Under the pieces are notes generated by a model. That model worked only from the letters and a program-made list of their open reading frames with translations, did not search any database and had not been told where the DNA came from. Source: an uncultured Moraxella sp. (GTDB lineage: Bacteria > Pseudomonadota > Gammaproteobacteria > Pseudomonadales > Moraxellaceae). From it: a stretch of DNA of 62,550 nt. Shown piece after piece: positions 1 to 62,550 of this stretch (its first letter is position 1; each line of letters begins with the position of its first letter). The stretch covers positions 1-62,550 of the forward strand of contig NZ_CAMCBS010000012.1 in the NCBI RefSeq assembly GCF_945873075.1, read 5' to 3'. A program made the translations under genes and the position numbers.

Positions 1-22
1 AATAAATTTATTTTTATCTAAA

Positions 23-37
23 TGATAATGATTCTAG
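23..37. promoter_or_regulatory. Candidate Fur box at left edge
   Basis: The bases TGATAATGATTCTAG resemble the 7-1-7 Fur consensus (TGATAAT-N-ATTATCA): the left half-site is exact and the right half-site is partly degenerate. It is embedded in AT-rich DNA with no gene between it and the window edge, so it would most naturally control a minus-strand gene lying to the left. This is inferred from sequence only. The rest of 1-251 holds a run of seven G at 115-121, a run of seven T just before it, and the dgt terminator; no gene is visible. Confidence 0.4.
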
Positions 38-200
38 CAGTGATAAATATTCCCACAATGGGAGCAGCTATCGGATGAGAATGGGTTGTGATAAAAAGTG
101 TTGTTTTTTTGAATGGGGGGGTGAATCGTTATGAGTTTAAGATTATCACAGCAGCCGTGATTGGTGTACAAGCACAGTTTTGATAAGTCATAATGAACAA

Positions 201-232
201 AAAAAGCTGTTTTGGTCGCAAAACAGCTTTTT
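201..232 (-). terminator. Terminator of dgt
   Basis: A perfect inverted repeat with arms AAAAAGCTGTTTT and AAAACAGCTTTTT is separated by a 6-base loop. It lies about 20 bases past the dgt stop on the minus strand. The A/T tails on both sides would let it work in either direction. Confidence 0.8.
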
Positions 233-251
233 ACTTTTTAATACTCCATCC

Positions 252-1604
252 CTAAATCATGCCAACGCCTGAAATATCACGAGCCAGTCTAGCAGCGGTA
301 TTATCCGTCAAACCACAGATAAAATCCAGCACACCCATATAGTCATCGTACAGGGTGTGAGTATCTGACTTGTCAAAGCCGAGCAAATCAAGTGCCAGTT
401 CATGCTTGGTGCTAAGCTTTGCACCTTGATGCTTGGCAAATACAGCAGGAATCAGCAAATCTAATATCGCCCCAAGACAGCCAAAGGCAGCAATCTCGGT
501 GGCAAGCTTGCTATCATGGCGAAAGACCTTGTTGGCGGCAAGTTTTTTGGCTTTTGTCAGCGTCGTTAGGATGGCATCATCACAGACAGCGAGCAAATCT
601 TTGTGCATAAATGTCCCTGTCAGTAGCTCATCATGATGCGTCATAAAGGCAGTCGCCACGCCTTCGACCGCACGACCGATGGCAGAGCCACGCATTGCAC
701 CGCATCGCTGATCGGGGTGATTGATATTGGCAAGCTTATCAACATCAATCAGTGCTTTTAGGGTATCGCTAAATTCATTTAGGCTAATCAAGCCAAGCTC
801 GACCGCATCTTCAAGGTCAAGCAGGGCATAGCAGATATCATCGGCTGCTTCCATCAGATAAGACAGCGGATGTCTTGCCCAGCGGTTATCGATTTTTGGC
901 AAATCAAGCGCATCGGCGATGTGGTCAAATAGGGGTAGCTCGCTTTGATAGATATTAAACTTCTGACCCTGACCGCTTGGATGACGAGCACCCCAAGGGT
1001 ATTTGATCAGCGCACCGACACTTGCGGCAGTTAGGCGCATACCGCCTTGATTTTTGTACATCTCAAGGCTAAGCACGGTGCGTAGGCTGTGGGCGTTGCC
1101 TTCGTAGGTGCAGATATCTGCTCGCTGGTCGTCCGTTAGACTATCAAGGTACGGTGCGTGCTTGGGATTGCCAAACCATTCACGAATCGCCGCTTCACCA
1201 GTATGTCCAAATGGCGGATTGCCAAGATCATGCGCAAGGCACGCCACTTGCACCACTGCACCGATGCTATTGGCGCTAAACTCATCGGGCAGTACGCCGA
1301 TATTTTCTAGGCAAGCACCGACTTGATTGCCGATACTACGCCCGACACTGGCGACTTCGACACTGTGCGTTAGGCGGTTGTGCGTGTGATCTGATATGGC
1401 AAACGGATGCACTTGGGTTTTGCGTCCAAGCTTGCGAAAAGCACGGCTAAACACCACCCGATCATAGTCGATATGAAAGTTACTGCGGATATTACCTGTG
1501 GCGACTGTCTTTGGGATAACTTCCCCTTGGATGACACTAAATCGTGTCGTGGACAGACGCTTTTGCCACAGGGCTTTGGCGGTGGCGGTGTCAAACTGTG
1601 TCAT
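252..1604 (-). CDS. dgt: dGTP triphosphohydrolase family protein
   Basis: This is a 450-residue member of the Dgt/SAMHD1 HD-domain family, which hydrolyses dNTPs to deoxynucleoside and triphosphate and so sets intracellular dNTP pools. The HD metal site is visible: RLTHSVEVA around residue 77-85 supplies the first histidine, AHDLGNPPFGH around 124-134 supplies the HD pair, and a later ADDICYALLDLED segment supplies the distal aspartate. The length fits the family. The ATG at 1604 is preferred over the GTG one codon upstream because AAGGAG lies 5 bases before it. It is followed by its own terminator, with a methyltransferase gene 20 bases upstream. Whether it prefers dGTP cannot be read from sequence. 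Confidence 0.9.
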   Translation of the reverse strand: MTQFDTATAKALWQKRLSTTRFSVIQGEVIPKTVATGNIRSNFHIDYDRVVFSRAFRKLGRKTQVHPFAISDHTHNRLTHSVEVASVGRSIGNQVGACLENIGVLPDEFSANSIGAVVQVACLAHDLGNPPFGHTGEAAIREWFGNPKHAPYLDSLTDDQRADICTYEGNAHSLRTVLSLEMYKNQGGMRLTAASVGALIKYPWGARHPSGQGQKFNIYQSELPLFDHIADALDLPKIDNRWARHPLSYLMEAADDICYALLDLEDAVELGLISLNEFSDTLKALIDVDKLANINHPDQRCGAMRGSAIGRAVEGVATAFMTHHDELLTGTFMHKDLLAVCDDAILTTLTKAKKLAANKVFRHDSKLATEIAAFGCLGAILDLLIPAVFAKHQGAKLSTKHELALDLLGFDKSDTHTLYDDYMGVLDFICGLTDNTAARLARDISGVGMI

Positions 1605-1624
1605 CACAGCTCCTTTTGTGCTGA

Positions 1625-2230
1625 TTATTCCTTGATTGCCATCGTGATGGTGTAGGTTTTGCCTTGTTTGATTTTATCGCTATTGCCAAATACTTCGGTG
1701 AATGAGCGTTTCATAAAATCTCGTAGCCCGTTGATGGTCACGACATAAAATCTTGCCCCGCTTGCCATCGCATTGTACGCATCGAGTAAGTACAAATAGT
1801 GCTGTTCTTTGCTGGCTTTGGCAGGTAGGTTGCTCATTACAAGGCTAAATTGACGAGTTTTATCGACATGATAAAAGCCGTTTGAGAGCATGACTTCAGC
1901 GTTGGTCAGACCGTTTTTTTGGCAGTTTAATTTGGCATATTCGACAGCGACAAAGTCCTTGTCGATGAGCAGATGCTGACCGTTTGGACATTCACGAGCG
2001 GCAGTCATACCAAGCACGCCATAGCCGCAGCCCAAATCGATGGAATTATCATCTTGTTTAAAATCAATATAATCAAGCAGCATCAGACTGCCTTCGTCGA
2101 GCTTTTCGGGGCTAAAAATCCCCCAAGTGCTGGTAAATTCAAACGGCTTGCCAAGCACTTCTTGGCGAAAGTGGATGTCGTTGCGCCAGTGTTTGGATTT
2201 GGCAAGTAGTTCAGGGTCGATTTGGTGCAT
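1625..2230 (-). CDS. Class I SAM methyltransferase, RsmC/MTS type
   Basis: The 201-residue protein has the SAM-binding motif DLGCGYGVLG (residues 65-74) and the motif IV position NLPAK (134-138), where RsmC-like rRNA guanine-N2 methyltransferases have NPPF. It is a single-domain 'methyltransferase small' protein and lacks the duplicated N-terminal half of E. coli RsmC. The proline of the NPP motif is kept but the aromatic is not, so a nucleic-acid amine target is likely but the exact substrate is unknown. It sits 20 bases upstream of dgt on the same strand and is probably co-transcribed with it. Confidence 0.75.
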   Translation of the reverse strand: MHQIDPELLAKSKHWRNDIHFRQEVLGKPFEFTSTWGIFSPEKLDEGSLMLLDYIDFKQDDNSIDLGCGYGVLGMTAARECPNGQHLLIDKDFVAVEYAKLNCQKNGLTNAEVMLSNGFYHVDKTRQFSLVMSNLPAKASKEQHYLYLLDAYNAMASGARFYVVTINGLRDFMKRSFTEVFGNSDKIKQGKTYTITMAIKE

Positions 2231-2434
2231 GATAAACTCTTTTTTTGATGGGAAAATTAGCCAATGGGCACTGCATCAAATTGTAACACACAAACGCAGT
2301 GGCGCAAATCTATCATTGATATGAATCAGTCTAGGATGAATGGATTTGTCGTCAAACTACAAAAAAACGCCCAAAATCGGCGTGTTATAAGTACTCAAAT
2401 AGGTGTCTTTGATCTGCTTTGCCGTGCTCGATTT

Positions 2435-2710
2435 TTAGATATAGACTGTCTGTTGGATGATTTCAAAATAGGTAATGATGGGTGTTTTTGGTATGGATAA
2501 TTTGCGAATATCACGCCCTTTGGTGTCAAATTGAACTGCTTGACAGCGTCTTGGCATCTGCTCTAGTGTCATCATAGCGCTGTCAATCCGCCCCAAAATT
2601 AGCTCCACCACCGTCAAATCGGCGGTCTGTGCATAAAATAGGGCAATCTGCTCCAAATCATCTTGTGCTGTTTGCGTATAAATCACGCCATAAACGCTAT
2701 GTGTGCTCAT
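2435..2710 (-). CDS. ParE/RelE-superfamily toxin
   Basis: The 91-residue protein begins MSTHSVYGVIYTQTAQ and continues with DDLEQIALFY and two further short helices, then a C-terminal strand region ending in RKLSIPKTPIITYFEI. This is the layout of ParE/RelE toxins: beta strand, helical hairpin, then antiparallel sheet. The start at 2710 is chosen because it lies one base after the antitoxin stop (TAA-T-ATG); an upstream GTG would overlap the antitoxin. The gene order, antitoxin first, is standard for type II modules. The target (ribosome-bound mRNA or DNA gyrase) cannot be decided from the sequence. It is a probable two-gene operon with the gene upstream. Confidence 0.8.
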   Translation of the reverse strand: MSTHSVYGVIYTQTAQDDLEQIALFYAQTADLTVVELILGRIDSAMMTLEQMPRRCQAVQFDTKGRDIRKLSIPKTPIITYFEIIQQTVYI

Positions 2711-2711
2711 A

Positions 2712-3014
2712 TTAGCCTTGATTTGCCAAAAATGATTTGGCACGCGCTAGCGCCTTGTTATATGCATCAATGCGACCAAGCCCCGCGCTCTCGCCTTTTT
2801 GTAGGTGTGTATGTAGCTTGTCACTGGCTTGCATGACTTGTGTCTCAAGCAGTTGTTGGTAGGCGAGCTGTTCTTGTACAGCTTGGTCGAGTATCTGCAC
2901 CGCCATGTAGTGCACACTGCGGTTTTGTCTATCGGCAAGCTGTTGTAGCGCTTGTTTGGTTTTGGTGTCAATTCTAAGTGAAATGGCGGATTTTTCAGCG
3001 GTTGCGATCGGCAT
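2712..3014 (-). CDS. RHH-type antitoxin of toxin-antitoxin pair
   Basis: The 100-residue protein has an N-terminal ribbon-helix-helix signature: a short strand SAISLRID followed by helices KTKQALQQLADRQN and SVHYMAVQILDQAV (about residues 9-45). This is the DNA-binding fold of CopG/RelB/ParD-like antitoxins. The basic C-terminal helix (around 65-100) would wrap the toxin. The ATG at 3014 is preferred because AAGGTGG stands 4 bases upstream; two ATG/GTG-type starts further up lack a ribosome site. It is expected to neutralise the adjacent toxin and repress the shared promoter; direct repeats over that promoter are listed separately. Confidence 0.8.
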   Translation of the reverse strand: MPIATAEKSAISLRIDTKTKQALQQLADRQNRSVHYMAVQILDQAVQEQLAYQQLLETQVMQASDKLHTHLQKGESAGLGRIDAYNKALARAKSFLANQG

Positions 3015-3027
3015 AAGACCACCTTTT

Positions 3028-3075
3028 TTTGTATTCATTTGTATGACATTGTAGTGCAAATACAGAGCAAATACA
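3028..3075. promoter_or_regulatory. Candidate antitoxin operator repeats
   Basis: Two pairs of short direct repeats cover the toxin-antitoxin promoter. TTTGTAT occurs at 3028 and 3038 (10-base period). GCAAATACA occurs at 3056 and 3067 (11-base period). Helically phased tandem half-sites are what RHH dimers bind, so this is the likely autoregulatory operator. Binding is inferred. Confidence 0.5.
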
Positions 3076-3076
3076 A
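3048..3076 (-). promoter_or_regulatory. Promoter of toxin-antitoxin operon
   Basis: On the minus strand, TTGTAT (3071-3076) and TACAAT (3048-3053) are separated by exactly 17 bases, a good sigma-70 match. The predicted start of transcription leaves a leader of about 27 bases before the antitoxin ATG at 3014. Confidence 0.6.
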
Positions 3077-3108
3077 GAAATCAACTGACAAATCATGTCG
3101 CCTATCCA

Positions 3109-3921
3109 TCATTTGCCATATTCTAAAATCAGCGGACGACGACCGATGGCATCTTCATTGACGACGGTGCGGATAGCGGCCAATTGTGCCTTGATACGCT
3201 CGGTGGCGGCGCGTGCATAGGCGGCGGCATCTGGCGTGATGCGTGGGTCATGTTTGCCAAATAAATACGCATCAAGCAAGCGCTCGGCGTGCATCCCATC
3301 ACGGCAATAATGCAGGACGCCTTTGTGCGTATCATCAAACAGCGTACCGACCGCCGTCATCTCAGCTAAGGCAATGCCAAGCGCCCCATCTTCACCGCCA
3401 AGCTTGCGAAACAACTCATCTTGGGGAAAGCCACCACACGCCAAAAATACACTACGGCGAAAAATCATATTACCGCCGACAGTCATCTGCAAAATATCCC
3501 ACGCTTTTGCCAATTCAGGATGATTGGCATAACGAGCCGCCAAATCCACAGGACGCAGGGCAAGGCGTAGTAGGCTTAAGTTTGGCATAAAATAAAACAC
3601 GCTTGGCACGACATCAAGCGCAGTCGGCTCATAGGCATCATCAGCGTCCAAAAATGCTACCAAATCAGCATCGCTAGATAATGCCCCATAGTTGCGAGCT
3701 TTGGCGACACCGCTGTTGGTTGGCATGGATAAGCCGATGATTTTATTGGGAAATTCTTGACAAAGTTTAGTGATAATATTAGGCGTGTCATCGCTTGAGC
3801 CATCATCGACAAGGATGAGCTTATGATAAGTACTTTGATTGAGCACGCTGGATACGGCACGATGGAGTGTGTCGGCGGCATTATAGCAGGGGATGATGAC
3901 ATCAAGCGTGGGCAGTTTCAT
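3109..3921 (-). CDS. Family 2 glycosyltransferase
   Basis: The 270-residue protein is a GT-A fold glycosyltransferase. It starts with the GT2 signature VIIPCYNAADTLHRAVSSV (about residues 8-26), has the nucleotide-binding LVDDGSSDDT segment near residue 37, and the metal-binding AFLDADDAYEP near residue 88. There is no transmembrane segment, so it is a soluble or peripherally bound enzyme. The acceptor and donor are unknown. It stands alone between the toxin-antitoxin pair and xerD, far from the capsule locus, so it may act on lipooligosaccharide or another surface glycan. Confidence 0.75.
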   Translation of the reverse strand: MKLPTLDVIIPCYNAADTLHRAVSSVLNQSTYHKLILVDDGSSDDTPNIITKLCQEFPNKIIGLSMPTNSGVAKARNYGALSSDADLVAFLDADDAYEPTALDVVPSVFYFMPNLSLLRLALRPVDLAARYANHPELAKAWDILQMTVGGNMIFRRSVFLACGGFPQDELFRKLGGEDGALGIALAEMTAVGTLFDDTHKGVLHYCRDGMHAERLLDAYLFGKHDPRITPDAAAYARAATERIKAQLAAIRTVVNEDAIGRRPLILEYGK

Positions 3922-4023
3922 CGCAAAACCTTAAAAATTTTAAAAACTCGTTTGTGTGGATTATCTTGGATTGTGTTGCCATTTGGCATGGCTTTTTTGC
4001 CAATTTATCAATCGCCAAGCCGT

Positions 4024-4947
4024 CTAGCCCCTAGGATGGTGCTTACTGTGCAAGGCTTGCAGGCGTGTGGTGGCGACATGGGTATAAATCTGCGTCGTGG
4101 ACAAATCGCTGTGCCCAAGCAGTAGCTGGACACTGCGTAAATCTGCCCCGTGATTGACCAAATGCGTGGCAAAAGCATGGCGTAGTGTGTGCGGTGAAAT
4201 GGTGCTTTTGATACCGGCGATTAGGGCGTATTTTTTGATGATATGCCAAAAATTGTGCCGTGTCATATAGCCCCCTTGTTCGCTCAAAAACACCGCTTGA
4301 CAGTCTTTTTGACCCACAAGCATCGTACTGCGCACCGCCAAATAGGCTTCGAGTGCTGTCAGAGCATATTCGCCAAGCGGTACTAGCCGTGTTTTGTTGC
4401 CTTTGCCGGTGATGATAAGCCATCCTGAATTGAGATTGAGCGCATCAAGTGATAGATTGACCAGCTCACTGACCCGCAGTCCGCAGGCGTAGAGCACTTC
4501 AAGCATTGCCTTATCACGAGTGCCAAGCAGGCTACCGACATCGGGGGCGGATAGTAGTGCACCCACATCTCGCTCGGATAGGGTTTTGGGCAGGGATTTG
4601 CCAAGCTTGGGCGTTTTGATTTGGGCACAAGGGTTGTCGTCTCGTACGCCCGTCTCGATTTGCCATAAGAAAAATTGGCGTAGGCTTGCTAGACTGCGGG
4701 CGATTGAGCGGGGCGATTTGTCAAGCTGGGTCAAGCGCTCAAGATGGGCGATGACATCAGCGCTTTGCCACTGTGATACAGGCGTGTCTGATAGGCGAAT
4801 GCACAGGCGCAAATCTTGGCTATAGGCATTGCGTGTGGCAAGCGATAAGCCACGAGAGAGCATCGATGAGCGAAACTCGCTCAGATAATCGGGGTCATCA
4901 TCATAGATGACGGCACTGTCTTGGCGTGGCGTGGTGGATTTTGCCAT
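4024..4947 (-). CDS. xerD: Site-specific tyrosine recombinase XerD
   Basis: The 307-residue protein has an N-terminal core-binding SAM-like domain (about 20-105) and a C-terminal catalytic domain. The complete tyrosine-recombinase set is visible: R158 in CGLRVSEL, K182 in TGKGNKTR, H253 and R256 in HTLRHAF, H279 in LGHSDLST and nucleophile Y288 in QIYTHV. The C-terminus ending in LHSKHHPRG matches XerD rather than XerC, whose partner at dif it would be in resolving chromosome dimers with FtsK. tusA lies 15 bases upstream on the same strand. Confidence 0.9.
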   Translation of the reverse strand: MAKSTTPRQDSAVIYDDDPDYLSEFRSSMLSRGLSLATRNAYSQDLRLCIRLSDTPVSQWQSADVIAHLERLTQLDKSPRSIARSLASLRQFFLWQIETGVRDDNPCAQIKTPKLGKSLPKTLSERDVGALLSAPDVGSLLGTRDKAMLEVLYACGLRVSELVNLSLDALNLNSGWLIITGKGNKTRLVPLGEYALTALEAYLAVRSTMLVGQKDCQAVFLSEQGGYMTRHNFWHIIKKYALIAGIKSTISPHTLRHAFATHLVNHGADLRSVQLLLGHSDLSTTQIYTHVATTRLQALHSKHHPRG

Positions 4948-4962
4948 AATAAGCGGACTGAT

Positions 4963-5202
4963 TTAGGCTTGGCGTTTTTGGATGACATAGCGATAGCTGC
5001 CATCATCAAGCGTGTCTTGGCTGATGAGCGTATGCCCTAGATGACGACAAAAATTGGGAATATCACGCGTGGTCGCAGGGTCGGTGGCGAGCACTTCGAT
5101 GGCTTCACCGCCTTGGGCAGCTCGGACGGTCTTGTGTAGTAGCATCACAGGCTCAGGGCAGATGAGTCCTGTGGTATCTAGGGTGTGAGTGATGGTCGTC
5201 AT
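4963..5202 (-). CDS. tusA: Sulfurtransferase TusA
   Basis: This is a small 79-residue protein of the TusA/YhhP/SirA family. The family's single active cysteine is C15 in the CPEP motif (GLICPEPVMLL), which carries persulfide sulfur. It delivers sulfur from IscS-type desulfurase to tRNA 2-thiouridine synthesis (TusBCD-MnmA) or other sulfur acceptors. The length is typical of the family. It is the first gene of a probable two-gene unit with xerD. Confidence 0.85.
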   Translation of the reverse strand: MTTITHTLDTTGLICPEPVMLLHKTVRAAQGGEAIEVLATDPATTRDIPNFCRHLGHTLISQDTLDDGSYRYVIQKRQA

Positions 5203-5241
5203 GGTATTTCCTTGATTATACTGTATTTAATTATGCTGTAT

Positions 5242-5727
5242 TTATTGGGCTGTGTGAGTTGGGTTGGGCGGCGTTTGTCTGCTTGCTTGCTCATCTTCTA
5301 AGAAGTTTAAAAACTTACGAAAATTCACCCGAAACAAAAACGGCATCCCAAACCAAGCAATCATCGCCAAAAACAGCCCCATAAAAAACACCATATCCGC
5401 ACCACTGACCAGCAGGCGAATCAGCGTAAAGCCAAGCAAACCAAGCCCTGTAGCAAGAATCATCACAAGGATTGAAAAATCCACAATGCGATAGCGCATC
5501 AACAAAAACACATGATACAGGCTAAGTGGTATGCTCACCCCAATCAGCGCATAGGGCAGATAATGAAAGGCATAATACACAAGGCTACTGTCCTTGAACG
5601 CTGCCATACTTGCCAATGTGCCAAACACACAAAAGCACGCAATCGCAAGTAGCCCAAGCCAAACGCAGAGTGTGGCTTGGCGGATGGCGGTGCGGATATG
5701 GCTGATGAGCTGTGTCTGTGGGTTCAT
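5242..5727 (-). CDS. Four-helix inner-membrane protein, unknown function
   Basis: The 161-residue protein has about four hydrophobic segments (roughly residues 15-37, 45-66, 72-97 and 101-122). They are followed by a charged cytoplasmic tail with FRVNFRKFLNFLEDEQ and a proline-rich end. I do not recognise the family. The open frame extends to 5874 into ruvX, but the ATG at 5727 (MNPQTQL) gives a coherent start and a short 37-base gap after ruvX. It is the last gene of the recN-yqgE-ruvX run and probably shares that transcript. Confidence 0.65.
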   Translation of the reverse strand: MNPQTQLISHIRTAIRQATLCVWLGLLAIACFCVFGTLASMAAFKDSSLVYYAFHYLPYALIGVSIPLSLYHVFLLMRYRIVDFSILVMILATGLGLLGFTLIRLLVSGADMVFFMGLFLAMIAWFGMPFLFRVNFRKFLNFLEDEQASRQTPPNPTHTAQ

Positions 5728-5764
5728 GGGGCGTCCTGTGTTGGTCGGATGATGAAGTTGGCAA

Positions 5765-6253
5765 TCAATCGTCTTTTGGGCTGTCTTTGTGGTTATTAAT
5801 AAAAATCGCATACTCAGGCGCATGATAATAGCCATCAATGAGCAGGCAAGCAGAGATGTCATCAATCGGCTCAAGTGGCGAGCTAATCCAGCCGTTATCT
5901 AGGGCGATTTGTCGGGCTTCTTTTGAGCTTAGGCGTTCATCATAAATAAAGACAGACACCGCTTGACGGCGTTCGGCAAGTCGGTGCGATAGGCGACGGG
6001 CAAATTTGTGCGCACGCTTTGAGAGCATGGATTCTGTGCCATCCATGTTAAGCGGCAGCCCAACCAGCACTTCATGAATCCCCCAATGCTCAATGATACC
6101 AAGCAAATTATCCCAATCAGGCTGACCATTATTCATCGCCAAAATATCAAATGCCCGAGCATCACGAGTTAGGCTATTGCCCAGTGCCATGCCCATTTTT
6201 TTGACGCCATAATCCAGTGCCAAAATCAGTGTCGGTGTGGTCGTATCGGTCAT
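5765..6253 (-). CDS. ruvX: Holliday-junction resolvase-like RuvX/YqgF
   Basis: The 162-residue protein has an RNase H-like fold with the first catalytic aspartate in LALDYGVKKMGMALG (D14), the glutamate region VGLPLNMDG, and the third acidic site in YDERLSSKEAR. It is the essential YqgF family, implicated in 16S rRNA 5'-end maturation and proposed as a Holliday-junction resolvase. The ATG overlaps the yqgE stop by one base (TGATG), so the two are translationally coupled. The yqgE-ruvX pair is conserved across gamma-proteobacteria. Confidence 0.9.
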   Translation of the reverse strand: MTDTTTPTLILALDYGVKKMGMALGNSLTRDARAFDILAMNNGQPDWDNLLGIIEHWGIHEVLVGLPLNMDGTESMLSKRAHKFARRLSHRLAERRQAVSVFIYDERLSSKEARQIALDNGWISSPLEPIDDISACLLIDGYYHAPEYAIFINNHKDSPKDD

Positions 6254-6810
6254 CAGGCGTATCCTATGATGGTGCTAAGCGTGTCGGTATCGATGCCAAG
6301 TTTTTGGCGACAAGCGGTAAGCCTGTCTTCAAATGGTATGCCAAATAAAGTCGGCAAATCAGCAGGGCACACGAGCCAATCACCATCGGCAATCTCATCA
6401 TCGAGCTGTCCTTTGCCCCAATTACAATACCCCATGCACAATAGATAATGGCGTAGCGTATCGGCAGATAGATGCTCAAGGATGTCTTTACTGGTCGTCA
6501 AGCAGACATTTTCACTGATGGCAAAAGATGATTTGTAATCTGGTAAGCCTGTATGTAGCACAAAGCCTGCTTCGGGACGCACAGGGCCGCCATTGATGGC
6601 AGGCGTGTTCATCGCTTGTTGGCTGACAGGTAAATCAAGCTCACTAAGCAGACTGCCGACACTGTTTGGCAGCGGCTGATTGATAATAAATCCCCAAGCG
6701 GCTTCATCGGTGTGCCGACAGATGTAGATGACCGCATCCAAAAATCGCTCATCACGCATTTTTTGACTAGGAATCAAAAAATGATGCGTCAGTTTTTTTG
6801 TTTGGCTCAT
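6253..6810 (-). CDS. yqgE: YqgE/AlgH family protein (UPF0301)
   Basis: The 185-residue protein matches the UPF0301/AlgH family. It starts with HHFLIPSQKMRDERFLDAVI, has the central WGFIINQP segment and the GGPVRPEAGFVLH motif, and ends with ADLPTLFGIPFEDR. The biochemical role is not established; in Pseudomonas AlgH is linked to alginate regulation. The gene starts with an ATGA overlap at the recN stop and overlaps ruvX by one base, forming a recN-yqgE-ruvX coupled operon. Confidence 0.88.
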   Translation of the reverse strand: MSQTKKLTHHFLIPSQKMRDERFLDAVIYICRHTDEAAWGFIINQPLPNSVGSLLSELDLPVSQQAMNTPAINGGPVRPEAGFVLHTGLPDYKSSFAISENVCLTTSKDILEHLSADTLRHYLLCMGYCNWGKGQLDDEIADGDWLVCPADLPTLFGIPFEDRLTACRQKLGIDTDTLSTIIGYA

Positions 6811-8549
6811 GATTGTCCTTGGGCTGATGGGTCAAGATTGACATCGCTCATCGGCAGATTGGCGGTCAGCTCATCGGCATGGCGGATATCATCTAGCAGG
6901 CTTTTGACATGAGCACGAGTCGCATCAGTGATATTGACACCACCGCTCATACGGGCAAGCTCATCGATTTGGGCATCGCCTGTGATGATTTGCATATCGC
7001 TCACCGTCTGCTCGCCGTGCTCTTTGTGCACGAGAATGTGGCGATGGGCGGCAGCAGCGACTTGGGCTTGGTGGGTGATGGCAAGGAGCTGTTGGTGCTT
7101 GCCAAGCGTCCGTAGTAGCTCGCCAACCACTTGCGCTGTACCGCCACTGATGCCGACATCCACTTCATCAAAGACCAAAGTCGGACGAGCGTGCAGACCG
7201 TCACCGGCTGCCATCACCTGCATGACGAGTGCCATACGAGATAGCTCGCCGCCTGATGCGACTTTGTGCAAGGGCTGTAGTGGCATACCGACATTGGCGC
7301 TAAAGAGCAGGGCGATGTCATATTTGCCATGCTGATTGTACTGCTCTTCGGCTTTTTGATTAAAGGCAAATTCACAGCGGGCATTAGGCAGTGCTAGTGG
7401 CAATAGCCGTGCTTCGAGTCGCTCGCAGATGTCAGGGGCGATGCTGATGCGGGCGTTATCGAGTGCATCTGCTGATGCCAGATAAGCATCATACGCTTGT
7501 TTGACTTTGGCATCCATGGTGTCATTATCAGGCAAGGCATCTAGCATATCGAGCTCTTGTTGCCAGTCGGCGGCATCATTGATGAGCTCATCGATGGGCG
7601 TGTGGTATTTGCTTGATAAGCGATGCGCTAGGGATAATAAGGTGTTGAGCTCATCTAGGCGAGCTTCGTCAGGTAGCTGTTGTTCGGCATAGTCGGCAAG
7701 CTTGGCGGCGGCATCATTGATGTGCTCTTGGGCGAGCGCTAGTAGCTGACTGCACTCACCAAAGGTCTTACTAGCATTGGCATTATTATCACAGATACGC
7801 ATCGCACGCCCAAGTAGGCTTGCCACTGATGGCGCATCGTCGTCATTATCAAGCAGGACAGCACTTTCTAGCGCATCACGCATTAGATTTTCAAGATTGG
7901 ACAGCTCATCGTATTCTGCTTCAATGTCAGCAAAATTCACCGACAATAACGGCTCAATATCAGCAAGCTTGGCGGATAATAACGCCATGCGGTCAGCACG
8001 CTGAGCCGATTGACTGCGTGCGTCATCGGCTTGTTTTTTGAGCGTTTGATAAGCCTGAAAACTGCGCTTGGTGTCTTGTTTGAGTGCGTTCAATTCGCCA
8101 ATAGTATCTAGCCAATCAATGACAAATTGGGGCTTTAATAGCTCAAGTCCTGCGTGCTGTGAGTGGATATTGACCAAAATCGCCCCAAGGCTTTTGAGCT
8201 CGCTGATACTTGCTGGCACGCCGTTAATCCATGATTTTGAGCGGCCTTGTGCGCTGATTTTTCGGCGGATTAATAAGGTGTCTTCGTCGAGCGCTCGGTC
8301 ATGCTCATCAAACCATGCTGACACTTGGGCATTGCCTGTGATGTCAAACTCACCAAAAACGGTGGCTTCATCACAGCCATGACGCACCATGCCACTGTCG
8401 GCTCGCTCGCCGGCGCATAGGGATAATGCGTCTAATATCAATGACTTACCTGCGCCTGTTTCACCTGTGATGACATTGAACCGCTCATCAAAGCTGATTT
8501 CTTTTTCGTCGATGAGCGCAAGATTTTGGAGTGTAAGAGAGATGAGCAT
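6807..8549 (-). CDS. recN: DNA repair protein RecN
   Basis: The 580-residue protein is an SMC-like ATPase of double-strand-break repair. Walker A GETGAGKS lies at residues 29-36; two central coiled-coil stretches follow, with alanine- and leucine-rich heptads around 150-350. The ABC signature HKVASGGELSRMALV and Walker B TLVFDEVDVGISGG come near the C-terminus. The start at 8549 (MLISLTLQNLAL) aligns with other RecN proteins and is preferred to an ATG four codons earlier. It overlaps yqgE by 4 bases. Its upstream neighbour rlmB is divergent; the 172-base gap should hold both promoters. Confidence 0.92.
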   Translation of the reverse strand: MLISLTLQNLALIDEKEISFDERFNVITGETGAGKSLILDALSLCAGERADSGMVRHGCDEATVFGEFDITGNAQVSAWFDEHDRALDEDTLLIRRKISAQGRSKSWINGVPASISELKSLGAILVNIHSQHAGLELLKPQFVIDWLDTIGELNALKQDTKRSFQAYQTLKKQADDARSQSAQRADRMALLSAKLADIEPLLSVNFADIEAEYDELSNLENLMRDALESAVLLDNDDDAPSVASLLGRAMRICDNNANASKTFGECSQLLALAQEHINDAAAKLADYAEQQLPDEARLDELNTLLSLAHRLSSKYHTPIDELINDAADWQQELDMLDALPDNDTMDAKVKQAYDAYLASADALDNARISIAPDICERLEARLLPLALPNARCEFAFNQKAEEQYNQHGKYDIALLFSANVGMPLQPLHKVASGGELSRMALVMQVMAAGDGLHARPTLVFDEVDVGISGGTAQVVGELLRTLGKHQQLLAITHQAQVAAAAHRHILVHKEHGEQTVSDMQIITGDAQIDELARMSGGVNITDATRAHVKSLLDDIRHADELTANLPMSDVNLDPSAQGQS

Positions 8550-8721
8550 GAATTTATCCAATCAATGGAACAACCCTTTATCATAATCAAAGCCGCTTGA
8601 TTTGGCAATGGCGAAAATGTTACAAGGGCGATTTTTCGTGGCGGTCAAGCTACAAAAACGCTTTACATCATCTTGTGATTTTGCCACAATAGCTTGATTA
8701 TTGTTAGTTAAGTAGAACGCC

Positions 8722-9618
8722 ATGAGTAGCCATAAGCCTGCCAAATCATCTTTTAAAGACAAAGCCAAGCTGTCTAACGCCAAAAAATCCCACCACAAAG
8801 CTTTTGGCAAATCTGAGCACACAGGCTCAAAATCCTTCAAAGACAAAAAAGATGCCAAGCCAAAAAACCCGTATTTTTATGGCATCCATGCGGTGACGAT
8901 GCTACTTAAGCGTCGCCCCGAAGATGTGCTGAATGTCTTTATCCAAAGTCGTGATGATGGACAAATCAGCGATGAGCACGCCAAGATGATGCAGATGGCG
9001 CAGGAGTTTGGCATCAGTGTGCAGATGGCACACAAGGAGCGTCTAGCAGAGCTTGCCGACAGTCATCAGCATCAAGGTGTGGTGGCGCAGGCTCGTGTGA
9101 CGCCGATGGCGGATGAAGGGTTGCTTGATCAGCTGATGGCTAAGGATGATGCGCTGTTTTTGGTGCTGGATCAGATTACCGATGCGCACAATCTGGGTGC
9201 GTGTCTGCGCTCAGCGTGTGCGATGGGCGTGGATGCGGTGATCATCCCACGCCATCAGTCAGCACCGATCACGCCGACGGTCGCCAAAGTGTCGGTGGGT
9301 GCATCCGAAGTGATTGATGTGATTGCCGTGACCAATCTGGCTCGTACGCTTGATAAGCTCAAAAAAGCAGGTGTGTTCGTGTTTGGCACGGCGCTTGACG
9401 ATACCGCCAAGCCACTGCACAAGTGTGATTTTGGCGGTAAAGTCGCCATCATCATGGGTTCAGAAGGCGATGGGATGCGCAGACTCACCCAAGAGCTGTG
9501 TGATACTTTGGTCTATATCCCGATGGCGAATACGCCCGATCGCCCGCAGAGTCTCAATGTCAGCGTCGCCACTGGTATGGCGCTGTATGAAGTGGCTCGT
9601 CAGCGATTGATGGGATGA
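8722..9618 (+). CDS. rlmB: 23S rRNA 2'-O-methyltransferase RlmB
   Basis: The 298-residue protein belongs to the SpoU/TrmH family and methylates Gm2251 in the 23S rRNA P loop. It has the substrate-binding YFYGIHAVTMLLKRRPEDVL domain start, then knot motifs DAHNLGACLRSA, IIMGSEGDGMRRL and SLNVSVATGMALYE. It is longer than the E. coli protein because of a lysine/serine-rich N-terminal extension of about 48 residues (KPAKSSFKDKAKLSNAKK region), probably a disordered RNA-binding tail. The last knot motif carries a short extra TPDRPQ segment before the SLNVS. crcB follows after 15 bases. Confidence 0.88.
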   Translation: MSSHKPAKSSFKDKAKLSNAKKSHHKAFGKSEHTGSKSFKDKKDAKPKNPYFYGIHAVTMLLKRRPEDVLNVFIQSRDDGQISDEHAKMMQMAQEFGISVQMAHKERLAELADSHQHQGVVAQARVTPMADEGLLDQLMAKDDALFLVLDQITDAHNLGACLRSACAMGVDAVIIPRHQSAPITPTVAKVSVGASEVIDVIAVTNLARTLDKLKKAGVFVFGTALDDTAKPLHKCDFGGKVAIIMGSEGDGMRRLTQELCDTLVYIPMANTPDRPQSLNVSVATGMALYEVARQRLMG

Positions 9619-9633
9619 TGGCAGGATGATAAG

Positions 9634-9993
9634 ATGCTAAGCCAATGGCTGTGGGTCGCCATCGGTGCTGTCGGTGGCGCAAGTCTGCGATGGTTCATCG
9701 GTGTCTATCTACCTACAACAGCGACCGTGTCCATACCGACACTATTGGTCAATTTGGTTGGTTCATTCATCATGGGTGCGTTACTTGCGATGAGTTTATC
9801 CGATCAGTCACGGCTGTTGTGGGTGACGGGATTTTTGGGAAGTTTTACCACCTTTTCGGCTTTGTCCGCCAATGTACTTGAGATGCTCATCGCCCAAAAA
9901 TACACCCAAGCCATGCTCATCATCTTACTGCATCTACTCGGCGGTATCATGGCAGTGGTGATGGGATTTTGGCTTGGGCGAGCGTGTGGCTAA
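9634..9993 (+). CDS. crcB: Fluoride channel CrcB/Fluc
   Basis: The 119-residue four-helix membrane protein has the family motifs GGASLRWFIG near the N-terminus, LLVNLVGSFIMGALLAM in helix 2 with the conserved Asn, and the helix-3 break GFLGSFTTFSAL containing the Phe-box phenylalanine. The Fluc family forms dual-topology dimers that export F-. Only one copy is visible, so it should be a homodimer. No fluoride riboswitch is apparent upstream; it follows rlmB by 15 bases and is presumably read from the same message. Confidence 0.9.
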   Translation: MLSQWLWVAIGAVGGASLRWFIGVYLPTTATVSIPTLLVNLVGSFIMGALLAMSLSDQSRLLWVTGFLGSFTTFSALSANVLEMLIAQKYTQAMLIILLHLLGGIMAVVMGFWLGRACG

Positions 9994-10007
9994 CAACTAA
10001 AATCGGC

Positions 10008-10044
10008 AAAAAAGATATGTTCCACATGAAACATATCTTTTTTT
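10008..10044. terminator. Bidirectional terminator, crcB/rsuA
   Basis: A perfect 14-base inverted repeat has arms AAAAAAGATATGTT and AACATATCTTTTTT, with an 8-base loop between. It lies between the convergent ends of crcB and rsuA. Confidence 0.8.
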
Positions 10045-10047
10045 ATA

Positions 10048-10752
10048 TCAAAACTGCGCAATCTCATCAGGCTTTAGGAAACGACATTCGCCCATCTCAA
10101 GCCCATCAAGGGTGATGTCACCGATGCTGGCTCGGTGTAGTTCGATGACTTTATTGCCAAAATACGCCATCATACGCTTGACCTGATGGTATTTGCCTTC
10201 GGTCAAAATCAGTACGGCGTGCGTCTCATCGATGAATGATAGCTCGGCAGGGCGGGTTTTTTCGTCATCGCCATCAAGTAAGATACCGTTTGCCACTTGT
10301 TTGATGGCGTGTGCCTGTGCGTCGGCATCCATCGGGTCGGCTAGGGTGAGCTCGTAGCGTTTTGGCTGATGGCGTTTTGGGCTGGTGACACGGTGTAGCC
10401 ATGCGCCATCATCGGACAGTAGCAGTGCACCTGTGGTATCGACATCGAGCCTGCCTGCGATACGTAGGCTATCGACTTCGGGCACAGCGATCAAATCGGT
10501 GACGATGGGATATTCTTTGGCTTTTAGGGTGCATTCAAAGCCGTCTGGCTTATACAGCAAAATATAGCGGTTGCCTTCGGCGACGGACAGTGGTTCACCC
10601 GCCCAAAGCACTTCATCACAGGCGACATCGATGTGATGGCTTGAGTCTTTGATGATGACGCCATTGACGCTGATTTCGCCGGCGTGCAGGACTTTTTTGG
10701 CGTCTTTGCGAGACAGTTCGGTGGCTTTGCTTAAAAATTTATCCAAACGCAT
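10048..10752 (-). CDS. rsuA: 16S rRNA pseudouridine-516 synthase RsuA
   Basis: The 234-residue protein has an N-terminal S4 RNA-binding domain (MRLDKFLSKATELSRK through ISVNGVIIKD). The RsuA/RluB catalytic domain follows, with the nucleophile-bearing motif AGRLDVDTTGALLLSDDG and the later EGKYHQVKRMMAYFGNKV motif. The start at 10752 follows the family consensus (MRLDKFLS); the frame is open four codons further. The size fits RsuA rather than the larger RluB. It is convergent with crcB. Confidence 0.88.
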   Translation of the reverse strand: MRLDKFLSKATELSRKDAKKVLHAGEISVNGVIIKDSSHHIDVACDEVLWAGEPLSVAEGNRYILLYKPDGFECTLKAKEYPIVTDLIAVPEVDSLRIAGRLDVDTTGALLLSDDGAWLHRVTSPKRHQPKRYELTLADPMDADAQAHAIKQVANGILLDGDDEKTRPAELSFIDETHAVLILTEGKYHQVKRMMAYFGNKVIELHRASIGDITLDGLEMGECRFLKPDEIAQF

Positions 10753-10876
10753 GAGTATTTCCATCGATAAATAATGCTAGTGTAGCATATTTTTGCCAAG
10801 CGTGCCGAGTCTTGATGATTTGTACAAATGGTCAAAGTGTGGGAAAATATCCCAAATCCACCACAAAAGAGCAGTT

Positions 10877-11470
10877 GTGAGCTACCAAACCCCAAGCGAG
10901 CCGTGTGAAGCGGTGTATGAAATCAAAAAAAGCGAGTTTTTGGCATTCGCCTATCCCATCAATAGCCGTGAAGAAGCGATGGGATATGTCGCCACGCTCA
11001 AGGCACGCTATCCTGACGCACGCCATCATTGCTATGGCTACATCATCGGCGATCCCAATAACACCACCAGCGCAGGCTTTGATGATGATGGCGAGCCAAA
11101 CGGCACGGCAGGCAGACCGATTTTGAATGTCTTACAACATAAGGCAATCGGCAACTGCATCATCATCGTGGTGCGATACTTTGGTGGGATCAAGCTTGGG
11201 GCAGGGGGCTTGACCCGTGCTTATGCGACATCGGCGCAGATGGCGGTGGATCAGATGACGCTGATAGCATTTATCCCAAAGGCGGTGGTGACGGTGCGAA
11301 CAAGCTTCGCCCACGAAGCACAGATGCGCTATCTGATAGGTGCGGTCGATGGCGAGATCATCTCGGTGGACTATGGCGCTGATGTCGTCATCCGTGCGCA
11401 GATGGATGCGGCGCGGGTGGATGACTTTGGTGCAGGGCTTGGGGTGTATGGTGTGGTGGTGGATGAGTGA
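10877..11470 (+). CDS. yigZ: YigZ/IMPACT family protein
   Basis: The 197-residue protein of the UPF0029/IMPACT family starts EAVYEIKKSEFLAFAYPI. It contains the family block ARHHCYGYIIG, then FDDDGEPNGTAGRPIL and VVRYFGGIKLGAGGLTRAY; a ferredoxin-like C-terminal domain follows. The family's biochemical function is unsettled. I chose the GTG at 10877 (VSYQTP) because it gives the usual family length; the frame runs back to a TTG at 10793 with sequence that does not resemble the family. The stop codon is followed at once by an uptake-sequence-like hairpin, the left edge of the island. Confidence 0.8.
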   Translation: MSYQTPSEPCEAVYEIKKSEFLAFAYPINSREEAMGYVATLKARYPDARHHCYGYIIGDPNNTTSAGFDDDGEPNGTAGRPILNVLQHKAIGNCIIIVVRYFGGIKLGAGGLTRAYATSAQMAVDQMTLIAFIPKAVVTVRTSFAHEAQMRYLIGAVDGEIISVDYGADVVIRAQMDAARVDDFGAGLGVYGVVVDE

Positions 11471-11475
11471 AAAAA

Positions 11476-11502
11476 GTCGTTTGAATACTCTGTTCAAACG
11501 GT
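11476..11502. terminator. Hairpin, yigZ/lysR, uptake-sequence-like
   Basis: The stem CGTTTGAA/TTCAAACG, with a 7-base loop, follows the yigZ stop by five bases and is trailed by GTATTTTTAT. The core GTCGTTTGAA is one change from the GTCGTCTGAA core of a Neisseriaceae uptake-sequence dialect. It serves as a terminator between convergent yigZ and lysR and marks the left boundary of the island. Confidence 0.6.
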
Positions 11503-11522
11503 ATTTTTATCGTACAAGCTTT

Positions 11523-12395
11523 TCAGGCTGGCTGACCCTCCAATTTACTGCTCACAAAATCCAAAAAAGCACGCATGACCGCTGATTGATAGCGATGTTT
11601 TAAATACAATAAATGCACAGAATAAGCCTGCGTCGGATAATCAGATAATATTTCAATTAAGCCATATTCATGAATTAAACGATTGGCAATCGTTTCAGGT
11701 AAATGCCCCACGCCACGCCCTTGTTGAATTAAATAAGCGATGGCATACACATCGTTGGAGGCAAACACATAAGGCAATTTCAACACCTTATTTTCTAATG
11801 AAATCATCAACTCTTTTTGTTCGGCTTTGGTAAAGCCTACACAAGGAAAATGTTGTAAATCATCAGGCGTTTGGGGTGTGCCGTACTTGGCTAAAATATT
11901 TGGGTGTGCCAAACATTTGGTTTTTGCCATAATCGCCAAACGAGCGACCGCATTATCCGTATGCAAATTTCCTGCCCGAAACGCAAAATCAATATTATCT
12001 TCAACCAAATCTAATACATGGTCGGTTACTTGGCAATGAACGCTCACTTTGGGATACAAAGTGCAAAATTCATCTATCCACGCCCACACTTCTTCCAGTC
12101 CTGTGAATGTAGAAATCCGCAGTTTTCCACTAATTTCTTGATTATCAGTCAAAGTTTTTTCTACTTGCAATAAATTATCGATATTTTGATAAACTTGCTC
12201 ATAGAGTTGTTGCCCTGCCATCGTGGGTTTAACGCCTGATTTTTTGCGGTCAAATAATTGAATATTTAATGATTTTTCTAGTTCTGTTATTTGACGGCTA
12301 ATGGTCGCAATCGGCACATTTAATCGCTCGGACGCTTTGGACAAACTGCCGTCTTGGACGACAGAAACAAATAGGCTTAACGCATTTAAATTCAT
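11523..12395 (-). CDS. LysR-family transcriptional regulator
   Basis: The 290-residue protein has an N-terminal winged helix (residues 1-60, MNLNALSLFVSVVQDGSLS and ATISRQITELEKSL). A periplasmic-binding-protein-like effector domain follows, containing ISTFTGLEEVWAWIDEFC and GRGVGHLPETIANRL. It is divergent from the flavoprotein gene at 12499, the classical arrangement of a LysR regulator and its target, so it probably controls that gene and itself. The codon use is more AT-rich than in neighbouring housekeeping genes. Its last codons (GQPA-stop) lie in a sequence one base off a Kingella-type uptake word. The effector is unknown. Confidence 0.85.
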   Translation of the reverse strand: MNLNALSLFVSVVQDGSLSKASERLNVPIATISRQITELEKSLNIQLFDRKKSGVKPTMAGQQLYEQVYQNIDNLLQVEKTLTDNQEISGKLRISTFTGLEEVWAWIDEFCTLYPKVSVHCQVTDHVLDLVEDNIDFAFRAGNLHTDNAVARLAIMAKTKCLAHPNILAKYGTPQTPDDLQHFPCVGFTKAEQKELMISLENKVLKLPYVFASNDVYAIAYLIQQGRGVGHLPETIANRLIHEYGLIEILSDYPTQAYSVHLLYLKHRYQSAVMRAFLDFVSSKLEGQPA

Positions 12396-12414
12396 AAGAT
12401 TTTCATTTTTGGAA

Positions 12415-12430
12415 AATATGTTCTCATATT
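12415..12430. promoter_or_regulatory. Candidate LysR operator
   Basis: The perfect dyad AATATG-TTCT-CATATT lies 20 bases upstream of the lysR start within the 103-base divergent spacer. It has the AT-rich interrupted-dyad form of LysR sites. Its role is inferred from shape and position. Confidence 0.4.
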
Positions 12431-12498
12431 ACGCCATTCTTTTATCAATTTCAATCATCTAAAATACACCTATTCTATTTTTAACACAGAGAAACATT

Positions 12499-13452
12499 AT
12501 GCAAAACAACCGTATTACCCAAATTTTAAATATCAAATATCCCATCGTCCAAGCCCCGATGTCATGGCTGACCGATGCTCATTTTGTGGCAAGTGTTGCC
12601 AATGCTGGCGGATTGGGATTTTTAGCACCACACGCTGGACAAACCACCAATCCACATTCCAATCAAGAAGTGTTAGACCGTATGCGTGCTGAAATTCGCA
12701 AAGTTAAAGCTTTGACGGATAAGCCTTTTGGCGTGCCGTTTATTTTGTCTTATGATTATTCGTTGATTCCGTTGATGGTGGATTTGCTGATTGAAGAGCA
12801 AGTGCCTGTGGTGCTGGATAATGGAATATTGGACGAAGAAATTTACGCCAAACTCAAACAGGCAGGGATTACCATTATTTGTCGTTTGCTCAATCCAAAT
12901 TTGCCAGACGCTTTAAAAGCCCAACAATTAGGTGCGGATATTTTGGTGCTGACAGGTTTTGATGAAGGCGGAACCTTGCCAATGAAAGAAATAGGCAGTT
13001 TTTCGGTATTGGCGGAATTTGTGGGCAAGGTGGATTTGCCGATGATGCTCGCTGGCGGTATTGCCGATAAGAAGTCTGTTCAGGCAGCGTTCATGCTTGG
13101 GGCGGAAGGGGTGTGGGTAGGCACGGCGTTTATTGCCACGCATGAATGCCGAGCCAGTCAGAAAGTGAAAGATTGGATTGTTCAATCAACTGCCAATGAT
13201 TTGTTATTGTTCCGTACCGAGCCTTATTATTACCGTTCTTTACCGACCGAACTTGCCAAAAAATGCTTTGAAATGAGCGAAAATGGGGCTACTCGTGCCG
13301 ATATTGCCAAAGTGATGAATGCAGGGACAGGGATGCGTTTGGGTATGCTGGAAGGCGATTTTGAGCATGGCTATGTGTCTGTGGGCAATGGGATTTCTGC
13401 TATTGACCGTGTGAAAAGTGTGCAGGAATTGGTTGATGAATTGATGGGTTAA
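12499..13452 (+). CDS. Nitronate monooxygenase-like flavoprotein
   Basis: The 317-residue TIM-barrel FMN protein belongs to the nitronate monooxygenase/FabK superfamily. It starts with IKYPIVQAPMSWLTDAHF and has ANAGGLGFLAPHAG near residue 37. The phosphate-binding strand-loop reads MLAGGIADKKSVQAAF (about 188-203) and is followed by LGAEGVWVGTAF. Likely chemistry is FMN-dependent oxidation of alkyl nitronates or a related NAD(P)H-linked reaction; FabK-type enoyl reductase is less likely in this gamma-proteobacterial setting. Divergently transcribed from the LysR gene and part of the AT-richer island. The ribosome site before ATG is weak. Confidence 0.75.
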   Translation: MQNNRITQILNIKYPIVQAPMSWLTDAHFVASVANAGGLGFLAPHAGQTTNPHSNQEVLDRMRAEIRKVKALTDKPFGVPFILSYDYSLIPLMVDLLIEEQVPVVLDNGILDEEIYAKLKQAGITIICRLLNPNLPDALKAQQLGADILVLTGFDEGGTLPMKEIGSFSVLAEFVGKVDLPMMLAGGIADKKSVQAAFMLGAEGVWVGTAFIATHECRASQKVKDWIVQSTANDLLLFRTEPYYYRSLPTELAKKCFEMSENGATRADIAKVMNAGTGMRLGMLEGDFEHGYVSVGNGISAIDRVKSVQELVDELMG

Positions 13453-13454
13453 GC

Positions 13455-13492
13455 AAAAAGCCTTTTGAATGTTGGGTTCAGACGGCTTTTTT
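13455..13492. terminator. Terminator carrying a perfect DUS core
   Basis: The hairpin arms are GCCTTTTGAA (13460-13469) and TTCAGACGGC (13477-13486), flanked by A5 and T6. The right arm is the exact reverse complement of GCCGTCTGAA, the 10-base Neisseria DNA-uptake sequence. It lies between the convergent flavoprotein and tetR genes, where Neisseria genomes typically place such terminators. Confidence 0.75.
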
Positions 13493-13523
13493 ATCGCCCA
13501 AAAATTTCAGCCTGCCTGAATTG

Positions 13524-13537
13524 ACCATTTCATCATA
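13524..13537. repeat. Direct repeat copy 1 flanking tetR
   Basis: ACCATTTCATCATA occurs here, 6 bases beyond the tetR stop, and again at 14191-14204, upstream of the next gene. Both copies are followed a few bases later by CTTATT. The pair brackets tetR and its promoter region. Confidence 0.55.
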
Positions 13538-13542
13538 CCGAC

Positions 13543-14094
13543 TTATTCTTGGATTAAATACACGATTTGTTCAAATTGAGCAAACATCCGTTCACTTTCT
13601 ATCATTTTATTGTGTTCAAGTTGATATTGAATCGCGTTCATCAGCATAACCGAGAAAATATGGGCTTGAAAATGCAACATTTCTGTATCAATAGACGGAT
13701 TGTGCATTTGTGCTTTTTTCATATAAGTAATTTTAATCATCTCATGCATATCTTGCCATAAATGATGACGCTTGGTGTTGATTTTCCAAAGTGCAAGCAA
13801 CATCAATCGCTTATCAAAAAAGAATTGACTGGCGATTTGCAAAAATTGCTTGGGATTGGGCGTGGTTAAACGCTCGTGTTGTAGCTGTGCTAATTCATAT
13901 TTAAATTGCTTAATTAACGCCCCTGCCAATGCACTTTTTCCTGCATAATATTTGTAAAACGTTTTGGGGTTAATCATGGCTTTTTCACAAAGCATCAATA
14001 CGCTGATTTGCTCAAATTCATGGGTTTGCAATAGGCTAATGAAACTGGTGTGTATCATATACAAAGTGCGTTGAATGCGTAAATCGGTGGTCAT
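13543..14094 (-). CDS. TetR-family transcriptional regulator
   Basis: The 183-residue protein has a TetR-type helix-turn-helix at the N-terminus: LYMIHTSFISLLQTHEFEQI, then VLMLCEKAMINPKTFYKYYAGK (about residues 12-54). A helical ligand/dimer domain rich in Phe, Leu and Met follows. It is divergent from the HXXEE membrane-protein gene, with a long perfect inverted repeat in the spacer, so it likely represses itself and that gene. Base composition is AT-rich like the rest of the island. The ligand is unknown. Confidence 0.82.
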   Translation of the reverse strand: MTTDLRIQRTLYMIHTSFISLLQTHEFEQISVLMLCEKAMINPKTFYKYYAGKSALAGALIKQFKYELAQLQHERLTTPNPKQFLQIASQFFFDKRLMLLALWKINTKRHHLWQDMHEMIKITYMKKAQMHNPSIDTEMLHFQAHIFSVMLMNAIQYQLEHNKMIESERMFAQFEQIVYLIQE

Positions 14095-14128
14095 GGTAAG
14101 ATAAAATTAGGTTAATATTGAACTGATT

Positions 14129-14174
14129 ATAGACTTAATGGTATAGATTTTGCAATTTATACCATTAAGTCTAT
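14129..14174. promoter_or_regulatory. 17-bp inverted repeat, probable TetR operator
   Basis: The two arms ATAGACTTAATGGTATA (14129-14145) and TATACCATTAAGTCTAT (14158-14174) are perfect complements across a 12-base loop. They sit in the middle of the 155-base spacer between divergent tetR and the HXXEE gene. A pair of inverted operator copies is the simplest reading; a cruciform or attenuator hairpin in the plus-strand leader is possible. Confidence 0.6.
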
Positions 14175-14190
14175 TTTTTATGAAATATTA

Positions 14191-14204
14191 ACCATTTCAT
14201 CATA
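14191..14204. repeat. Direct repeat copy 2 flanking tetR
   Basis: This is the second copy of ACCATTTCATCATA (the first is at 13524-13537), placed between the 17-base inverted repeat and the start of the HXXEE gene. Confidence 0.55.
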
Positions 14205-14249
14205 TGCGTCTTATTTGTAAACTGCATTCATTCAATACATGGGAAAAAA

Positions 14250-14984
14250 ATGATGATGAATGATTTTGTTGCACAATTTGATTTTGCTTGGTCTTGGTTG
14301 GGACTGGGTTTTGCTTTGGCAATGTTTGGCGTGTTGTTTTTGACCGATGTTTTTCGTGGCAATACCGCTAAATCAAGGCTTTGGGACGGACAATGGTTTG
14401 CGTGGCTGATTGCACCGATGTATATGCTACATCAATTTGAAGAATACGCTTTGCATTATGATTGGGCAAAATTGTCGCATCCATTTGCCAATATGATTTG
14501 TGAGAAAGTGGGCTATTTGCCTTATCCTGATTGCCCAATTCCTGTTCAACATTATTGGCTAGTGAATATGAGTTTGTGGCTGTTTGCGATGATTGGGGCA
14601 AAGTTTTATCGTAAAAATCCGATGGTGGCATTGGCTCCATTTGGGCTGATTTTTTCTAATGGGCTTTTGCACATTGTCGGCTGGCTCGTGTCGGGCAATT
14701 CACTGCTGGATTCGGCAAGTGGTGGCACGATAACCAGTATTTTATTGTTTATCCCTGTAAGCGTGTGGCTTGGCTTTGTGCTGACCAAGCAAAAGGTGAT
14801 GAGCGTGTGGGCGTATGGGGCAACGCTTTTGGCGGGAACGATTGGGCATTTGATTTTGTTTGGGGCGTATGCGTCTTTGGATAAAGGTGGTGTGGTGGCG
14901 TTATATACCTTTGATTTATTGGCGATTGGTTCGCCGCTTTTGTGGGCGTGGTTGTTGAGTCGTTGGTTTTTGGCAAACAAATGA
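14250..14984 (+). CDS. HXXEE domain membrane protein
   Basis: The 244-residue integral membrane protein has about seven hydrophobic helices. The family-naming motif is visible as MLHQFEEYALHYDWAK (H-x2-E-E, near residues 61-67). HXXEE proteins are uncharacterised; the conserved His and Glu pair in a membrane helix suggests a metal or proton site, which is speculation. It starts at the first of three tandem ATGs. It is divergent from tetR and lies at the right end of the island, converging on acr3 across an uptake-sequence-like hairpin. Confidence 0.75.
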   Translation: MMMNDFVAQFDFAWSWLGLGFALAMFGVLFLTDVFRGNTAKSRLWDGQWFAWLIAPMYMLHQFEEYALHYDWAKLSHPFANMICEKVGYLPYPDCPIPVQHYWLVNMSLWLFAMIGAKFYRKNPMVALAPFGLIFSNGLLHIVGWLVSGNSLLDSASGGTITSILLFIPVSVWLGFVLTKQKVMSVWAYGATLLAGTIGHLILFGAYASLDKGGVVALYTFDLLAIGSPLLWAWLLSRWFLANK

Positions 14985-15005
14985 TTTCAGGTAGCCCGAA
15001 AATTG

Positions 15006-15040
15006 AAAAAGCCGTTTGAAATGATATTCAAACGGCTTTT
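15006..15040. terminator. Terminator with inverted GCCGTTTGAA pair
   Basis: The perfect stem GCCGTTTGAA (15011-15020) and TTCAAACGGC (15027-15036) has a 6-base loop and A5/T4 flanks. It lies between the convergent HXXEE and acr3 genes. Each arm is one base from the Neisseria uptake core GCCGTCTGAA. It marks the right boundary of the island. Confidence 0.78.
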
Positions 15041-15048
15041 CCCACCCA

Positions 15049-16047
15049 TCATTGCCGACGATTGAGCCATGCCACAAGTGAAAGCATCACAGGCACTTCG
15101 ACCAGTACACCGACGACGGTCGCTAAGCTTGCACCAGAGTGTAAGCCAAATAGTGAAATCGCCACTGCTACCGCCAATTCAAAAAAGTTACTCGTACCAA
15201 TCAGACATGCAGGACCACAGATTTGGTGGGGGAGTTTTAAGTATTTTGCCAAACCATACGTCAAAAAGAAAATCCCATAAGTCTGCACTAACAACGGAAT
15301 GGCGATTAACAGAATAATGAGTGGATTATCCAAAATCGTCTGCGCCTGAAACGCAAATAACAGCACCACGGTTAATAATAATCCTGCGATTGAAAATGGT
15401 TTAAGACGAGCGCTAAGCTGTGCGATTTTGGCGGTATCTGCTTTTAGTAGCTTGCGGGTCATCATCCCAGCCAGCAAGGGCAGCAGCACATACAAGATGG
15501 TGCTATACACCAAAGTCTGCCACGGAATGCTGATGTCGCTCACTCCAAGCAAAAACCCTGCAATCGGCGCAAATGCAAAAATCATCACCATATCATTGAC
15601 CGACACCTGCACCAGCGTGTAGTTGGCATCACCTTTGACCAGCTGCGACCAGACAAACACCATCGCCGTACACGGTGCGACACCCAGCAAAATCATACCT
15701 GCGATGTACTCGCTTGCCGATGTCGGATCGACCAAATCAGCAAACAGCACTTTAAAAAACAGCCATCCAATCAGCGCCATGCTAAAAGGCTTAATCAGCC
15801 AATTGACAAACAATGTCAGTGCCAAGCCTTTGGGCTTTTTGCCGACATCTTTGATGGCTGACCAGTCAATCTGTATCATCATCGGATAAATCATCAGCCA
15901 AATCAGCACCGCCACCGGCAGATTGATGTGAGCAATCTCAAGCTTGGCAATTTGCCCAAACGCATCCGGCATAAGTAGTCCTAGTGCGACACCACAAGCA
16001 ATCGAGAGTGCCACCCATAGACTCAAATAACGCTCAAAAATCCCCAT
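15049..16047 (-). CDS. acr3: Arsenite efflux transporter ACR3
   Basis: The 332-residue, roughly ten-helix transporter belongs to the ACR3 family, which extrudes arsenite. The conserved cysteine motif [15 protein letters not shown] (helix 4) and the later [18 protein letters not shown] motif identify it and separate it from ArsB. Two tandem ATGs overlap the arsC stop (TAATGATG). I chose the second because AAGGGGG is then 5 bases away, but either is possible. It is the last gene of arsR-arsC-acr3 on the minus strand and would be induced by As(III) through ArsR. Confidence 0.9.
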
Positions 16048-16049
16048 CA

Positions 16050-16460
16050 TTACCCCCTTGCCACAATGACATCGCCGTCTTCTTTGACGAAATCGGTCAA
16101 TAAAGGCACAGGCGAAATCTCCAAAAACACTTCGGAAGGACGGCACAGTCGCACGCCGTTATTGGTGATGACGATTGGACGATTGATTAAAATGGGGTGG
16201 GCGAGCATAGCATTGATAATAGTATCATCATCAAGTGCTTCGTTATCGAGTCCACAGGCCAAAAATTCAGGCACATTGGTGCGTAATAATTGGCGTGGCG
16301 TCAAGTTCATCGCTGATAATAACTCACGCAAAGTACGCTCATCAGGCGGATTTTCCAGATAATGAATGATGGTCGGCTCAATCCCTAGGTGGCGAATGAG
16401 TGCTAATGTATTGCGTGAAGTGCCACAAGCGGGGTTGTGATAAATGGTGGTGTTTTTCAT
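16050..16460 (-). CDS. arsC: Arsenate reductase, glutaredoxin type
   Basis: The 136-residue protein reduces arsenate to arsenite with glutathione and glutaredoxin. The catalytic cysteine lies in [16 protein letters not shown] (C13), and the oxyanion-binding arginines are seen in [11 protein letters not shown] and in [18 protein letters not shown]. The length is normal for the E. coli R773 ArsC class. It is translationally coupled to acr3 downstream and lies 67 bases after arsR. Confidence 0.92.
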
Positions 16461-16527
16461 GACTTATCCTTACAATAATTCAAGAAACATTGAAATTATA
16501 ACTAAAAAAATCAGTCGCCCAAAAAAA

Positions 16528-16830
16528 TCAGCAACATTGCTCTTGGCTGTGGATACAGCAGTTTTGGGTCAGATAATGCGTCAATGCCATCATCAAGGTC
16601 AGATTGGCATAATAGCGGACAAATCGACCTTCTTGCTGACTGCGAATCAGCCCGACATGATGCAGTGATTTTAGGTGAAATGACAGCAAATTTGGTGCAA
16701 GATTCAGCTGTTTTGCCAAATCGCCAGCAATCATCCCTTGTGTGCCCATCGCTGACAATGCTTGAAAAATCGCCAAACGACTGGGCGATGAGAGAGCTTC
16801 AAATAACTGACTGGCTTGTTCGGTATTCAT
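16528..16830 (-). CDS. arsR: ArsR-family As(III)-responsive repressor
   Basis: The 100-residue winged-helix repressor contains LFEALSSPSRLAIFQALS and the recognition region NLAPNLLSFHLKSLHHVGLI. It lacks the E. coli-type ELCVCDLC site. Instead its C-terminus ends NCCIHSQEQCC, four cysteines in two pairs (C91-C92 and C99-C100), resembling the C-terminal arsenite site described for Acidithiobacillus ArsR. The ATG at 16830 (MNTEQAS) is chosen; the open frame upstream is hydrophobic and covers the promoter. It should repress the arsR-arsC-acr3 operon. Confidence 0.9.
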   Translation of the reverse strand: MNTEQASQLFEALSSPSRLAIFQALSAMGTQGMIAGDLAKQLNLAPNLLSFHLKSLHHVGLIRSQQEGRFVRYYANLTLMMALTHYLTQNCCIHSQEQCC

Positions 16831-16866
16831 AGGTATGGCAAAGCGTTGGGATATAAATATGTGCTT

Positions 16867-16895
16867 ATTATAAAGTGCTGTGATAAATAATTCAA
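16867..16895 (-). promoter_or_regulatory. Promoter of arsR-arsC-acr3
   Basis: On the minus strand, TTGAAT (16890-16895) and TATAAT (16867-16872) are exactly 17 bases apart, a near-consensus sigma-70 promoter. It lies about 40 bases upstream of the arsR ATG. The ArsR operator presumably overlaps it, but no clear dyad was found. Confidence 0.7.
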
Positions 16896-16947
16896 TCAGT
16901 CTTGAAATAAGAATAAAAGCGACGAAAGAAATGTGATGACCCAAAGC

Positions 16948-16978
16948 AAAAGCCACAAGCTTTCACTTGTGGCTTTTT
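16948..16978. terminator. Hairpin upstream of arsR
   Basis: The arms AAAAGCCACAAG and CTTGTGGCTTTT are perfect, with a 6-base loop and a T run on the plus side. It resembles an intrinsic terminator in both directions, yet no gene ends immediately beside it; it may insulate the ars promoter. Confidence 0.6.
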
Positions 16979-17103
16979 GGTGCATATCCTGCGTGCATCC
17001 TTACGGTGTTTCCATACTAACAGCTTATCATCCTTGCTTGATACATCCTGTATCGATTTCCTGTGCTGTTGGATATATTATGCCAAAATGATGATATCAG
17101 CAA

Positions 17104-17156
17104 AAGTGGCAAAAATCGGCAATGTTTGTACGAAATTTCGTACACGCTCGCCACTT
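17104..17156. repeat. Nested inverted repeats after VIT1 gene
   Basis: The perfect 18-base palindrome TGTACGAAATTTCGTACA (17127-17144) is enclosed by outer arms AAGTGGC (17104-17110) and GCCACTT (17150-17156). It starts 5 bases beyond the VIT1/CCC1 stop on the minus strand. It lacks a U tract close to the stem, so a protein-binding site is as likely as a terminator. Confidence 0.6.
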
Positions 17157-17161
17157 GTCCA

Positions 17162-17869
17162 TTAGCCTGCCACCGACACACCGAACAAGCGACCAATCAT
17201 CGCCGTCGCCGCCATCGCAAACACACCCCAAATCAGCACTCGAGCCATCGCTGGTACGACTTTGGCACCGCCAAGCTTGGCAGAACAATAACCCAATAGC
17301 GCAAGCCCTACCAAAGTCGTCGCCCCAAGCATGATGCTCAAATCTGCCCCAATGCGATTGCCAAGCCATAGGCTAATCAGTGGCAATACCGCACCGACGA
17401 TAAAGGCTGCTGCTGATGCCATCGCCGCTTCTAGTGGCTTGGCAGAATGGGTATCACTCAGCCCAATCTCATCACGGGCGTGTGCTTCTAGGGCGTTGTG
17501 CTCGGTCAGGGCGACGGCGACTTGCTTGGCAAGTGCATCATCAAGCCCACGCAGTTTGTAGATTTCGGTCAATTCATTCAGTTCTTTGTCAGGATTGTGC
17601 TTGAGCTCATAGGCTTCTTTGGCAAGGTCGCTTTTTTCGGTATCCGACTGTGATGACACCGAGATATACTCGCCTGCGCCCATTGACAGCGCACCACCGA
17701 TGATGGCGGCTAGGGCGGTGAGCATCAAGATATTCATAGTGGCATTACCTGCGACCATACCCATCAGTAGGCTAGCTGTCGAGATAAGACCGTCATTCGC
17801 CCCGAGTACGCCGGCGCGTAGCCAGTTGTTGCGTGAGCTAAAATGCGGTTCGGTATGAGCTGAATACAT
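17162..17869 (-). CDS. VIT1/CCC1 family Fe/Mn transporter
   Basis: The 235-residue membrane protein belongs to the VIT1/CCC1 family, whose characterised members move Fe2+ or Mn2+. It starts with NNWLRAGVLGANDGLISTASLL in helix 1. The helix-2 motif ALSMGAGEYISVSSQSDTEKSD and a charged cytoplasmic loop with HNALEAHARDEIGL follow, then three C-terminal helices. The start at 17869 is chosen because a GGAAAAA ribosome site precedes it; the frame is open 14 codons further. In bacteria these proteins probably export iron or manganese. The neighbouring znuD gene is also metal-related but is divergently transcribed. Confidence 0.85.
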   Translation of the reverse strand: MYSAHTEPHFSSRNNWLRAGVLGANDGLISTASLLMGMVAGNATMNILMLTALAAIIGGALSMGAGEYISVSSQSDTEKSDLAKEAYELKHNPDKELNELTEIYKLRGLDDALAKQVAVALTEHNALEAHARDEIGLSDTHSAKPLEAAMASAAAFIVGAVLPLISLWLGNRIGADLSIMLGATTLVGLALLGYCSAKLGGAKVVPAMARVLIWGVFAMAATAMIGRLFGVSVAG

Positions 17870-18025
17870 GGTTTTTCCAAAATGCATTGATTTGAGCCTA
17901 TTATACGCCAAGAATTGACATCGTGAATGACTGATTTGTCTTTAAATTGTACTTAAAAATGTTTCTATTTTTTGCCTAATTTCTTATCTGAAAATGGGTC
18001 TTGTTTACAAATTTGCTTGACGATA

Positions 18026-18043
18026 GTTATATAATAATATAAC
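18026..18043. promoter_or_regulatory. Candidate Zur operator of znuD
   Basis: GTTATATAATAATATAAC is an almost perfect palindrome (GTTATAT and ATATAAC around AATA) 76 bases upstream of the znuD start. It resembles Zur boxes of the GTTATA-N-TATAAC type but with a wider centre. TTGACG at 18017-18022 could be the -35 element of the same promoter, placing the dyad over the spacer and -10, an ideal repression site. Confidence 0.5.
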
Positions 18044-18119
18044 ATTATGTAACTTTATTCATTGACTTAATACATTTTTGAAATAATTGTTATACTTTAT
18101 CACCTATTAGGAAAAAATC

Positions 18120-20753
18120 ATGCACACCCAAACAAGACGCCTAAGCCCATTATTATTGGCAATCGGTGGCGTATTCGCCATGCAGTTAGCTTATGCTGAT
18201 GACACTGCATCTGACACACCTGCCACGACATCGACGGATATTGTGCCAACTGTGGTGCTCGACGGTGATGAGATTGTCGTCAGTCGCCGCACCGCCCAGA
18301 GCCTATTTGGACAAGCCAAGCCATCGGATGTCATCATCAAGCAAGAGACGCTCAAGAAAAATTCGGCAACACTTGGTGATGCTTTGGCGGGCGAGCTGGG
18401 CGTACATTCCAACCACTATGGCGGTGGTGCATCTGCACCCATCGTCCGTGGTCAAGAAGGTAAGCGACTCAAGGTACTCCAAAACAGCACCGATGTGCTT
18501 GATATGGCAAATCTATCGCCCGACCATGCGGTGATGGTCGATACCTTGCTTGCCAAGCAAGTCGAAATCGTGCGTGGCGCAAGCACCCTATTGTATAGCG
18601 CAGGCAATGTCGCAGGGCAAATCAATGTCGTGGATGATGTGATTAAGACGAGCGTGCCAAGTGTCGCTACCGGTGAAGTTAGTGCCCGCTATGGCAGTGC
18701 CAATGATGAGAAGCTGGTCAGTGCAGCGGTATCAGCAGGGATTGGCGAGCATATCGCCATCACCGCCCAAGGGCTCGTTCGTCGTGCAGGTGATTATCAG
18801 ACGCCCAAGCATCAGCAGTATCATTTTGACAGCGAAAAAGCACTCAAGGCACACATCGTCGCCCCTGATAACTTGGCAAGTCTAGAGTCAGAATATCAGC
18901 ACTGGCTTGCCAATCGTCATCAGACGCCGTATTTTCGCTATCGTCCTGTAGGCGAGCGCCACTTTATCCGTAGCGAGAGCGATTATCAAACTAAAAAACA
19001 AACTTACCAAAACGCCATCGTCACACCACAGACACTCGATTATCTGCCTGAGAGCTGGTCGGAGTCAGATGCGCTAGCGCTTGGTGTCTCGTGGGTGGGC
19101 GAGCGTGGCTATGTGGGTGCATCCATCAGCCATCGCCATGATGAGTACGGTCTGCCTGCGCACAATGCGATGTACGAAGGCTGTGGGGCGTATGTGATTT
19201 TGCCATCGAGCGAGCGCAAAAAGCCGTATCTGATGAGCTATCCACAGCTGATGGATGAGACGGATGTCAATTATCTCAATCCACGAGCGGACTGCTTGCA
19301 GGCGGCATCGTTTGATTCGAGTGGCAATCATACGCACAGCAGTACCGAGTCGCATGAGCATGGTGCGCCTTGGATTGACTTGACCAATCGTCGCTATGAC
19401 ATCAAGGCGGCGGTATATCAGCCGATGGCAGGCGTGGATAAGCTTGGCGTGAGTGTCGCTCATGCTGATTATCAGCATCAAGAAAAAGAAGGCACACGCA
19501 TCAGCAGTGATTTTCGTAACAAAGCCACCACAGCACGCATTGAGCTGACCCAAACGCCCACTGAGCGACTATCAGGCATCTGGGGCGTGCAGTATCTGAC
19601 GGCGGATAATAGCGCACTTGCCCCGAGTGTCTATAAAGGACGGCAAATGCTTGGCACAAATAGCACGGATAATTGGGCAATCTTTGGGCTACAGCAGTAT
19701 CAGCTCGGTGATGTGACGCTAGAAGCATCGGCTCGTGCGGCATCACAGCGTATCAAGATGCACTATGATACGGACAAGATTGCATCAGTGATGCAGCCCA
19801 ATCCGATTAGTGAGCGTTGTGCCAAAAATGCGGTTTGTTCAGCGACTGTCGCTGCCGCCAATGCCGAGCGTGCATCCGATTTGGCAAATGCCCTAGACAA
19901 TACCAAGCCAAACGAACAGCACGCCTTCTCATACGCCATCGGTGCCAAGTGGCAAGTAACACCTGAATACCGCCTAAGCATCAGTGCATCGCACCAAGAA
20001 CGCTTGCCAACCGCCCAAGAGCTTTATACGCATGGGATGCACCTAGCGACCAGCTCATTTGAAGTGGGCAATAAGGATTTGACCAAAGAAAAATCCAACA
20101 ACATTGAGCTTGCACTCGGCTATCAAGGCGAGCGACTTGATTATCAATTATCCGCTTATTATTATGATTTTGATAATTATATCTATCTACAGACGCTCAA
20201 TGAATCGCTTGGCAATAGCACGGTGATTGCGCCGTATTCGCTCAAAATCAACCGCTATAGCCAGTCTGGGGCGAAGTTTCATGGCTTTGAAGGCAAGATT
20301 GGTTATCAGTTGAATGATACTTATCATGCATCCGTATTTGGCGATGTCATCAATGGGCGATTGGTGGATTTGCCTGATGCGGTGGTAGCGTATGATAGAA
20401 CGACAGGCAAAAAAACCTATGAACCACAAGCCAATCGACCCACGCCGCGCCTACCGCCCATGCGTCTAGGCACACGCCTAAAGGCTGAGTTTGGTGAGCA
20501 GTGGACGGGCGAGCTTGAGTATTATCGAGTGTTTGACCAAGATAAATTATCCAAATTCGAGCACAAGACCGCAGGGCATGATATGCTAAATTTGGGGCTG
20601 ACTTACCAAAAGCCGATGGCATATGGCGATGTCGATGTCTTTATCAAGGCGGATAATCTCTTGAACCAAAAAGTCTATGCACACGCAACTTATTTACCCT
20701 ATATTCCGCAGATGGGGCGTAGCATCAGCTTTGGGGCGACTTATCGCTTTTAG
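18120..20753 (+). CDS. znuD: TonB-dependent zinc receptor, ZnuD-like
   Basis: The 877-residue outer-membrane receptor has a signal peptide of about 26 residues (cut after AYA). The TonB box region DEIVVSRR lies near residue 50, and the plug domain has YGGGASAPIVRGQEGKRLKV, SPDHAVMVDTLLAKQVEIVR and LLYSAGNVAG. A 22-strand beta barrel follows, closing with ATYRF. Segments recalled from Neisseria ZnuD recur throughout, including LPTAQELYTHGMHLAT and SNNIELALGYQGERLDY. A histidine-rich loop (HTHSSTESHEHG, near residue 403-414) fits zinc capture. Control by Zur is inferred from the upstream palindrome. Confidence 0.88.
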   Translation: MHTQTRRLSPLLLAIGGVFAMQLAYADDTASDTPATTSTDIVPTVVLDGDEIVVSRRTAQSLFGQAKPSDVIIKQETLKKNSATLGDALAGELGVHSNHYGGGASAPIVRGQEGKRLKVLQNSTDVLDMANLSPDHAVMVDTLLAKQVEIVRGASTLLYSAGNVAGQINVVDDVIKTSVPSVATGEVSARYGSANDEKLVSAAVSAGIGEHIAITAQGLVRRAGDYQTPKHQQYHFDSEKALKAHIVAPDNLASLESEYQHWLANRHQTPYFRYRPVGERHFIRSESDYQTKKQTYQNAIVTPQTLDYLPESWSESDALALGVSWVGERGYVGASISHRHDEYGLPAHNAMYEGCGAYVILPSSERKKPYLMSYPQLMDETDVNYLNPRADCLQAASFDSSGNHTHSSTESHEHGAPWIDLTNRRYDIKAAVYQPMAGVDKLGVSVAHADYQHQEKEGTRISSDFRNKATTARIELTQTPTERLSGIWGVQYLTADNSALAPSVYKGRQMLGTNSTDNWAIFGLQQYQLGDVTLEASARAASQRIKMHYDTDKIASVMQPNPISERCAKNAVCSATVAAANAERASDLANALDNTKPNEQHAFSYAIGAKWQVTPEYRLSISASHQERLPTAQELYTHGMHLATSSFEVGNKDLTKEKSNNIELALGYQGERLDYQLSAYYYDFDNYIYLQTLNESLGNSTVIAPYSLKINRYSQSGAKFHGFEGKIGYQLNDTYHASVFGDVINGRLVDLPDAVVAYDRTTGKKTYEPQANRPTPRLPPMRLGTRLKAEFGEQWTGELEYYRVFDQDKLSKFEHKTAGHDMLNLGLTYQKPMAYGDVDVFIKADNLLNQKVYAHATYLPYIPQMGRSISFGATYRF

Positions 20754-20781
20754 GTTGTCATGCCAAGTCATATGGCAAAGC

Positions 20782-20813
20782 AAAAAATCGGTGCAAAACG
20801 CGCCGATTTTTTT
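20782..20813. terminator. Terminator of znuD
   Basis: The arms AAAAAATCGG and CCGATTTTTT surround an 11-base interior that can pair further; the hairpin ends in a T7 run. It lies about 30 bases after the znuD stop. Confidence 0.75.
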
Positions 20814-21025
20814 ATGAAAATCTGGGCAAAAATTTGATGAAAATTGGGTAAAAATAGGGCAAATCTGCCGATGATGGTATGATAATGACAGTGAAAAATG
20901 ATGGGCTGATTCATCAGAAAACCGCTTGAGTTTTGATAAGAATTGATGAATAATAGAAGTGGAAAAAAGAGTGAAATATCATCATTGATGACATCGATTA
21001 ACCAAGCAAATAAGGAGCTATGACC

Positions 21026-21352
21026 ATGAAAAGCACTGAGCATTATCAAGATGTGTTACTTGCGCTCAAGCAAGAATATCAAGCCCGTATCGATAAGATT
21101 AAAGACCGCATCGCCCACCCAGATGACAACAGCAACCAAGACTGGGACGACCAAGCCGTCGCTGCCACGCGTGATGAGATGCGTATGGCACTCGTGCACG
21201 AAGCTGAGCATGAGCTCGCCCAAGTCAATGCTGCACTTCGCCGTATCGAAGAAGGCGGCTATGGCGTCTGTGCTGAGTGTGGCGAAGACATCGAAGAAGG
21301 TCGCTTGGATGCTGTGCCGTTTGCCACGCTGTGCATGACACACGCTAAATAA
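21026..21352 (+). CDS. DksA/TraR-type zinc-finger protein
   Basis: The 108-residue protein is shorter than DksA (about 150). It has a coiled-coil N-terminal half (LLALKQEYQARIDKIKDRI) and, at the turn, DWDDQA, which keeps the D-x2-D-x-A spacing of the DksA coiled-coil tip. The C-terminal finger is CAEC, 17 residues, then CMTH, so the fourth zinc ligand is histidine instead of cysteine. The ATG at 21026 is chosen because AAGGAG is 8 bases upstream; the in-frame ATG at 21020 would be only 2 bases away. It could bind the RNA polymerase secondary channel like other short DksA/TraR proteins. Confidence 0.78.
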   Translation: MKSTEHYQDVLLALKQEYQARIDKIKDRIAHPDDNSNQDWDDQAVAATRDEMRMALVHEAEHELAQVNAALRRIEEGGYGVCAECGEDIEEGRLDAVPFATLCMTHAK

Positions 21353-21382
21353 ACGCCAAATAAACTTAGGCGGATGCAATAA

Positions 21383-21411
21383 AAAATGCGGTTCGTGATG
21401 AACCGCATTTT
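21383..21411. terminator. Terminator, dksA-like/pepA
   Basis: A perfect 12-base stem, AAAATGCGGTTC and GAACCGCATTTT with a 5-base loop, lies between the convergent dksA-like and pepA genes and can serve both. Confidence 0.8.
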
Positions 21412-21449
21412 GTTTGGGATAAGCATTTTGCTTGCTTAGCCTGTATTGC

Positions 21450-22967
21450 TTATTCTTCGACTTGACTGCGTAGATACTGCGTCAATAAAGCGACAGGGCG
21501 ACCTGTGGCGGTGTTGGTGCTGCCGCCTTTCCATGCTGTGCCTGCGATGTCTAGGTGTGCCCATGCTTGACCGTCTTTGATGAAGCGTTTTAGGAAGCAC
21601 GCTGCGGTGACTGAGCCAGCTTCACGACCGCCGATGTTTTGGATGTCGGCGATTTTTGAGTTGATTTGGGCATCATAGTCATCATCGAGTGGCATATGCC
21701 ATACCAAGTCATTGGTAAATTCGCTTGCTGCTTCTAGGGCAAATAGCGTATCTTCGTCGTTACTGTACAAGCCAGAACGCACGCTACCTAGCGCAATGAC
21801 GCACGCACCGGTGAGTGTGGCGGTGTCGATGATGGCTTTTGGTGTGTAGTTTTCTTGGACATAGCACAGTGCATCGCACAGTACTAGGCGACCTTCGGCA
21901 TCGGTATTTAGGATTTCGACACTTGTGCCGTTCATCGCGGTGACGACATCGCCCGGGCGAGCTGAGCGTGCTGATGGCATATTCTCGGCGCAGGCAATCA
22001 CAGCGACGATGTCGATGGCAAGATTGGCTTCGGCGGCAGCTCGCACTGTGCCTAGAATGGATGCCGCACCGCCCATGTCAAATTTCATCTCTTCCATGCC
22101 TGCTGATGGCTTGATAGAGATACCGCCTGAGTCAAAGGTCAAACCCTTGCCGACCAAGGCGATTGGGTTAGACAGACGAGCTTTTTTGCCAGCTTTTCCG
22201 GTTTTGCCATAGTACTCGATGACGGCGAGTTTGCCTTCTTCGTCTGAGCCTTGCGAGACGGCGAGAAAGCAGCCCATGCCAAGTTTTTGCATTTCTTTTT
22301 CGCCAAGTACGCTCACGCTGATTTTGTCGGCGTACTCTTTGGCGAGCTGCTTTGCTTTTTTGGCTAGCTCCGATGGGCTAAGGACATTTGGTGCTTCATT
22401 GGCAAGGTCACGAGCCGCACTCACGCCTTTACCAGTTGCAAGGGCGAAATCCAGTGCCGTTTGATAAGCACTCAATTCATCACGATTTGAGATGATGCTA
22501 ATCTCGCTGATAGCATCGGCATCGGCAGGCTTGCTCTTGTGATGGTCAAAGCGATAAGCAGCCGCCAATAGCGCTAGGACAAACTGCGTAAAGTGCTTGT
22601 GGCAGATGGTATCGCCCCACAAGATAGCCGCTTTTTGGCTGTTTTTGATGGCGGTATAAGTAGTAGCGGCGACTTTGGCGATATTGCCTGCTAGTTTTTC
22701 AAGCTTGCCCACGCCAATCACAGTCACCACAGGGAAATCTTTGGCATGGATGGCATAGTTGGTGACGCTCTCGCCTAGGCCGCCCTTAAAATTGCTTTGT
22801 TTGATTAGGCTGTCGGCACGCAGCAGATATTCGGCATCGCCAAAACCGCCAAGTACATCCCCTGCGTCTGTGGCATAGACGACGATGGTTGGTAGTGGGT
22901 TATTTTTGGTGGCTTTTTTGAGTGTCAATTCGGCGTGGACGCCAAGTTTGATTGCACTGGTTGGCAT
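21450..22967 (-). CDS. pepA: Leucyl aminopeptidase PepA (M17)
   Basis: The 505-residue cytosolic metallo-aminopeptidase has a macro-like N-terminal domain and a C-terminal M17 catalytic domain. Metal and active-site motifs are LVGKGLTFDSGGISIKPS, MKFDMGGAASILG, the family signature NTDAEGRLVLCDAL, and the DTATLTGACVIALG segment. It releases N-terminal residues in peptide turnover; E. coli PepA also acts in Xer recombination at cer. The ribosome site AAGGA precedes the ATG. It stands alone, convergent with the dksA-like gene and divergent from lptF. Confidence 0.93.
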   Translation of the reverse strand: MPTSAIKLGVHAELTLKKATKNNPLPTIVVYATDAGDVLGGFGDAEYLLRADSLIKQSNFKGGLGESVTNYAIHAKDFPVVTVIGVGKLEKLAGNIAKVAATTYTAIKNSQKAAILWGDTICHKHFTQFVLALLAAAYRFDHHKSKPADADAISEISIISNRDELSAYQTALDFALATGKGVSAARDLANEAPNVLSPSELAKKAKQLAKEYADKISVSVLGEKEMQKLGMGCFLAVSQGSDEEGKLAVIEYYGKTGKAGKKARLSNPIALVGKGLTFDSGGISIKPSAGMEEMKFDMGGAASILGTVRAAAEANLAIDIVAVIACAENMPSARSARPGDVVTAMNGTSVEILNTDAEGRLVLCDALCYVQENYTPKAIIDTATLTGACVIALGSVRSGLYSNDEDTLFALEAASEFTNDLVWHMPLDDDYDAQINSKIADIQNIGGREAGSVTAACFLKRFIKDGQAWAHLDIAGTAWKGGSTNTATGRPVALLTQYLRSQVEE

Positions 22968-23259
22968 AGTAAATCCTTATAAATTATCTAAAACACTGGT
23001 CTAAAAAACAAGAAACGCTTTTGTGAAAACACGCATCTAGTGTAGCACAAATTGCGGTCATGCAAAAATGAAATTTACAAGGCAAATCATCGGTAAATCC
23101 TGATAATGACACGCATCGGCTTGGCAGGATGGACTGTAATCATGCTGTAATTATTAAGCAAAAATTCGCAACAAAATAAACTTATCAAATCGCTTAAAAC
23201 TTAGGCGTTTTTTTGTTATCATAAACCATTTGCCAATCATTTTTTGGAAGTCCTTTTCT

Positions 23260-24486
23260 GTGATTTTACGCCGTTATATCACCACACAAGTTGCTAGTAC
23301 CACCGCCTTGGTTTTGGGCTTTTTGGTGGTGATGTTGCTTGGTGGTCGCTTAATTCGTTATTTTGGTATGGCGGCAGAAGGCGGTTTGGGCGTGAATGTG
23401 CTGTTTAGCCTGATTGGTTATAATTTGCCGTTTTTTCTTGAGCTGATTTTGCCCTTGTCGTTTTTTATCGCATTGATGTTGGTGTTTGGGCGGCTATATT
23501 CTGACCATGAGATGGCGGTGATTAATAGTAGTGGTATCAGCCGTGGGCGTTTGGCACGGATGCTTGCGCCGCTCGTGATTGTGCTGATGGTGCTCGAAGG
23601 GTGGATTGCACTCGTTGCCAAGCCGTGGGGCATGGAGCGTGCGACCAACATCTGGACTGAGCAGTCGATGACGCAGGTGTTTGATTTGATTCGCCCAAAA
23701 GAGTTTATCAGTAGTGGCGATTATCACCTATATGTCGGCGAAGTGGGCGCACGCCGTGAGTCGCTCCAAGATGTCATCGTCGTGCAGATGAACACCAAAA
23801 AAGGCATGATGGATACGCAGGCTCAAAGAAATCAAGCACCGACGCATCATGAGATTCAAAGCGAAGATGCTGCAGCGCTTGAGCAGATTCCCGATGAATA
23901 CAAAAGCCAAAAAGATTCCTTGATTTTTGCCAAATCTGCCACCCAAGTCGCCACCACAGACGGCTCAATTCAGCTGGATCTGCATCAAGGGCGTCGCTAT
24001 GAAGTCGATCCGATGAGTCAGCGCTATAGCCAAATCGGCTTTGAGCGGTATCGTATCACGCTTGCGGCAGGGGCGATGCCTGACGCCCAAGCGATGCGTA
24101 TCGAAGGCATCTCCACGCCATCACTATATGGGATCATCGCAGGTGATGTCGCTCGAGAAAACATCAATGAAGCCTATGCTGAGCTTGGCTATCGACTAAG
24201 CTTGCCTTGGCTGATACTACTTGCAGTGATGTTGGCTGTGCCCTTGTCTTATGTCAGACCACGACAAGGTCGATGGCTTAAGCTCATCCCTGCGATTTTT
24301 ATTTATGTGGCGAGCGTGATGTTGGTGATTTCCTTAAAAGATGTCGTGGCAAAAGGGCGTGTCTCGGTGTATCTGTATCCAGTAGCGGTAGCAGTGGTGG
24401 CGATCTTTGCGCTGTATCTGAATTATCATGAACAGCTAATGAATCGACTGCGCTTGCAGCGACACAGCACTAAGGAGCAGGCATGA
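23260..24486 (+). CDS. lptF: LPS export permease LptF
   Basis: The 408-residue inner-membrane subunit of the LptB2FG transporter extracts lipopolysaccharide or lipooligosaccharide from the inner membrane. It begins VILRRYITTQVASTT, has three N-terminal helices with FFLELILPLSFFIALMLVFGRLYSD, then a periplasmic beta-jellyroll (about 130-300) and three C-terminal helices. I chose the GTG at 23260, 9 bases after GGAAG; a TTG at 23230 lies further upstream. It overlaps lptG by ATGA, so the two are coupled. The 292 bases upstream hold no gene and should contain the promoter. Confidence 0.9.
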   Translation: MILRRYITTQVASTTALVLGFLVVMLLGGRLIRYFGMAAEGGLGVNVLFSLIGYNLPFFLELILPLSFFIALMLVFGRLYSDHEMAVINSSGISRGRLARMLAPLVIVLMVLEGWIALVAKPWGMERATNIWTEQSMTQVFDLIRPKEFISSGDYHLYVGEVGARRESLQDVIVVQMNTKKGMMDTQAQRNQAPTHHEIQSEDAAALEQIPDEYKSQKDSLIFAKSATQVATTDGSIQLDLHQGRRYEVDPMSQRYSQIGFERYRITLAAGAMPDAQAMRIEGISTPSLYGIIAGDVARENINEAYAELGYRLSLPWLILLAVMLAVPLSYVRPRQGRWLKLIPAIFIYVASVMLVISLKDVVAKGRVSVYLYPVAVAVVAIFALYLNYHEQLMNRLRLQRHSTKEQA

Positions 24487-25577
24487 AATCTTGGCTACTA
24501 CCCCGATATGTGATCCGCTCAGCATTCTTGGCGATGGCAGGTGCGGTGCTTGGCTTGTGGCTGTTGCAGGGGTTATTTGCGTATTTGGCTGAGCTACAAG
24601 ACATCAACGACACCTATACGCTTGGCGATGCGCTGCGCTATATTGTTTATCGTTCACCGTATTTTTTGGTGCAGTTTATGCCGACAGGGACACTGCTTGG
24701 CGCTGTCATCGGACTTGGACTGCTTGCCAATCATAGCGAGCTGATCGTCATGCGAGCAGCGGGGCTGAGCCTGTATCGCATCATCGGCTGGGTGATGATA
24801 CCGGCGACTTTATTTGTCATGCTGTCACTTGGGGTGAATCAGTTTATTTTGCCATCGGCAAACTATCAAGCCAGCGCCATCAAATATGATACCAAGCGTG
24901 ATAAGCTCATCACCATCAATGGCTACTGGTCGGTGTCCAATCATGATAATACTCAAGATGTGGTGTATATCAACTATGCTGACAGCGATGGTAAGCTTGG
25001 CGGTGTCAAACGCTATCAGCTGATCGATGGTAATCTAAGTGCCGTCACCCAAGCCCAAGATGGTATCTATCAGCCCCAAAACACTCAAGGTGGACGCTAC
25101 ACATGGCAGCTCAATAACATCAATCAGCTATCCATCACCCCCCAAGGCGTCAAGCGTGAAGTCGTGCCACATGAGAGACTCTCACTACCGCTAGCACCTG
25201 CAGATATTTATCTCTTGACTCGTGAGCCAGAAGAGCTGTCGCTCACCGATTTGTACGCACATCGGCAGCTGATGAATGCCCAAGCTACTCGCTCGCTCAA
25301 GCATGAAGTGGCGTTTTGGCAAAAGCTGTTTTCGCCATTTTCGGTGCTGTCGTTGGTGCTTGTGGCATCATCATTTGTTTTTGGCTCGTTGCGTTCGCAA
25401 GGCTTGGGGCTGCGTATCGTCTTGGCGCTCTTGACGGGCTTATTATTTAGCTATTTGACTGACCTTGTGGGCTTTGTGGCATTGGCTACAGGATTATCGC
25501 CGATGCTGATGGCGATTGTGCCGATTGTGCTGAGCACCTTAGCGGGGATGTATTTATTAAACAAAAAATCCAATTAG
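24483..25577 (+). CDS. lptG: LPS export permease LptG
   Basis: The 364-residue partner of LptF has the same architecture: LPRYVIRSAFLAM start, three helices with FMPTGTLLGAVIGLGLLANHSELIVMR (including the coupling region to LptB), a periplasmic beta-jellyroll (about 125-265), and three C-terminal helices ending in MYLLNKK. It starts inside the lptF stop (ATGA) and ends at a strong terminator. lptB and the other lpt genes are not in this window. Confidence 0.9.
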   Translation: MKSWLLPRYVIRSAFLAMAGAVLGLWLLQGLFAYLAELQDINDTYTLGDALRYIVYRSPYFLVQFMPTGTLLGAVIGLGLLANHSELIVMRAAGLSLYRIIGWVMIPATLFVMLSLGVNQFILPSANYQASAIKYDTKRDKLITINGYWSVSNHDNTQDVVYINYADSDGKLGGVKRYQLIDGNLSAVTQAQDGIYQPQNTQGGRYTWQLNNINQLSITPQGVKREVVPHERLSLPLAPADIYLLTREPEELSLTDLYAHRQLMNAQATRSLKHEVAFWQKLFSPFSVLSLVLVASSFVFGSLRSQGLGLRIVLALLTGLLFSYLTDLVGFVALATGLSPMLMAIVPIVLSTLAGMYLLNKKSN

Positions 25578-25590
25578 CCAGCACAAACCC

Positions 25591-25623
25591 AAAAAAAGCA
25601 ATCTATCACAGATTGCTTTTTTT
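25591..25623. terminator. Bidirectional terminator, lptG
   Basis: The stem AAAAAAGCAATCT and AGATTGCTTTTTT has a 5-base loop. It lies between convergent lptG and the DUF1615 gene, with A and T runs on both sides. Confidence 0.85.
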
Positions 25624-25659
25624 AGGCACGAATTTTGGCTTTGTTAGCAGCCAAATCAA

Positions 25660-26841
25660 TTAGCCTTTGACCAGCTTTAGGCGTTTGGCGGTCGCCATAC
25701 AGGTTTGATAACGCCCATCAACTCGAGTGGCGAACCAATTGGTATTGTAGTCTTTACTAAGCTTAGGCCCTGAGATGACCACCTGTGGCATGATGGCATA
25801 GCTTGGTTTTTTGCCGTATTTTTGTTGGAATAAGTCGCTGACCGCTAGATAAGTCTTGGTCTGCTCAAAGTCCTTACTTTTTTCTTTACGCAAATCAGCT
25901 CGGATTTGGCGTTCGTTCAGCGGTGTGGGGGCATTGGCAAGTAGCTTGACGACGGCAAGTTCGGTGGATGATTTTTTGCTGATGGGGTCGCCATCTTTGT
26001 ACAACAGCAAATCACCATCGATATCAAGCTTTGTGCCATTTAATGAGCTGACCCGCTGCTGAAAGGCGGCATTGCGACTGGAATACATCCCAGAGTTATA
26101 GTCGGCAAAGCGATACAAGGGCTTATCATAATCAGCCTGATACACCATCAAGCGATGGATGCCATAATACAGCCCGCCAAACTGCGTGTACAAATCACTG
26201 CGTAGCTCTCTATCGCTCATATTGGTACGGCGATGTTCACGGGCATAATCGATGTGCACCTGCATTGAGCCGAGTGTGGTGACAGGATTGATACGCTCAT
26301 CGATGCCTTGACCGGATAGCTTGGTGATATTGGCGATGCCTGATACTTTATAAGTCTTTGTAAAATAATCAAAAATATCTCGGTACAGCTCATCCAGCTC
26401 TTTTTCGTTTTTGACTGCTTTGATTTGTTTGATGAAATTGTCTTGTTTGGTTGGGCGAGTCTCTAGCATATTGCGAAACACACCTGCCAAATTTTTACCA
26501 AGCTTATCTTCAAGCTTCTCATCGATGGCTTTTAGGGCGGCGTTGCCAAGATTTGCCACGCTTGGATTGGCATGAAAATTGGACTCTTGGTCAATGATGG
26601 CGATGGTCGTGCAGATGTTTTGGGTATTTTTGACCAATTTGAGCTCATCATAGACACGAGCGATGTCCGCCGCCCAGCTTTTGGTGTTTTTGACTCGGCT
26701 TGGGATGAGTTTGGCGATTTCTTGATCGGATAAGGTGGGCGTGCTTTGGGTTGTTTTTTCGACCAAATCACAGCCGCTCAGTGAAGCCATCACCAATAGC
26801 GGTAGGCTGAGTGTAAGAACATGGGTCAAAGGTTTGGTCAT
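25660..26841 (-). CDS. DUF1615 lipoprotein, YaiW-like
   Basis: The 393-residue protein has a lipoprotein signal peptide with lipobox LSGC (C24). A soluble domain recognisable as DUF1615 follows, with CTTIAIIDQESNFHANPSVANLG, TTLGSMQVHIDYA and FADYNSGMYSSRNAAFQQRV. The QES and SGMYSSRN stretches recall lysozyme-like transglycosylase folds, though activity is unproven. E. coli YaiW is an outer-membrane lipoprotein of the same domain family linked to peptide uptake. It is transcribed alone on the minus strand. Confidence 0.75.
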   Translation of the reverse strand: MTKPLTHVLTLSLPLLVMASLSGCDLVEKTTQSTPTLSDQEIAKLIPSRVKNTKSWAADIARVYDELKLVKNTQNICTTIAIIDQESNFHANPSVANLGNAALKAIDEKLEDKLGKNLAGVFRNMLETRPTKQDNFIKQIKAVKNEKELDELYRDIFDYFTKTYKVSGIANITKLSGQGIDERINPVTTLGSMQVHIDYAREHRRTNMSDRELRSDLYTQFGGLYYGIHRLMVYQADYDKPLYRFADYNSGMYSSRNAAFQQRVSSLNGTKLDIDGDLLLYKDGDPISKKSSTELAVVKLLANAPTPLNERQIRADLRKEKSKDFEQTKTYLAVSDLFQQKYGKKPSYAIMPQVVISGPKLSKDYNTNWFATRVDGRYQTCMATAKRLKLVKG

Positions 26842-26962
26842 CGGTCATCACCACGCAAAATCAGTGCTAATTGGCACAAGGTGATATATCTTAAGGGATG
26901 CAAAAAAAGCGGTCAAGACATCGGCACAAAATTTAACCAATGTGTAAGATTCTAAAGCAAAT

Positions 26963-26999
26963 ACTCAGCAGACACCTTGTTATTGGATGTCTGCTGAGT
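26963..26999. repeat. Long inverted repeat after tesB
   Basis: The 12-base perfect arms ACTCAGCAGACA and TGTCTGCTGAGT are separated by 13 bases that can pair partially. It is about 28 bases beyond the tesB stop. It has no T tract on the minus side, so it is a stable transcript-end hairpin or a Rho-dependent stop rather than a classic terminator. Confidence 0.55.
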
Positions 27000-27026
27000 C
27001 TGTTTTGACTACATGGCTACAAGTCA

Positions 27027-27983
27027 TTAGATGTCTTTGACAGGGTGTTTGCGCATCAAGCATTCTTGCTGAGTGCTAGCGACGAGATGGCCGTTTTGCC
27101 AAAACTGCCCGTGATTGAGCCCTTTGGCATGGCTTGTGGTATCGCTCCACATATCATAAAGCAAAAATTCGGTGACATCAAAGGGGCGATGAAAGTGCAT
27201 GGAATGATCGATGCTTGCCATCTGCATACCAGGCGTGGTGAGCGTCAGCCCATGACCAAGTAGCGATGTCCCTGCCAAATAATAATCCGAAATAAATGCA
27301 AGCACCGCTTGATGAATGGCGACAGGCTGCTCGCCAAGCTCATGCACACGCACCCAAAAAGCATGGCGTGGATAAGTTGGCGCAGGATTGATCGGATCTT
27401 GGGGGTGAATCGGACGCATCTCGATCGGACGCTCTCGCATGAAGCGGAGTCTGAGCGGCTCTGGCACTTTATCAACTAAGGCGTGCTTGAGCTGTTGTTC
27501 GGTCTTGAGCGTCTCTGGCGCAGGATAGCTTGGCATCCGCCCTTGGTACTCCAGCCCACCTTCCATCGGTGAAAATGACGCAATCATCGAAAAAATCACC
27601 TGCTCTTTGGTGACTTTTTGACCATCTTTATCCAGTCCTTCGACATACTGCACAGCGATGACTTCACGGGCTGATAGGCTGCGGCCATCACGCAGGCGAC
27701 GCACTTGATAAGTGATGGGTAGGCGAATATCACCGCCACGCAAAAAATAGCCATGTAGGCTATGGCAAGGCTTATCATGCGTCAAGGTGTACGCCGCTGA
27801 TAATAACGCCTGTGCCAACACTTGACCACCAAAGACGCGCGGCCCAACAAAATCAATGCTATCACCCACAAAAGTATCATCGCCTTCTTGGCGTAGCTTG
27901 AGCACTTCTAGCAGTGCATCAATGCCAGTTTCAGGTAGGGAGACATCGTTGAGATAGTTTTCATAAGCAGTTTTGGCAGCCAT
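27027..27983 (-). CDS. tesB: Acyl-CoA thioesterase II TesB
   Basis: The 318-residue double-hotdog thioesterase hydrolyses medium- and long-chain acyl-CoA. Its first hotdog includes FGGQVLAQALLSAAYTL and HSLHGYFLRGGD; the second includes ASIDHSMHFHRPFDVTEFLLYDM, which carries the catalytic aspartate, and ends with LVASTQQECLMR. The start at 27983 (MAAKTAYENYL) has AAAGGAT about 8 bases upstream; the upstream extension in frame has no ribosome site. It is divergent from plsB. Confidence 0.9.
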   Translation of the reverse strand: MAAKTAYENYLNDVSLPETGIDALLEVLKLRQEGDDTFVGDSIDFVGPRVFGGQVLAQALLSAAYTLTHDKPCHSLHGYFLRGGDIRLPITYQVRRLRDGRSLSAREVIAVQYVEGLDKDGQKVTKEQVIFSMIASFSPMEGGLEYQGRMPSYPAPETLKTEQQLKHALVDKVPEPLRLRFMRERPIEMRPIHPQDPINPAPTYPRHAFWVRVHELGEQPVAIHQAVLAFISDYYLAGTSLLGHGLTLTTPGMQMASIDHSMHFHRPFDVTEFLLYDMWSDTTSHAKGLNHGQFWQNGHLVASTQQECLMRKHPVKDI

Positions 27984-28200
27984 GACATATCCTTTATACG
28001 AAATAAAAATCAACACAAATCAAAATTTAGCAAAAAGTATAGCATTTTTTGACCCAAAATCAGCCAAAAAACACAAAAAAATGTTAGAATGAAAAGTCAT
28101 TTTGGGACAAAGCTGTATCCACAGTTATCGTGCTTTGACTGTCAGCATCCCTAGCAGATTCATCGGATCTATTTATTGCACAGTTTTTGGTGACTTTTTT

Positions 28201-30762
28201 ATGTTCAAATTGCCTAATTGGTTGTCGTCGAAGTCATCGACGGCTGATAAGCCTGCCGTAAGCAAAGCGCCCACTAACCAAACGCCAAGCTCCTATCGTC
28301 AGCTATCGGCAAAGGGGCTGTCGTTGGCGGTCAAGCCAACCTTGATTGGCGAAGTGCCGCAGCTTGACCCAAGTATCCCAACCTTTTATGTACTGCGTGC
28401 TTATTCTCGCTCAAATAGCTTGCTTGTGGGTATGCAGACCGATGAGCTTGGCTTGCCATCGGCACTGGCTGAAGTGCGTGCTGATGGGGTGCATGAGACA
28501 TCGGCGATGATTTTTTTGAAAGACCGTCGTTCTGATGGCACACGCCAAACGAGCGTGCCACGCCTTGAGCGACTCATTAGCGCCTGTCTTGACAATCCTG
28601 AGCTGAAGATTCAGCTGGTGCCTGTCACTGTACTGTGGGGGCGTGCGCCTGACAAGGAAGAATCGCTGTTTCGCCTGATGATGGCGGATGAGTGGGAATC
28701 ACCGTCTAAGGCAAAACAGCTGTTCAATATCGGCGTGATGGGGCGTGATACCTTTGTGCGATTTAGCGAGCCCAAGGATTTGCAGTCACTTATCCATGAT
28801 GCCAAAGCAGGCGTGGGCGATGATTTGACCACGACCATCGCCATGCGCCTCAAGGGCTATCTAGACAAACAACGCACGAGCATCATCGGGCCTGACTTAT
28901 CGGATAAGCGCAATATCGCCGGCACGATTTTGTCATCGCCTGTGGTGACTGCCGCTATCGAAAAGCACGCTACCGAGACTGGCAAATCCATCGCCGCTGC
29001 CAAAGCAGAAGCTCAAGGCTATCTTGGCGAAATCACGAGCGACTATTCGCATTCGGTGGTGAGATTTTTTGACCATTTCTTAACTTGGCTATGGACACGC
29101 CTGTATGATGGTGTCGAAGTGCGTCACTTTGAGCGAGTGCGTGCGCTTGCACCTGATTTTCAGATTGTCTATGTGCCGTGTCATCGTAGCCATATTGATT
29201 ATCTATTATTGTCTTATGTGATTTATAAGCGTGGCTTGCGTATTCCCCATGTCGCCGCGGGTGAGAATCTCAATATCCCTGTGCTTGGTGAGCTGCTGCG
29301 TAGTGGTGGTGCGTTCTTTATGCGTCGTAGCTTTAAGGGCAATGCTTTGTACAGCACGGTGTTCAAAGAATATGTGCACAGCTTGATGCAGCGCCAAGCG
29401 CCGATTGAGTACTTTATCGAAGGGGGGCGTTCTCGCTCGGGTCGTCTGCTACCGCCGAAGCTTGGGATGCTGGCGATGACGGTTAATAGCCATTTGCGTG
29501 AGCCTGCCAAGCCTGTGGTCTTTATCCCGACTTATATCAGCTATGAGCGCATCATGGAAGGGGCGACTTATGTCGGTGAGCTCAAAGGCAAGCCAAAAGA
29601 AAGCGAGAACTTATTAGGCCTGCTAAAAACTGCTCGCAAGATTGAGCGAATTTTTGGTACGGTGCATTTGGCATTTGGCGAGCCGCTGTATCTTAATGAT
29701 TTTATGGCAAAATTTGATGTCATAGCCCAAGATGACAGTGTGGATAACGCCACCAAGACCCATGCTATGGTGCAGAATCTTGGCGTCAAAGTGATGCAAA
29801 ACATCAACAAAGCCGCTGTGGTCAATCCTGTGTCACTGCTTGCGCTCGTGCTACTATCCACCCCAAATGCCGCCCTTGATGAAGCGCAGTGCCTTGAGCA
29901 GATTAAGCTGTATCAGCACATCGCTCAAGCATTGCCTTATGATGCCGACACCTATGTCACGGATATGACACCAAAGCAAATCCTAGACTATGGCATCAAG
30001 CTAAAACTCATCGAACGCACACCGCATATCCTAGGCGATATGATTCGTGTGGCGGATAAGCAAGCTCCACTACTGAGTTATTTTAGAAATAATATCTTGC
30101 ACGTGTTTATCATCGCAAGCTTCTTGGCGGCATTGGTACAGCGTAATGGTCGTATCTATCGTGAGAAGCTTGAGAGCATCACCGAGCTGTTGTATCCATT
30201 TTTACAAAGTGAATTATTCCTAAAAACTGCCCTACGCAACATCGCCACTCAAGCCGAGCGTGTGCTAAACCTACTCATCGAGCGTGGTGTCATCGTCGAT
30301 CTGGGTGATGGTGTGGTCGGTAGCCCCGAAGGGAACTCTGAAGCCTATCAACAGCTGATGGTACTAGCAAGCCCAGCCCAGCAAAGCCTTGAGCGGTATT
30401 TTATGGCGCTGACACTGCTGTCTGAGCAAGGCTCAAACCGCCTAAATACCGAGCAAGTGGTCAATCTGTGCTATGTGCTCGGTCAGCGTGTGTCGGTGCT
30501 ACACGCTGATGATCTGCCAGATATGTTTGATAAGGCGCTGTTTACAAGCTTTATGGATACGCTGGTGCGTGTCGGCTATGTCACCATCGATGATAAGACA
30601 GCGCTGCTGACTTTCGATGAGCGTATCGACAAGATCGCTGAGCACGCCAAATTCGTCCTACATCCTGATATGATGCAGCTACTACGCCATACCGCAAGCC
30701 TAAGCCATGATGAAATCACCCTTGCGATGCAAGAGATGGGCAAGAAGAAGCGGTGGCGGTAG
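28201..30762 (+). CDS. plsB: Glycerol-3-phosphate acyltransferase PlsB
   Basis: The 853-residue inner-membrane enzyme performs the first acylation of phospholipid synthesis. Four acyltransferase blocks are visible: block I CHRSHIDYLLL (H328, D333), block II GGAFFMRRSFKGNALY, block III YFIEGGRSRSGRLLPPK and block IV VVFIPTYISYERIMEG. A PlsB-type N-terminal domain and an alpha-helical C-terminal domain complete the usual length. The ATG at 28201 (MFKLPNW) is chosen over an upstream TTG. It is the last gene before the capsule locus and has no visible terminator, so read-through into the capsule operon is possible. Confidence 0.93.
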   Translation: MFKLPNWLSSKSSTADKPAVSKAPTNQTPSSYRQLSAKGLSLAVKPTLIGEVPQLDPSIPTFYVLRAYSRSNSLLVGMQTDELGLPSALAEVRADGVHETSAMIFLKDRRSDGTRQTSVPRLERLISACLDNPELKIQLVPVTVLWGRAPDKEESLFRLMMADEWESPSKAKQLFNIGVMGRDTFVRFSEPKDLQSLIHDAKAGVGDDLTTTIAMRLKGYLDKQRTSIIGPDLSDKRNIAGTILSSPVVTAAIEKHATETGKSIAAAKAEAQGYLGEITSDYSHSVVRFFDHFLTWLWTRLYDGVEVRHFERVRALAPDFQIVYVPCHRSHIDYLLLSYVIYKRGLRIPHVAAGENLNIPVLGELLRSGGAFFMRRSFKGNALYSTVFKEYVHSLMQRQAPIEYFIEGGRSRSGRLLPPKLGMLAMTVNSHLREPAKPVVFIPTYISYERIMEGATYVGELKGKPKESENLLGLLKTARKIERIFGTVHLAFGEPLYLNDFMAKFDVIAQDDSVDNATKTHAMVQNLGVKVMQNINKAAVVNPVSLLALVLLSTPNAALDEAQCLEQIKLYQHIAQALPYDADTYVTDMTPKQILDYGIKLKLIERTPHILGDMIRVADKQAPLLSYFRNNILHVFIIASFLAALVQRNGRIYREKLESITELLYPFLQSELFLKTALRNIATQAERVLNLLIERGVIVDLGDGVVGSPEGNSEAYQQLMVLASPAQQSLERYFMALTLLSEQGSNRLNTEQVVNLCYVLGQRVSVLHADDLPDMFDKALFTSFMDTLVRVGYVTIDDKTALLTFDERIDKIAEHAKFVLHPDMMQLLRHTASLSHDEITLAMQEMGKKKRWR

Positions 30763-30818
30763 GGGCGTTATTTAATACATTTTCGATACAATACTAGTAA
30801 CCTTTGTAAATTTAATAT

Positions 30819-30827
30819 TGCTATAAT
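30819..30827 (+). promoter_or_regulatory. Extended -10 promoter of capsule operon
   Basis: TGCTATAAT is an exact extended -10 element (TG-N-TATAAT) 29 bases upstream of the ctrA ATG in a very AT-rich spacer. No good -35 element is present at 16-18 bases, as expected for extended -10 promoters. Transcription would begin near 30834. Confidence 0.6.
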
Positions 30828-30856
30828 GCAAGTAAATAAGTAATAGTGTGCGCTCT

Positions 30857-32089
30857 ATGCAAAATATACATGACAATATTCAAAAATACAAGAAATCAGC
30901 CAAATGGGTGGGCGGATTATGTTTCGTGCTGACGTTGTCAGGCTGTCAAGCAATCAGTAATTGGCAGCCCAATTCTGGGCCAACACGCGGTCAAATTAGC
31001 AAAAATCCCAATGCCATACTAGTACCTGCATCCAATACACAGGATGACAACTATGGGTTGTTGGTGATTGATATTGACTCTCAGGTTGCTGGCAGATCAA
31101 AAAATTTGACACCTACTTTGATGTTTTCTAATTATTTTGCCAATGCACAAACTACCGCAAATCGCATATCGTCTGGCGATGTCGTAGATGTGACTATTTG
31201 GGAGGCGCCACCTGCTCTATTATTTGGTACAGCAAGTGATCTGAATGGTTTTTCTGGCACTAAGGAAACTAAATTACCCGAGCAGATGGTTGATAAATCT
31301 GGCTACATCAGTGTTCCATTTGTTGGCAAATTAAATGTACTTGGCAAGACGCCGCAACAAGTGCAGGATATGATTATTTCAGGCTTGCACAAAAAAGCAA
31401 ATCAGCCAAGCGCTATTGTACGTATTACCAAGAATAATTCAGCCGATATTACTGTGATTGGCGAAGTTAATAACAGCACCAGAATGCCATTGACAGGCAA
31501 GGGAGAGAGAATCCTTGATGCTATTGCAGCGGCAGGTGGCGCAAAGCAACCTGCGGAACGTGTAAGCGTACAGTTGACTCGTGGTGGCCAAGCAAAAGAA
31601 ATGTTATTGTCTGACATTATTAATGACACACGACAAAATATTCGCTTGCAGCAAGGCGATGTAATTTCGGTCAAGTACAAAACCAATAGTTATATGGTCA
31701 TGGGCGCAGCTACAAAAAATGACGAGATTGATTTTGAAGCGAGCGGAATATCATTGATGCAAGCACTGGCTCGTGCTGGTGGATTGAATGATAGTCGTGC
31801 CGACGCCCAAGGTGTTTTTGTTTTTCGTTATGAAAATCCAGCGGTATTAACTGCAGAGCAAATGCAAAGCGTGCCAATGCAGTTCCATAACAGAGCTGTT
31901 CCGGTGGTTTATCGTTTGAATTTAAAAGATCCGTTGAATTATATCATTGCCCGAGATTTTGAGATTCGCAATCAAGATGTGATTTATGTGTCTAATGCAC
32001 CTGCTGTTGAATTTAGCAAGTTTTTGGGCATGGTTAGCCAAAGCGTTTATTCCATCGTCAATATTCGCGATATTGCAAACATTAACTAG
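30857..32089 (+). CDS. ctrA: Capsule export outer-membrane lipoprotein CtrA
   Basis: The 410-residue Wza/KpsD/BexD/CtrA-type protein forms the outer-membrane channel of ABC-dependent capsule export. The signal peptide ends in the lipobox LSGC (C29). The mature N-terminus has NSGPTRGQI, like other CtrA/BexD proteins. The polysaccharide-export domain follows (ISSGDVVDVTIWEAPPALLFG), then SLBB-type repeats (VTVIGEVNNSTRMPLTG and the YMVMGAATKNDEIDF region), and a C-terminal amphipathic segment. I chose ATG at 30857 over the in-frame GTG three codons earlier. It is the first of 13 same-strand genes. Confidence 0.88.
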   Translation: MQNIHDNIQKYKKSAKWVGGLCFVLTLSGCQAISNWQPNSGPTRGQISKNPNAILVPASNTQDDNYGLLVIDIDSQVAGRSKNLTPTLMFSNYFANAQTTANRISSGDVVDVTIWEAPPALLFGTASDLNGFSGTKETKLPEQMVDKSGYISVPFVGKLNVLGKTPQQVQDMIISGLHKKANQPSAIVRITKNNSADITVIGEVNNSTRMPLTGKGERILDAIAAAGGAKQPAERVSVQLTRGGQAKEMLLSDIINDTRQNIRLQQGDVISVKYKTNSYMVMGAATKNDEIDFEASGISLMQALARAGGLNDSRADAQGVFVFRYENPAVLTAEQMQSVPMQFHNRAVPVVYRLNLKDPLNYIIARDFEIRNQDVIYVSNAPAVEFSKFLGMVSQSVYSIVNIRDIANIN

Positions 32090-32095
32090 GAATTG

Positions 32096-33217
32096 ATGAC
32101 AGTGTATAAAAACGACAAGAAAAGCTTTCTTAGAAGACAAGATCCATTGTTTTGGCTGTGCGTAGTTCTGCCAACCATTCTGCTGGCGGTTTATTATGGG
32201 TTTTTTGCTTCAAATCAGTACATATCAGAGTCAAAGTTTGTTATTAGAAGCCCTAATAAACAATCAACTTCTGGACTAAGCGTGATGTTGCAAAATATTG
32301 GTTTTAACGCATCATCGGATGACAGTTACTTGGTGCGAGATTATATGACATCTCGCGATGCGGTGACGAATCTAAATAATGATTTGCAAATCAAGGCCAA
32401 CTACTCGAATGAATCAATCGATCCTTTTAGTCGTTTTGGTACCTTTTTTCAAAGCCCAACAGATGAAAATTTTTACAAATATTTTAATAGCAAAGTAAAA
32501 ATTGTTTACGACCCAGCATCTTCGATTTCTCAGTTGCAGGTGCAGGCATTTAGCGCTGAAGAAGCCCAAAAAATCAATGAGCAGCTATTAAAAATGGGCG
32601 ATGTGGTCATTAACCGCATTAATAACAATGCCAAAAATGACATTCTAAAATATTCTGCCGAAGAAGTGGAGCTTGCTAAGCAAAAATCCAGAGAGGCAGC
32701 AGATAAGCTGGCTAAGTATCGTACGGATAATAAGCTGTACAATCCTGAAGGGCAGTCAACTATCGCCTTGCAAGAGATTTCTAAGCTGCAAGATGCATTG
32801 ATCCAAGCGCAATCTCAGTTGGCACAAGCAAAGGCGCTAACGCCAGACAATCCGCAGATTCAGCCGCTTGAGCTACACATCAAGACGATTGAGAAGTCGA
32901 TTGCAGAAAAGACAGCAAAAATTACCGGTCCATCAGATGTGTCCTACAGCAATCGCTCAGTGGAATATCAAGGACTACAACTAGAGAAGCAATTGGCCGA
33001 TAAGCAGTTAGAAGCAGCCATTAGCAGCTATGAGTCTGCCAAAAGCGACTTTAATCAAAAGCAGCTTTATCTTGAACTCTTGGCAAAGCCATCGCTACCT
33101 GATGAAGCTGCTAAGCCAGAGCGCTTCAAGAATGTCTTGTCTGGTTTTGTGTTTGGCTTGTTACTTTGGGGTGTGTTAAGACTGTTTGTAGCTGGTGTGA
33201 GAGAGCATCGTGATTAG
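32096..33217 (+). CDS. ctrB: Capsule export inner-membrane protein CtrB
   Basis: The 373-residue KpsE/BexC/CtrB protein bridges the inner-membrane ABC transporter and the outer-membrane CtrA. It has an N-terminal helix (PLFWLCVVLPTILLAVYYGFF, about 17-37), the conserved ISESKFVIRSPN segment, a long periplasmic coiled coil (about 180-330; EEVELAKQKSREAADKL and QDALIQAQSQLAQAKAL) and a C-terminal helix (VLSGFVFGLLLWGVLRLFV). It begins 6 bases after ctrA and overlaps ctrC by 8 bases. Confidence 0.88.
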   Translation: MTVYKNDKKSFLRRQDPLFWLCVVLPTILLAVYYGFFASNQYISESKFVIRSPNKQSTSGLSVMLQNIGFNASSDDSYLVRDYMTSRDAVTNLNNDLQIKANYSNESIDPFSRFGTFFQSPTDENFYKYFNSKVKIVYDPASSISQLQVQAFSAEEAQKINEQLLKMGDVVINRINNNAKNDILKYSAEEVELAKQKSREAADKLAKYRTDNKLYNPEGQSTIALQEISKLQDALIQAQSQLAQAKALTPDNPQIQPLELHIKTIEKSIAEKTAKITGPSDVSYSNRSVEYQGLQLEKQLADKQLEAAISSYESAKSDFNQKQLYLELLAKPSLPDEAAKPERFKNVLSGFVFGLLLWGVLRLFVAGVREHRD

Positions 33218-34034
33218 CAACATGAATGAAAAAACATCCTATGCAAAAGAAATTGCTGAATTTTATAAATCATTAAAAATTCAGCTACGGGTGATTTATG
33301 CTCTGCTGATGCGAGAGATTATTACACGCTATGGTCGACATAATTTGGGTTTTGCTTGGTTGTTTTTGGAACCGATGCTGTTTACTATCGGTATCGCCAT
33401 CTTGTGGTCACTAATTAAGGATGTACACGGCAATGCCATTTCAATTATCCCTTTTGCAATTACGGGTTATTCAACAATCTTGTGCTGGCGCAATAGTTCG
33501 GGTAGGGTTGCAAATGCGGTAGAGGCAAATATTGGTCTTTTATACCATAAAAACGTTAAGGTGCTTGATGTTTTTTTAGCAAGAATATTTTTAGAATGTA
33601 TTGGTGCAACCATATCATTTATTGTATTAATGTCGGTGGCGATTCTATTTAATATAATTACCCTTCCTTACGATTTTTTGATTATGGTGTATGGGTGGGT
33701 ATTATTAATTTGGTTTTCTATAGCACTTGCATTAACAATGGGGTCTTTGTTCCAGATGTCAGAAGTGCTTGATAGACTTTGGCATGCTTTTACATACTTA
33801 ATGTTCCCCTTGTCAGGTACGGCATTTCTGGTTGAATGGCTACCAAAAAACTTTCAACAATTTGTATTATACATACCCACTGTACATGCAAACGAACTGA
33901 TTCGCCACGGATATTACGGTGAGTTAATTAGAGCGCAATATGATGTATCTTATTTAATTGAGTTTAATATGATGCTTACATTTGTTGGCCTGGTCTTGGT
34001 CCGCTATGTTAGCCGTAAGGTAGAAGAAAATTGA
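33210..34034 (+). CDS. ctrC: Capsule ABC transporter permease CtrC
   Basis: The 274-residue ABC-2 type permease (KpsM/BexB/CtrC) has six membrane helices. The N-terminal coupling region reads [26 protein letters not shown], followed by [16 protein letters not shown] and, late, [14 protein letters not shown] and [17 protein letters not shown]. All are family hallmarks. The GTG at 33210 overlaps the ctrB stop and has GAGAG just upstream; an ATG at 33222 is an alternative. Together with CtrD it pumps lipid-linked polysaccharide across the inner membrane. Confidence 0.88.
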
Positions 34035-34678
34035 TAATTTTGGAAGATGTTGTTAAGTCCTACCCTGTTAAAGGCGGCCGTAGAAATGTTTTGGATGGCA
34101 TTAATCTCAAGATTGAATATGGAGAAAAAATTGGCATTTTGGGTCGTAATGGCGCAGGTAAATCAACTTTGATTCGAGTGCTTGGCGGAGTTGAGGAGCC
34201 AACTTCTGGATCTGTACAAAGAGATATGAGTATATCTTGGCCGTTGGCTTTTAGTGGCGCTTTTCAGGGTAGCCTAACAGGTTCTGATAATGTCCGTTTT
34301 GTATGCAGGGTATATAATGCTGACTACAAAAAAGCAATGGAGCTTGTCGATTCTTTTGCAGAACTTGGTAAGTATCTATATGAACCAGTTAAGGTGTATT
34401 CCTCAGGCATGAGAGCTCGACTTGCTTTTGCGATTTCATTGGCGGTGGACTTTGACTGCTATTTGATTGATGAGGTGATCTCAGTAGGAGATGCTAGTTT
34501 TCATCGCAAGTGTGAAATAGAGTTATTTGAAAAAAGAGCGCACAAATCTATGATTATAGTATCCCATGAATTGCATAATATTAAAGAACATTGCGATAAA
34601 GTGGCTCTGTTGCATGAAGGCAAATTAACCATATATCAGGATATGGACGAGGCTTTTGCTATATATAATTCATTGTGA
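34031..34678 (+). CDS. ctrD: Capsule ABC transporter ATPase CtrD
   Basis: The 215-residue ABC ATPase (KpsT/BexA/CtrD) has Walker [17 protein letters not shown] (residues 37-52), the signature [16 protein letters not shown], Walker [16 protein letters not shown] and the switch histidine [14 protein letters not shown]. The start is a TTG overlapping the ctrC stop (TTGA); it matches the family N-terminus (MI-LE-V-KSY), so the rare start is credible and implies coupled translation. A 51-base gap follows before the serotype-specific genes. Confidence 0.9.
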
Positions 34679-34729
34679 CAAGATCCGCCACTTAAATTGA
34701 ATGATTTATACCAAAAACGAGGTTTAAGA

Positions 34730-36720
34730 ATGAATGATTTTCAAGAAAAGTTAACAGTAAATACCATGTATCAATTCATGGAATATGCTGAAAATTACGA
34801 GATTATTAGTTTTGATTTATTCGATACTTTGATATATCGTCGTTTCTTTAGTTACGACGATGTCAAAAGTAAGGTATTTCATTTCATTGCTAACTTGACC
34901 AATAATCGCTACAGCTTTGAACAAGTGAAGTTTATTTATGAGCATATTAATAATTTGCTAAAAGACTCTAGACGGATTAATTCTGACGAGCCTTACTTAA
35001 TTGATATTTATAAGACTGTGGTGTCTTCATTAAATTTAGATGAGTCTTATGCAGATATGTTGGTGCGTTATGAGCTTGATCTTGAAATAAAAAATTTGGT
35101 TTTATTTGATGATGTTGTACCCTGCCTAAAGAAGTTAAAAGAGACTAATAAACAAATTGTTATTTTGTCTGATATGTATTTTGATGAATTGCAAATTCGT
35201 CAAATTTTATCAGCCTTAGATATCGAGAATTTCTTTGATCAAGTTTATGTATCGTCTGAATATAAAGAAAGAAAATATACTTCGAGATTATTTCGGATAA
35301 TATTTAAAGATGCTGATAATGTTTTGCATATAGGCGATAACGAAAATAATGATTATAGACAAGCGCTGAAAGCTGGAGTTGATGCAGTTCATTTGCTTAG
35401 ACATCAGCATCAGCATCAGATTAGTGCGACACTACCGCTAACTTATGTAAATAGCGAAGATGGGTTAGTGGAACTGATGTCAGAGGTCTTTGTTGGTATG
35501 GTGGCAAACGTTTTTGATTATGCTACAACACATAATATTCCAAAAGTATTTTTCCTGTCACGTGATGCAACACCTTTATATGATGTAGCACAAAAATTTC
35601 TGAAATATAATAAAGATAGTATTTATGGCCATATTAAAATTGATGAATTATGTATTGGTAGAAATGCGCTTGGCTACTTAGATGTCCGTCGTGGCAAGTA
35701 TTTTTTGGAGGATGTTTTAGATCAATATTCTTGGTTGCATCATGGCAAAGTAAAGCTCACTGATTTATTGGTTAGTTTTGGAATAGATTCACATGAGTTA
35801 CCAGAAAGTTTAGTAAATGCTTCTTGGTCAAACCGTAAGGGAGCGCAAAATGTGGCAAATGCGATTACAAATAAAGATTCCGTGCTTTATTCAAAAATTG
35901 AAACATACGTCCTAAACCAAAATCATCTGGCCATAGAATATCTGCATAATATGGGGGCTATTGGTAGGGGTAAAGTGGCATTTGTCGATGTTGGATATAG
36001 TGGGACCGTCTTACGTTATATCGCACATCATTTAACCAAAGAGGGAGCAGCGAATTTACGTATAAATACCGAGATTCATATGTTGATGGTGGCTACAACA
36101 GATAATTATATTAGTAACTCGCATTTTTCCCAACCATATGGAGTGGTGAAAGAAGGATTTATTTTAACCCAATCATCACTACCAAATATTTTAAAGACAA
36201 ATTTTTCATGGCTTGAGGTGTTTTTTAAAAATTATTACCCAAATAGAGGTGCATTATTAAGATATGAACAACAATGTGATACAATCAAGCCCGTGTTCAA
36301 GGAAATTGATCAAGGTATAACCGTAAATGCTTTATTGCAAAAAATTATTGATGTTTCCACAAGTAAGCTTAAACAAGATTCTTTGATTAAATATTTGGAT
36401 TCTCGTTATTTGACCCAAATTAGAAATTTGGTTATTGAAACCTTTTCCAATCCGAATATTGAAGTAATTAATGTTATGAGAGATCTAAAGCAAGAATTTT
36501 CTCCTCTACAAACGCAAGTTAAGGGAATTGTTTTAGATGCGGGTGGCTATAGCACTTTAAAAAAAATTAATTTTATGATTCAAAATGATTATTGGGTAGC
36601 CGGTAGTTTTAAGGCAAATGGCGTTGGTAGTCTAATTTCAGAATTTGATCAGCTAAGAGAGTCAAAGAATAAACTTCCATACTGGATCAAACATAAAATT
36701 GAAAAAATTGAGGTAAAATA

Positions 36721-36721
<1 letters not shown>
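34730..36721 (+). CDS. HAD-like capsule protein (COG5610 type)
   Basis: The 663-residue protein has an N-terminal HAD phosphatase-like domain: motif I SFDLFDTLIYR (D29, D32), motif II VILSDMYFDE, motif III lysine in EYKERKY, and motif IV HIGDNENNDYRQA (near 202). A large C-terminal part of unknown fold begins with VFFLSRDATPLYDVAQKF. This arrangement resembles COG5610 predicted hydrolases found in surface-polysaccharide loci. The substrate is unknown; it could process a phosphorylated sugar or chain terminus. The ATG at 34730 has GAGG 7 bases upstream. The coding sequence is markedly AT-rich, as is usual for the serotype-specific part of capsule loci. It overlaps the next gene by one base. 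Confidence 0.7.
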
Positions 36722-39657
<2,936 letters not shown>

Positions 39658-39658
<1 letters not shown>

Positions 39659-40578
39659 TGAAAAAAATCGCAGTTGTTATCGTCACTTTTAATTCAGCCA
39701 AGTATATTGGGCGATTGCTTGATAAACTGCTATCGCAGTCTTATCCTGTTGCCCAAATTATTATTGTTGATAATAAAAGTAATGATAAGACTTGTGATAT
39801 TGTTCACGGCTATCAAAATAATAACGCTGAGATAAAAATTCACTTACATCAACTGGATGTAAACTTAGGCGGTGCAGGTGGATTTGCCAAAGGCTTTGAG
39901 CTTGCCAAAGATAGCGACTGCGATTATATTGTCAGTCTAGATGATGATGCTTATCCGGCCAGTGATACATTTATTGCAGATTTGGTTGTGACCAAAGAGC
40001 AGCATGGTTATGATGCCATCTCTGCACTTGTGGTAGATACTGATAATCACGAACTGGCAGCTTATGAATATCAGGTAGATGGCGTAAAGCATACCAAGAT
40101 TGTAGATATTCAAAAAGTGCCCCTTTTGGATAATGACATTAAACTATTCAATGGCGTATTGTTTGATAAAAAAGTGGTTGAAAGCGTTGGCATCCCACGA
40201 GCGGAGTTTTTTATTCGTGGTGATGAGCAAGAATACAAAATGCGTATTTTGCATGCTGGGTTTAAAACAGCTATATCCACTCAAGCGACCGTTTATCATC
40301 CAACATCTGTGAATGAATATTTTTATCTTAAGGGAAAGCGGTATCATCATTTGGATTCGCCTTTTAAGCTGTTCTACTCTACTCGTAATCAAGCATATAT
40401 GTTAAGATTGCGAAATGATATTAATTTTTTCAAAAAAACTAAAATTGCCTATAAGAATTTTTGGCGATATACTTGGTTTTATTTGGTATATAAAAAAGAT
40501 GCTAGAAGCTATTGTCTATGGCTAAAGGCTTTTATTTATGGACTTATTGGTTATATGAAAAACGATTTTAAGGGCTAA
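39658..40578 (+). CDS. GlfT2-like galactofuranosyltransferase (GT2)
   Basis: The 306-residue GT-A enzyme starts AVVIVTFNSAKYIGRLLDKL and has IIIVDNKSNDKT. The NLGGAGGFAKGFELA motif is characteristic of GlfT2/RfbF-type enzymes, and the metal-binding triad is SLDDDAYP. A basic C-terminus with aromatic residues suggests membrane association. Its one-base overlap with glf (TAATG) and the motif make transfer of galactofuranose from UDP-Galf the best guess, though rhamnosyltransferases share the fold. Confidence 0.78.
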
Positions 40579-40582
40579 AGTT

Positions 40583-41455
40583 ATGAAAAAAATCACCCAC
40601 GCCATTATCCCTGTTGCAGGCTTTGGTACTCGTATGCTACCACTGTCTAAGGCAGTGCCAAAAGAGCTGTTGCCACTGGGCAACAAACCTGCCATACAGT
40701 ATGTCATCGAAGAAGCCATCGCTGCAGGGATCAAAAATATCGTTCTGGTCAATCATGCCCAAAAGATGGCGATTGAGAACTATTTTGATATCAATAGCGA
40801 GCTAGACACTCAGCTGCGCAGCAAGGGCAAAGATGTGCTTGCCGACAGTCTAGACTTCTTGCCTGATGATGTGACTATCACCAGCGTCCGCCAAGGCAAA
40901 CCGTTAGGACTGGGTCATGCCGTGCTACAGGGTCGTGCTGTGGTGGGCGATAATCCCTTTGCGGTATTGCTGCCTGATGTGGTGCTAAACCCTTATGCGT
41001 CTGACTATCAGGCTCACAACCTTGCCTTTATGATGGCTGAATTTGCCAAGACAGGGCGTAGTCAGATTTTGGTTGATCCTGTGGCGACAGCAGATATTCA
41101 TAAATATGGCATCGCCCGCCTAGCTAACACCCAAACCATTGAAAAATCAGACAATAATATCTGCTTTGATGTCAAAGGCTTTGTCGAAAAGCCATCAGCG
41201 GATGTCGCACCGTCAAATTTGGCAGTGGTGGGTCGTTATGTGTTTGATAATGCGATTTTTGACTATCTTGCCAAGACTGCCCCAAGTGTCGGTGGTGAGA
41301 TTCAGCTGACTGACGCCATTGATGCGCTGATTGGCACGCAAGGCATGGATGTGGTAACGATGGTAGGCGATAGCTTTGATGCGGGCGATATGACAAGCTA
41401 TATGCAAGCCTTTGTTTATTTTGCTGATAAATTGGGTGTTAAGCCTGCGAATTAA
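40583..41455 (+). CDS. galU: UTP-glucose-1-phosphate uridylyltransferase
   Basis: The 290-residue enzyme makes UDP-glucose. The signature AGFGTRMLPLSKAVPKELLP is at residues 12-31, followed by IQYVIEEAIAAGI, the GLGHAVLQGR site and FVEKPS. The length is standard. Codon use returns to the GC-richer chromosomal style after the AT-rich capsule-specific genes. It lies 4 bases after the galactofuranosyltransferase and feeds galE and glf with UDP-glucose/UDP-galactose. Confidence 0.93.
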   Translation: MKKITHAIIPVAGFGTRMLPLSKAVPKELLPLGNKPAIQYVIEEAIAAGIKNIVLVNHAQKMAIENYFDINSELDTQLRSKGKDVLADSLDFLPDDVTITSVRQGKPLGLGHAVLQGRAVVGDNPFAVLLPDVVLNPYASDYQAHNLAFMMAEFAKTGRSQILVDPVATADIHKYGIARLANTQTIEKSDNNICFDVKGFVEKPSADVAPSNLAVVGRYVFDNAIFDYLAKTAPSVGGEIQLTDAIDALIGTQGMDVVTMVGDSFDAGDMTSYMQAFVYFADKLGVKPAN

Positions 41456-41464
41456 GGATAATTC

Positions 41465-43114
41465 ATGAGCCACTCTACCAATACCGCAAGCCCCGCTTGG
41501 CAAGCCGTGCAAACCCTTGCAACCACTACACCAAGCGTCGGTGAATTGTTCGCTGACAGCACTCGCAGTGAGAAATTTAGCGCGACTGCGTGTGGGATTT
41601 ATATGGATTATAGTAAGCAGGCACTGGATAGCGAGCGTCTGTCAGCTCTGATTCATCTTGCCAAATCCAAAGATTTATCCCATAAAATCAATGAGTTATT
41701 ATCAGGCATCAAGGTCAATGACACCGAAAACCGTGCCGCCTTGCACACCGCTCTACGCTTGCCAAAGGGCGAGTCTTTACTGGTGGATGGCGTGGATGTC
41801 GGTGGGCAGGTGCATGATAGCTTAGATAAGTGTGAAGCGATTGTTGATCGTATCCGCACGGGCGTATGGCGTGGCTATTCGGGTAAGGCAATCACCGATG
41901 TGGTTAATATCGGTGTGGGCGGTTCGGATTTGGGACCTTTGATGGCAGCCACAGCGCTCGATGAATGGGCGGATACGGACATTCGGGTGCATTTTGTCTC
42001 CAATATGGACGGCACACAGCTTGACGGCTTGCTAAAGAAGCTCAATCCCCAGACCACGCTGTTTATCATCTCATCCAAATCCTTTGGTACGATTGATACG
42101 CTATCAAACGCCAAAACTGCCAAAGCATGGCTACTATCCACAGGTGTAAAAGAACAAAGCCTACTACGTCGGCATTTTATCGGTATCTCCACTCGCCCTG
42201 ATAAGATGAGTGCGTGGGGTATTCATGTGGACAATCAGCTCTTGCTATGGGACTGGGTGGGCGGTCGCTTTAGTATGTGGTCAGCCATCGGGCTTGCCAT
42301 TGCCATTCGTATTGGTATGGCAGGCTTTCGGGAATTGCTGGCGGGTGCGTATGCGATAGATAGGCACTTTGCGACAGCTGACTTTGAGCAGAATTTACCC
42401 GTACTACTTGGCTTGATTGGCGTATGGAACTCTACATTTTTGGGGATTAATGCTCATACGGTATTGCCTTATGATGGGCGATTGTCGTTTTTTCCCAATT
42501 ATTTGACCCAGCTTGAGATGGAGTCCAACGGCAAATCGGTGGCGCGTGATGGCGTGGCGGTGGATTATGACACTTGCCCGATTTTGTGGGGGGATATTGG
42601 TTCAAACGCTCAGCACGCTTTTTATCAGCTGTTGCACCAAGGCACACAGCGTGTGTCGTGCGATTTTATTACACCGATTCGCCGATATGACAATCAGCAG
42701 CACCATCATGATGCCTATTTAGAAGAACAGCATAAGTTATCGCTGGCAAACTGTCTTGCCCAGTCGCAGGTGCTTGCTTTTGGTAATGGGGCGCTTGGCG
42801 ATACGACCCAAGATGAATTTGGTAAGTTTAAACGCTATCGGGGCAATCAGCCGTCCACGACGCTACTATTAGATAGCCTAAGTCCATTTAGCTTGGGGGC
42901 ACTCATCGCCCTGTATGAGCATAAGGTTTATGTGATGAGCGTGCTGTGGGGGATTAACCCCTTTGACCAGTGGGGTGTGGAAGTGGGTAAAGTGATGGCA
43001 AACAGTGTGTTTGATGCCCTAAATGATGGCAAGGCGGACGGCTTTGATGGCTCAACCAATGCTTTGCTTGCCAAAATCTTGCAAAACACTGCGGAAGGTG
43101 GTCATGCAGGATAA
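41465..43114 (+). CDS. pgi: Glucose-6-phosphate isomerase
   Basis: The 549-residue enzyme interconverts glucose-6-phosphate and fructose-6-phosphate. Motifs include NIGVGGSDLGPLMA, the phosphate loop SSKSFGTIDTLSNA (family norm SKTFTTxET), GGRFSMWSAIGLAIAI, MESNGKSVARDG, and the C-terminal HKVYVMSVLWGINPFDQWG with the second signature. It lies 9 bases after galU. Location inside capsule or K loci is typical for Moraxellaceae; it links central metabolism to sugar-nucleotide supply. It overlaps the fic gene by 11 bases. Confidence 0.93.
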   Translation: MSHSTNTASPAWQAVQTLATTTPSVGELFADSTRSEKFSATACGIYMDYSKQALDSERLSALIHLAKSKDLSHKINELLSGIKVNDTENRAALHTALRLPKGESLLVDGVDVGGQVHDSLDKCEAIVDRIRTGVWRGYSGKAITDVVNIGVGGSDLGPLMAATALDEWADTDIRVHFVSNMDGTQLDGLLKKLNPQTTLFIISSKSFGTIDTLSNAKTAKAWLLSTGVKEQSLLRRHFIGISTRPDKMSAWGIHVDNQLLLWDWVGGRFSMWSAIGLAIAIRIGMAGFRELLAGAYAIDRHFATADFEQNLPVLLGLIGVWNSTFLGINAHTVLPYDGRLSFFPNYLTQLEMESNGKSVARDGVAVDYDTCPILWGDIGSNAQHAFYQLLHQGTQRVSCDFITPIRRYDNQQHHHDAYLEEQHKLSLANCLAQSQVLAFGNGALGDTTQDEFGKFKRYRGNQPSTTLLLDSLSPFSLGALIALYEHKVYVMSVLWGINPFDQWGVEVGKVMANSVFDALNDGKADGFDGSTNALLAKILQNTAEGGHAG

Positions 43115-43796
43115 GTTTCAGCTGACACTGGCGCAAAATACTTTTGTGGCAAAAAAGCGATTGGTATCGCAAATTTACCATATCAGCCGATTTGAAAATT
43201 GCAAGACAACGTTATTACAAACCGAAAAAATCATCCAAAATCGCAATGATGCTGGTGTGTCGCTTGATGATATTGGCGTGATTGTCGCTTTAAAGCGTGG
43301 CTTTGAATTTGTATTTTTTTATTTAAATACTTGTCAAGCAGATAATACCTTGCCCAGTTTTGATGTGGCATTGATGTGCCGTATTAATGGCATTGTGGCG
43401 GTGCATGACGCACTCATTCCGGGTGTGCTACGCACAGGGCAGGTGGGGGTGACACTGTACGATGGCAGTCGCCATGAGCCAGTGGCGCAAACCGATAGCG
43501 ATGTGGAAAGATATCTTGAAGCACTTGCTAATAGCGCCATGAGCCAAACTGAGCGAGCGCTGAGAGCGATGCTGTATATGATGCGCTCGCAATTGTTTTG
43601 GGATGGCAATAAGCGAACAGCGATTTTATTTGCTAATGCATGGCTGATTTGGCATGGCTGTGGCGTGCTTGAGATTGATGAAGTGCATTTTGATGAATTT
43701 AATCTTAAGTTGTCTGAATATTATAAAACTGGCGACATGGATGAGATTTTGTTATTTATCCATCGCCACTGTATCCAAGGAATGACGCTCGCATGA
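43104..43796 (+). CDS. Fic-domain protein with altered motif
   Basis: The 230-residue protein has a Fic fold. The N-terminal helix carries an inhibitory-type ISRFEN (E31), and the core motif reads QLFWDGNKRTAI (163-174), where the canonical form is HPFxDGNxRxxR. The catalytic histidine is therefore glutamine (Q163) and the last arginine is isoleucine (I174). Classic AMP transfer is unlikely; phosphotransfer of another kind, or a binding-only role, is possible. The ATG at 43104 has GAAGG upstream and overlaps pgi by 11 bases; the stop overlaps the next gene by ATGA. Its position between pgi and the Ugd-like gene is unusual for Fic proteins. Confidence 0.82.
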   Translation: MQDKFQLTLAQNTFVAKKRLVSQIYHISRFENCKTTLLQTEKIIQNRNDAGVSLDDIGVIVALKRGFEFVFFYLNTCQADNTLPSFDVALMCRINGIVAVHDALIPGVLRTGQVGVTLYDGSRHEPVAQTDSDVERYLEALANSAMSQTERALRAMLYMMRSQLFWDGNKRTAILFANAWLIWHGCGVLEIDEVHFDEFNLKLSEYYKTGDMDEILLFIHRHCIQGMTLA

Positions 43797-45037
43797 CTGA
43801 TTCAATCCTACTCATCGGCTGTACCAATGAGTCCATCAATACTGCCATTTGGCTAGCCAGTCTGAATAAATCGGTGCAACTGCTCGCTGATGAAGGCAGT
43901 GTGGCACACACCTTGGCAAGTTATAAATTTGACCATCAAATGTCAGCGCTGTGGCAAATGTACACGCAAACAGGGCAAATCACCGTGGTGGCATCACCAA
44001 ATGCCAGTACCTATATTTGGCTGTTTTTGGATGCACAAGGTGTGGATGAATACTTGCCATTATTATTTGATACCACTGCTCAAGTCATCCTAAGCGGTTC
44101 GGTGAATATCGGTGATGTGGCGGCGTTGGCAAATCAGTTTACGACTGACCATGTCTGCTATGTGCCCTTTGTATTTATGAAAGATGGCACGGGATTTGGC
44201 TCATTATCATCGCCTGATATGGTGATGGTGGGTGAGAAAGTCTTAGGCGTACATACGGTCAATGAGCCATTATTGATGCTGTTATCTCGCACGGATAAGC
44301 AGTTTGTGGGCGAGATTAAGACGGTGGAATTTGCCCGAGCAGGGATTATGGCGATGCTTGCCACGCGTCTTAGCTTTGTCAATGAAATGGCGCGCCTAGC
44401 TGATGCCAGTGGTGTTGATATCATCACAGTGCAGGCGGTGATGGGGCTGGATAAACGAATTGGTAAAGATTATCTGTCGGCAGGGTGGGGCTTTGGTGGT
44501 CAGACATTGCCTACAGAAGTGGGTCTGCTGGATCAATTTTTTAAACAAAATCAAGTACAAAGCCGTCTATTATCCACTGTTTGCCAGATTAATGAAGACC
44601 AAAAAGAGCTGATTTTCCGCAAATTTTGGCGGTATTTTGATGGGTTTATCGATGGTAAATCGGTGATGATTTGGGGGGCGGGTTATCGTGCCAATACGGG
44701 TCGTACGACTAATTCTGCCATTCATCCGCTTCTAAAGCTACTTTGGTCATATGGCATCAAGACGACCATTTATGCGCCCAATGCAGGTTTTGAGCTCACC
44801 GAGCTGTATGGTGATGAGCCGTTATTTGGTCTAAGTGATGATGCTTATGAGTTAAGTGGATGTGATGCGCTGTTTATTCTTAACTGGTCAGAGATGGTGC
44901 TGCCAGCTATTGAGCGATTAAATCAGTTTGGTTTACCGATTTTTGATGCCAAAAATATCTTGAATAATCAATTGATTGCATACTACACAGGTGACTATCA
45001 CGGTATTGGTCGCAATTATAGCAAGGGCGAAGTATAA
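43793..45037 (+). CDS. Atypical UDP-glucose dehydrogenase homologue
   Basis: The 414-residue protein has the overall layout of nucleotide-sugar dehydrogenases: an N-terminal Rossmann domain, the central domain with a long helix [20 protein letters not shown], and a C-terminal UDP-binding domain. Key residues are changed. The N-terminal glycine motif is IGCTNESIN; PEFLxEG has become PFVFMKDG; the catalytic Lys and Asn are R182 and M186; and GGSCFPKD reads GGQTLPTE, so the nucleophilic Cys is T238. As I recall, Acinetobacter K-locus Ugd proteins are similarly atypical. It may be inactive, regulatory, or catalyse something else. Overlaps fic by 4 bases and galE by one. Confidence 0.75.
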
Positions 45038-46062
45038 TGAAACAAATCTTAGTAACAGGTGGTGCGGGGTATATCGGCTCGCATACCTTGATTGAGCTTA
45101 TCGCAGCAGGTTTTGCGCCTGTGGTGTATGACAATCTGTCTAATTCAAGTCCTGTGGCACTTGAACGAGTGGAAGAGATTGTGGGGCAAAGTATCAAATT
45201 TATCCAAGGCGATATTTTGGACAAAGACTTGCTTGCCAAGACCTTTGCTGAGTATGACTTTTTTGGGGTGATTCATTTTGCTGGGCTAAAAGCAGTGGGC
45301 GAGTCGGTTGCTAAGCCTGTCAAGTATTATCAAAACAATGTCGCAGGCACGCTGAACCTACTTGAAGTGATGCAAGAATACGGGGTGAAGAACTTTATTT
45401 TTTCATCATCGGCAACTGTCTATGGCGATCCTGAAGTATTGCCAATCGTTGAGACTGCCAAACGCTCTTGTACCAATCCGTATGGTCAGTCTAAATTGAC
45501 TGTTGAGTACATCTTGGAAGATTTGGCAAAAGCTGATCATGCATTTAATATCGTCTCACTGCGTTATTTCAACCCAATCGGTGCACACAAAAGCGGTCTG
45601 ATTGGTGAAGATCCAAGCGATATTCCGAATAATTTGATGCCTTATATCAGCCAAGTAGCGGTGGGTAAATTGGAAAAATTGTCCGTTTTTGGCAATGATT
45701 ATGATACCATCGACGGTACAGGGGTGCGTGATTATATCCATGTGGTCGATTTGGCAAAAGGTCATGTGGCAGCGCTGGAATATTTGGTCAAGGCATCAAG
45801 TGGCGTTGGTTTTTGCCCTGTCAATCTAGGTACGGGTAATGGCACATCGGTGCTACAGCTTGTCGATGCGTTTGTGGCAAATACAGGGCAGGCTGTGCCT
45901 TATGTTATCACAGACAGACGCCCGGGCGATGTGGCAAGCTGTTATGCCAGCAGTGATAAGGCGCGTAAGCTATTCGGCTGGACGGCGACACTGGGTGTTG
46001 ATGAGATGTGTGCTGATGCTTGGCGTTGGCAAAGTGGCAACCCAAACGGCTATCGCAGCTGA
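45037..46062 (+). CDS. galE: UDP-glucose 4-epimerase
   Basis: The 341-residue short-chain dehydrogenase-type epimerase has NAD motif [17 protein letters not shown] at the N-terminus, [10 protein letters not shown] with the active serine, the YGQSK catalytic Tyr-Lys pair, and C-terminal [19 protein letters not shown]. It supplies UDP-galactose, the substrate for Glf. It starts in TAATG overlap with the Ugd-like gene and is the last gene of the capsule run, followed by a strong hairpin. Confidence 0.93.
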
Positions 46063-46094
46063 TGTGAATATATGGCATCATTGAGCCATGCATA

Positions 46095-46129
46095 AACAAG
46101 CCCATGCAACTTTTTTGCATGGGCTTGTT
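46095..46129. terminator. Terminator of the capsule operon
   Basis: A perfect 15-base stem, AACAAGCCCATGCAA and TTGCATGGGCTTGTT with a 5-base loop, lies between convergent galE and the acyl-CoA dehydrogenase gene. The T tract is weak, but the stem is very stable. Confidence 0.75.
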
Positions 46130-46145
46130 GTTTGAGCTTAGAAAG

Positions 46146-47966
46146 TCAATCCAAAAATGCAAAATGCTCAATATCCATCTGCATCATTGTTTCGCTTGGC
46201 ACCGTCATGCTCTCGGCGTGTGCTGAGCTTCTTGGTAGTAGCTTTTCAAAATAAAACTCTGCTGTTTGCGTCTTGGCAAGATAAAACTCTTTTGGCTGCT
46301 CGCCGCCGTTTTTGAGCTTATCAAAACTCACCGCCGCCATGCGAGCCCAGTGGTACGCCATCATCACATAGCCTGAATACATCAAAAAGTCATCCGACGC
46401 TGCCGAGACGATGTCACGGTCCTTGCGAGCGGTCAGTAGTAGGCGTGCGGTGAGCATATTCCACTCGGCGCACAGCTTGGTGAGCGTCCAGACGAATTTG
46501 CGCATATCTTTGTCCAGTGCATATTCACCGCACCACTTCATGATGCCTGCAGTGTAGTCACGGATGACCTTACCACCGCCATGTAGCAGCACCTTACGAC
46601 CCAATAGGTCAAGCGCCTGCACGCCTGTCGTGCCTTCGTACAGTGTCGAGATGCGGGCATCACGGGCAATCAGCTCCATGCCAGACTCTTTGATATAGCC
46701 ATGACCGCCATAGATTTGCTGACCGTGCTTAGCGCATTCGATACCCAGCTCTGTCAAGAAACCTTTTAAAATTGGCGTATAAAAACCAATCTTATCATCC
46801 CATTGTTTGATGGCGTCTTCATCGCCTTTTGCTACTGCTTCGGCAAGCTTATCGGCATAGCGAGCACTGTGATAAATCATCGAGCGTGCGCCTTCGCTGA
46901 ACGCCTTTTGGGTCAGTAGCATACGGCGTACATCGGCATGATGGATGATGGCATCGGCGGCTTGATTTGGCTCTTTTGTGCCTGATAATGCACGCATCGA
47001 ACGGCGCTCTTTGGCGTATGGTAGAGCGTTTTGGAATGACAATTCCATGTGTGATAAGCCTTGAATGCCTGTGCCGATACGCGCGGTGTTCATGTAGGTG
47101 AACATCGCTTTTAAGCCCTTATTCGGCTCGCCAATCAAAAAGCCTGTCGCCCCATCAAAGTTAATCACACAAGTCGCTGATGAAGTGATACCCATCTTAT
47201 GCTCAATCGAGCCACAAGCCACCGCATTGCGTGCGCCAACTTCACCGCTATCAGTCGGCAAAAATTTCGGCACGATAAACAGCGAAATACCCTTAGTGCC
47301 CGCAGGTGCATCAGGCAAGCGAGCCAGCACGATATGCACGATATTCTCGGTCAAATCATGCTCACCGGCGGAGATAAAAATCTTACTGCCTGTGATGGCA
47401 TAAGTGCCGTCATCATTTGGCACGGCACGGGTTTTCATTTGGTTTAGGTCAGTACCGCACTGCGCTTCGGTCAAGCACATCGTACCCGACCATTCGCCCG
47501 AGATAAGCTTTGGTAGATAGGTGGCTTTTTGGGCGTCATCGCCATATTGCAAGATGGTATTAACCGAGCCTGTGGTCAGCCCTGGATACATCGCCCACGG
47601 CCAGTTGGCAGTGCCCATCATTTCAGATTTGATGAGATTGAGTGACATTGGCAGGTTCATACCGCCAAATTCTTCGGGATAACTGATGCCTTGCCAGCCA
47701 CCTTCGACGAACTGCTGATAAGCTTCTTTGAACCCTGTTGGCGTGGTGACTTCACCATCTTTAAAGGTGCAACCTTCGGCATCGGCAGGCTGATACAGCG
47801 GTGATAGCACATTTTCGGCAAAATCAGCAAAGCCTGACAAAATCATGTCCACCGTCTCGGCATCGGCAGCCGCACCATTATCCAGCGTCTGATAATGCGC
47901 CTGAAAATCGAACATTTCATTCATCAAAAATTTAATTTCACGAAGCGGGGCTTTATAAGTCAGCAT
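46146..47966 (-). CDS. Acyl-CoA dehydrogenase, long form
   Basis: The 606-residue FAD enzyme of fatty-acid beta-oxidation starts with YKAPLREIKFLMNEMFD, an N-terminus typical of the approximately 600-residue bacterial class. It has MCLTEAQCGTDLNQMKTRA (FAD/substrate site), GSIEHKMGITSSATCVINFDGA, and IYGGHGYIKESGMELIARD followed by ISTLYEGTTGVQALDLLGRK. The extra C-terminal helical domain (last 120 residues) is of the acyl-CoA dehydrogenase C-terminal type. No beta-oxidation partners lie beside it. It is convergent with galE. Confidence 0.88.
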   Translation of the reverse strand: MLTYKAPLREIKFLMNEMFDFQAHYQTLDNGAAADAETVDMILSGFADFAENVLSPLYQPADAEGCTFKDGEVTTPTGFKEAYQQFVEGGWQGISYPEEFGGMNLPMSLNLIKSEMMGTANWPWAMYPGLTTGSVNTILQYGDDAQKATYLPKLISGEWSGTMCLTEAQCGTDLNQMKTRAVPNDDGTYAITGSKIFISAGEHDLTENIVHIVLARLPDAPAGTKGISLFIVPKFLPTDSGEVGARNAVACGSIEHKMGITSSATCVINFDGATGFLIGEPNKGLKAMFTYMNTARIGTGIQGLSHMELSFQNALPYAKERRSMRALSGTKEPNQAADAIIHHADVRRMLLTQKAFSEGARSMIYHSARYADKLAEAVAKGDEDAIKQWDDKIGFYTPILKGFLTELGIECAKHGQQIYGGHGYIKESGMELIARDARISTLYEGTTGVQALDLLGRKVLLHGGGKVIRDYTAGIMKWCGEYALDKDMRKFVWTLTKLCAEWNMLTARLLLTARKDRDIVSAASDDFLMYSGYVMMAYHWARMAAVSFDKLKNGGEQPKEFYLAKTQTAEFYFEKLLPRSSAHAESMTVPSETMMQMDIEHFAFLD

Positions 47967-48160
47967 AACTCATCCTTGTTGGGGGTATCGTGTGATACGA
48001 AGATTGAAAATTGGGTCAGTGATTGGCAATCGCCATTAAGAACACTATACAACAAATTGCACCAAGAAAAAGCGTTTTTTAGCTTATGATAACTTATTTT
48101 CATAACAAATTTTATTTTGGCAAATTTTTTGTTATTATTGATGGCTTTTTTGCCAAATAA

Positions 48161-48182
48161 AAAGGGCGATTTTGCATCGCCC
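48161..48182 (-). terminator. Terminator of aroE/small acidic gene
   Basis: On the minus strand, the stem GGGCGAT and ATCGCCC has a 5-base loop and is followed by TTTTTATTT. It lies 30 bases after the 47-residue gene. Confidence 0.8.
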
Positions 48183-48211
48183 CAATCTTTTTTTGTGCAA
48201 TTTATAGCTTG

Positions 48212-48355
48212 TTATAGCTTGCACGCACCGCCTTCACAGCCATCATCATTGATGCTATCGACGCCACCTTCGACAGCCACGCCGTCAAAGTCGTCCAGCA
48301 GATTGTCCAAATCATCAAAATCAACATCAAACTCGTCTGCCATCTGCTCGCTCAT
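48212..48355 (-). CDS. 47-residue acidic small protein
   Basis: A short frame begins MSEQMADEFDVDFDDLDNLL, continues very acidic, and ends CEGGACKL. It contains 14 aspartates and 4 glutamates and two cysteines four residues apart. An AGGAG ribosome site stands 7 bases before the ATG, and a strong terminator follows 30 bases after the stop. These make it a real gene despite its size. It lies 75 bases downstream of aroE on the same strand. I do not recognise the family for certain; the acidic body and Cys pair suggest metal or protein binding. Confidence 0.7.
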   Translation of the reverse strand: MSEQMADEFDVDFDDLDNLLDDFDGVAVEGGVDSINDDGCEGGACKL

Positions 48356-48430
48356 CGCCTACTCCTACTTAAGTGATAAAATTCAAATTCGTCTAAGGTT
48401 CGCCCAAGATGGTGCTATTTGCCACAAAAT

Positions 48431-49228
48431 TCAAGGTGCAATCGCCACCACTGACAAATCCACCGTCGCTCCCGTCCATAGCTCAAAGGCAAGCTTGGCT
48501 TGATGAATCAGCATCCCAAAGCCATCGGATGTGCCTGCGCCTTGATTGGCAAAGTGTGCCAAAAATGCCGATGGCTTGCCATACATCATATCATAGGCAA
48601 AATCCGCTGTGATACGCCCAAAATCCATCGACTGACCTGTGGTGGTCGCCGAAGTGGCATTGATAATGACATCAAAATGGCTATCTTGTTGTAGTTCATC
48701 TAAACTGTGTGCAGACAAATTTGGATGATTAAAGTCTTGTACCAGTTGTTCGGCTTTGGCAAGGGTGCGATTATAAATTGCTAAGTGTGCCCCTTGATGC
48801 AGTAGGGGTAAAATCGCCCCACGAGTCGCCCCACCTGCGCCCAAGATGGCGATTTTTTTATGAGTTAAATCAATGCCTTGACTCAATAAATCTGACACCA
48901 AGCCACGACCATCGGTATTATCGCCGTATAGCTTGCCATCACGCATCATTAGGGTATTGACCGCCCCTGCCATCTTGGCATCATCGCTCAATGCGCCTGT
49001 ATTATGGCACAGTTGATGTGCAATTTCCTTAAAAGGTAAAGTGACATTCGCGCCCACACCACCACCAGCAAAAAACGCCTGAACCACCGCTTCAAAGCTG
49101 TCCTTGTTATCAGGACAAAACTGCCGCTGATAGCAGATATCTAGCCCGACACTCTCGGCGAAGGCATGATGGATTTGCGGACTTTTTGAGTGATTAATCG
49201 GATTGCCAATGACGATAAAATGCTGCAT
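48431..49228 (-). CDS. aroE: Shikimate dehydrogenase AroE
   Basis: The 265-residue NADP enzyme reduces 3-dehydroshikimate in the aromatic pathway. It has the substrate motif FIVIGNPINHSKSPQIHHAF at the N-terminus, GANVTLPFKEIA with the catalytic lysine, NTDGRGLVSDL, and the NADP loop AILGAGGATRGAI followed by IYNRTLAKAEQL. The ATG at 49228 (MQHFIVIG) matches the family; the frame runs further upstream without similarity. Probably co-transcribed with the small acidic gene downstream. Confidence 0.92.
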   Translation of the reverse strand: MQHFIVIGNPINHSKSPQIHHAFAESVGLDICYQRQFCPDNKDSFEAVVQAFFAGGGVGANVTLPFKEIAHQLCHNTGALSDDAKMAGAVNTLMMRDGKLYGDNTDGRGLVSDLLSQGIDLTHKKIAILGAGGATRGAILPLLHQGAHLAIYNRTLAKAEQLVQDFNHPNLSAHSLDELQQDSHFDVIINATSATTTGQSMDFGRITADFAYDMMYGKPSAFLAHFANQGAGTSDGFGMLIHQAKLAFELWTGATVDLSVVAIAP

Positions 49229-49363
49229 GAATGTATCCAAACAAAAAAATCGGACAAAATGTGCCATCAGTGTCGCCGATTTTGGCAAAAATAGCAAGGG
49301 GAACTAAAGCTTTGGAGGGTATCTGTGTTAGAATAATCCACAAATACGCATCATGGAATTAGT

Positions 49364-49951
49364 ATGAGCACCGATACCACCGCCCAACCACCAAAGTCCA
49401 AACGCACTTGGCTGATTGCTGCTGTCATCTTGGCGGTGGCGATTGTGCTGTTTTTGACCTTTCGTCCTGTGGCCCCTGCCGAGAGCGTGGTGGCAGATGA
49501 TGGCAAGCCAAAGGTTTATGAGCCTGTGGTGTATGACACGGCGACTTGGCAGAGCTTGCCTAAGTCAGCGACGGATGCCAAAGGCTTGATGGCAGAGCTT
49601 GGGGCGGCTGCGACCACCGAGCCTGCGCTTGATTATTACGGCAATCACGCCGAGCGTTATCGCTACAGTGCAGGGCATGAGCCGCCGTTGTATGCCATCT
49701 TATCCGATGGGGTGCTCGAAGTAGTGTGGTATTATCCTGCACCGACTGATGATGACAAGACCAAAGCACAGGCGATTGACTTTGCCAAGCGTGTCTATCG
49801 CATGATGGGTAAGCTCGATGGCGAGCAAGGCACGGCGGTGGTCGCACAGATGCTACAGGGCAAGGCGGTGGCACGGCAGGCACTTGGCAAGATGCAACTG
49901 GCCCATGCCAAGTGCCAAGATTATCAATGCAAGCTTATCTTGGTAAAGTAG
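49364..49951 (+). CDS. Membrane-anchored protein, unknown function
   Basis: The 195-residue protein has one N-terminal membrane anchor (TWLIAAVILAVAIVLFLTF, residues 15-33) after a short basic cytoplasmic start, so the rest should be periplasmic. The soluble part has LDYYGNHAERYRYSAGHE, then ILSDGVLEVVWYYPAP. It ends with two cysteines in CQDYQCKLILVK, which could form a disulfide. I do not recognise the family. It is 10 bases upstream of pabC and probably in its operon, but no functional link is evident. Confidence 0.65.
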   Translation: MSTDTTAQPPKSKRTWLIAAVILAVAIVLFLTFRPVAPAESVVADDGKPKVYEPVVYDTATWQSLPKSATDAKGLMAELGAAATTEPALDYYGNHAERYRYSAGHEPPLYAILSDGVLEVVWYYPAPTDDDKTKAQAIDFAKRVYRMMGKLDGEQGTAVVAQMLQGKAVARQALGKMQLAHAKCQDYQCKLILVK

Positions 49952-49961
49952 GTCTATCTAT

Positions 49962-50834
49962 ATGACAGCGATAACCACCGCACAGAGCATGACTTATCCA
50001 CCGACCGAGCGGGCGATGGATGTGATGCAGATGCGTGCCTTTGCTTATGGGGATGGGTTTTTTAGCACGATGGGCGTGCATGATGGGCAGATTGTGGGTG
50101 TCGATGGGCATCGCTTGCGTATCACCAATTCCCTATCGGCATTTGGGATGCAGATGGATGTCGATGGGCTGATGGCACAGCTGGGTAAGTGTGCCAAGCA
50201 GATGCAACAGGGCATCATCAAAGTCATCATCTCTCGCCAAGCGCAGGCGGTGCGCGGCTATGGCTATCTACCGACAGCAGATGGCATGATGGCGATGGCA
50301 GATATTCGGCTGATGCCATCGGCGCTATACGCACAGCATCAGTGGCATGATGGCATACCGATTGCACCGAGTATCACCATGACGACGCTGACGAGCACCA
50401 TCGGTCATCGCACGGCACGCTTGGTGGGGCTAAAGCTGATTGCTTGTCCTGAGCAAGTGCTGGCACATGCTGAGCTACTAGAGCGTCAGCAAGCAGGTGA
50501 TGACAGTGATGATGGGCTGATTGCCAATGTGCATGGGCAGTGGGTCTGTGCGACGGTGGGTAATATTTTTTATCAATTGGATGGGCATTGGTACACGCCA
50601 CCGGTGGATATCTCGGGCGTGGCAGGGGTGATGCGTCAGATGGTGATGGCAAAAGCAGTGCAATCGGACAAAGCTGTACAAGAGCAGATATTGTCCGATG
50701 ATGATTTGCCAAAGCTACAAGCACTGTGCATGACCAATGCCGTGCGTGGTATCGTCCCTGTGGCACAGCTTAAGCTGGCAGGGGCTATCAAACCACTTCA
50801 GATGGTATTGCCGATTGGCATCCGTCTTGATTGA
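49962..50834 (+). CDS. pabC: Aminodeoxychorismate lyase PabC
   Basis: The 290-residue class IV PLP enzyme releases 4-aminobenzoate from aminodeoxychorismate for folate synthesis. It has the typical start RAFAYGDGFFSTM, then HRLRITNSLSAFGM, the lysine-containing core region TSTIGHRTARLVGLKLI (the PLP lysine is the K in GLKLI), and VCATVGNIFYQLDGHWYTPP plus GVAGVMRQM. The branched-chain aminotransferase alternative is less likely because of the length and the downstream mltG-tmk, the classical pabC-mltG-tmk order, here interrupted by one opposite-strand gene. Confidence 0.85.
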   Translation: MTAITTAQSMTYPPTERAMDVMQMRAFAYGDGFFSTMGVHDGQIVGVDGHRLRITNSLSAFGMQMDVDGLMAQLGKCAKQMQQGIIKVIISRQAQAVRGYGYLPTADGMMAMADIRLMPSALYAQHQWHDGIPIAPSITMTTLTSTIGHRTARLVGLKLIACPEQVLAHAELLERQQAGDDSDDGLIANVHGQWVCATVGNIFYQLDGHWYTPPVDISGVAGVMRQMVMAKAVQSDKAVQEQILSDDDLPKLQALCMTNAVRGIVPVAQLKLAGAIKPLQMVLPIGIRLD

Positions 50835-50885
50835 TAGGGCTAATCAGATACCAATCTTGGATGTCAATCGACAATCAGCTAAGCA

Positions 50886-51350
50886 TCAGCGGAATTTATC
50901 CTGAAACGCTTGCCATGCCTGCGCCAAGCTGTGATTGTGCTGACTAGCACGCTCAAGTCGGTCTTTGAGCTGTTCTTGGGCTTCGACCATTTGTAGCTGT
51001 GCAAGCAGTGCTTTGATGGCGTCTTGTTCTTGTAGTCGCTTGACAAAACCTGCGGTGTCGATTTTATCAACAATCCATTTGTATTCATAAGTGGCATTGG
51101 GATTGATGACAGGCTTGTCATCGACTTTGACCACTTGAGCGATGGCAAGGCGGTGATTGGCATGAACCACCACAAAATCCCCCACTTGTAACTCAAGCGA
51201 CAAATCCGCCTTATAAGTATATCGTTGCCCTTGTGCAGGCGTGACAGTACCGTCTAGCAACTCATCAACGGCAACATCATCAAAGACGACCGAGACGGTG
51301 GTGTAGTTCGATTGGAGCAATTCTGCTGTATTTGGACGCTTGCTTGTCAT
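50886..51350 (-). CDS. Hypothetical protein, beta domain plus coiled coil
   Basis: The 154-residue soluble protein looks like an SH3-like beta domain in the first 95 residues (YTYKADLSLELQVGDFVVVHANHRLAIAQVVKVDD). A charged helix of about 45 residues (GFVKRLQEQDAIKALLAQLQ and onward) follows, probably a coiled coil. I do not recognise the family. An AAGGGAA ribosome site precedes the ATG. It is inserted on the opposite strand between pabC and mltG, genes that are usually neighbours. Confidence 0.6.
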   Translation of the reverse strand: MTSKRPNTAELLQSNYTTVSVVFDDVAVDELLDGTVTPAQGQRYTYKADLSLELQVGDFVVVHANHRLAIAQVVKVDDKPVINPNATYEYKWIVDKIDTAGFVKRLQEQDAIKALLAQLQMVEAQEQLKDRLERASQHNHSLAQAWQAFQDKFR

Positions 51351-51535
51351 GGCATTCCCTTATTTATCCTATTTGTTACATGGATAGTATAGCACAATTT
51401 TATAATATTGATAGATATGAGTGTTATTTACCCTGTCAATTAACCACCGCCATTCTTATTAGCTACAATTTTTGGATGGCAAGGCGTGGGGGATATTTGG
51501 TAAAATGGGGCAAATTTTTTTTATGAGTTGTCTCG

Positions 51536-52645
51536 ATGGCAAAATCACCCAACACTTCCAAATCAGCCAAATCTAGGCAAGCCAAGCAGTCCAAGCGGTC
51601 TGCCAAATCAATCTTCATCGCCATCATCGCTGTGCTATTGCTTGGCGTGCTGGTGCTGTATCAGACGATTTTTGCCAGCAGTCAGCACCCCGAGATGAAC
51701 TTGAGCGTCAAAAAAGGCGATACTTATTATAGCCTGCTTGCCAATGAGTCTTGGTCGGGTGCGGCACTGTCGTTGTCGCCAGTTGCCAAGGCGTATTTGG
51801 CGCTGATGGCGAATAAGCCGCTACAAGAAGGTGAATACACCATCCCAAGCGGGGCAAGCCTAGCGACGGCGCTCGGTATCCTACAACAAGGGGGCAAGAC
51901 CGAGCAAGTCACCATCCGTATCATCGAAGGTAAGACGGTCAAAGATTTGTACCACGCCATCAAAACCACCGACGGCGTCAAGCTTGAGCTACTCACACCG
52001 CCTGCCGATGGCTATGCATGGACGGATGTTGCACGAGATAATGAAGCGGTGGCAAAGGCGCTGGGGATTGAGTCACCTAATGGCAATCTAGAAGGCTGGT
52101 TTGCGCCTAATACATATCACTTTAATAAAGGCGTCAGCGACAAAGCTATCTTGCAAAAACTGTACGACGACCAAAAACGCATCCTAGATGACGCATGGCA
52201 GAGCAGAGACCAAAACCTGCCTTATCAGACGCCGTATGAAGCGCTCATCATGGCAAGTATCATCGAAAAAGAAACAGGCATCAAGTCCGAAAGAACGCTG
52301 GTGTCATCGGTATTTGTCAATCGTCTGCGTCAAGGGATGCGCCTACAGACCGACCCGACCATCATTTATGGGCTGTTTGACCGCTATGATGGCAAGATTT
52401 ATCGCAGTAATATCAACGAAAAAACCGCTTATAACACCTATCAAATCGACGGCTTGCCACCGACGCCGATTGCTCTGCCATCAGCCGAAGCCATCCGTGC
52501 TACCATGCATCCTGATGCGTCCGATGTGCTGTATTTTGTGGCGACGGGCAATGGCGGGCATAAGTTTAGTAAGACGCTAGATGAACACAACAAAGCTGTT
52601 GCCGAGTATCGTGCTGTGATGGCACAAAAGGAAGGTAGTCAATGA
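51536..52645 (+). CDS. mltG: Endolytic murein transglycosylase MltG
   Basis: The 369-residue protein has a lysine-rich cytoplasmic start, one membrane anchor (IFIAIIAVLLLGVLVLYQTIF, about 26-46) and a periplasmic YceG domain. The catalytic region ALIMASIIEKETGIKSERTLV contains the family glutamate, followed by SVFVNRLRQGMRLQTDPT. It cleaves nascent glycan strands and sets their length. It overlaps tmk by ATGA. Confidence 0.92.
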   Translation: MAKSPNTSKSAKSRQAKQSKRSAKSIFIAIIAVLLLGVLVLYQTIFASSQHPEMNLSVKKGDTYYSLLANESWSGAALSLSPVAKAYLALMANKPLQEGEYTIPSGASLATALGILQQGGKTEQVTIRIIEGKTVKDLYHAIKTTDGVKLELLTPPADGYAWTDVARDNEAVAKALGIESPNGNLEGWFAPNTYHFNKGVSDKAILQKLYDDQKRILDDAWQSRDQNLPYQTPYEALIMASIIEKETGIKSERTLVSSVFVNRLRQGMRLQTDPTIIYGLFDRYDGKIYRSNINEKTAYNTYQIDGLPPTPIALPSAEAIRATMHPDASDVLYFVATGNGGHKFSKTLDEHNKAVAEYRAVMAQKEGSQ

Positions 52646-53259
52646 ACGCACGATTTATCAGCTTTGAAGGCACAGAAGGTGTGGGCAAGACCACAGCGAT
52701 TGACGGACTGTGTGAGCGTCTAGCAAGCCGTGGCATTGATGTGGTGCGTACTCGTGAGCCGGGGGGCAGTGCTTTGGCGGAGCATTTGCGATCGATTTTT
52801 TTGGATCCAAGTCGCACGATTGATGCGGATACAGAGATTTTGCTGATGTTTGCGGCTCGTGCTGATCATGTGCATCAGGTGATTTTACCGGCATTGGCGG
52901 CTGGCAAATGGGTGGTGTGCGATCGGTTCTTTGATAGCACGGTGGCGTATCAGGGCTTTGGGCGTTTTGGCGGTGATGATAAGGCGCTCAATAAGATTGA
53001 AATGCTGATTGAGTCATTTGTCCCTGTCATGCCAGATACGACGCTGTGGCTGGATTTGGATGTTGCCACAGGCATGATGCGTGCAGGCAAGCGTAGTGCG
53101 GCTGACAGGCTTGAAGCCAATGATTTGGCGTTTTTTGAGCGTGTGCATCAAGGACTTTCGTATCAGCACAGCAAGCACCCACAGCGTATCCATCGCATCG
53201 ATGCCGATGGCACAGTGGCACAGGTGGCGGCTCGTATTGATACGGCACTTGGCTTGTAA
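52642..53259 (+). CDS. tmk: Thymidylate kinase
   Basis: The 205-residue enzyme phosphorylates dTMP to dTDP. P-loop FEGTEGVGKTTAIDGL is at residues 8-23, the DR motif region reads VVRTREPGGSALAEHLR, and the dTMP/lid site follows in VVCDRFFDSTVAYQGFGR. The later LID segment has KRSAADRLEAND. It starts inside the mltG stop (ATGA). Confidence 0.93.
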   Translation: MNARFISFEGTEGVGKTTAIDGLCERLASRGIDVVRTREPGGSALAEHLRSIFLDPSRTIDADTEILLMFAARADHVHQVILPALAAGKWVVCDRFFDSTVAYQGFGRFGGDDKALNKIEMLIESFVPVMPDTTLWLDLDVATGMMRAGKRSAADRLEANDLAFFERVHQGLSYQHSKHPQRIHRIDADGTVAQVAARIDTALGL

Positions 53260-53336
53260 TGGCGTGTGAGCTGACAGCAAGAATTGTTGGATTGTGGCAA
53301 GAAATTATCGCCAAATCTCACTTGACGGTAAGATAG

Positions 53337-53356
53337 AATTTTAGGATACTAAAATT
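53337..53356. repeat. Short inverted repeat before deg protease gene
   Basis: The perfect 8-base arms AATTTTAG and CTAAAATT surround GATA in the 212-base tmk/deg spacer. It is AT-rich and could be an operator or a weak terminator for tmk; no other gene or clear promoter was seen in this spacer. Confidence 0.4.
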
Positions 53357-53471
53357 TTCTAAATCAAAACGATTATCAAAGTCATCTACCGTCCACAGGC
53401 TGCTGTCAAGCTGTCAGATTGCACCAAATCAGCAAAAATTAGCAAGGACGAAAGACATCTTAGGATAGAGT

Positions 53472-54875
53472 ATGAAAAAAACAACATTGGCACTGCTACT
53501 GGGATTAAGCACAGCATTGCCCATCAGTATAGCCATCACCGCCATCACGCCCACAGCGGCACAGGCATCTGTGGGTGTGGATTTTTCGGAGTTGGTCGAA
53601 AAAGCATCCGCAGGCGTGGTGCGTGTGAGTATCACCAAAAAAGTCGATAGTGAGACGCTTGCCACCGCCCAAGCCATCGAAATGCTCAAAGATTATCTAG
53701 GTAGCAGCGCCAATCTGCCACAGATGCCTGTGGTGGAGCAGGGCTATGGCACGGGGTTTTTTATCAGTCGTGATGGTTATATTTTGACCAATCATCATGT
53801 CATCAAAGACGCCGAGCGTATCACGGTAACACTAAGCGACCGCACCGAGCTCGATGCGCGCTTGATTGGCAGTGATGAGAGCTCAGACATCGCCGTGCTC
53901 AAGGTCGATGGCAGTCAATATCCTGCCTTGCCTGTTGCCAAGACAGATACGCTCAAGGTCGGTCAGCCTGTGCTTGCCATTGGCTCGCCGTTTGGCTTTG
54001 ATTATTCGGCATCGGCAGGGATTGTCTCTGCCAAATCTCGCAGTATCCCAAGCGAAGGCTCTGTGCCGTTTATCCAAAGTGATGTCGCCCTAAATCCCGG
54101 CAACTCAGGCGGGCCATTGTTCAACCAACAAGGCGAAGTCGTTGCGGTCAATTCCATGATATTTAGCGGTACAGGCGGCTATATGGGGCTGTCGTTCTCG
54201 ATACCGATTGCCACAGCGATGGATATTTATGAACAAATCAAAACCACAGGCAAAGTCACTCGAGTGCGTATGGGTGTGACGGTGCAGGATTTGGACCGCA
54301 ACTTAGCAGAAGTCTATGGACTGCCCAAGCCACAAGGGGCATTATTGACCCAAGTCGCCCAAGATTCGCCTGCCGAGCGTGCAGGGCTACAAGTAGGTGA
54401 TGTGGTGCTCAGTTTCAATGGCACGCCGATTGGGCTTGCGCACGAGTGGTTTGATTTGACCAATAAAGCCAAGCCAAATCAAGACTTTAGCCTAACTTAT
54501 CTGCGTCAAGGCAAAACATATACCGCTAAGGGCAACTTTGGCGAAGCGCCTGCTGATGTCGCTGCCGAAGCATCTAGCCAAAGCGATGGCGTGCGATTGG
54601 GCTTACGCCTCCGAGAGCTATTGCCAAGTGAGCGCCGTTCGTTGAGCTATCAAGGGGCAAAAGGTGGCGTGATGATTACTTCGGTGGATTTGGTGGGTAA
54701 TGCATCCAGAGCAGGTATCGTGGCAGGCGATGTGATTGTTGGGCTGAATAATCATGCCATCACAGGCGTGGATGATTTTGCCGATGTGGTGGCAAGCCTG
54801 CCAAAACAAGGCGTCGTCGCTGTACAGCTGATTCGCCAAGGTGAGCCTGCCATCATCGGTATGCGGATTGAATAA
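53472..54875 (+). CDS. Periplasmic Deg-family serine protease (MucD/DegP)
   Basis: The 467-residue HtrA-type protease has a signal peptide (about residues 1-34, cut after AQA), a trypsin-like domain with the triad in LTNHHVI (His), SSDIAVLKVDG (Asp) and NPGNSGGPLFN (Ser, near 210), and two PDZ domains (about 265-355 and 375-467). The short Q-linker and two PDZ domains fit MucD/DegP/DegQ more than DegS. It degrades or refolds damaged envelope proteins. It stands alone in its own transcription unit. Confidence 0.88.
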   Translation: MKKTTLALLLGLSTALPISIAITAITPTAAQASVGVDFSELVEKASAGVVRVSITKKVDSETLATAQAIEMLKDYLGSSANLPQMPVVEQGYGTGFFISRDGYILTNHHVIKDAERITVTLSDRTELDARLIGSDESSDIAVLKVDGSQYPALPVAKTDTLKVGQPVLAIGSPFGFDYSASAGIVSAKSRSIPSEGSVPFIQSDVALNPGNSGGPLFNQQGEVVAVNSMIFSGTGGYMGLSFSIPIATAMDIYEQIKTTGKVTRVRMGVTVQDLDRNLAEVYGLPKPQGALLTQVAQDSPAERAGLQVGDVVLSFNGTPIGLAHEWFDLTNKAKPNQDFSLTYLRQGKTYTAKGNFGEAPADVAAEASSQSDGVRLGLRLRELLPSERRSLSYQGAKGGVMITSVDLVGNASRAGIVAGDVIVGLNNHAITGVDDFADVVASLPKQGVVAVQLIRQGEPAIIGMRIE

Positions 54876-54991
54876 TTTTTTGATACGGGTTAAAAATTCA
54901 CTATAAAAGTGTCATCTAAATGTGATAAACTAAAGCGTACTGCTTGCTTGCCAAGCCCAAGTTTATTTTAGATTTTGCATCAAGGCTTTTT

Positions 54992-55903
54992 ATGACAGAC
55001 GCATATCAAGACATCAAGTCCAAGTTAAAAGGGGCAATCACCGCCCTAATCACCCCGATGACCCCAGATGGTGCGGTGGATTATGACAAGCTTGCCAGTC
55101 TGATTGAGTGGCAGATTGCCGAAGGGATTCATGCCTTGGTGGCGGTCGGTACGACGGGCGAGTCGGCGACTTTGACGATGGCTGAGCATAGTGATGTGAT
55201 TCGCTTTTTTGTCAAGCAAGTGGCAGGACGAGTGCCAGTCATTGCAGGCACAGGGGCAAATTCTACCCACGAAGCCATTGAGCTGACCACGCACGCCAAA
55301 GCAGCAGGTGCTGACTGTGCACTGCTTGTCGTGCCTTATTATAATAAGCCGACCCAAGAAGGGATGTATCAGCACTTCAAGGCAATCGCCGAAGCGGTGG
55401 ATATGCCACAGATGCTATACAATGTCCCGGGGCGTACCGTCGTTGATATGAGCGAAGAGACGGTCAATCGCCTAGCGGATATCCCAAATATCGTCGCCAT
55501 CAAAGATGCTACAGGAGATGTCGAGCGTGGCAAGAGCCTAATTGCTCGTGTCAGCGACCGCATTGTCGTGCTGTCAGGCGATGATCCGACGGCACTTGAG
55601 ATGATCAAATATGGTGCGCGCGGTGATATTTCGGTGACTTCGAATGTCGCACCAAAAGCCATGAGCCAAGCATTTGCATTGGCGCTAGATGGCAAATTTG
55701 ATGAAGCGGCGGCGATTCATGACACCATCAAGCATCTGCACCAAGATTTGTTCATCGAATCAAGCCCACAACCGACCAAATACGCCCTGCATAAGATGGG
55801 CAAGATTGATCAAGGCATCCGCCTGCCATTGGTTTGGCTATCGGAAGCTTACCACAGTGTGATTGATGACGCATTGGTCAAAGCCAAGCTGATTGAATCC
55901 TAA
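54992..55903 (+). CDS. dapA: 4-Hydroxy-tetrahydrodipicolinate synthase DapA
   Basis: The 303-residue TIM-barrel enzyme condenses pyruvate and aspartate semialdehyde in the lysine/diaminopimelate pathway. Motifs: GAITALITPMTPDGAVD, VGTTGESATLT, VVPYYNKPTQEGMYQHF (active Tyr) and the Schiff-base lysine in VAIKDATGD. The ATG at 54992 (MTDAYQDIK) is chosen since AAGG lies 6 bases before it. It is followed after 15 bases by the BamC-like lipoprotein gene and then purC, the same order as in E. coli. Confidence 0.93.
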   Translation: MTDAYQDIKSKLKGAITALITPMTPDGAVDYDKLASLIEWQIAEGIHALVAVGTTGESATLTMAEHSDVIRFFVKQVAGRVPVIAGTGANSTHEAIELTTHAKAAGADCALLVVPYYNKPTQEGMYQHFKAIAEAVDMPQMLYNVPGRTVVDMSEETVNRLADIPNIVAIKDATGDVERGKSLIARVSDRIVVLSGDDPTALEMIKYGARGDISVTSNVAPKAMSQAFALALDGKFDEAAAIHDTIKHLHQDLFIESSPQPTKYALHKMGKIDQGIRLPLVWLSEAYHSVIDDALVKAKLIES

Positions 55904-55918
55904 GACTTTGGATTATTT

Positions 55919-56191
55919 ATGAAAACTTTAAAGCTAACAGCAGGTATCATGGCAGCTGCCATCGCATTGACAGGCTGCAGCGCCACCAAGAACCTACTTG
56001 GCAAGCACGATAATGGCAGTCTGGATTATCGCACTGCCCAAAAGATTGACCCAATCAAATTGCCGGCCAATCAGCCATCTGCCGAGTTTGTGCCACTGTA
56101 TCAGACACCGACAGTCACAGGCGATGTACCGGCATTCACCAACGAATCAGGCAAGCAATACGCCTTGCCAAAGCCGCCAAGCGTGCGTTAA
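55919..56191 (+). CDS. Short BamC-like lipoprotein
   Basis: The 90-residue protein has a lipoprotein signal peptide with lipobox LTGC (C20). Its mature part resembles only the unstructured N-terminal segment of BamC/NlpB: a DYRTAQKIDPIKLPAN region, then a tyrosine/proline stretch and YALPKPPS. The two helix-grip domains of E. coli BamC are absent; a terminator follows the stop codon, so this is not a recent frameshift within the visible sequence. Synteny (dapA-bamC-purC) strongly supports the assignment. In E. coli that segment binds BamD. Confidence 0.72.
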   Translation: MKTLKLTAGIMAAAIALTGCSATKNLLGKHDNGSLDYRTAQKIDPIKLPANQPSAEFVPLYQTPTVTGDVPAFTNESGKQYALPKPPSVR

Positions 56192-56196
56192 TACCC

Positions 56197-56229
56197 CAAA
56201 AGTGCGATGTGATGTGTCGCACTTTTGTA
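56197..56229. terminator. Terminator after BamC-like gene
   Basis: A perfect 11-base stem, CAAAAGTGCGA and TCGCACTTTTG with a 9-base loop, starts 6 bases after the stop of the lipoprotein gene and precedes purC. Confidence 0.7.
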
Positions 56230-56275
56230 CTTAAAACCTGACCATTTTTTGATGTTTGCAACTTTGAGAGCTCCC

Positions 56276-56989
56276 ATGGAAAAACAAGCACTACTTTATA
56301 CCGGCAAAGCCAAATCTGTCTATGAAACCGCTGATCCTGATTTTTTGGTATTGCATTTTCGCAATGATGCCAGCGCATTCAATGGCGAGAAGATGGCAAG
56401 CCTTGACCGTAAAGGTATGGTAAACAATCGCTTCAATGCTTTTATCATGCAAAAGCTTGCTGAGGCTGGCATCGAGACGCATTTTGAAAAGCAATTATCA
56501 GATGATGAAGTCTTGGTAAAACGTCTAAAAATGATTCCTGTCGAAGCGGTCGTGCGTAACTATGCCGCTGGTGGCTTGATGAAGCGTCTGGGTCTATCAG
56601 AAGGCTTGCCACTATTGCCACCGACTTATGAGCTGTTTTATAAAGATGATGCGCTTGGCGATCCGATGCTGTCAGAATCAACGGCGATTGCGCTTGGCTA
56701 TGCCACGCCTGATGAATTGCGCCAAATGCAAGAGCTGACCCTAAAGGTCAATGAAGTGCTGTCAAAGCTGTTTGATGATGCAGGCTTGATGTTGGTGGAT
56801 TTTAAGCTGGAATTTGGTCTATTCCACGGCCGTGTGGTGCTTGGTGATGAGTTCTCACCAGATGGTTGCCGTCTGTGGGACAAAGAAACCAAGAAAAAAC
56901 TGGACAAAGACCGCTTCCGTCAAGGTCTAGGCGATGTTGTCGAAGGCTACGAAGAAGTAGCTCGCCGTATCGGTGTGCCACTAGAATAA
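56276..56989 (+). CDS. purC: SAICAR synthetase PurC
   Basis: The 237-residue purine enzyme couples aspartate to CAIR with ATP. It shows [25 protein letters not shown] at the N-terminus, [28 protein letters not shown] and the [22 protein letters not shown] block near the C-terminus. The ATG at 56276 aligns with the family and has GAGAG upstream; an upstream TTG/ATG would overlap the terminator. The length is normal. Confidence 0.93.
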
Positions 56990-57007
56990 GCCCAATTTTA
57001 CAATTTG

Positions 57008-57033
57008 ACAGGGTGGATGCAAATTCGCCCTGT
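57008..57033 (+). terminator. Weak hairpin after purC
   Basis: ACAGGG and CCCTGT pair across 14 bases and are followed by TTGTTTA. It lies about 20 bases after the purC stop and may terminate it weakly. Confidence 0.4.
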
Positions 57034-57065
57034 TTGTTTATCCGCTCATTATTTTGCAAATCGCT

Positions 57066-57398
57066 ATGTATTTTCAACTGTATAAAATCGTCACCTACAT
57101 CCCTGAGCCCGCCCTAGAAACCGTCAAAAATGCCATGTTTGAAGCAGGGGCAGGACACTATGGCAACTATTCGCACTGCTGTTGGCAGACGCTTGGCGTG
57201 GGGCAGTTTCGCCCGCTTGATGGCTCAAATCCAAGCATTGGCGAAGTGAACCAAACCACCACTGTCTCTGAATGGAAAGTGGAAATGATAGTCCCTGAAA
57301 ACAAACTGTGCGATGTGGTGCAGGCTTACAAGGATGCGCATCCGTACGAAGTGCCTGCGTATGAAGTGTATCAGACGGTTGATGTTGAGTCAGATTAA
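57066..57398 (+). CDS. Stand-alone NIF3/YqfO C-domain-like protein
   Basis: The 110-residue protein resembles the ferredoxin-like (CutA/PII-type) domain inserted in some NIF3-family proteins such as YqfO. It has YKIVTYIPEPALETVKNAMF, GAGHYGNYSHCCWQ, RPLDGSNPSIG and HPYEVPAYEVYQ. Here it is free-standing with no NIF3 catalytic halves on either side. The fold suggests trimeric assembly and ligand sensing; function is unknown. The ATG at 57066 fits the family start. It converges on the butanediol dehydrogenase gene across a strong terminator. Confidence 0.8.
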   Translation: MYFQLYKIVTYIPEPALETVKNAMFEAGAGHYGNYSHCCWQTLGVGQFRPLDGSNPSIGEVNQTTTVSEWKVEMIVPENKLCDVVQAYKDAHPYEVPAYEVYQTVDVESD

Positions 57399-57417
57399 GA
57401 CTTCAAAACCGATATGA

Positions 57418-57454
57418 CAATCAGCCCCCAAGTGGTTTGCTTGGGGGCTGATTG
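57418..57454. terminator. Bidirectional terminator
   Basis: A perfect 15-base stem, CAATCAGCCCCCAAG and CTTGGGGGCTGATTG with a 7-base loop, lies between the convergent NIF3-like and butanediol dehydrogenase genes. Confidence 0.8.
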
Positions 57455-57472
57455 CTTTCATCAGGCGATAGA

Positions 57473-58513
57473 TTATTTTGGCTCAACCAAGATTTTGACT
57501 TGGCTTTTTTCTTTAACCAATGCTTCAAAGCCTTCTTCAACGATATTTTCAAGCTTGATGCGTTTGGTCACGAGCTTGTCTTTGCTAAAGTAGCCTTGTT
57601 CCATCAGTTTTAATACCGCAGGGAATACATCACGATAGGCGATGATGCCTTTGACGGTCTTTTCTTTGATGACGATTTCGTTTGGATGGATAGATGCTTC
57701 ACCTTCCCAGATACTGACAATCACGCACTCGCCGTCATTTTTGATGGCTTCAATCGATTGCTTAAGCACTGGAGCGACGCCTGTCACTTCAAACGACACA
57801 TCCGCACCGCCATTTGTTAGGCGTTTGATTTCGGCGACGGTATCGACTTTGGTTGGGTCGATGACGATAGCGCCAAGTTCGGTTGCTTTGGCTTGGCGTT
57901 CTGGTGATAGCTCAACGGCATAAATGTCAGACGCACCAGCAGCTCGCAAGGCTTCGATGACAAGTAGTCCAATCGGGCCACAGCCAAAGACCGCAGCGGT
58001 GTCACCAGCTTTTAGCTTACTTTGGCGGACGGCATATAGGGCAACGGCAGCAGGCTCGGTCAGTGCGCCTTGCTCGTAGTCAATGCTGTCAGGTAGCTTG
58101 TGTACAAGCTCGGCATCTACCACGCAAAATTCGGCAAAACCGCCATCTGCCATCAGACCGACAAAGCCTAGATTTTCATCTAGGTTATATTTGCCTGTCA
58201 GGCCATTTTTGGCAAGGATAGGCTCGACGGTGACACGGTCGCCCACTTGTACACTAGTAACATCGCTACCGATTTCGACGATTTCACCGGCGAACTCATG
58301 ACCCATGGTGATTGGGGCTTTTTGACCTGAGTATGGATGGTTGTCTTTGGTAGGGATAAAGATTGGGCCGCCTAAGTATTCGTGCAAATCAGAACCGCAG
58401 ATGCCTGTGTATTTGACGGCGATTTTGACTTGATGGGCTTTTGGGCTTGGGATAGGGGCGGTTTCGACACGGATATCACGCTGACCGTACCAGCGAGCGA
58501 CTTTCATACTCAT
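57473..58513 (-). CDS. 2,3-Butanediol dehydrogenase-like Zn alcohol dehydrogenase
   Basis: The 346-residue medium-chain dehydrogenase has catalytic-zinc ligands in YTGICGSDLHEYLGG and ITMGHEFAGEIVEIG. The NAD(P) loop is AAVFGCGPIGLLVIEALRAAG, with the following YAVELSPERQA. The LHEYLGGP segment and the lack of the four-cysteine structural zinc lobe match (R,R)/(S,S)-butanediol dehydrogenases and sorbitol-type enzymes. It may interconvert acetoin and butanediol. The start at 58513 has AAGGA 8 bases upstream. Confidence 0.8.
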   Translation of the reverse strand: MSMKVARWYGQRDIRVETAPIPSPKAHQVKIAVKYTGICGSDLHEYLGGPIFIPTKDNHPYSGQKAPITMGHEFAGEIVEIGSDVTSVQVGDRVTVEPILAKNGLTGKYNLDENLGFVGLMADGGFAEFCVVDAELVHKLPDSIDYEQGALTEPAAVALYAVRQSKLKAGDTAAVFGCGPIGLLVIEALRAAGASDIYAVELSPERQAKATELGAIVIDPTKVDTVAEIKRLTNGGADVSFEVTGVAPVLKQSIEAIKNDGECVIVSIWEGEASIHPNEIVIKEKTVKGIIAYRDVFPAVLKLMEQGYFSKDKLVTKRIKLENIVEEGFEALVKEKSQVKILVEPK

Positions 58514-58703
58514 AGGAAATGTCCTTTGATGGTTTAAATATACCGACAAAATCATCGGTAGTACTTAGGTTGGGTGCATTAGGATATTTATCAAGGGTGA
58601 ATTTGGTGCTTGGTTTATGCGTATATGGAATAATTAAAAATATGACTATAATTATCTTATCTTAATAATCAGCATTGAGATGATTGGATGACTAATGTAT
58701 CAA

Positions 58704-58731
58704 TAAAAAACGGTGGCTGTTACACCACCAT
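58704..58731 (-). terminator. Terminator of parC
   Basis: On the minus strand, GGTGG and CCACC pair around an 8-base loop and are followed by GTTTTTTATTG, 6 bases past the parC stop. Confidence 0.7.
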
Positions 58732-58736
58732 CTATA

Positions 58737-60962
58737 TCATTCGCTATCTTTGATAAGCTTAGTCATTTGGCTCACCTTACCAAAGCCCTTTGGCAGAGCT
58801 GCGCCACGAGTAGCACGCTTGCCAGTATAATTGGCGATGTCATTGGGCTTTAGCGTCAAGGTACGCTTGCCTGCGGTAATGACTAGGCTGTCATCTGCTG
58901 ATAGGCTTGCGATGGCGGTGATGGTCTCATCGCCTTTGAGATTGACAAGCTTATTGCCTTTGCCTTTGGCAAGCTGTGGCAACTCATCAAGTGGGAAAAT
59001 CAGCAGATTGCCATTAGAAACGCTCACCGCCAAAAGCGTATCGCTCGCATCCATCACCGCCACAGGTAGCAGTGTGCCATCGCCTAGGTTGATGCTGGCT
59101 TTACCAGCTTTTTGGGCGGTGTCAAGATTAGCGATGCTATTAACAAAGCCATAGCCTGTGCTACTTGCCATGATGATGTTGTGTGGCGTGCTAAATAGTA
59201 GCTGTTCGATTTTGCTGCCGCTAGCAAGGTTTAACAGGCTAGTAATCGGGTCGCCTTGACCACGAGCCGATGGCAGATTGACCGTATCCAGTCCATAGCT
59301 ACGCCCTGTGTTATCAAGCAAAATCAGTCGCTCGGTCGATTTGCCAAGTGCATGGGTCAAATAGCCATCGCCAGCACGATAGTTCATCTCGCTTGGGTCG
59401 GTGCTATGTCCTTTGGCAAGACGAATCCAGCCTGCTTGCGAGATGACCACTGTCACAGGTTCGGCGCTGATGAGCTCGGTGGCTTTTAGGCTAGTGGCTT
59501 CATCACGCTCAACCACAGGCGATCGGCGCGCATCGCCATGCTCTTTGGCATCGGCGGTCAGCTCATCGATGAGTAGGGCGGTCAAGGCATCGGGATTGGC
59601 AAGCTGTTCGGCAATCACCGCACGCTCGGCTTCTAGGCGGTCACGCTCGGCGTTGAGTTCGATTTCTTCGAGTTTGGCAAGCTGACGCAGTTTGATGTCC
59701 AAGATGGCATCGGCTTGGATGTCCGACAGCCCATAGCGATTCATCAGCTCAAGCTTGGGATCGTCTTCTTCACGGATGATGCGGATGACTTCATCGATGT
59801 TTAAGTAAGCAATCAATAGACCTGCCAAGATATGCAGTCGTTTGTCAATCTTATCCAAGCGGTGATTGAGCCTGCGGATGACCACGCCACGACGCACCGA
59901 CAGCCATTCAGATAGGATGGTTTTTAGGTTTTTGACTTCAGGCTTGCCATTGACGCCGATCATGTTCATATTGACCCGAAAGCTGGTCTCAAGGTCGGTA
60001 TTGGCAAACAGATGTCCCATGATTTTATCAATCTCAAGCTTGCCTTTTTTGAGCTCAATCACGATACGGCATGGGTTGGCATTGTCCGATTCGTCATTGG
60101 CATCGACGACCCAAGGCAGTTTCTTATCGTTCATCAATTTGGCGATTTGTTCGATGATTTTGTTACCAGAGACTTGATAAGGCAGGGCATCGATGACGAC
60201 GAGATTTTTTTGTTTTGGGTCGATATGATAAGTGGCACGCATCTTGTAGCTACCACGACCAGTTTCGTACATGGCGACGAGTTCATCTTTTGGGGTGATG
60301 ATTTCGGCGGTAGTTGGTAAATCAGGCGCAAGGATGGTCTGGGTCAGCTGTTTGACTGATAAATCAGGGTTCTTTAATAGGCGGATACAGGCTTTGACGA
60401 CTTCGTTCAGATTGTGTGGTGGGATGTCCGTTGCCATACCGACGGCGATGCCTGTTGTGCCATTTAATAAAATATTTGGCAGGCGAGCAGGCAGGGTGAC
60501 AGGCTCGGTCAATGAACCATCAAAGTTATCTTGCCAGTCCACCGTGCCTTGCTCAAGCTCGGTCAGTAGCGTGTTGGCATACTGACTCATCTTGGCTTCG
60601 GTGTAACGCATGGCGGCAAAGGATTTTGGGTCATCGGGGCTACCCCAGTTGCCTTGACCGGTGATGAGTGGATAGCGATAGCTGAACGGCTGTGCCATCA
60701 GCACCATTGCTTCATAGCACGCACTGTCGCCATGCGGATGGTATTTGCCCAGCACATCACCGACGGTACGAGCACTTTTTTTGGGCTTGGCGGTGTGGCG
60801 TAGCCCAAGCTCGCTCATGGCATAGACGATGCGTCGCTGTACAGGCTTGAGCCCGTCGGCGATGTGCGGCAGAGCACGGTCCATGATGACATACATGGCG
60901 TAGTTGAGATAGGCATATTCGGTAAAGTCGCTTACCGAGCGGGTATCGATGTGCGTGGTCAT
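58737..60962 (-). CDS. parC: Topoisomerase IV subunit A ParC
   Basis: The 741-residue decatenase subunit has the type IIA cleavage domain with [20 protein letters not shown] (quinolone-determining region; the S80 and E84 equivalents are Ser and Glu, the wild-type state) and the catalytic tyrosine in [12 protein letters not shown] long coiled coil (about 365-470) and a C-terminal beta-pinwheel with degenerate repeats follow, ending in [12 protein letters not shown]. The total length and few blades fit ParC rather than GyrA. parE is not in this window. It is followed directly by a terminator. Confidence 0.92.
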
Positions 60963-61050
60963 AATAGGGTATCAATCAGAAATAATCGACTATGATAGCA
61001 AGTTTTATCAGCGTTAGGCAATGCCAAACCGACCGATTTATAAGCAAATA

Positions 61051-61088
61051 CAACAAAAGCAATGACCGTCAAGCCATTGCTTTTGTTG
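61051..61088. terminator. Terminator between phhB and parC
   Basis: A perfect 14-base stem, CAACAAAAGCAATG and CATTGCTTTTGTTG with a 10-base loop, lies 13 bases past the phhB stop and upstream of parC. Confidence 0.75.
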
Positions 61089-61101
61089 GGTAAATAAAAT
61101 A

Positions 61102-61389
61102 TTACAGGGCTTGCAATGAGCTTTCCATACGCTTGGCAAGCTGTACATCACGGCTTTGGACGGCGGATTGTTCTGCATCGCCGATACGCACGCTCACGAC
61201 ATTGTAGTCATGTTGCCACACTGGATAATGCTCAAGGCTTTGGGCAAAAAATGACACACGCACCATAAAGCTCATTGCCGTAGCAAAATCTTCAAAAGTA
61301 TAAGTCTTAATCAGGCTGTTGCCATCACGAGACCACCCCGGTAGTCCGTCAAGCTGTAGGGCGACTTGGTCAGAAGTTAGACTGCTCAT
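61102..61389 (-). CDS. phhB: Pterin-4a-carbinolamine dehydratase
   Basis: The 95-residue protein has the PCD/DCoH core: a helix with FEDFATAMSFMVRVSFFAQ, then the active-site EHYPVWQHDYNVVSVRIGD, where the EHYP histidine corresponds to the conserved catalytic one. It recycles the carbinolamine formed by phenylalanine hydroxylase or works in molybdopterin metabolism. The usual HHPEW form is altered to EHYPVW. The start at 61389 has AGGAAATACT upstream. It stands apart from phhA, which is not present here. Confidence 0.85.
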   Translation of the reverse strand: MSSLTSDQVALQLDGLPGWSRDGNSLIKTYTFEDFATAMSFMVRVSFFAQSLEHYPVWQHDYNVVSVRIGDAEQSAVQSRDVQLAKRMESSLQAL

Positions 61390-61423
61390 AGTATTTCCTA
61401 AAAAAAACAAATCAGAATGTGGC

Positions 61424-61696
61424 TTATTTTAGCACAGATTGATATTGGGTGTGCTTATTTATGTAATGCGCGACAAAAGAACAGCTTGGCACGACTTTCT
61501 TATCATGCTCGATGGCATAATCTAGGGCAAATTTGGTCAATGCTGAGCCGATGCCACGACCGCCAAGTGCGCTTGGGACGATGGTATGGTCATAAATCAG
61601 CGTGTCATCGCTAGCCACTTGATAGCTCAGATAAGCGGTAATGCCATCGATGGTGGTCTCAAAGCGTTGTGCGGTGGTGTTGTGGGTGATGGTCAT
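61424..61696 (-). CDS. Small GNAT-like acetyltransferase
   Basis: The 90-residue protein belongs to the short YjdJ/GNAT class (COG2388). It has GITAYLSYQVASDD, the acetyl-CoA-binding VPSALGGRGIGSALTKFALDYA and the C-terminal KKVVPSCSFVAHYINKH motif typical of that class. Its substrate is unknown. The ATG at 61696 is chosen, 6 bases after AAGGA, in ATGA overlap with the upstream gene; another ATG two codons earlier sits on top of the ribosome site. Confidence 0.8.
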   Translation of the reverse strand: MTITHNTTAQRFETTIDGITAYLSYQVASDDTLIYDHTIVPSALGGRGIGSALTKFALDYAIEHDKKVVPSCSFVAHYINKHTQYQSVLK

Positions 61697-62373
61697 AAGC
61701 ATTCCTTATTTTGTGCTCTAAGTGCCTCATCTTGTGCGATGAGTGGCTGCTCTTGTATCCAGTGATCCTTATTATACTCATAATCAGGGTATAATTCATC
61801 TAGTGTTGTTTGTCGTGTGATGAGCTGTTTGGCGATGTCAACCAGTCGATTGGCGTCATCTTCGCTCAGCACTTCGATAGGCACGCACAGATACACACTA
61901 CGACACCAATTTAATTGCTTAATTTGCATAAATGGCTTGGCAGTGATATCGCTTGTGGTTAATAGGGTGTCTAAGGCGGCTCGTTTTTGCTCTGCACGGG
62001 CCAAGAACCCTGGATGAAACTCACCCATGGTATAAGACACCACTTTTTTGCGGTTGCCATTTTTGCCAAGCTTTTTGTAATTGATGGTTTGGATGGGCAA
62101 AATATCCTTGATGGGGATATCAAGCGGTGGCATTTGTTGATCAATGAATTCTTTGCACAAATCATGGTAGTGCAGGCGTGGATGGATCCATGACAGGGAT
62201 ATGATTTGTGATCCTAGCTTAAAAGACACATCAGTCCACCACGATAGCAGTCTTGGCGTGTCATAGTCGTGGGCAATATAGTTGCCTTGGGCGTTTAGCC
62301 TGCGTTGATGACCCCAGGTCTTGGCGTAATGTTTGGCTTGACGGATGCGGTGTTCGATGGCTTTATTTTTCAT
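61693..62373 (-). CDS. Hypothetical protein, coupled to GNAT gene
   Basis: The 226-residue soluble protein is rich in Trp, His and Lys. It starts KNKAIEHRIRQAKHYAKTWG and has SWWTDVSFKLGSQIISLSW, a basic middle (YKKLGKNGNRKKVVSYTMGE), and a helix EDDANRLVDIAKQLI. I do not recognise the family. It ends in ATGA overlap with the GNAT gene, so translation is coupled and the two may act together, for example as modifier and partner. Confidence 0.6.
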   Translation of the reverse strand: MKNKAIEHRIRQAKHYAKTWGHQRRLNAQGNYIAHDYDTPRLLSWWTDVSFKLGSQIISLSWIHPRLHYHDLCKEFIDQQMPPLDIPIKDILPIQTINYKKLGKNGNRKKVVSYTMGEFHPGFLARAEQKRAALDTLLTTSDITAKPFMQIKQLNWCRSVYLCVPIEVLSEDDANRLVDIAKQLITRQTTLDELYPDYEYNKDHWIQEQPLIAQDEALRAQNKECL

Positions 62374-62461
62374 GATGAGTTGCCGATATCCTGCGCCGAT
62401 ATTATGGTCTGTGTTGTTTATGATAATACAGTTTTTAACTTATGTAAATGGGCAGCGTGGA

Positions 62462-62550
62462 TTACGCATCATCAAAATGCTTAATCCCCTCAATAATCTG
62501 ACAATGGTCAATATCCTTGGCATGACAATCTATCATCGACTCAAGCAAGG
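62462..62550 (-). CDS. 3' end of MerR-family metal regulator (partial)
   Basis: The last 28 residues of a minus-strand frame run off the right edge: a helix LLESMIDCHAKDIDHCQI and then EGIKHFDDA before TAA. The CHAKDIDHC segment has C-x7-C followed by a hydrophobic helix, the metal-binding loop pattern of CueR-like MerR regulators (C-x7-C then PII-x-L). Its metal is uncertain (Cu, Cd/Pb or Zn). The call is limited by the small visible part. Confidence 0.5.
   Translation of the reverse strand, partial: LLESMIDCHAKDIDHCQIIEGIKHFDDA

Follow-up and report, generated by a model that had tools for sequence, protein, structure and literature searches.

Composite uptake-signal terminators and palindrome relics point to a trimmed, multi-family accessory region in a Moraxella contig

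The block at 11471..15048 of the Moraxella contig analysed here (62.5 kb in all, hereafter the window) is, in our reading, a trimmed member of an accessory region common to Moraxella, Pasteurellaceae, Pelistega and Neisseriaceae, whose modules are often ended by composite terminators. We give this reading a probability of about 0.7. Among these bacteria, lysR and NMO recur as the constant frame of a cargo that varies and that often ends in an intact composite: a terminator hairpin with the Pasteurellaceae Apl-type uptake signal, together with a palindrome, TTTCAGGCWGCCTGAAA, that equals the overlapping kingDUS/simDUS dyad of some Neisseriaceae. In some copies, the hairpin carries the Neisseria DUS instead. 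Judging from its sequence, the window probably represents a trimmed form, with an empty defence slot and decayed uptake tags but with its terminators kept (Table 1).

Table 1. Features of the block and its right-hand neighbours, in window coordinates.
Feature	Position	Strand	Remarks
Hairpin 1	11471..11510 (stem 11476-11502)		terminator between yigZ and lysR; arms GTCGTTTGAA / ACCGTTTGAA
Relic king/simDUS palindrome	11521..11537		3 mismatches; over 3' end of lysR
lysR	11523..12395	-	conserved frame gene; defence genes abut its start codon in relatives
Divergent promoter, empty slot	12396..12498		103 nt
NMO-family flavoprotein	12499..13452	+	Pfam NMO; conserved frame gene
Hairpin 2	13455..13492 (stem 13460-13486)		arms GCCTTTTGAA / GCCGTCTGAA
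Relic king/simDUS palindrome	13505..13521		2 mismatches
TetR-like regulator	13543..14094	-	clusters with G013 and G481 proteins matching TetR_N
HXXEE protein	14250..14984	+	divergent from tetR
Relic king/simDUS palindrome	14985..15001		2 mismatches
Hairpin 3	15006..15040 (stem 15011-15036)		perfect inverted repeat; both arms GCCGTTTGAA
acr3, arsC, arsR	15049..16956	-	beyond the block coordinates

Several elements of this picture have precedents. Uptake signals are described as forming terminators, most commonly between convergent genes (PMC1852404), and Simonsiella muelleri is credited with 1294 overlapping king/sim pairs in dyad symmetry (Frye 2013, PMC3630211). The palindrome is such an overlapping pair, but here it occurs in three families other than Neisseriaceae, frequently with a USS-like hairpin next to it, and is decayed in the window; unlike the known inverted-pair terminators, those described here combine the signals of two families and stand at module ends. 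Genes tagged with another family's uptake sequences were reportedly described by Kroll in 1998 for transfer between Haemophilus and Neisseria; here, by contrast, a recurring composite is associated with many modules, and Moraxella and Pelistega are involved as well. Terminators that hold uptake signals are known, and so is transfer between Haemophilus and Neisseria, but we found no published description of cassette joints formed by two-family terminators.

Of the 25 palindromes in 11 Moraxella loci, 16 have a CCG..CGG hairpin within 62 nt, as do 13 of 20 in 10 Pasteurellaceae loci (9/25 and 7/20 palindromes being without one), 1/2 in Pelistega and 12/38 in the regions of simDUS-bearing Neisseriaceae, compared with none of the 75 palindromes outside the regions in those same Neisseriaceae. 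The regions contain 25 palindromes and 11 hairpins in 146 kb of Moraxella DNA and 20 and 22, respectively, in 174 kb of Pasteurellaceae DNA; elsewhere in region-bearing Moraxella genomes, 200 kb held neither, and 180 kb of Apl-type Pasteurellaceae held no palindrome and one such hairpin. The related composites keep CAAGCGGT, often preceded by TT or G, and GCAAA separates hairpin and palindrome in only 16 of 42 pairs. At 8 of 21 region sites a TTTTGCAAA-type element is found 24-25 nt after the start of TTCAAGCGGT, the other 13 having none; at native sites it is found 23-25 nt after the start of ACAAGCGGT in 19 of 44 (sites from 180 kb taken outside the regions), and the two distances agree within about two bases. 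As for exact simDUS, 28 of the 76 sites in 11 NMO-bearing Moraxella genomes lie within 15 kb of NMO, with 0.99 expected under a uniform model that ignores the relatedness of the genomes. None of the sites in G012 (5), G002 (1) and G017 (2) is near NMO, the genome of the window has no exact simDUS, and the reversed control is absent from all 22 Moraxella genomes. simDUS also occurs in 61 of 140 Pasteurellaceae and, among the matches listed, lies away from NMO in many of these genomes.

Homology between regions frequently ends close to palindromes. In 24 loci not chosen for palindromes, 102 of 385 homology ends lie within 100 nt of one (14.2 expected), with an excess in 16 of 19 loci; with 18 more loci the figure is 237 of 704 (41.9 expected), a biased set as those 18 were chosen for simDUS clusters, and both expectations are uniform and ignore relatedness among genomes that are not independent. 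In G523 and G533, the palindrome of a cadR-efflux cassette forms its join with an acr3 fragment; this clean join is probably one event, since G486 shares that stretch at 98%. Breaks at palindromes, and the identical hairpins that recur across several families, would also fit a mobile repeat of a non-autonomous, REP or MITE-like kind, with gene ends as its insertion sites and no more than a resemblance to uptake signals. We consider such a repeat unlikely, given that the composite matches two known uptake motifs, in part including the USS's outlying AT element, that several different loop sequences occur, and that the palindromes outside the regions in simDUS hosts are all without the hairpin.

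Within the window, hairpins were confirmed at all three gene ends where the sequence-only reading, made before this analysis, had placed them. These are the only such inverted pairs in the 62.5 kb, as against none in each of 30 first-order Markov shuffles, and as far as this window-wide scan goes, the other convergent-end terminators are unrelated to them, as that reading had stated. As in intrinsic terminators, stable stems followed by T-runs stand at gene ends. The RNA folding z values of hairpins 1, 2 and 3 are -4.3, -3.3 and -7.1 on the + strand and -2.0, -2.7 and -9.5 on the - strand, so that hairpin 1, which we read as a decayed composite, is weak in the latter direction. Single near-matches with one mismatch show no clear enrichment in the window (17, with 12.3 expected; 13 of 100 shuffles reach 17), and it is the pairing of the arms rather than their number that stands out.

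In the window, the hairpins match neither uptake signal in full. Neisseria AT/AG-DUS pairs consist of the exact GCCGTCTGAA core and occur in hundreds of copies per host genome, whereas only one of the six arms here is the exact Neisseria 10-mer (hairpin 2, 13477-13486), and the genome contains GCCGTYTGAA 21 times (reversed control, 5) with two perfect pairs of this type, the window's and one at C11:63318-63348. Compared with the Apl-type USS, which has a ACAAGCGGT core with GCGG, the arms read CAAACGGT, CAGACGGC and CAAACGGC, the GCGG core being lost, and downstream AT tracts and GCAAA at the fixed distance of the USS were not seen in the window. Perfect pairs are present in 3 of 22 Moraxella genomes, this one included. 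The low genome-wide count that was anticipated outside the block was thus found, and this rarity supports the proposal of a foreign origin tagged for DNA uptake; partial decay, also proposed, is likewise supported.

A decayed copy of the palindrome adjoins each hairpin, intact copies being found in related regions. These three are the only matches with up to three mismatches in the window (mean of 15 shuffles, 0.13), and the 3' end of lysR is overlapped by palindromes in G111, G095 and G481 as well. Such relics suggest a Neisseriaceae stage somewhere in the history of the block. They also bear on the idea that the hairpins are ordinary terminators of Moraxella in which the stem reads GCCGTTTGAA by coincidence, any link to uptake sequences being due to chance. 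That idea draws on the unremarkable number of single near-matches, on a terminator-like TGCCGTTTGAACTGACAAACGGCA between other genes at C1:104697 and on the NMO terminator of M. oblonga, ACACCGTTTG..AAACGGTGT. It is nonetheless quite improbable in view of the three pairs not seen in shuffles, the relics beside all three of them, the scarcity of the hairpin in the genus (none of its class in the 200 kb of Moraxella DNA taken elsewhere) and its presence at NMO ends across families.

The relatives of the genes lie mostly outside Neisseriaceae. Window NMO DNA is 90% identical to that of Actinobacillus indolicus, hairpin included, 88% to that of Moraxella G013 and 87% to those of A. minor and Pelistega suis, whereas the five nearest relatives in Neisseriaceae reach about 78-82%; homology with A. 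indolicus, A. minor and Pelistega extends to the outer edge of hairpin 2. In the NMO protein tree, three Pasteurellaceae and a single Moraxella join the window copy (97/99). The tree as a whole has low resolution (good support on 3 of 20 inner branches, bootstrap unsettled, broken copies excluded), so that only this clade is used. In the lysR tree, the window copy belongs to a clade of five Pasteurellaceae and two Moraxella (100/100); across that tree the three families are intermixed, but the shuffle test is weak for it (as low in 28 of 200). The tetR-HXXEE pair has distant relatives only, and a similar pair adjoins a broken lysR in G481. HXXEE relatives were found in Pasteurellaceae (n=140) at 38-39% in three genomes and 30% in one more, in Neisseriaceae (n=83) at 31% and 28% in two, plus one 39-residue match, and in none of 368 further genomes sampled from the class. 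The TetR-like regulator has no Pfam match of its own, and its gene gave weak DNA matches only, in two other Moraxella genomes of 22 searched, own included. NMO is matched at the DNA level in 12 of the 22, and the best relatives of lysR and NMO are not in Neisseriaceae as the sequence-only reading had expected. The direct origin of the block that it proposed, in a Neisseriaceae donor bearing a GCCGTCTGAA-type DUS and followed by decay, is very improbable: the exact DUS arm, the 475 such hairpins of N. weixii and the NMO relatives in Neisseriaceae speak for it, but lysR and NMO are nearer to Pasteurellaceae and G013, HXXEE is nearly absent from Neisseriaceae, the palindrome relics belong to the king/sim dialect, and GCCGTTTGAA, considered as an unrecorded dialect, was rejected in 83 Neisseriaceae genomes (largest count 134, against 23 for the control).

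The GC contents of lysR, NMO, tetR and HXXEE (0.393, 0.452, 0.357 and 0.445) bear out that they are richer in AT than yigZ (0.534) and acr3 (0.474). Composition alone is weak evidence, since lysR and tetR+HXXEE are only at the 13% quantile of the window's 900-nt stretches, and AT-richness was rejected as proof of transfer. No tRNA, as might mark an integrase-borne island, was found in the window, nor any Rfam feature in 9000-20000. Pelistega has NMO, one hairpin and acr3-arsC-arsR in one contiguous stretch, with 84% identity to window 15006-16914, and homology with the Pelistega ars side starts at hairpin 3. The arsenic genes probably belong to the same island, which would then reach past 15048.

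Defence hotspots harbour changing anti-phage systems between conserved genes, and relatives of the block have the same fixed frame with changing defence cargo. Genes abutting lysR upstream match PADLOC in 8 of 10 cases scanned, representing seven known or candidate anti-phage families, compared with 1 of 7 on the divergent side of lysR (an M78-peptidase-like protein in G005, E 4e-14). The window itself is no hotspot, as its slot is empty; the stretch 12433-12508, which overlaps the promoter, has matches on both cargo sides in A. indolicus. What sets these loci apart from known hotspots is that the defence genes run up to or onto the start codon of lysR and are associated with uptake tags.

Published work presents DUS and USS as very different motifs that favour transformation by own-kind DNA (PMC12616744), and treats DUS dialects as obstacles to exchange between species (PMC3630211). 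We infer that the tags function in uptake. If so, competent cells of either family would take up DNA that bears the two tags, and modules would be exchanged when lysR, NMO or the palindromes recombine. In the window, the uptake parts have decayed and termination is probably retained. Detoxification and anti-virus genes appear to have been shuffled among mucosal bacteria at such junctions, of which the three window terminators look like worn remnants. More tentatively, two-family terminators might constitute an integrase-free cassette system, in which every module ends in a joint that serves termination, uptake by two families and recombination alike. The pairing of signals may have arisen twice, as Apl-USS with king/simDUS and as Hin-USS inside DUS hairpins in Chelonobacter. 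Were this true, two-family terminators placed where mobile modules join would act as openings in the exchange barrier, and detoxification and anti-phage modules would circulate among competent mucosal bacteria. The reading opens to test the spread of defence and metal-resistance genes among respiratory bacteria in the absence of phage or plasmid machinery, and the composite offers a sequence handle for further cassettes and unrecognised defence genes, such as that of a 591-aa protein occupying the lysR slot in G565.

Carriage of the block by a plasmid was considered and rejected: among the matches listed, HXXEE had one at 34% and tetR partial-length ones at about 31%. NMO was found on a Glaesserella parasuis plasmid. 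As to the shared niche proposed in the sequence-only reading, several of the relatives bear names of pig bacteria.

As the sequence-only reading had claimed, a hairpin stands at every one of the three convergent gene ends of the window block (hairpins 1, 2 and 3, at 11476-11502, 13460-13486 and 15011-15036), and the window has no inverted pairs of GYCGTYTGAA-like arms besides these (30 shuffles gave none). The genome-wide count for which that reading had called gave 21 single 10-mers in the window's own genome versus 5 for the control, and perfect inverted pairs of the GYCGTYTGAA type were found in 3 of 22 Moraxella genomes, including this one. The observation therefore holds, and the hairpins are no general trait of the genome. 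In addition, when up to three mismatches are allowed, the window matches TTTCAGGCWGCCTGAAA at exactly three places, 11521, 13505 and 14985, each adjoining one hairpin (mean of 0.13 in 15 shuffles of the window). TTTCAGGCWGCCTGAAA is a palindrome, known from Simonsiella muelleri as the overlapping kingDUS/simDUS dyad (PMC3630211). Between tetR and HXXEE, which diverge, lies an imperfect inverted repeat of 108 nt (14097-14204, 75%), possibly an operator region.

Genes of the window block
Gene	Position	Strand	Location
lysR	11523-12395	-	between yigZ and ars operon
NMO-family flavoprotein (NMO)	12499-13452	+	between yigZ and ars operon
TetR-like regulator	13543-14094	-	between yigZ and ars operon
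HXXEE protein	14250-14984	+	between yigZ and ars operon

The block had been attributed to a Neisseriaceae donor. The NMO protein is 95% identical to those of Actinobacillus indolicus and A. minor, 94% to that of Pelistega suis and 84% to that of Neisseria weixii; at the DNA level, identity is 90% with A. indolicus, 87% with A. minor and Pelistega and 88% with Moraxella G013. The DNA match to A. indolicus, A. minor and Pelistega crosses hairpin 2, reaching 13489-13492, and that to G013 ends short of it. In trees, the window NMO and lysR group with Pasteurellaceae and G013. HXXEE is nearly an orphan, with relatives in 3 of 140 Pasteurellaceae genomes (38-39%) and in a fourth (30%), in 2 of 83 Neisseriaceae genomes (31% and 28%, plus one short match), and in none of 368 other genomes sampled from the class. 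In the Pasteurellaceae genome G481, some 6 kb separate a tetR-HXXEE pair from a broken copy of lysR. Given the placement of NMO and lysR, the rarity of HXXEE and the G481 pair, a Neisseriaceae donor does not follow.

In most genomes compared, lysR lies near NMO, and the genes around and between them differ. The cargo, named partly from annotation and partly by resemblance, includes cadR with a cation efflux gene, copper and arsenite genes, luciferase-like and short-chain oxidoreductases and an S33 hydrolase. A frequent terminator in these related loci has the form AAACACCGyTTG-loop-CAAGCGGTGTTTTT, followed by some 20 nt, which in part of the cases include AAATTTTGCAAAA, and by the palindrome. 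This composite joins the palindrome to a hairpin that holds an Apl-type uptake signal (USS) of Pasteurellaceae, described as ACAAGCGGT with two AT-rich parts downstream and weak first positions (PMC12616744). The 44 ACAAGCGGT sites elsewhere in three Apl-type genomes, our native reference, plainly show the downstream TTTT tract, AAA tract and TTTTGCAAA; in 19 of them, the start of a TTTTGCAAA-type element lies 23-25 nt downstream of that of the core. Such an element begins at 24-25 in 8 of the 21 TTCAAGCGGT sites of the regions, and palindrome-like sequence follows within 40 nt in 17 of the 21. Palindromes are accompanied by a CCG..CGG hairpin in the regions of Moraxella (16/25), Pasteurellaceae (13/20) and Pelistega (1/2), and in simDUS-Neisseriaceae this holds for 12/38 palindromes in regions versus 0/75 elsewhere in the same Neisseriaceae. 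Control DNA from outside the regions of region-bearing genomes contained no palindromes and no hairpins of this class in 200 kb of Moraxella (G013, G006, G010), and no palindromes and one such hairpin in 180 kb of Pasteurellaceae (G566, G565, G569).

In A. minor the hairpin slot is taken by a DUS-like sequence, as it is in one of the G481 copies and one copy of the Neisseriaceae genome G111. Along the NMO orthologues, the terminators form the series ACCGCTTGT..CAAGCGGT, ACCGTTTG..TTCAAGCGGT, GCCGTTTGAA..TTCAAACGGT and GCCGTCTGAA..TTCAGACGGC, and TTGGGTTCA is common to hairpin 2 and the G111 hairpin. On the basis of this series and of the shared TTGGGTTCA, we read the window hairpins as worn composites whose stems would have drifted toward a DUS-like form with the fold kept; that the drift ran from composite to DUS-like stem is likewise our interpretation. 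The partial decay proposed earlier fits this reading.

In DNA samples, the Neisseriaceae G094, G095 and G111 are simDUS-rich, and N. weixii and G080 have GCCGTCTGAA in place of simDUS. The 11 NMO-bearing Moraxella genomes hold 76 exact simDUS sites, of which 28 are no more than 15 kb from NMO (expected 0.99); none was found near NMO in Moraxella G012, G002 and G017. All 11 simDUS sites of G481 fall inside 47 kb of one contig, region included. simDUS is present in 61 of 140 Pasteurellaceae genomes, only part of these places having been examined.

Ends of homology between genomes cluster at palindromes. In pairwise DNA comparisons of different genomes over 24 loci not picked for palindromes, 102 of 385 homology ends lie within 100 nt of one (expected 14.2), with an excess in 16 of the 19 palindrome-bearing loci; with 18 added loci picked for simDUS clusters, the figure is 237 of 704 (expected 41.9), or 192 of 437 (expected 59.6) if the count is restricted to those close to the 3' end of an ORF, the cases not being independent because the genomes are related. 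Right ends are most frequent at the palindrome's outer edge, left ends at its start. The cleanest single join is found in G523 and G533, where an acr3 fragment precedes a cadR-efflux cassette that is 96.5% identical to that of Moraxella G009 between its two palindromes; the bases common across the join are the palindrome and at most about 10 more. As G486 has the join stretch at 98%, this is probably one event. Between NMO and acr3, Pelistega has a single hairpin; in the window, this interval holds hairpin 2, tetR, HXXEE and hairpin 3. In the corresponding event, tetR-HXXEE was either gained by the window or lost by Pelistega. Upstream of arsR, window positions 16962-17144 (183 nt without a long ORF, no tRNA or Rfam match) are 88% identical to G013 DNA directly after the lysR stop (L121:13626-13808). 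A 24-kb Glaesserella parasuis plasmid (NZ_CP071488.1) carries the region's NMO, split over two reading frames, with lysR, a type III restriction system and metal genes (L135:9296-20946).

What the comparisons show is the composite itself, where it occurs in the DNA sampled, the joints and the common frame. They suggest a route in which tagged DNA would be taken up via the receptor of either family and recombine via the frame genes or the palindromes; in the window, the uptake function would have been lost. Alternatively, the tags may have been added one by one as modules passed through each family, and the same pattern would result. Haemophilus-Neisseria transfer was reportedly described by Kroll in 1998. 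Uptake signals are known to occur in terminators (PMC1852404), and accounts exist of DUS dialects (PMC3630211), USS types (PMC12616744) and DUS evolution (PMC2397512). The titles and abstract openings of the matches listed from the openly licensed literature describe neither a two-family composite nor a defence slot at lysR-NMO.

Such a slot adjoins lysR. In 11 of 22 lysR copies, a same-strand gene runs into the called lysR start or stops at most 12 nt from it; a twelfth copy is broken and lies some way behind Avs2. PADLOC matched 8 of the 10 abutting genes scanned: Avs2, type III restriction (two), PDC-S01, NERD, PDC-S06, Lamassu and PDC-M12, the PDC families being candidates only. The eleventh (G005, outside the PADLOC scan) falls into one cluster with the G094 pair assigned to PDC-M12. 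The two PADLOC-negative genes form one family, c25, from two genomes (L153:10764-12536 and L125:4699-6475; 591 aa in G565), which matched nothing in PADLOC or Pfam nor, for the G565 copy, in NCBIfam, and is a candidate defence gene. On the divergent side of lysR, 1 of 7 scanned genes matched PADLOC. In the window the slot is empty, with 103 nt from lysR to NMO.

Elsewhere in the window's own genome, C11:63318-63576 (L077:8819-9077) has an exact inverted DUS pair and a further DUS arm facing a wadDUS-like arm, 36 nt from which lies a Haemophilus-type USS. It lies between a gene for an AAA ATPase and the cas1 gene of a type I-C CRISPR system and is another defence locus with signals of both families. 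In Chelonobacter oris (L036 and contig C13 of G028), Hin-USS occur in the loop of DUS hairpins; in L036, 4 of the 8 Hin-USS have a DUS no more than 40 nt away (0.4 expected from a covered fraction of 4.9%), and all seven perfect DUS hairpins found genome-wide sit on this contig.
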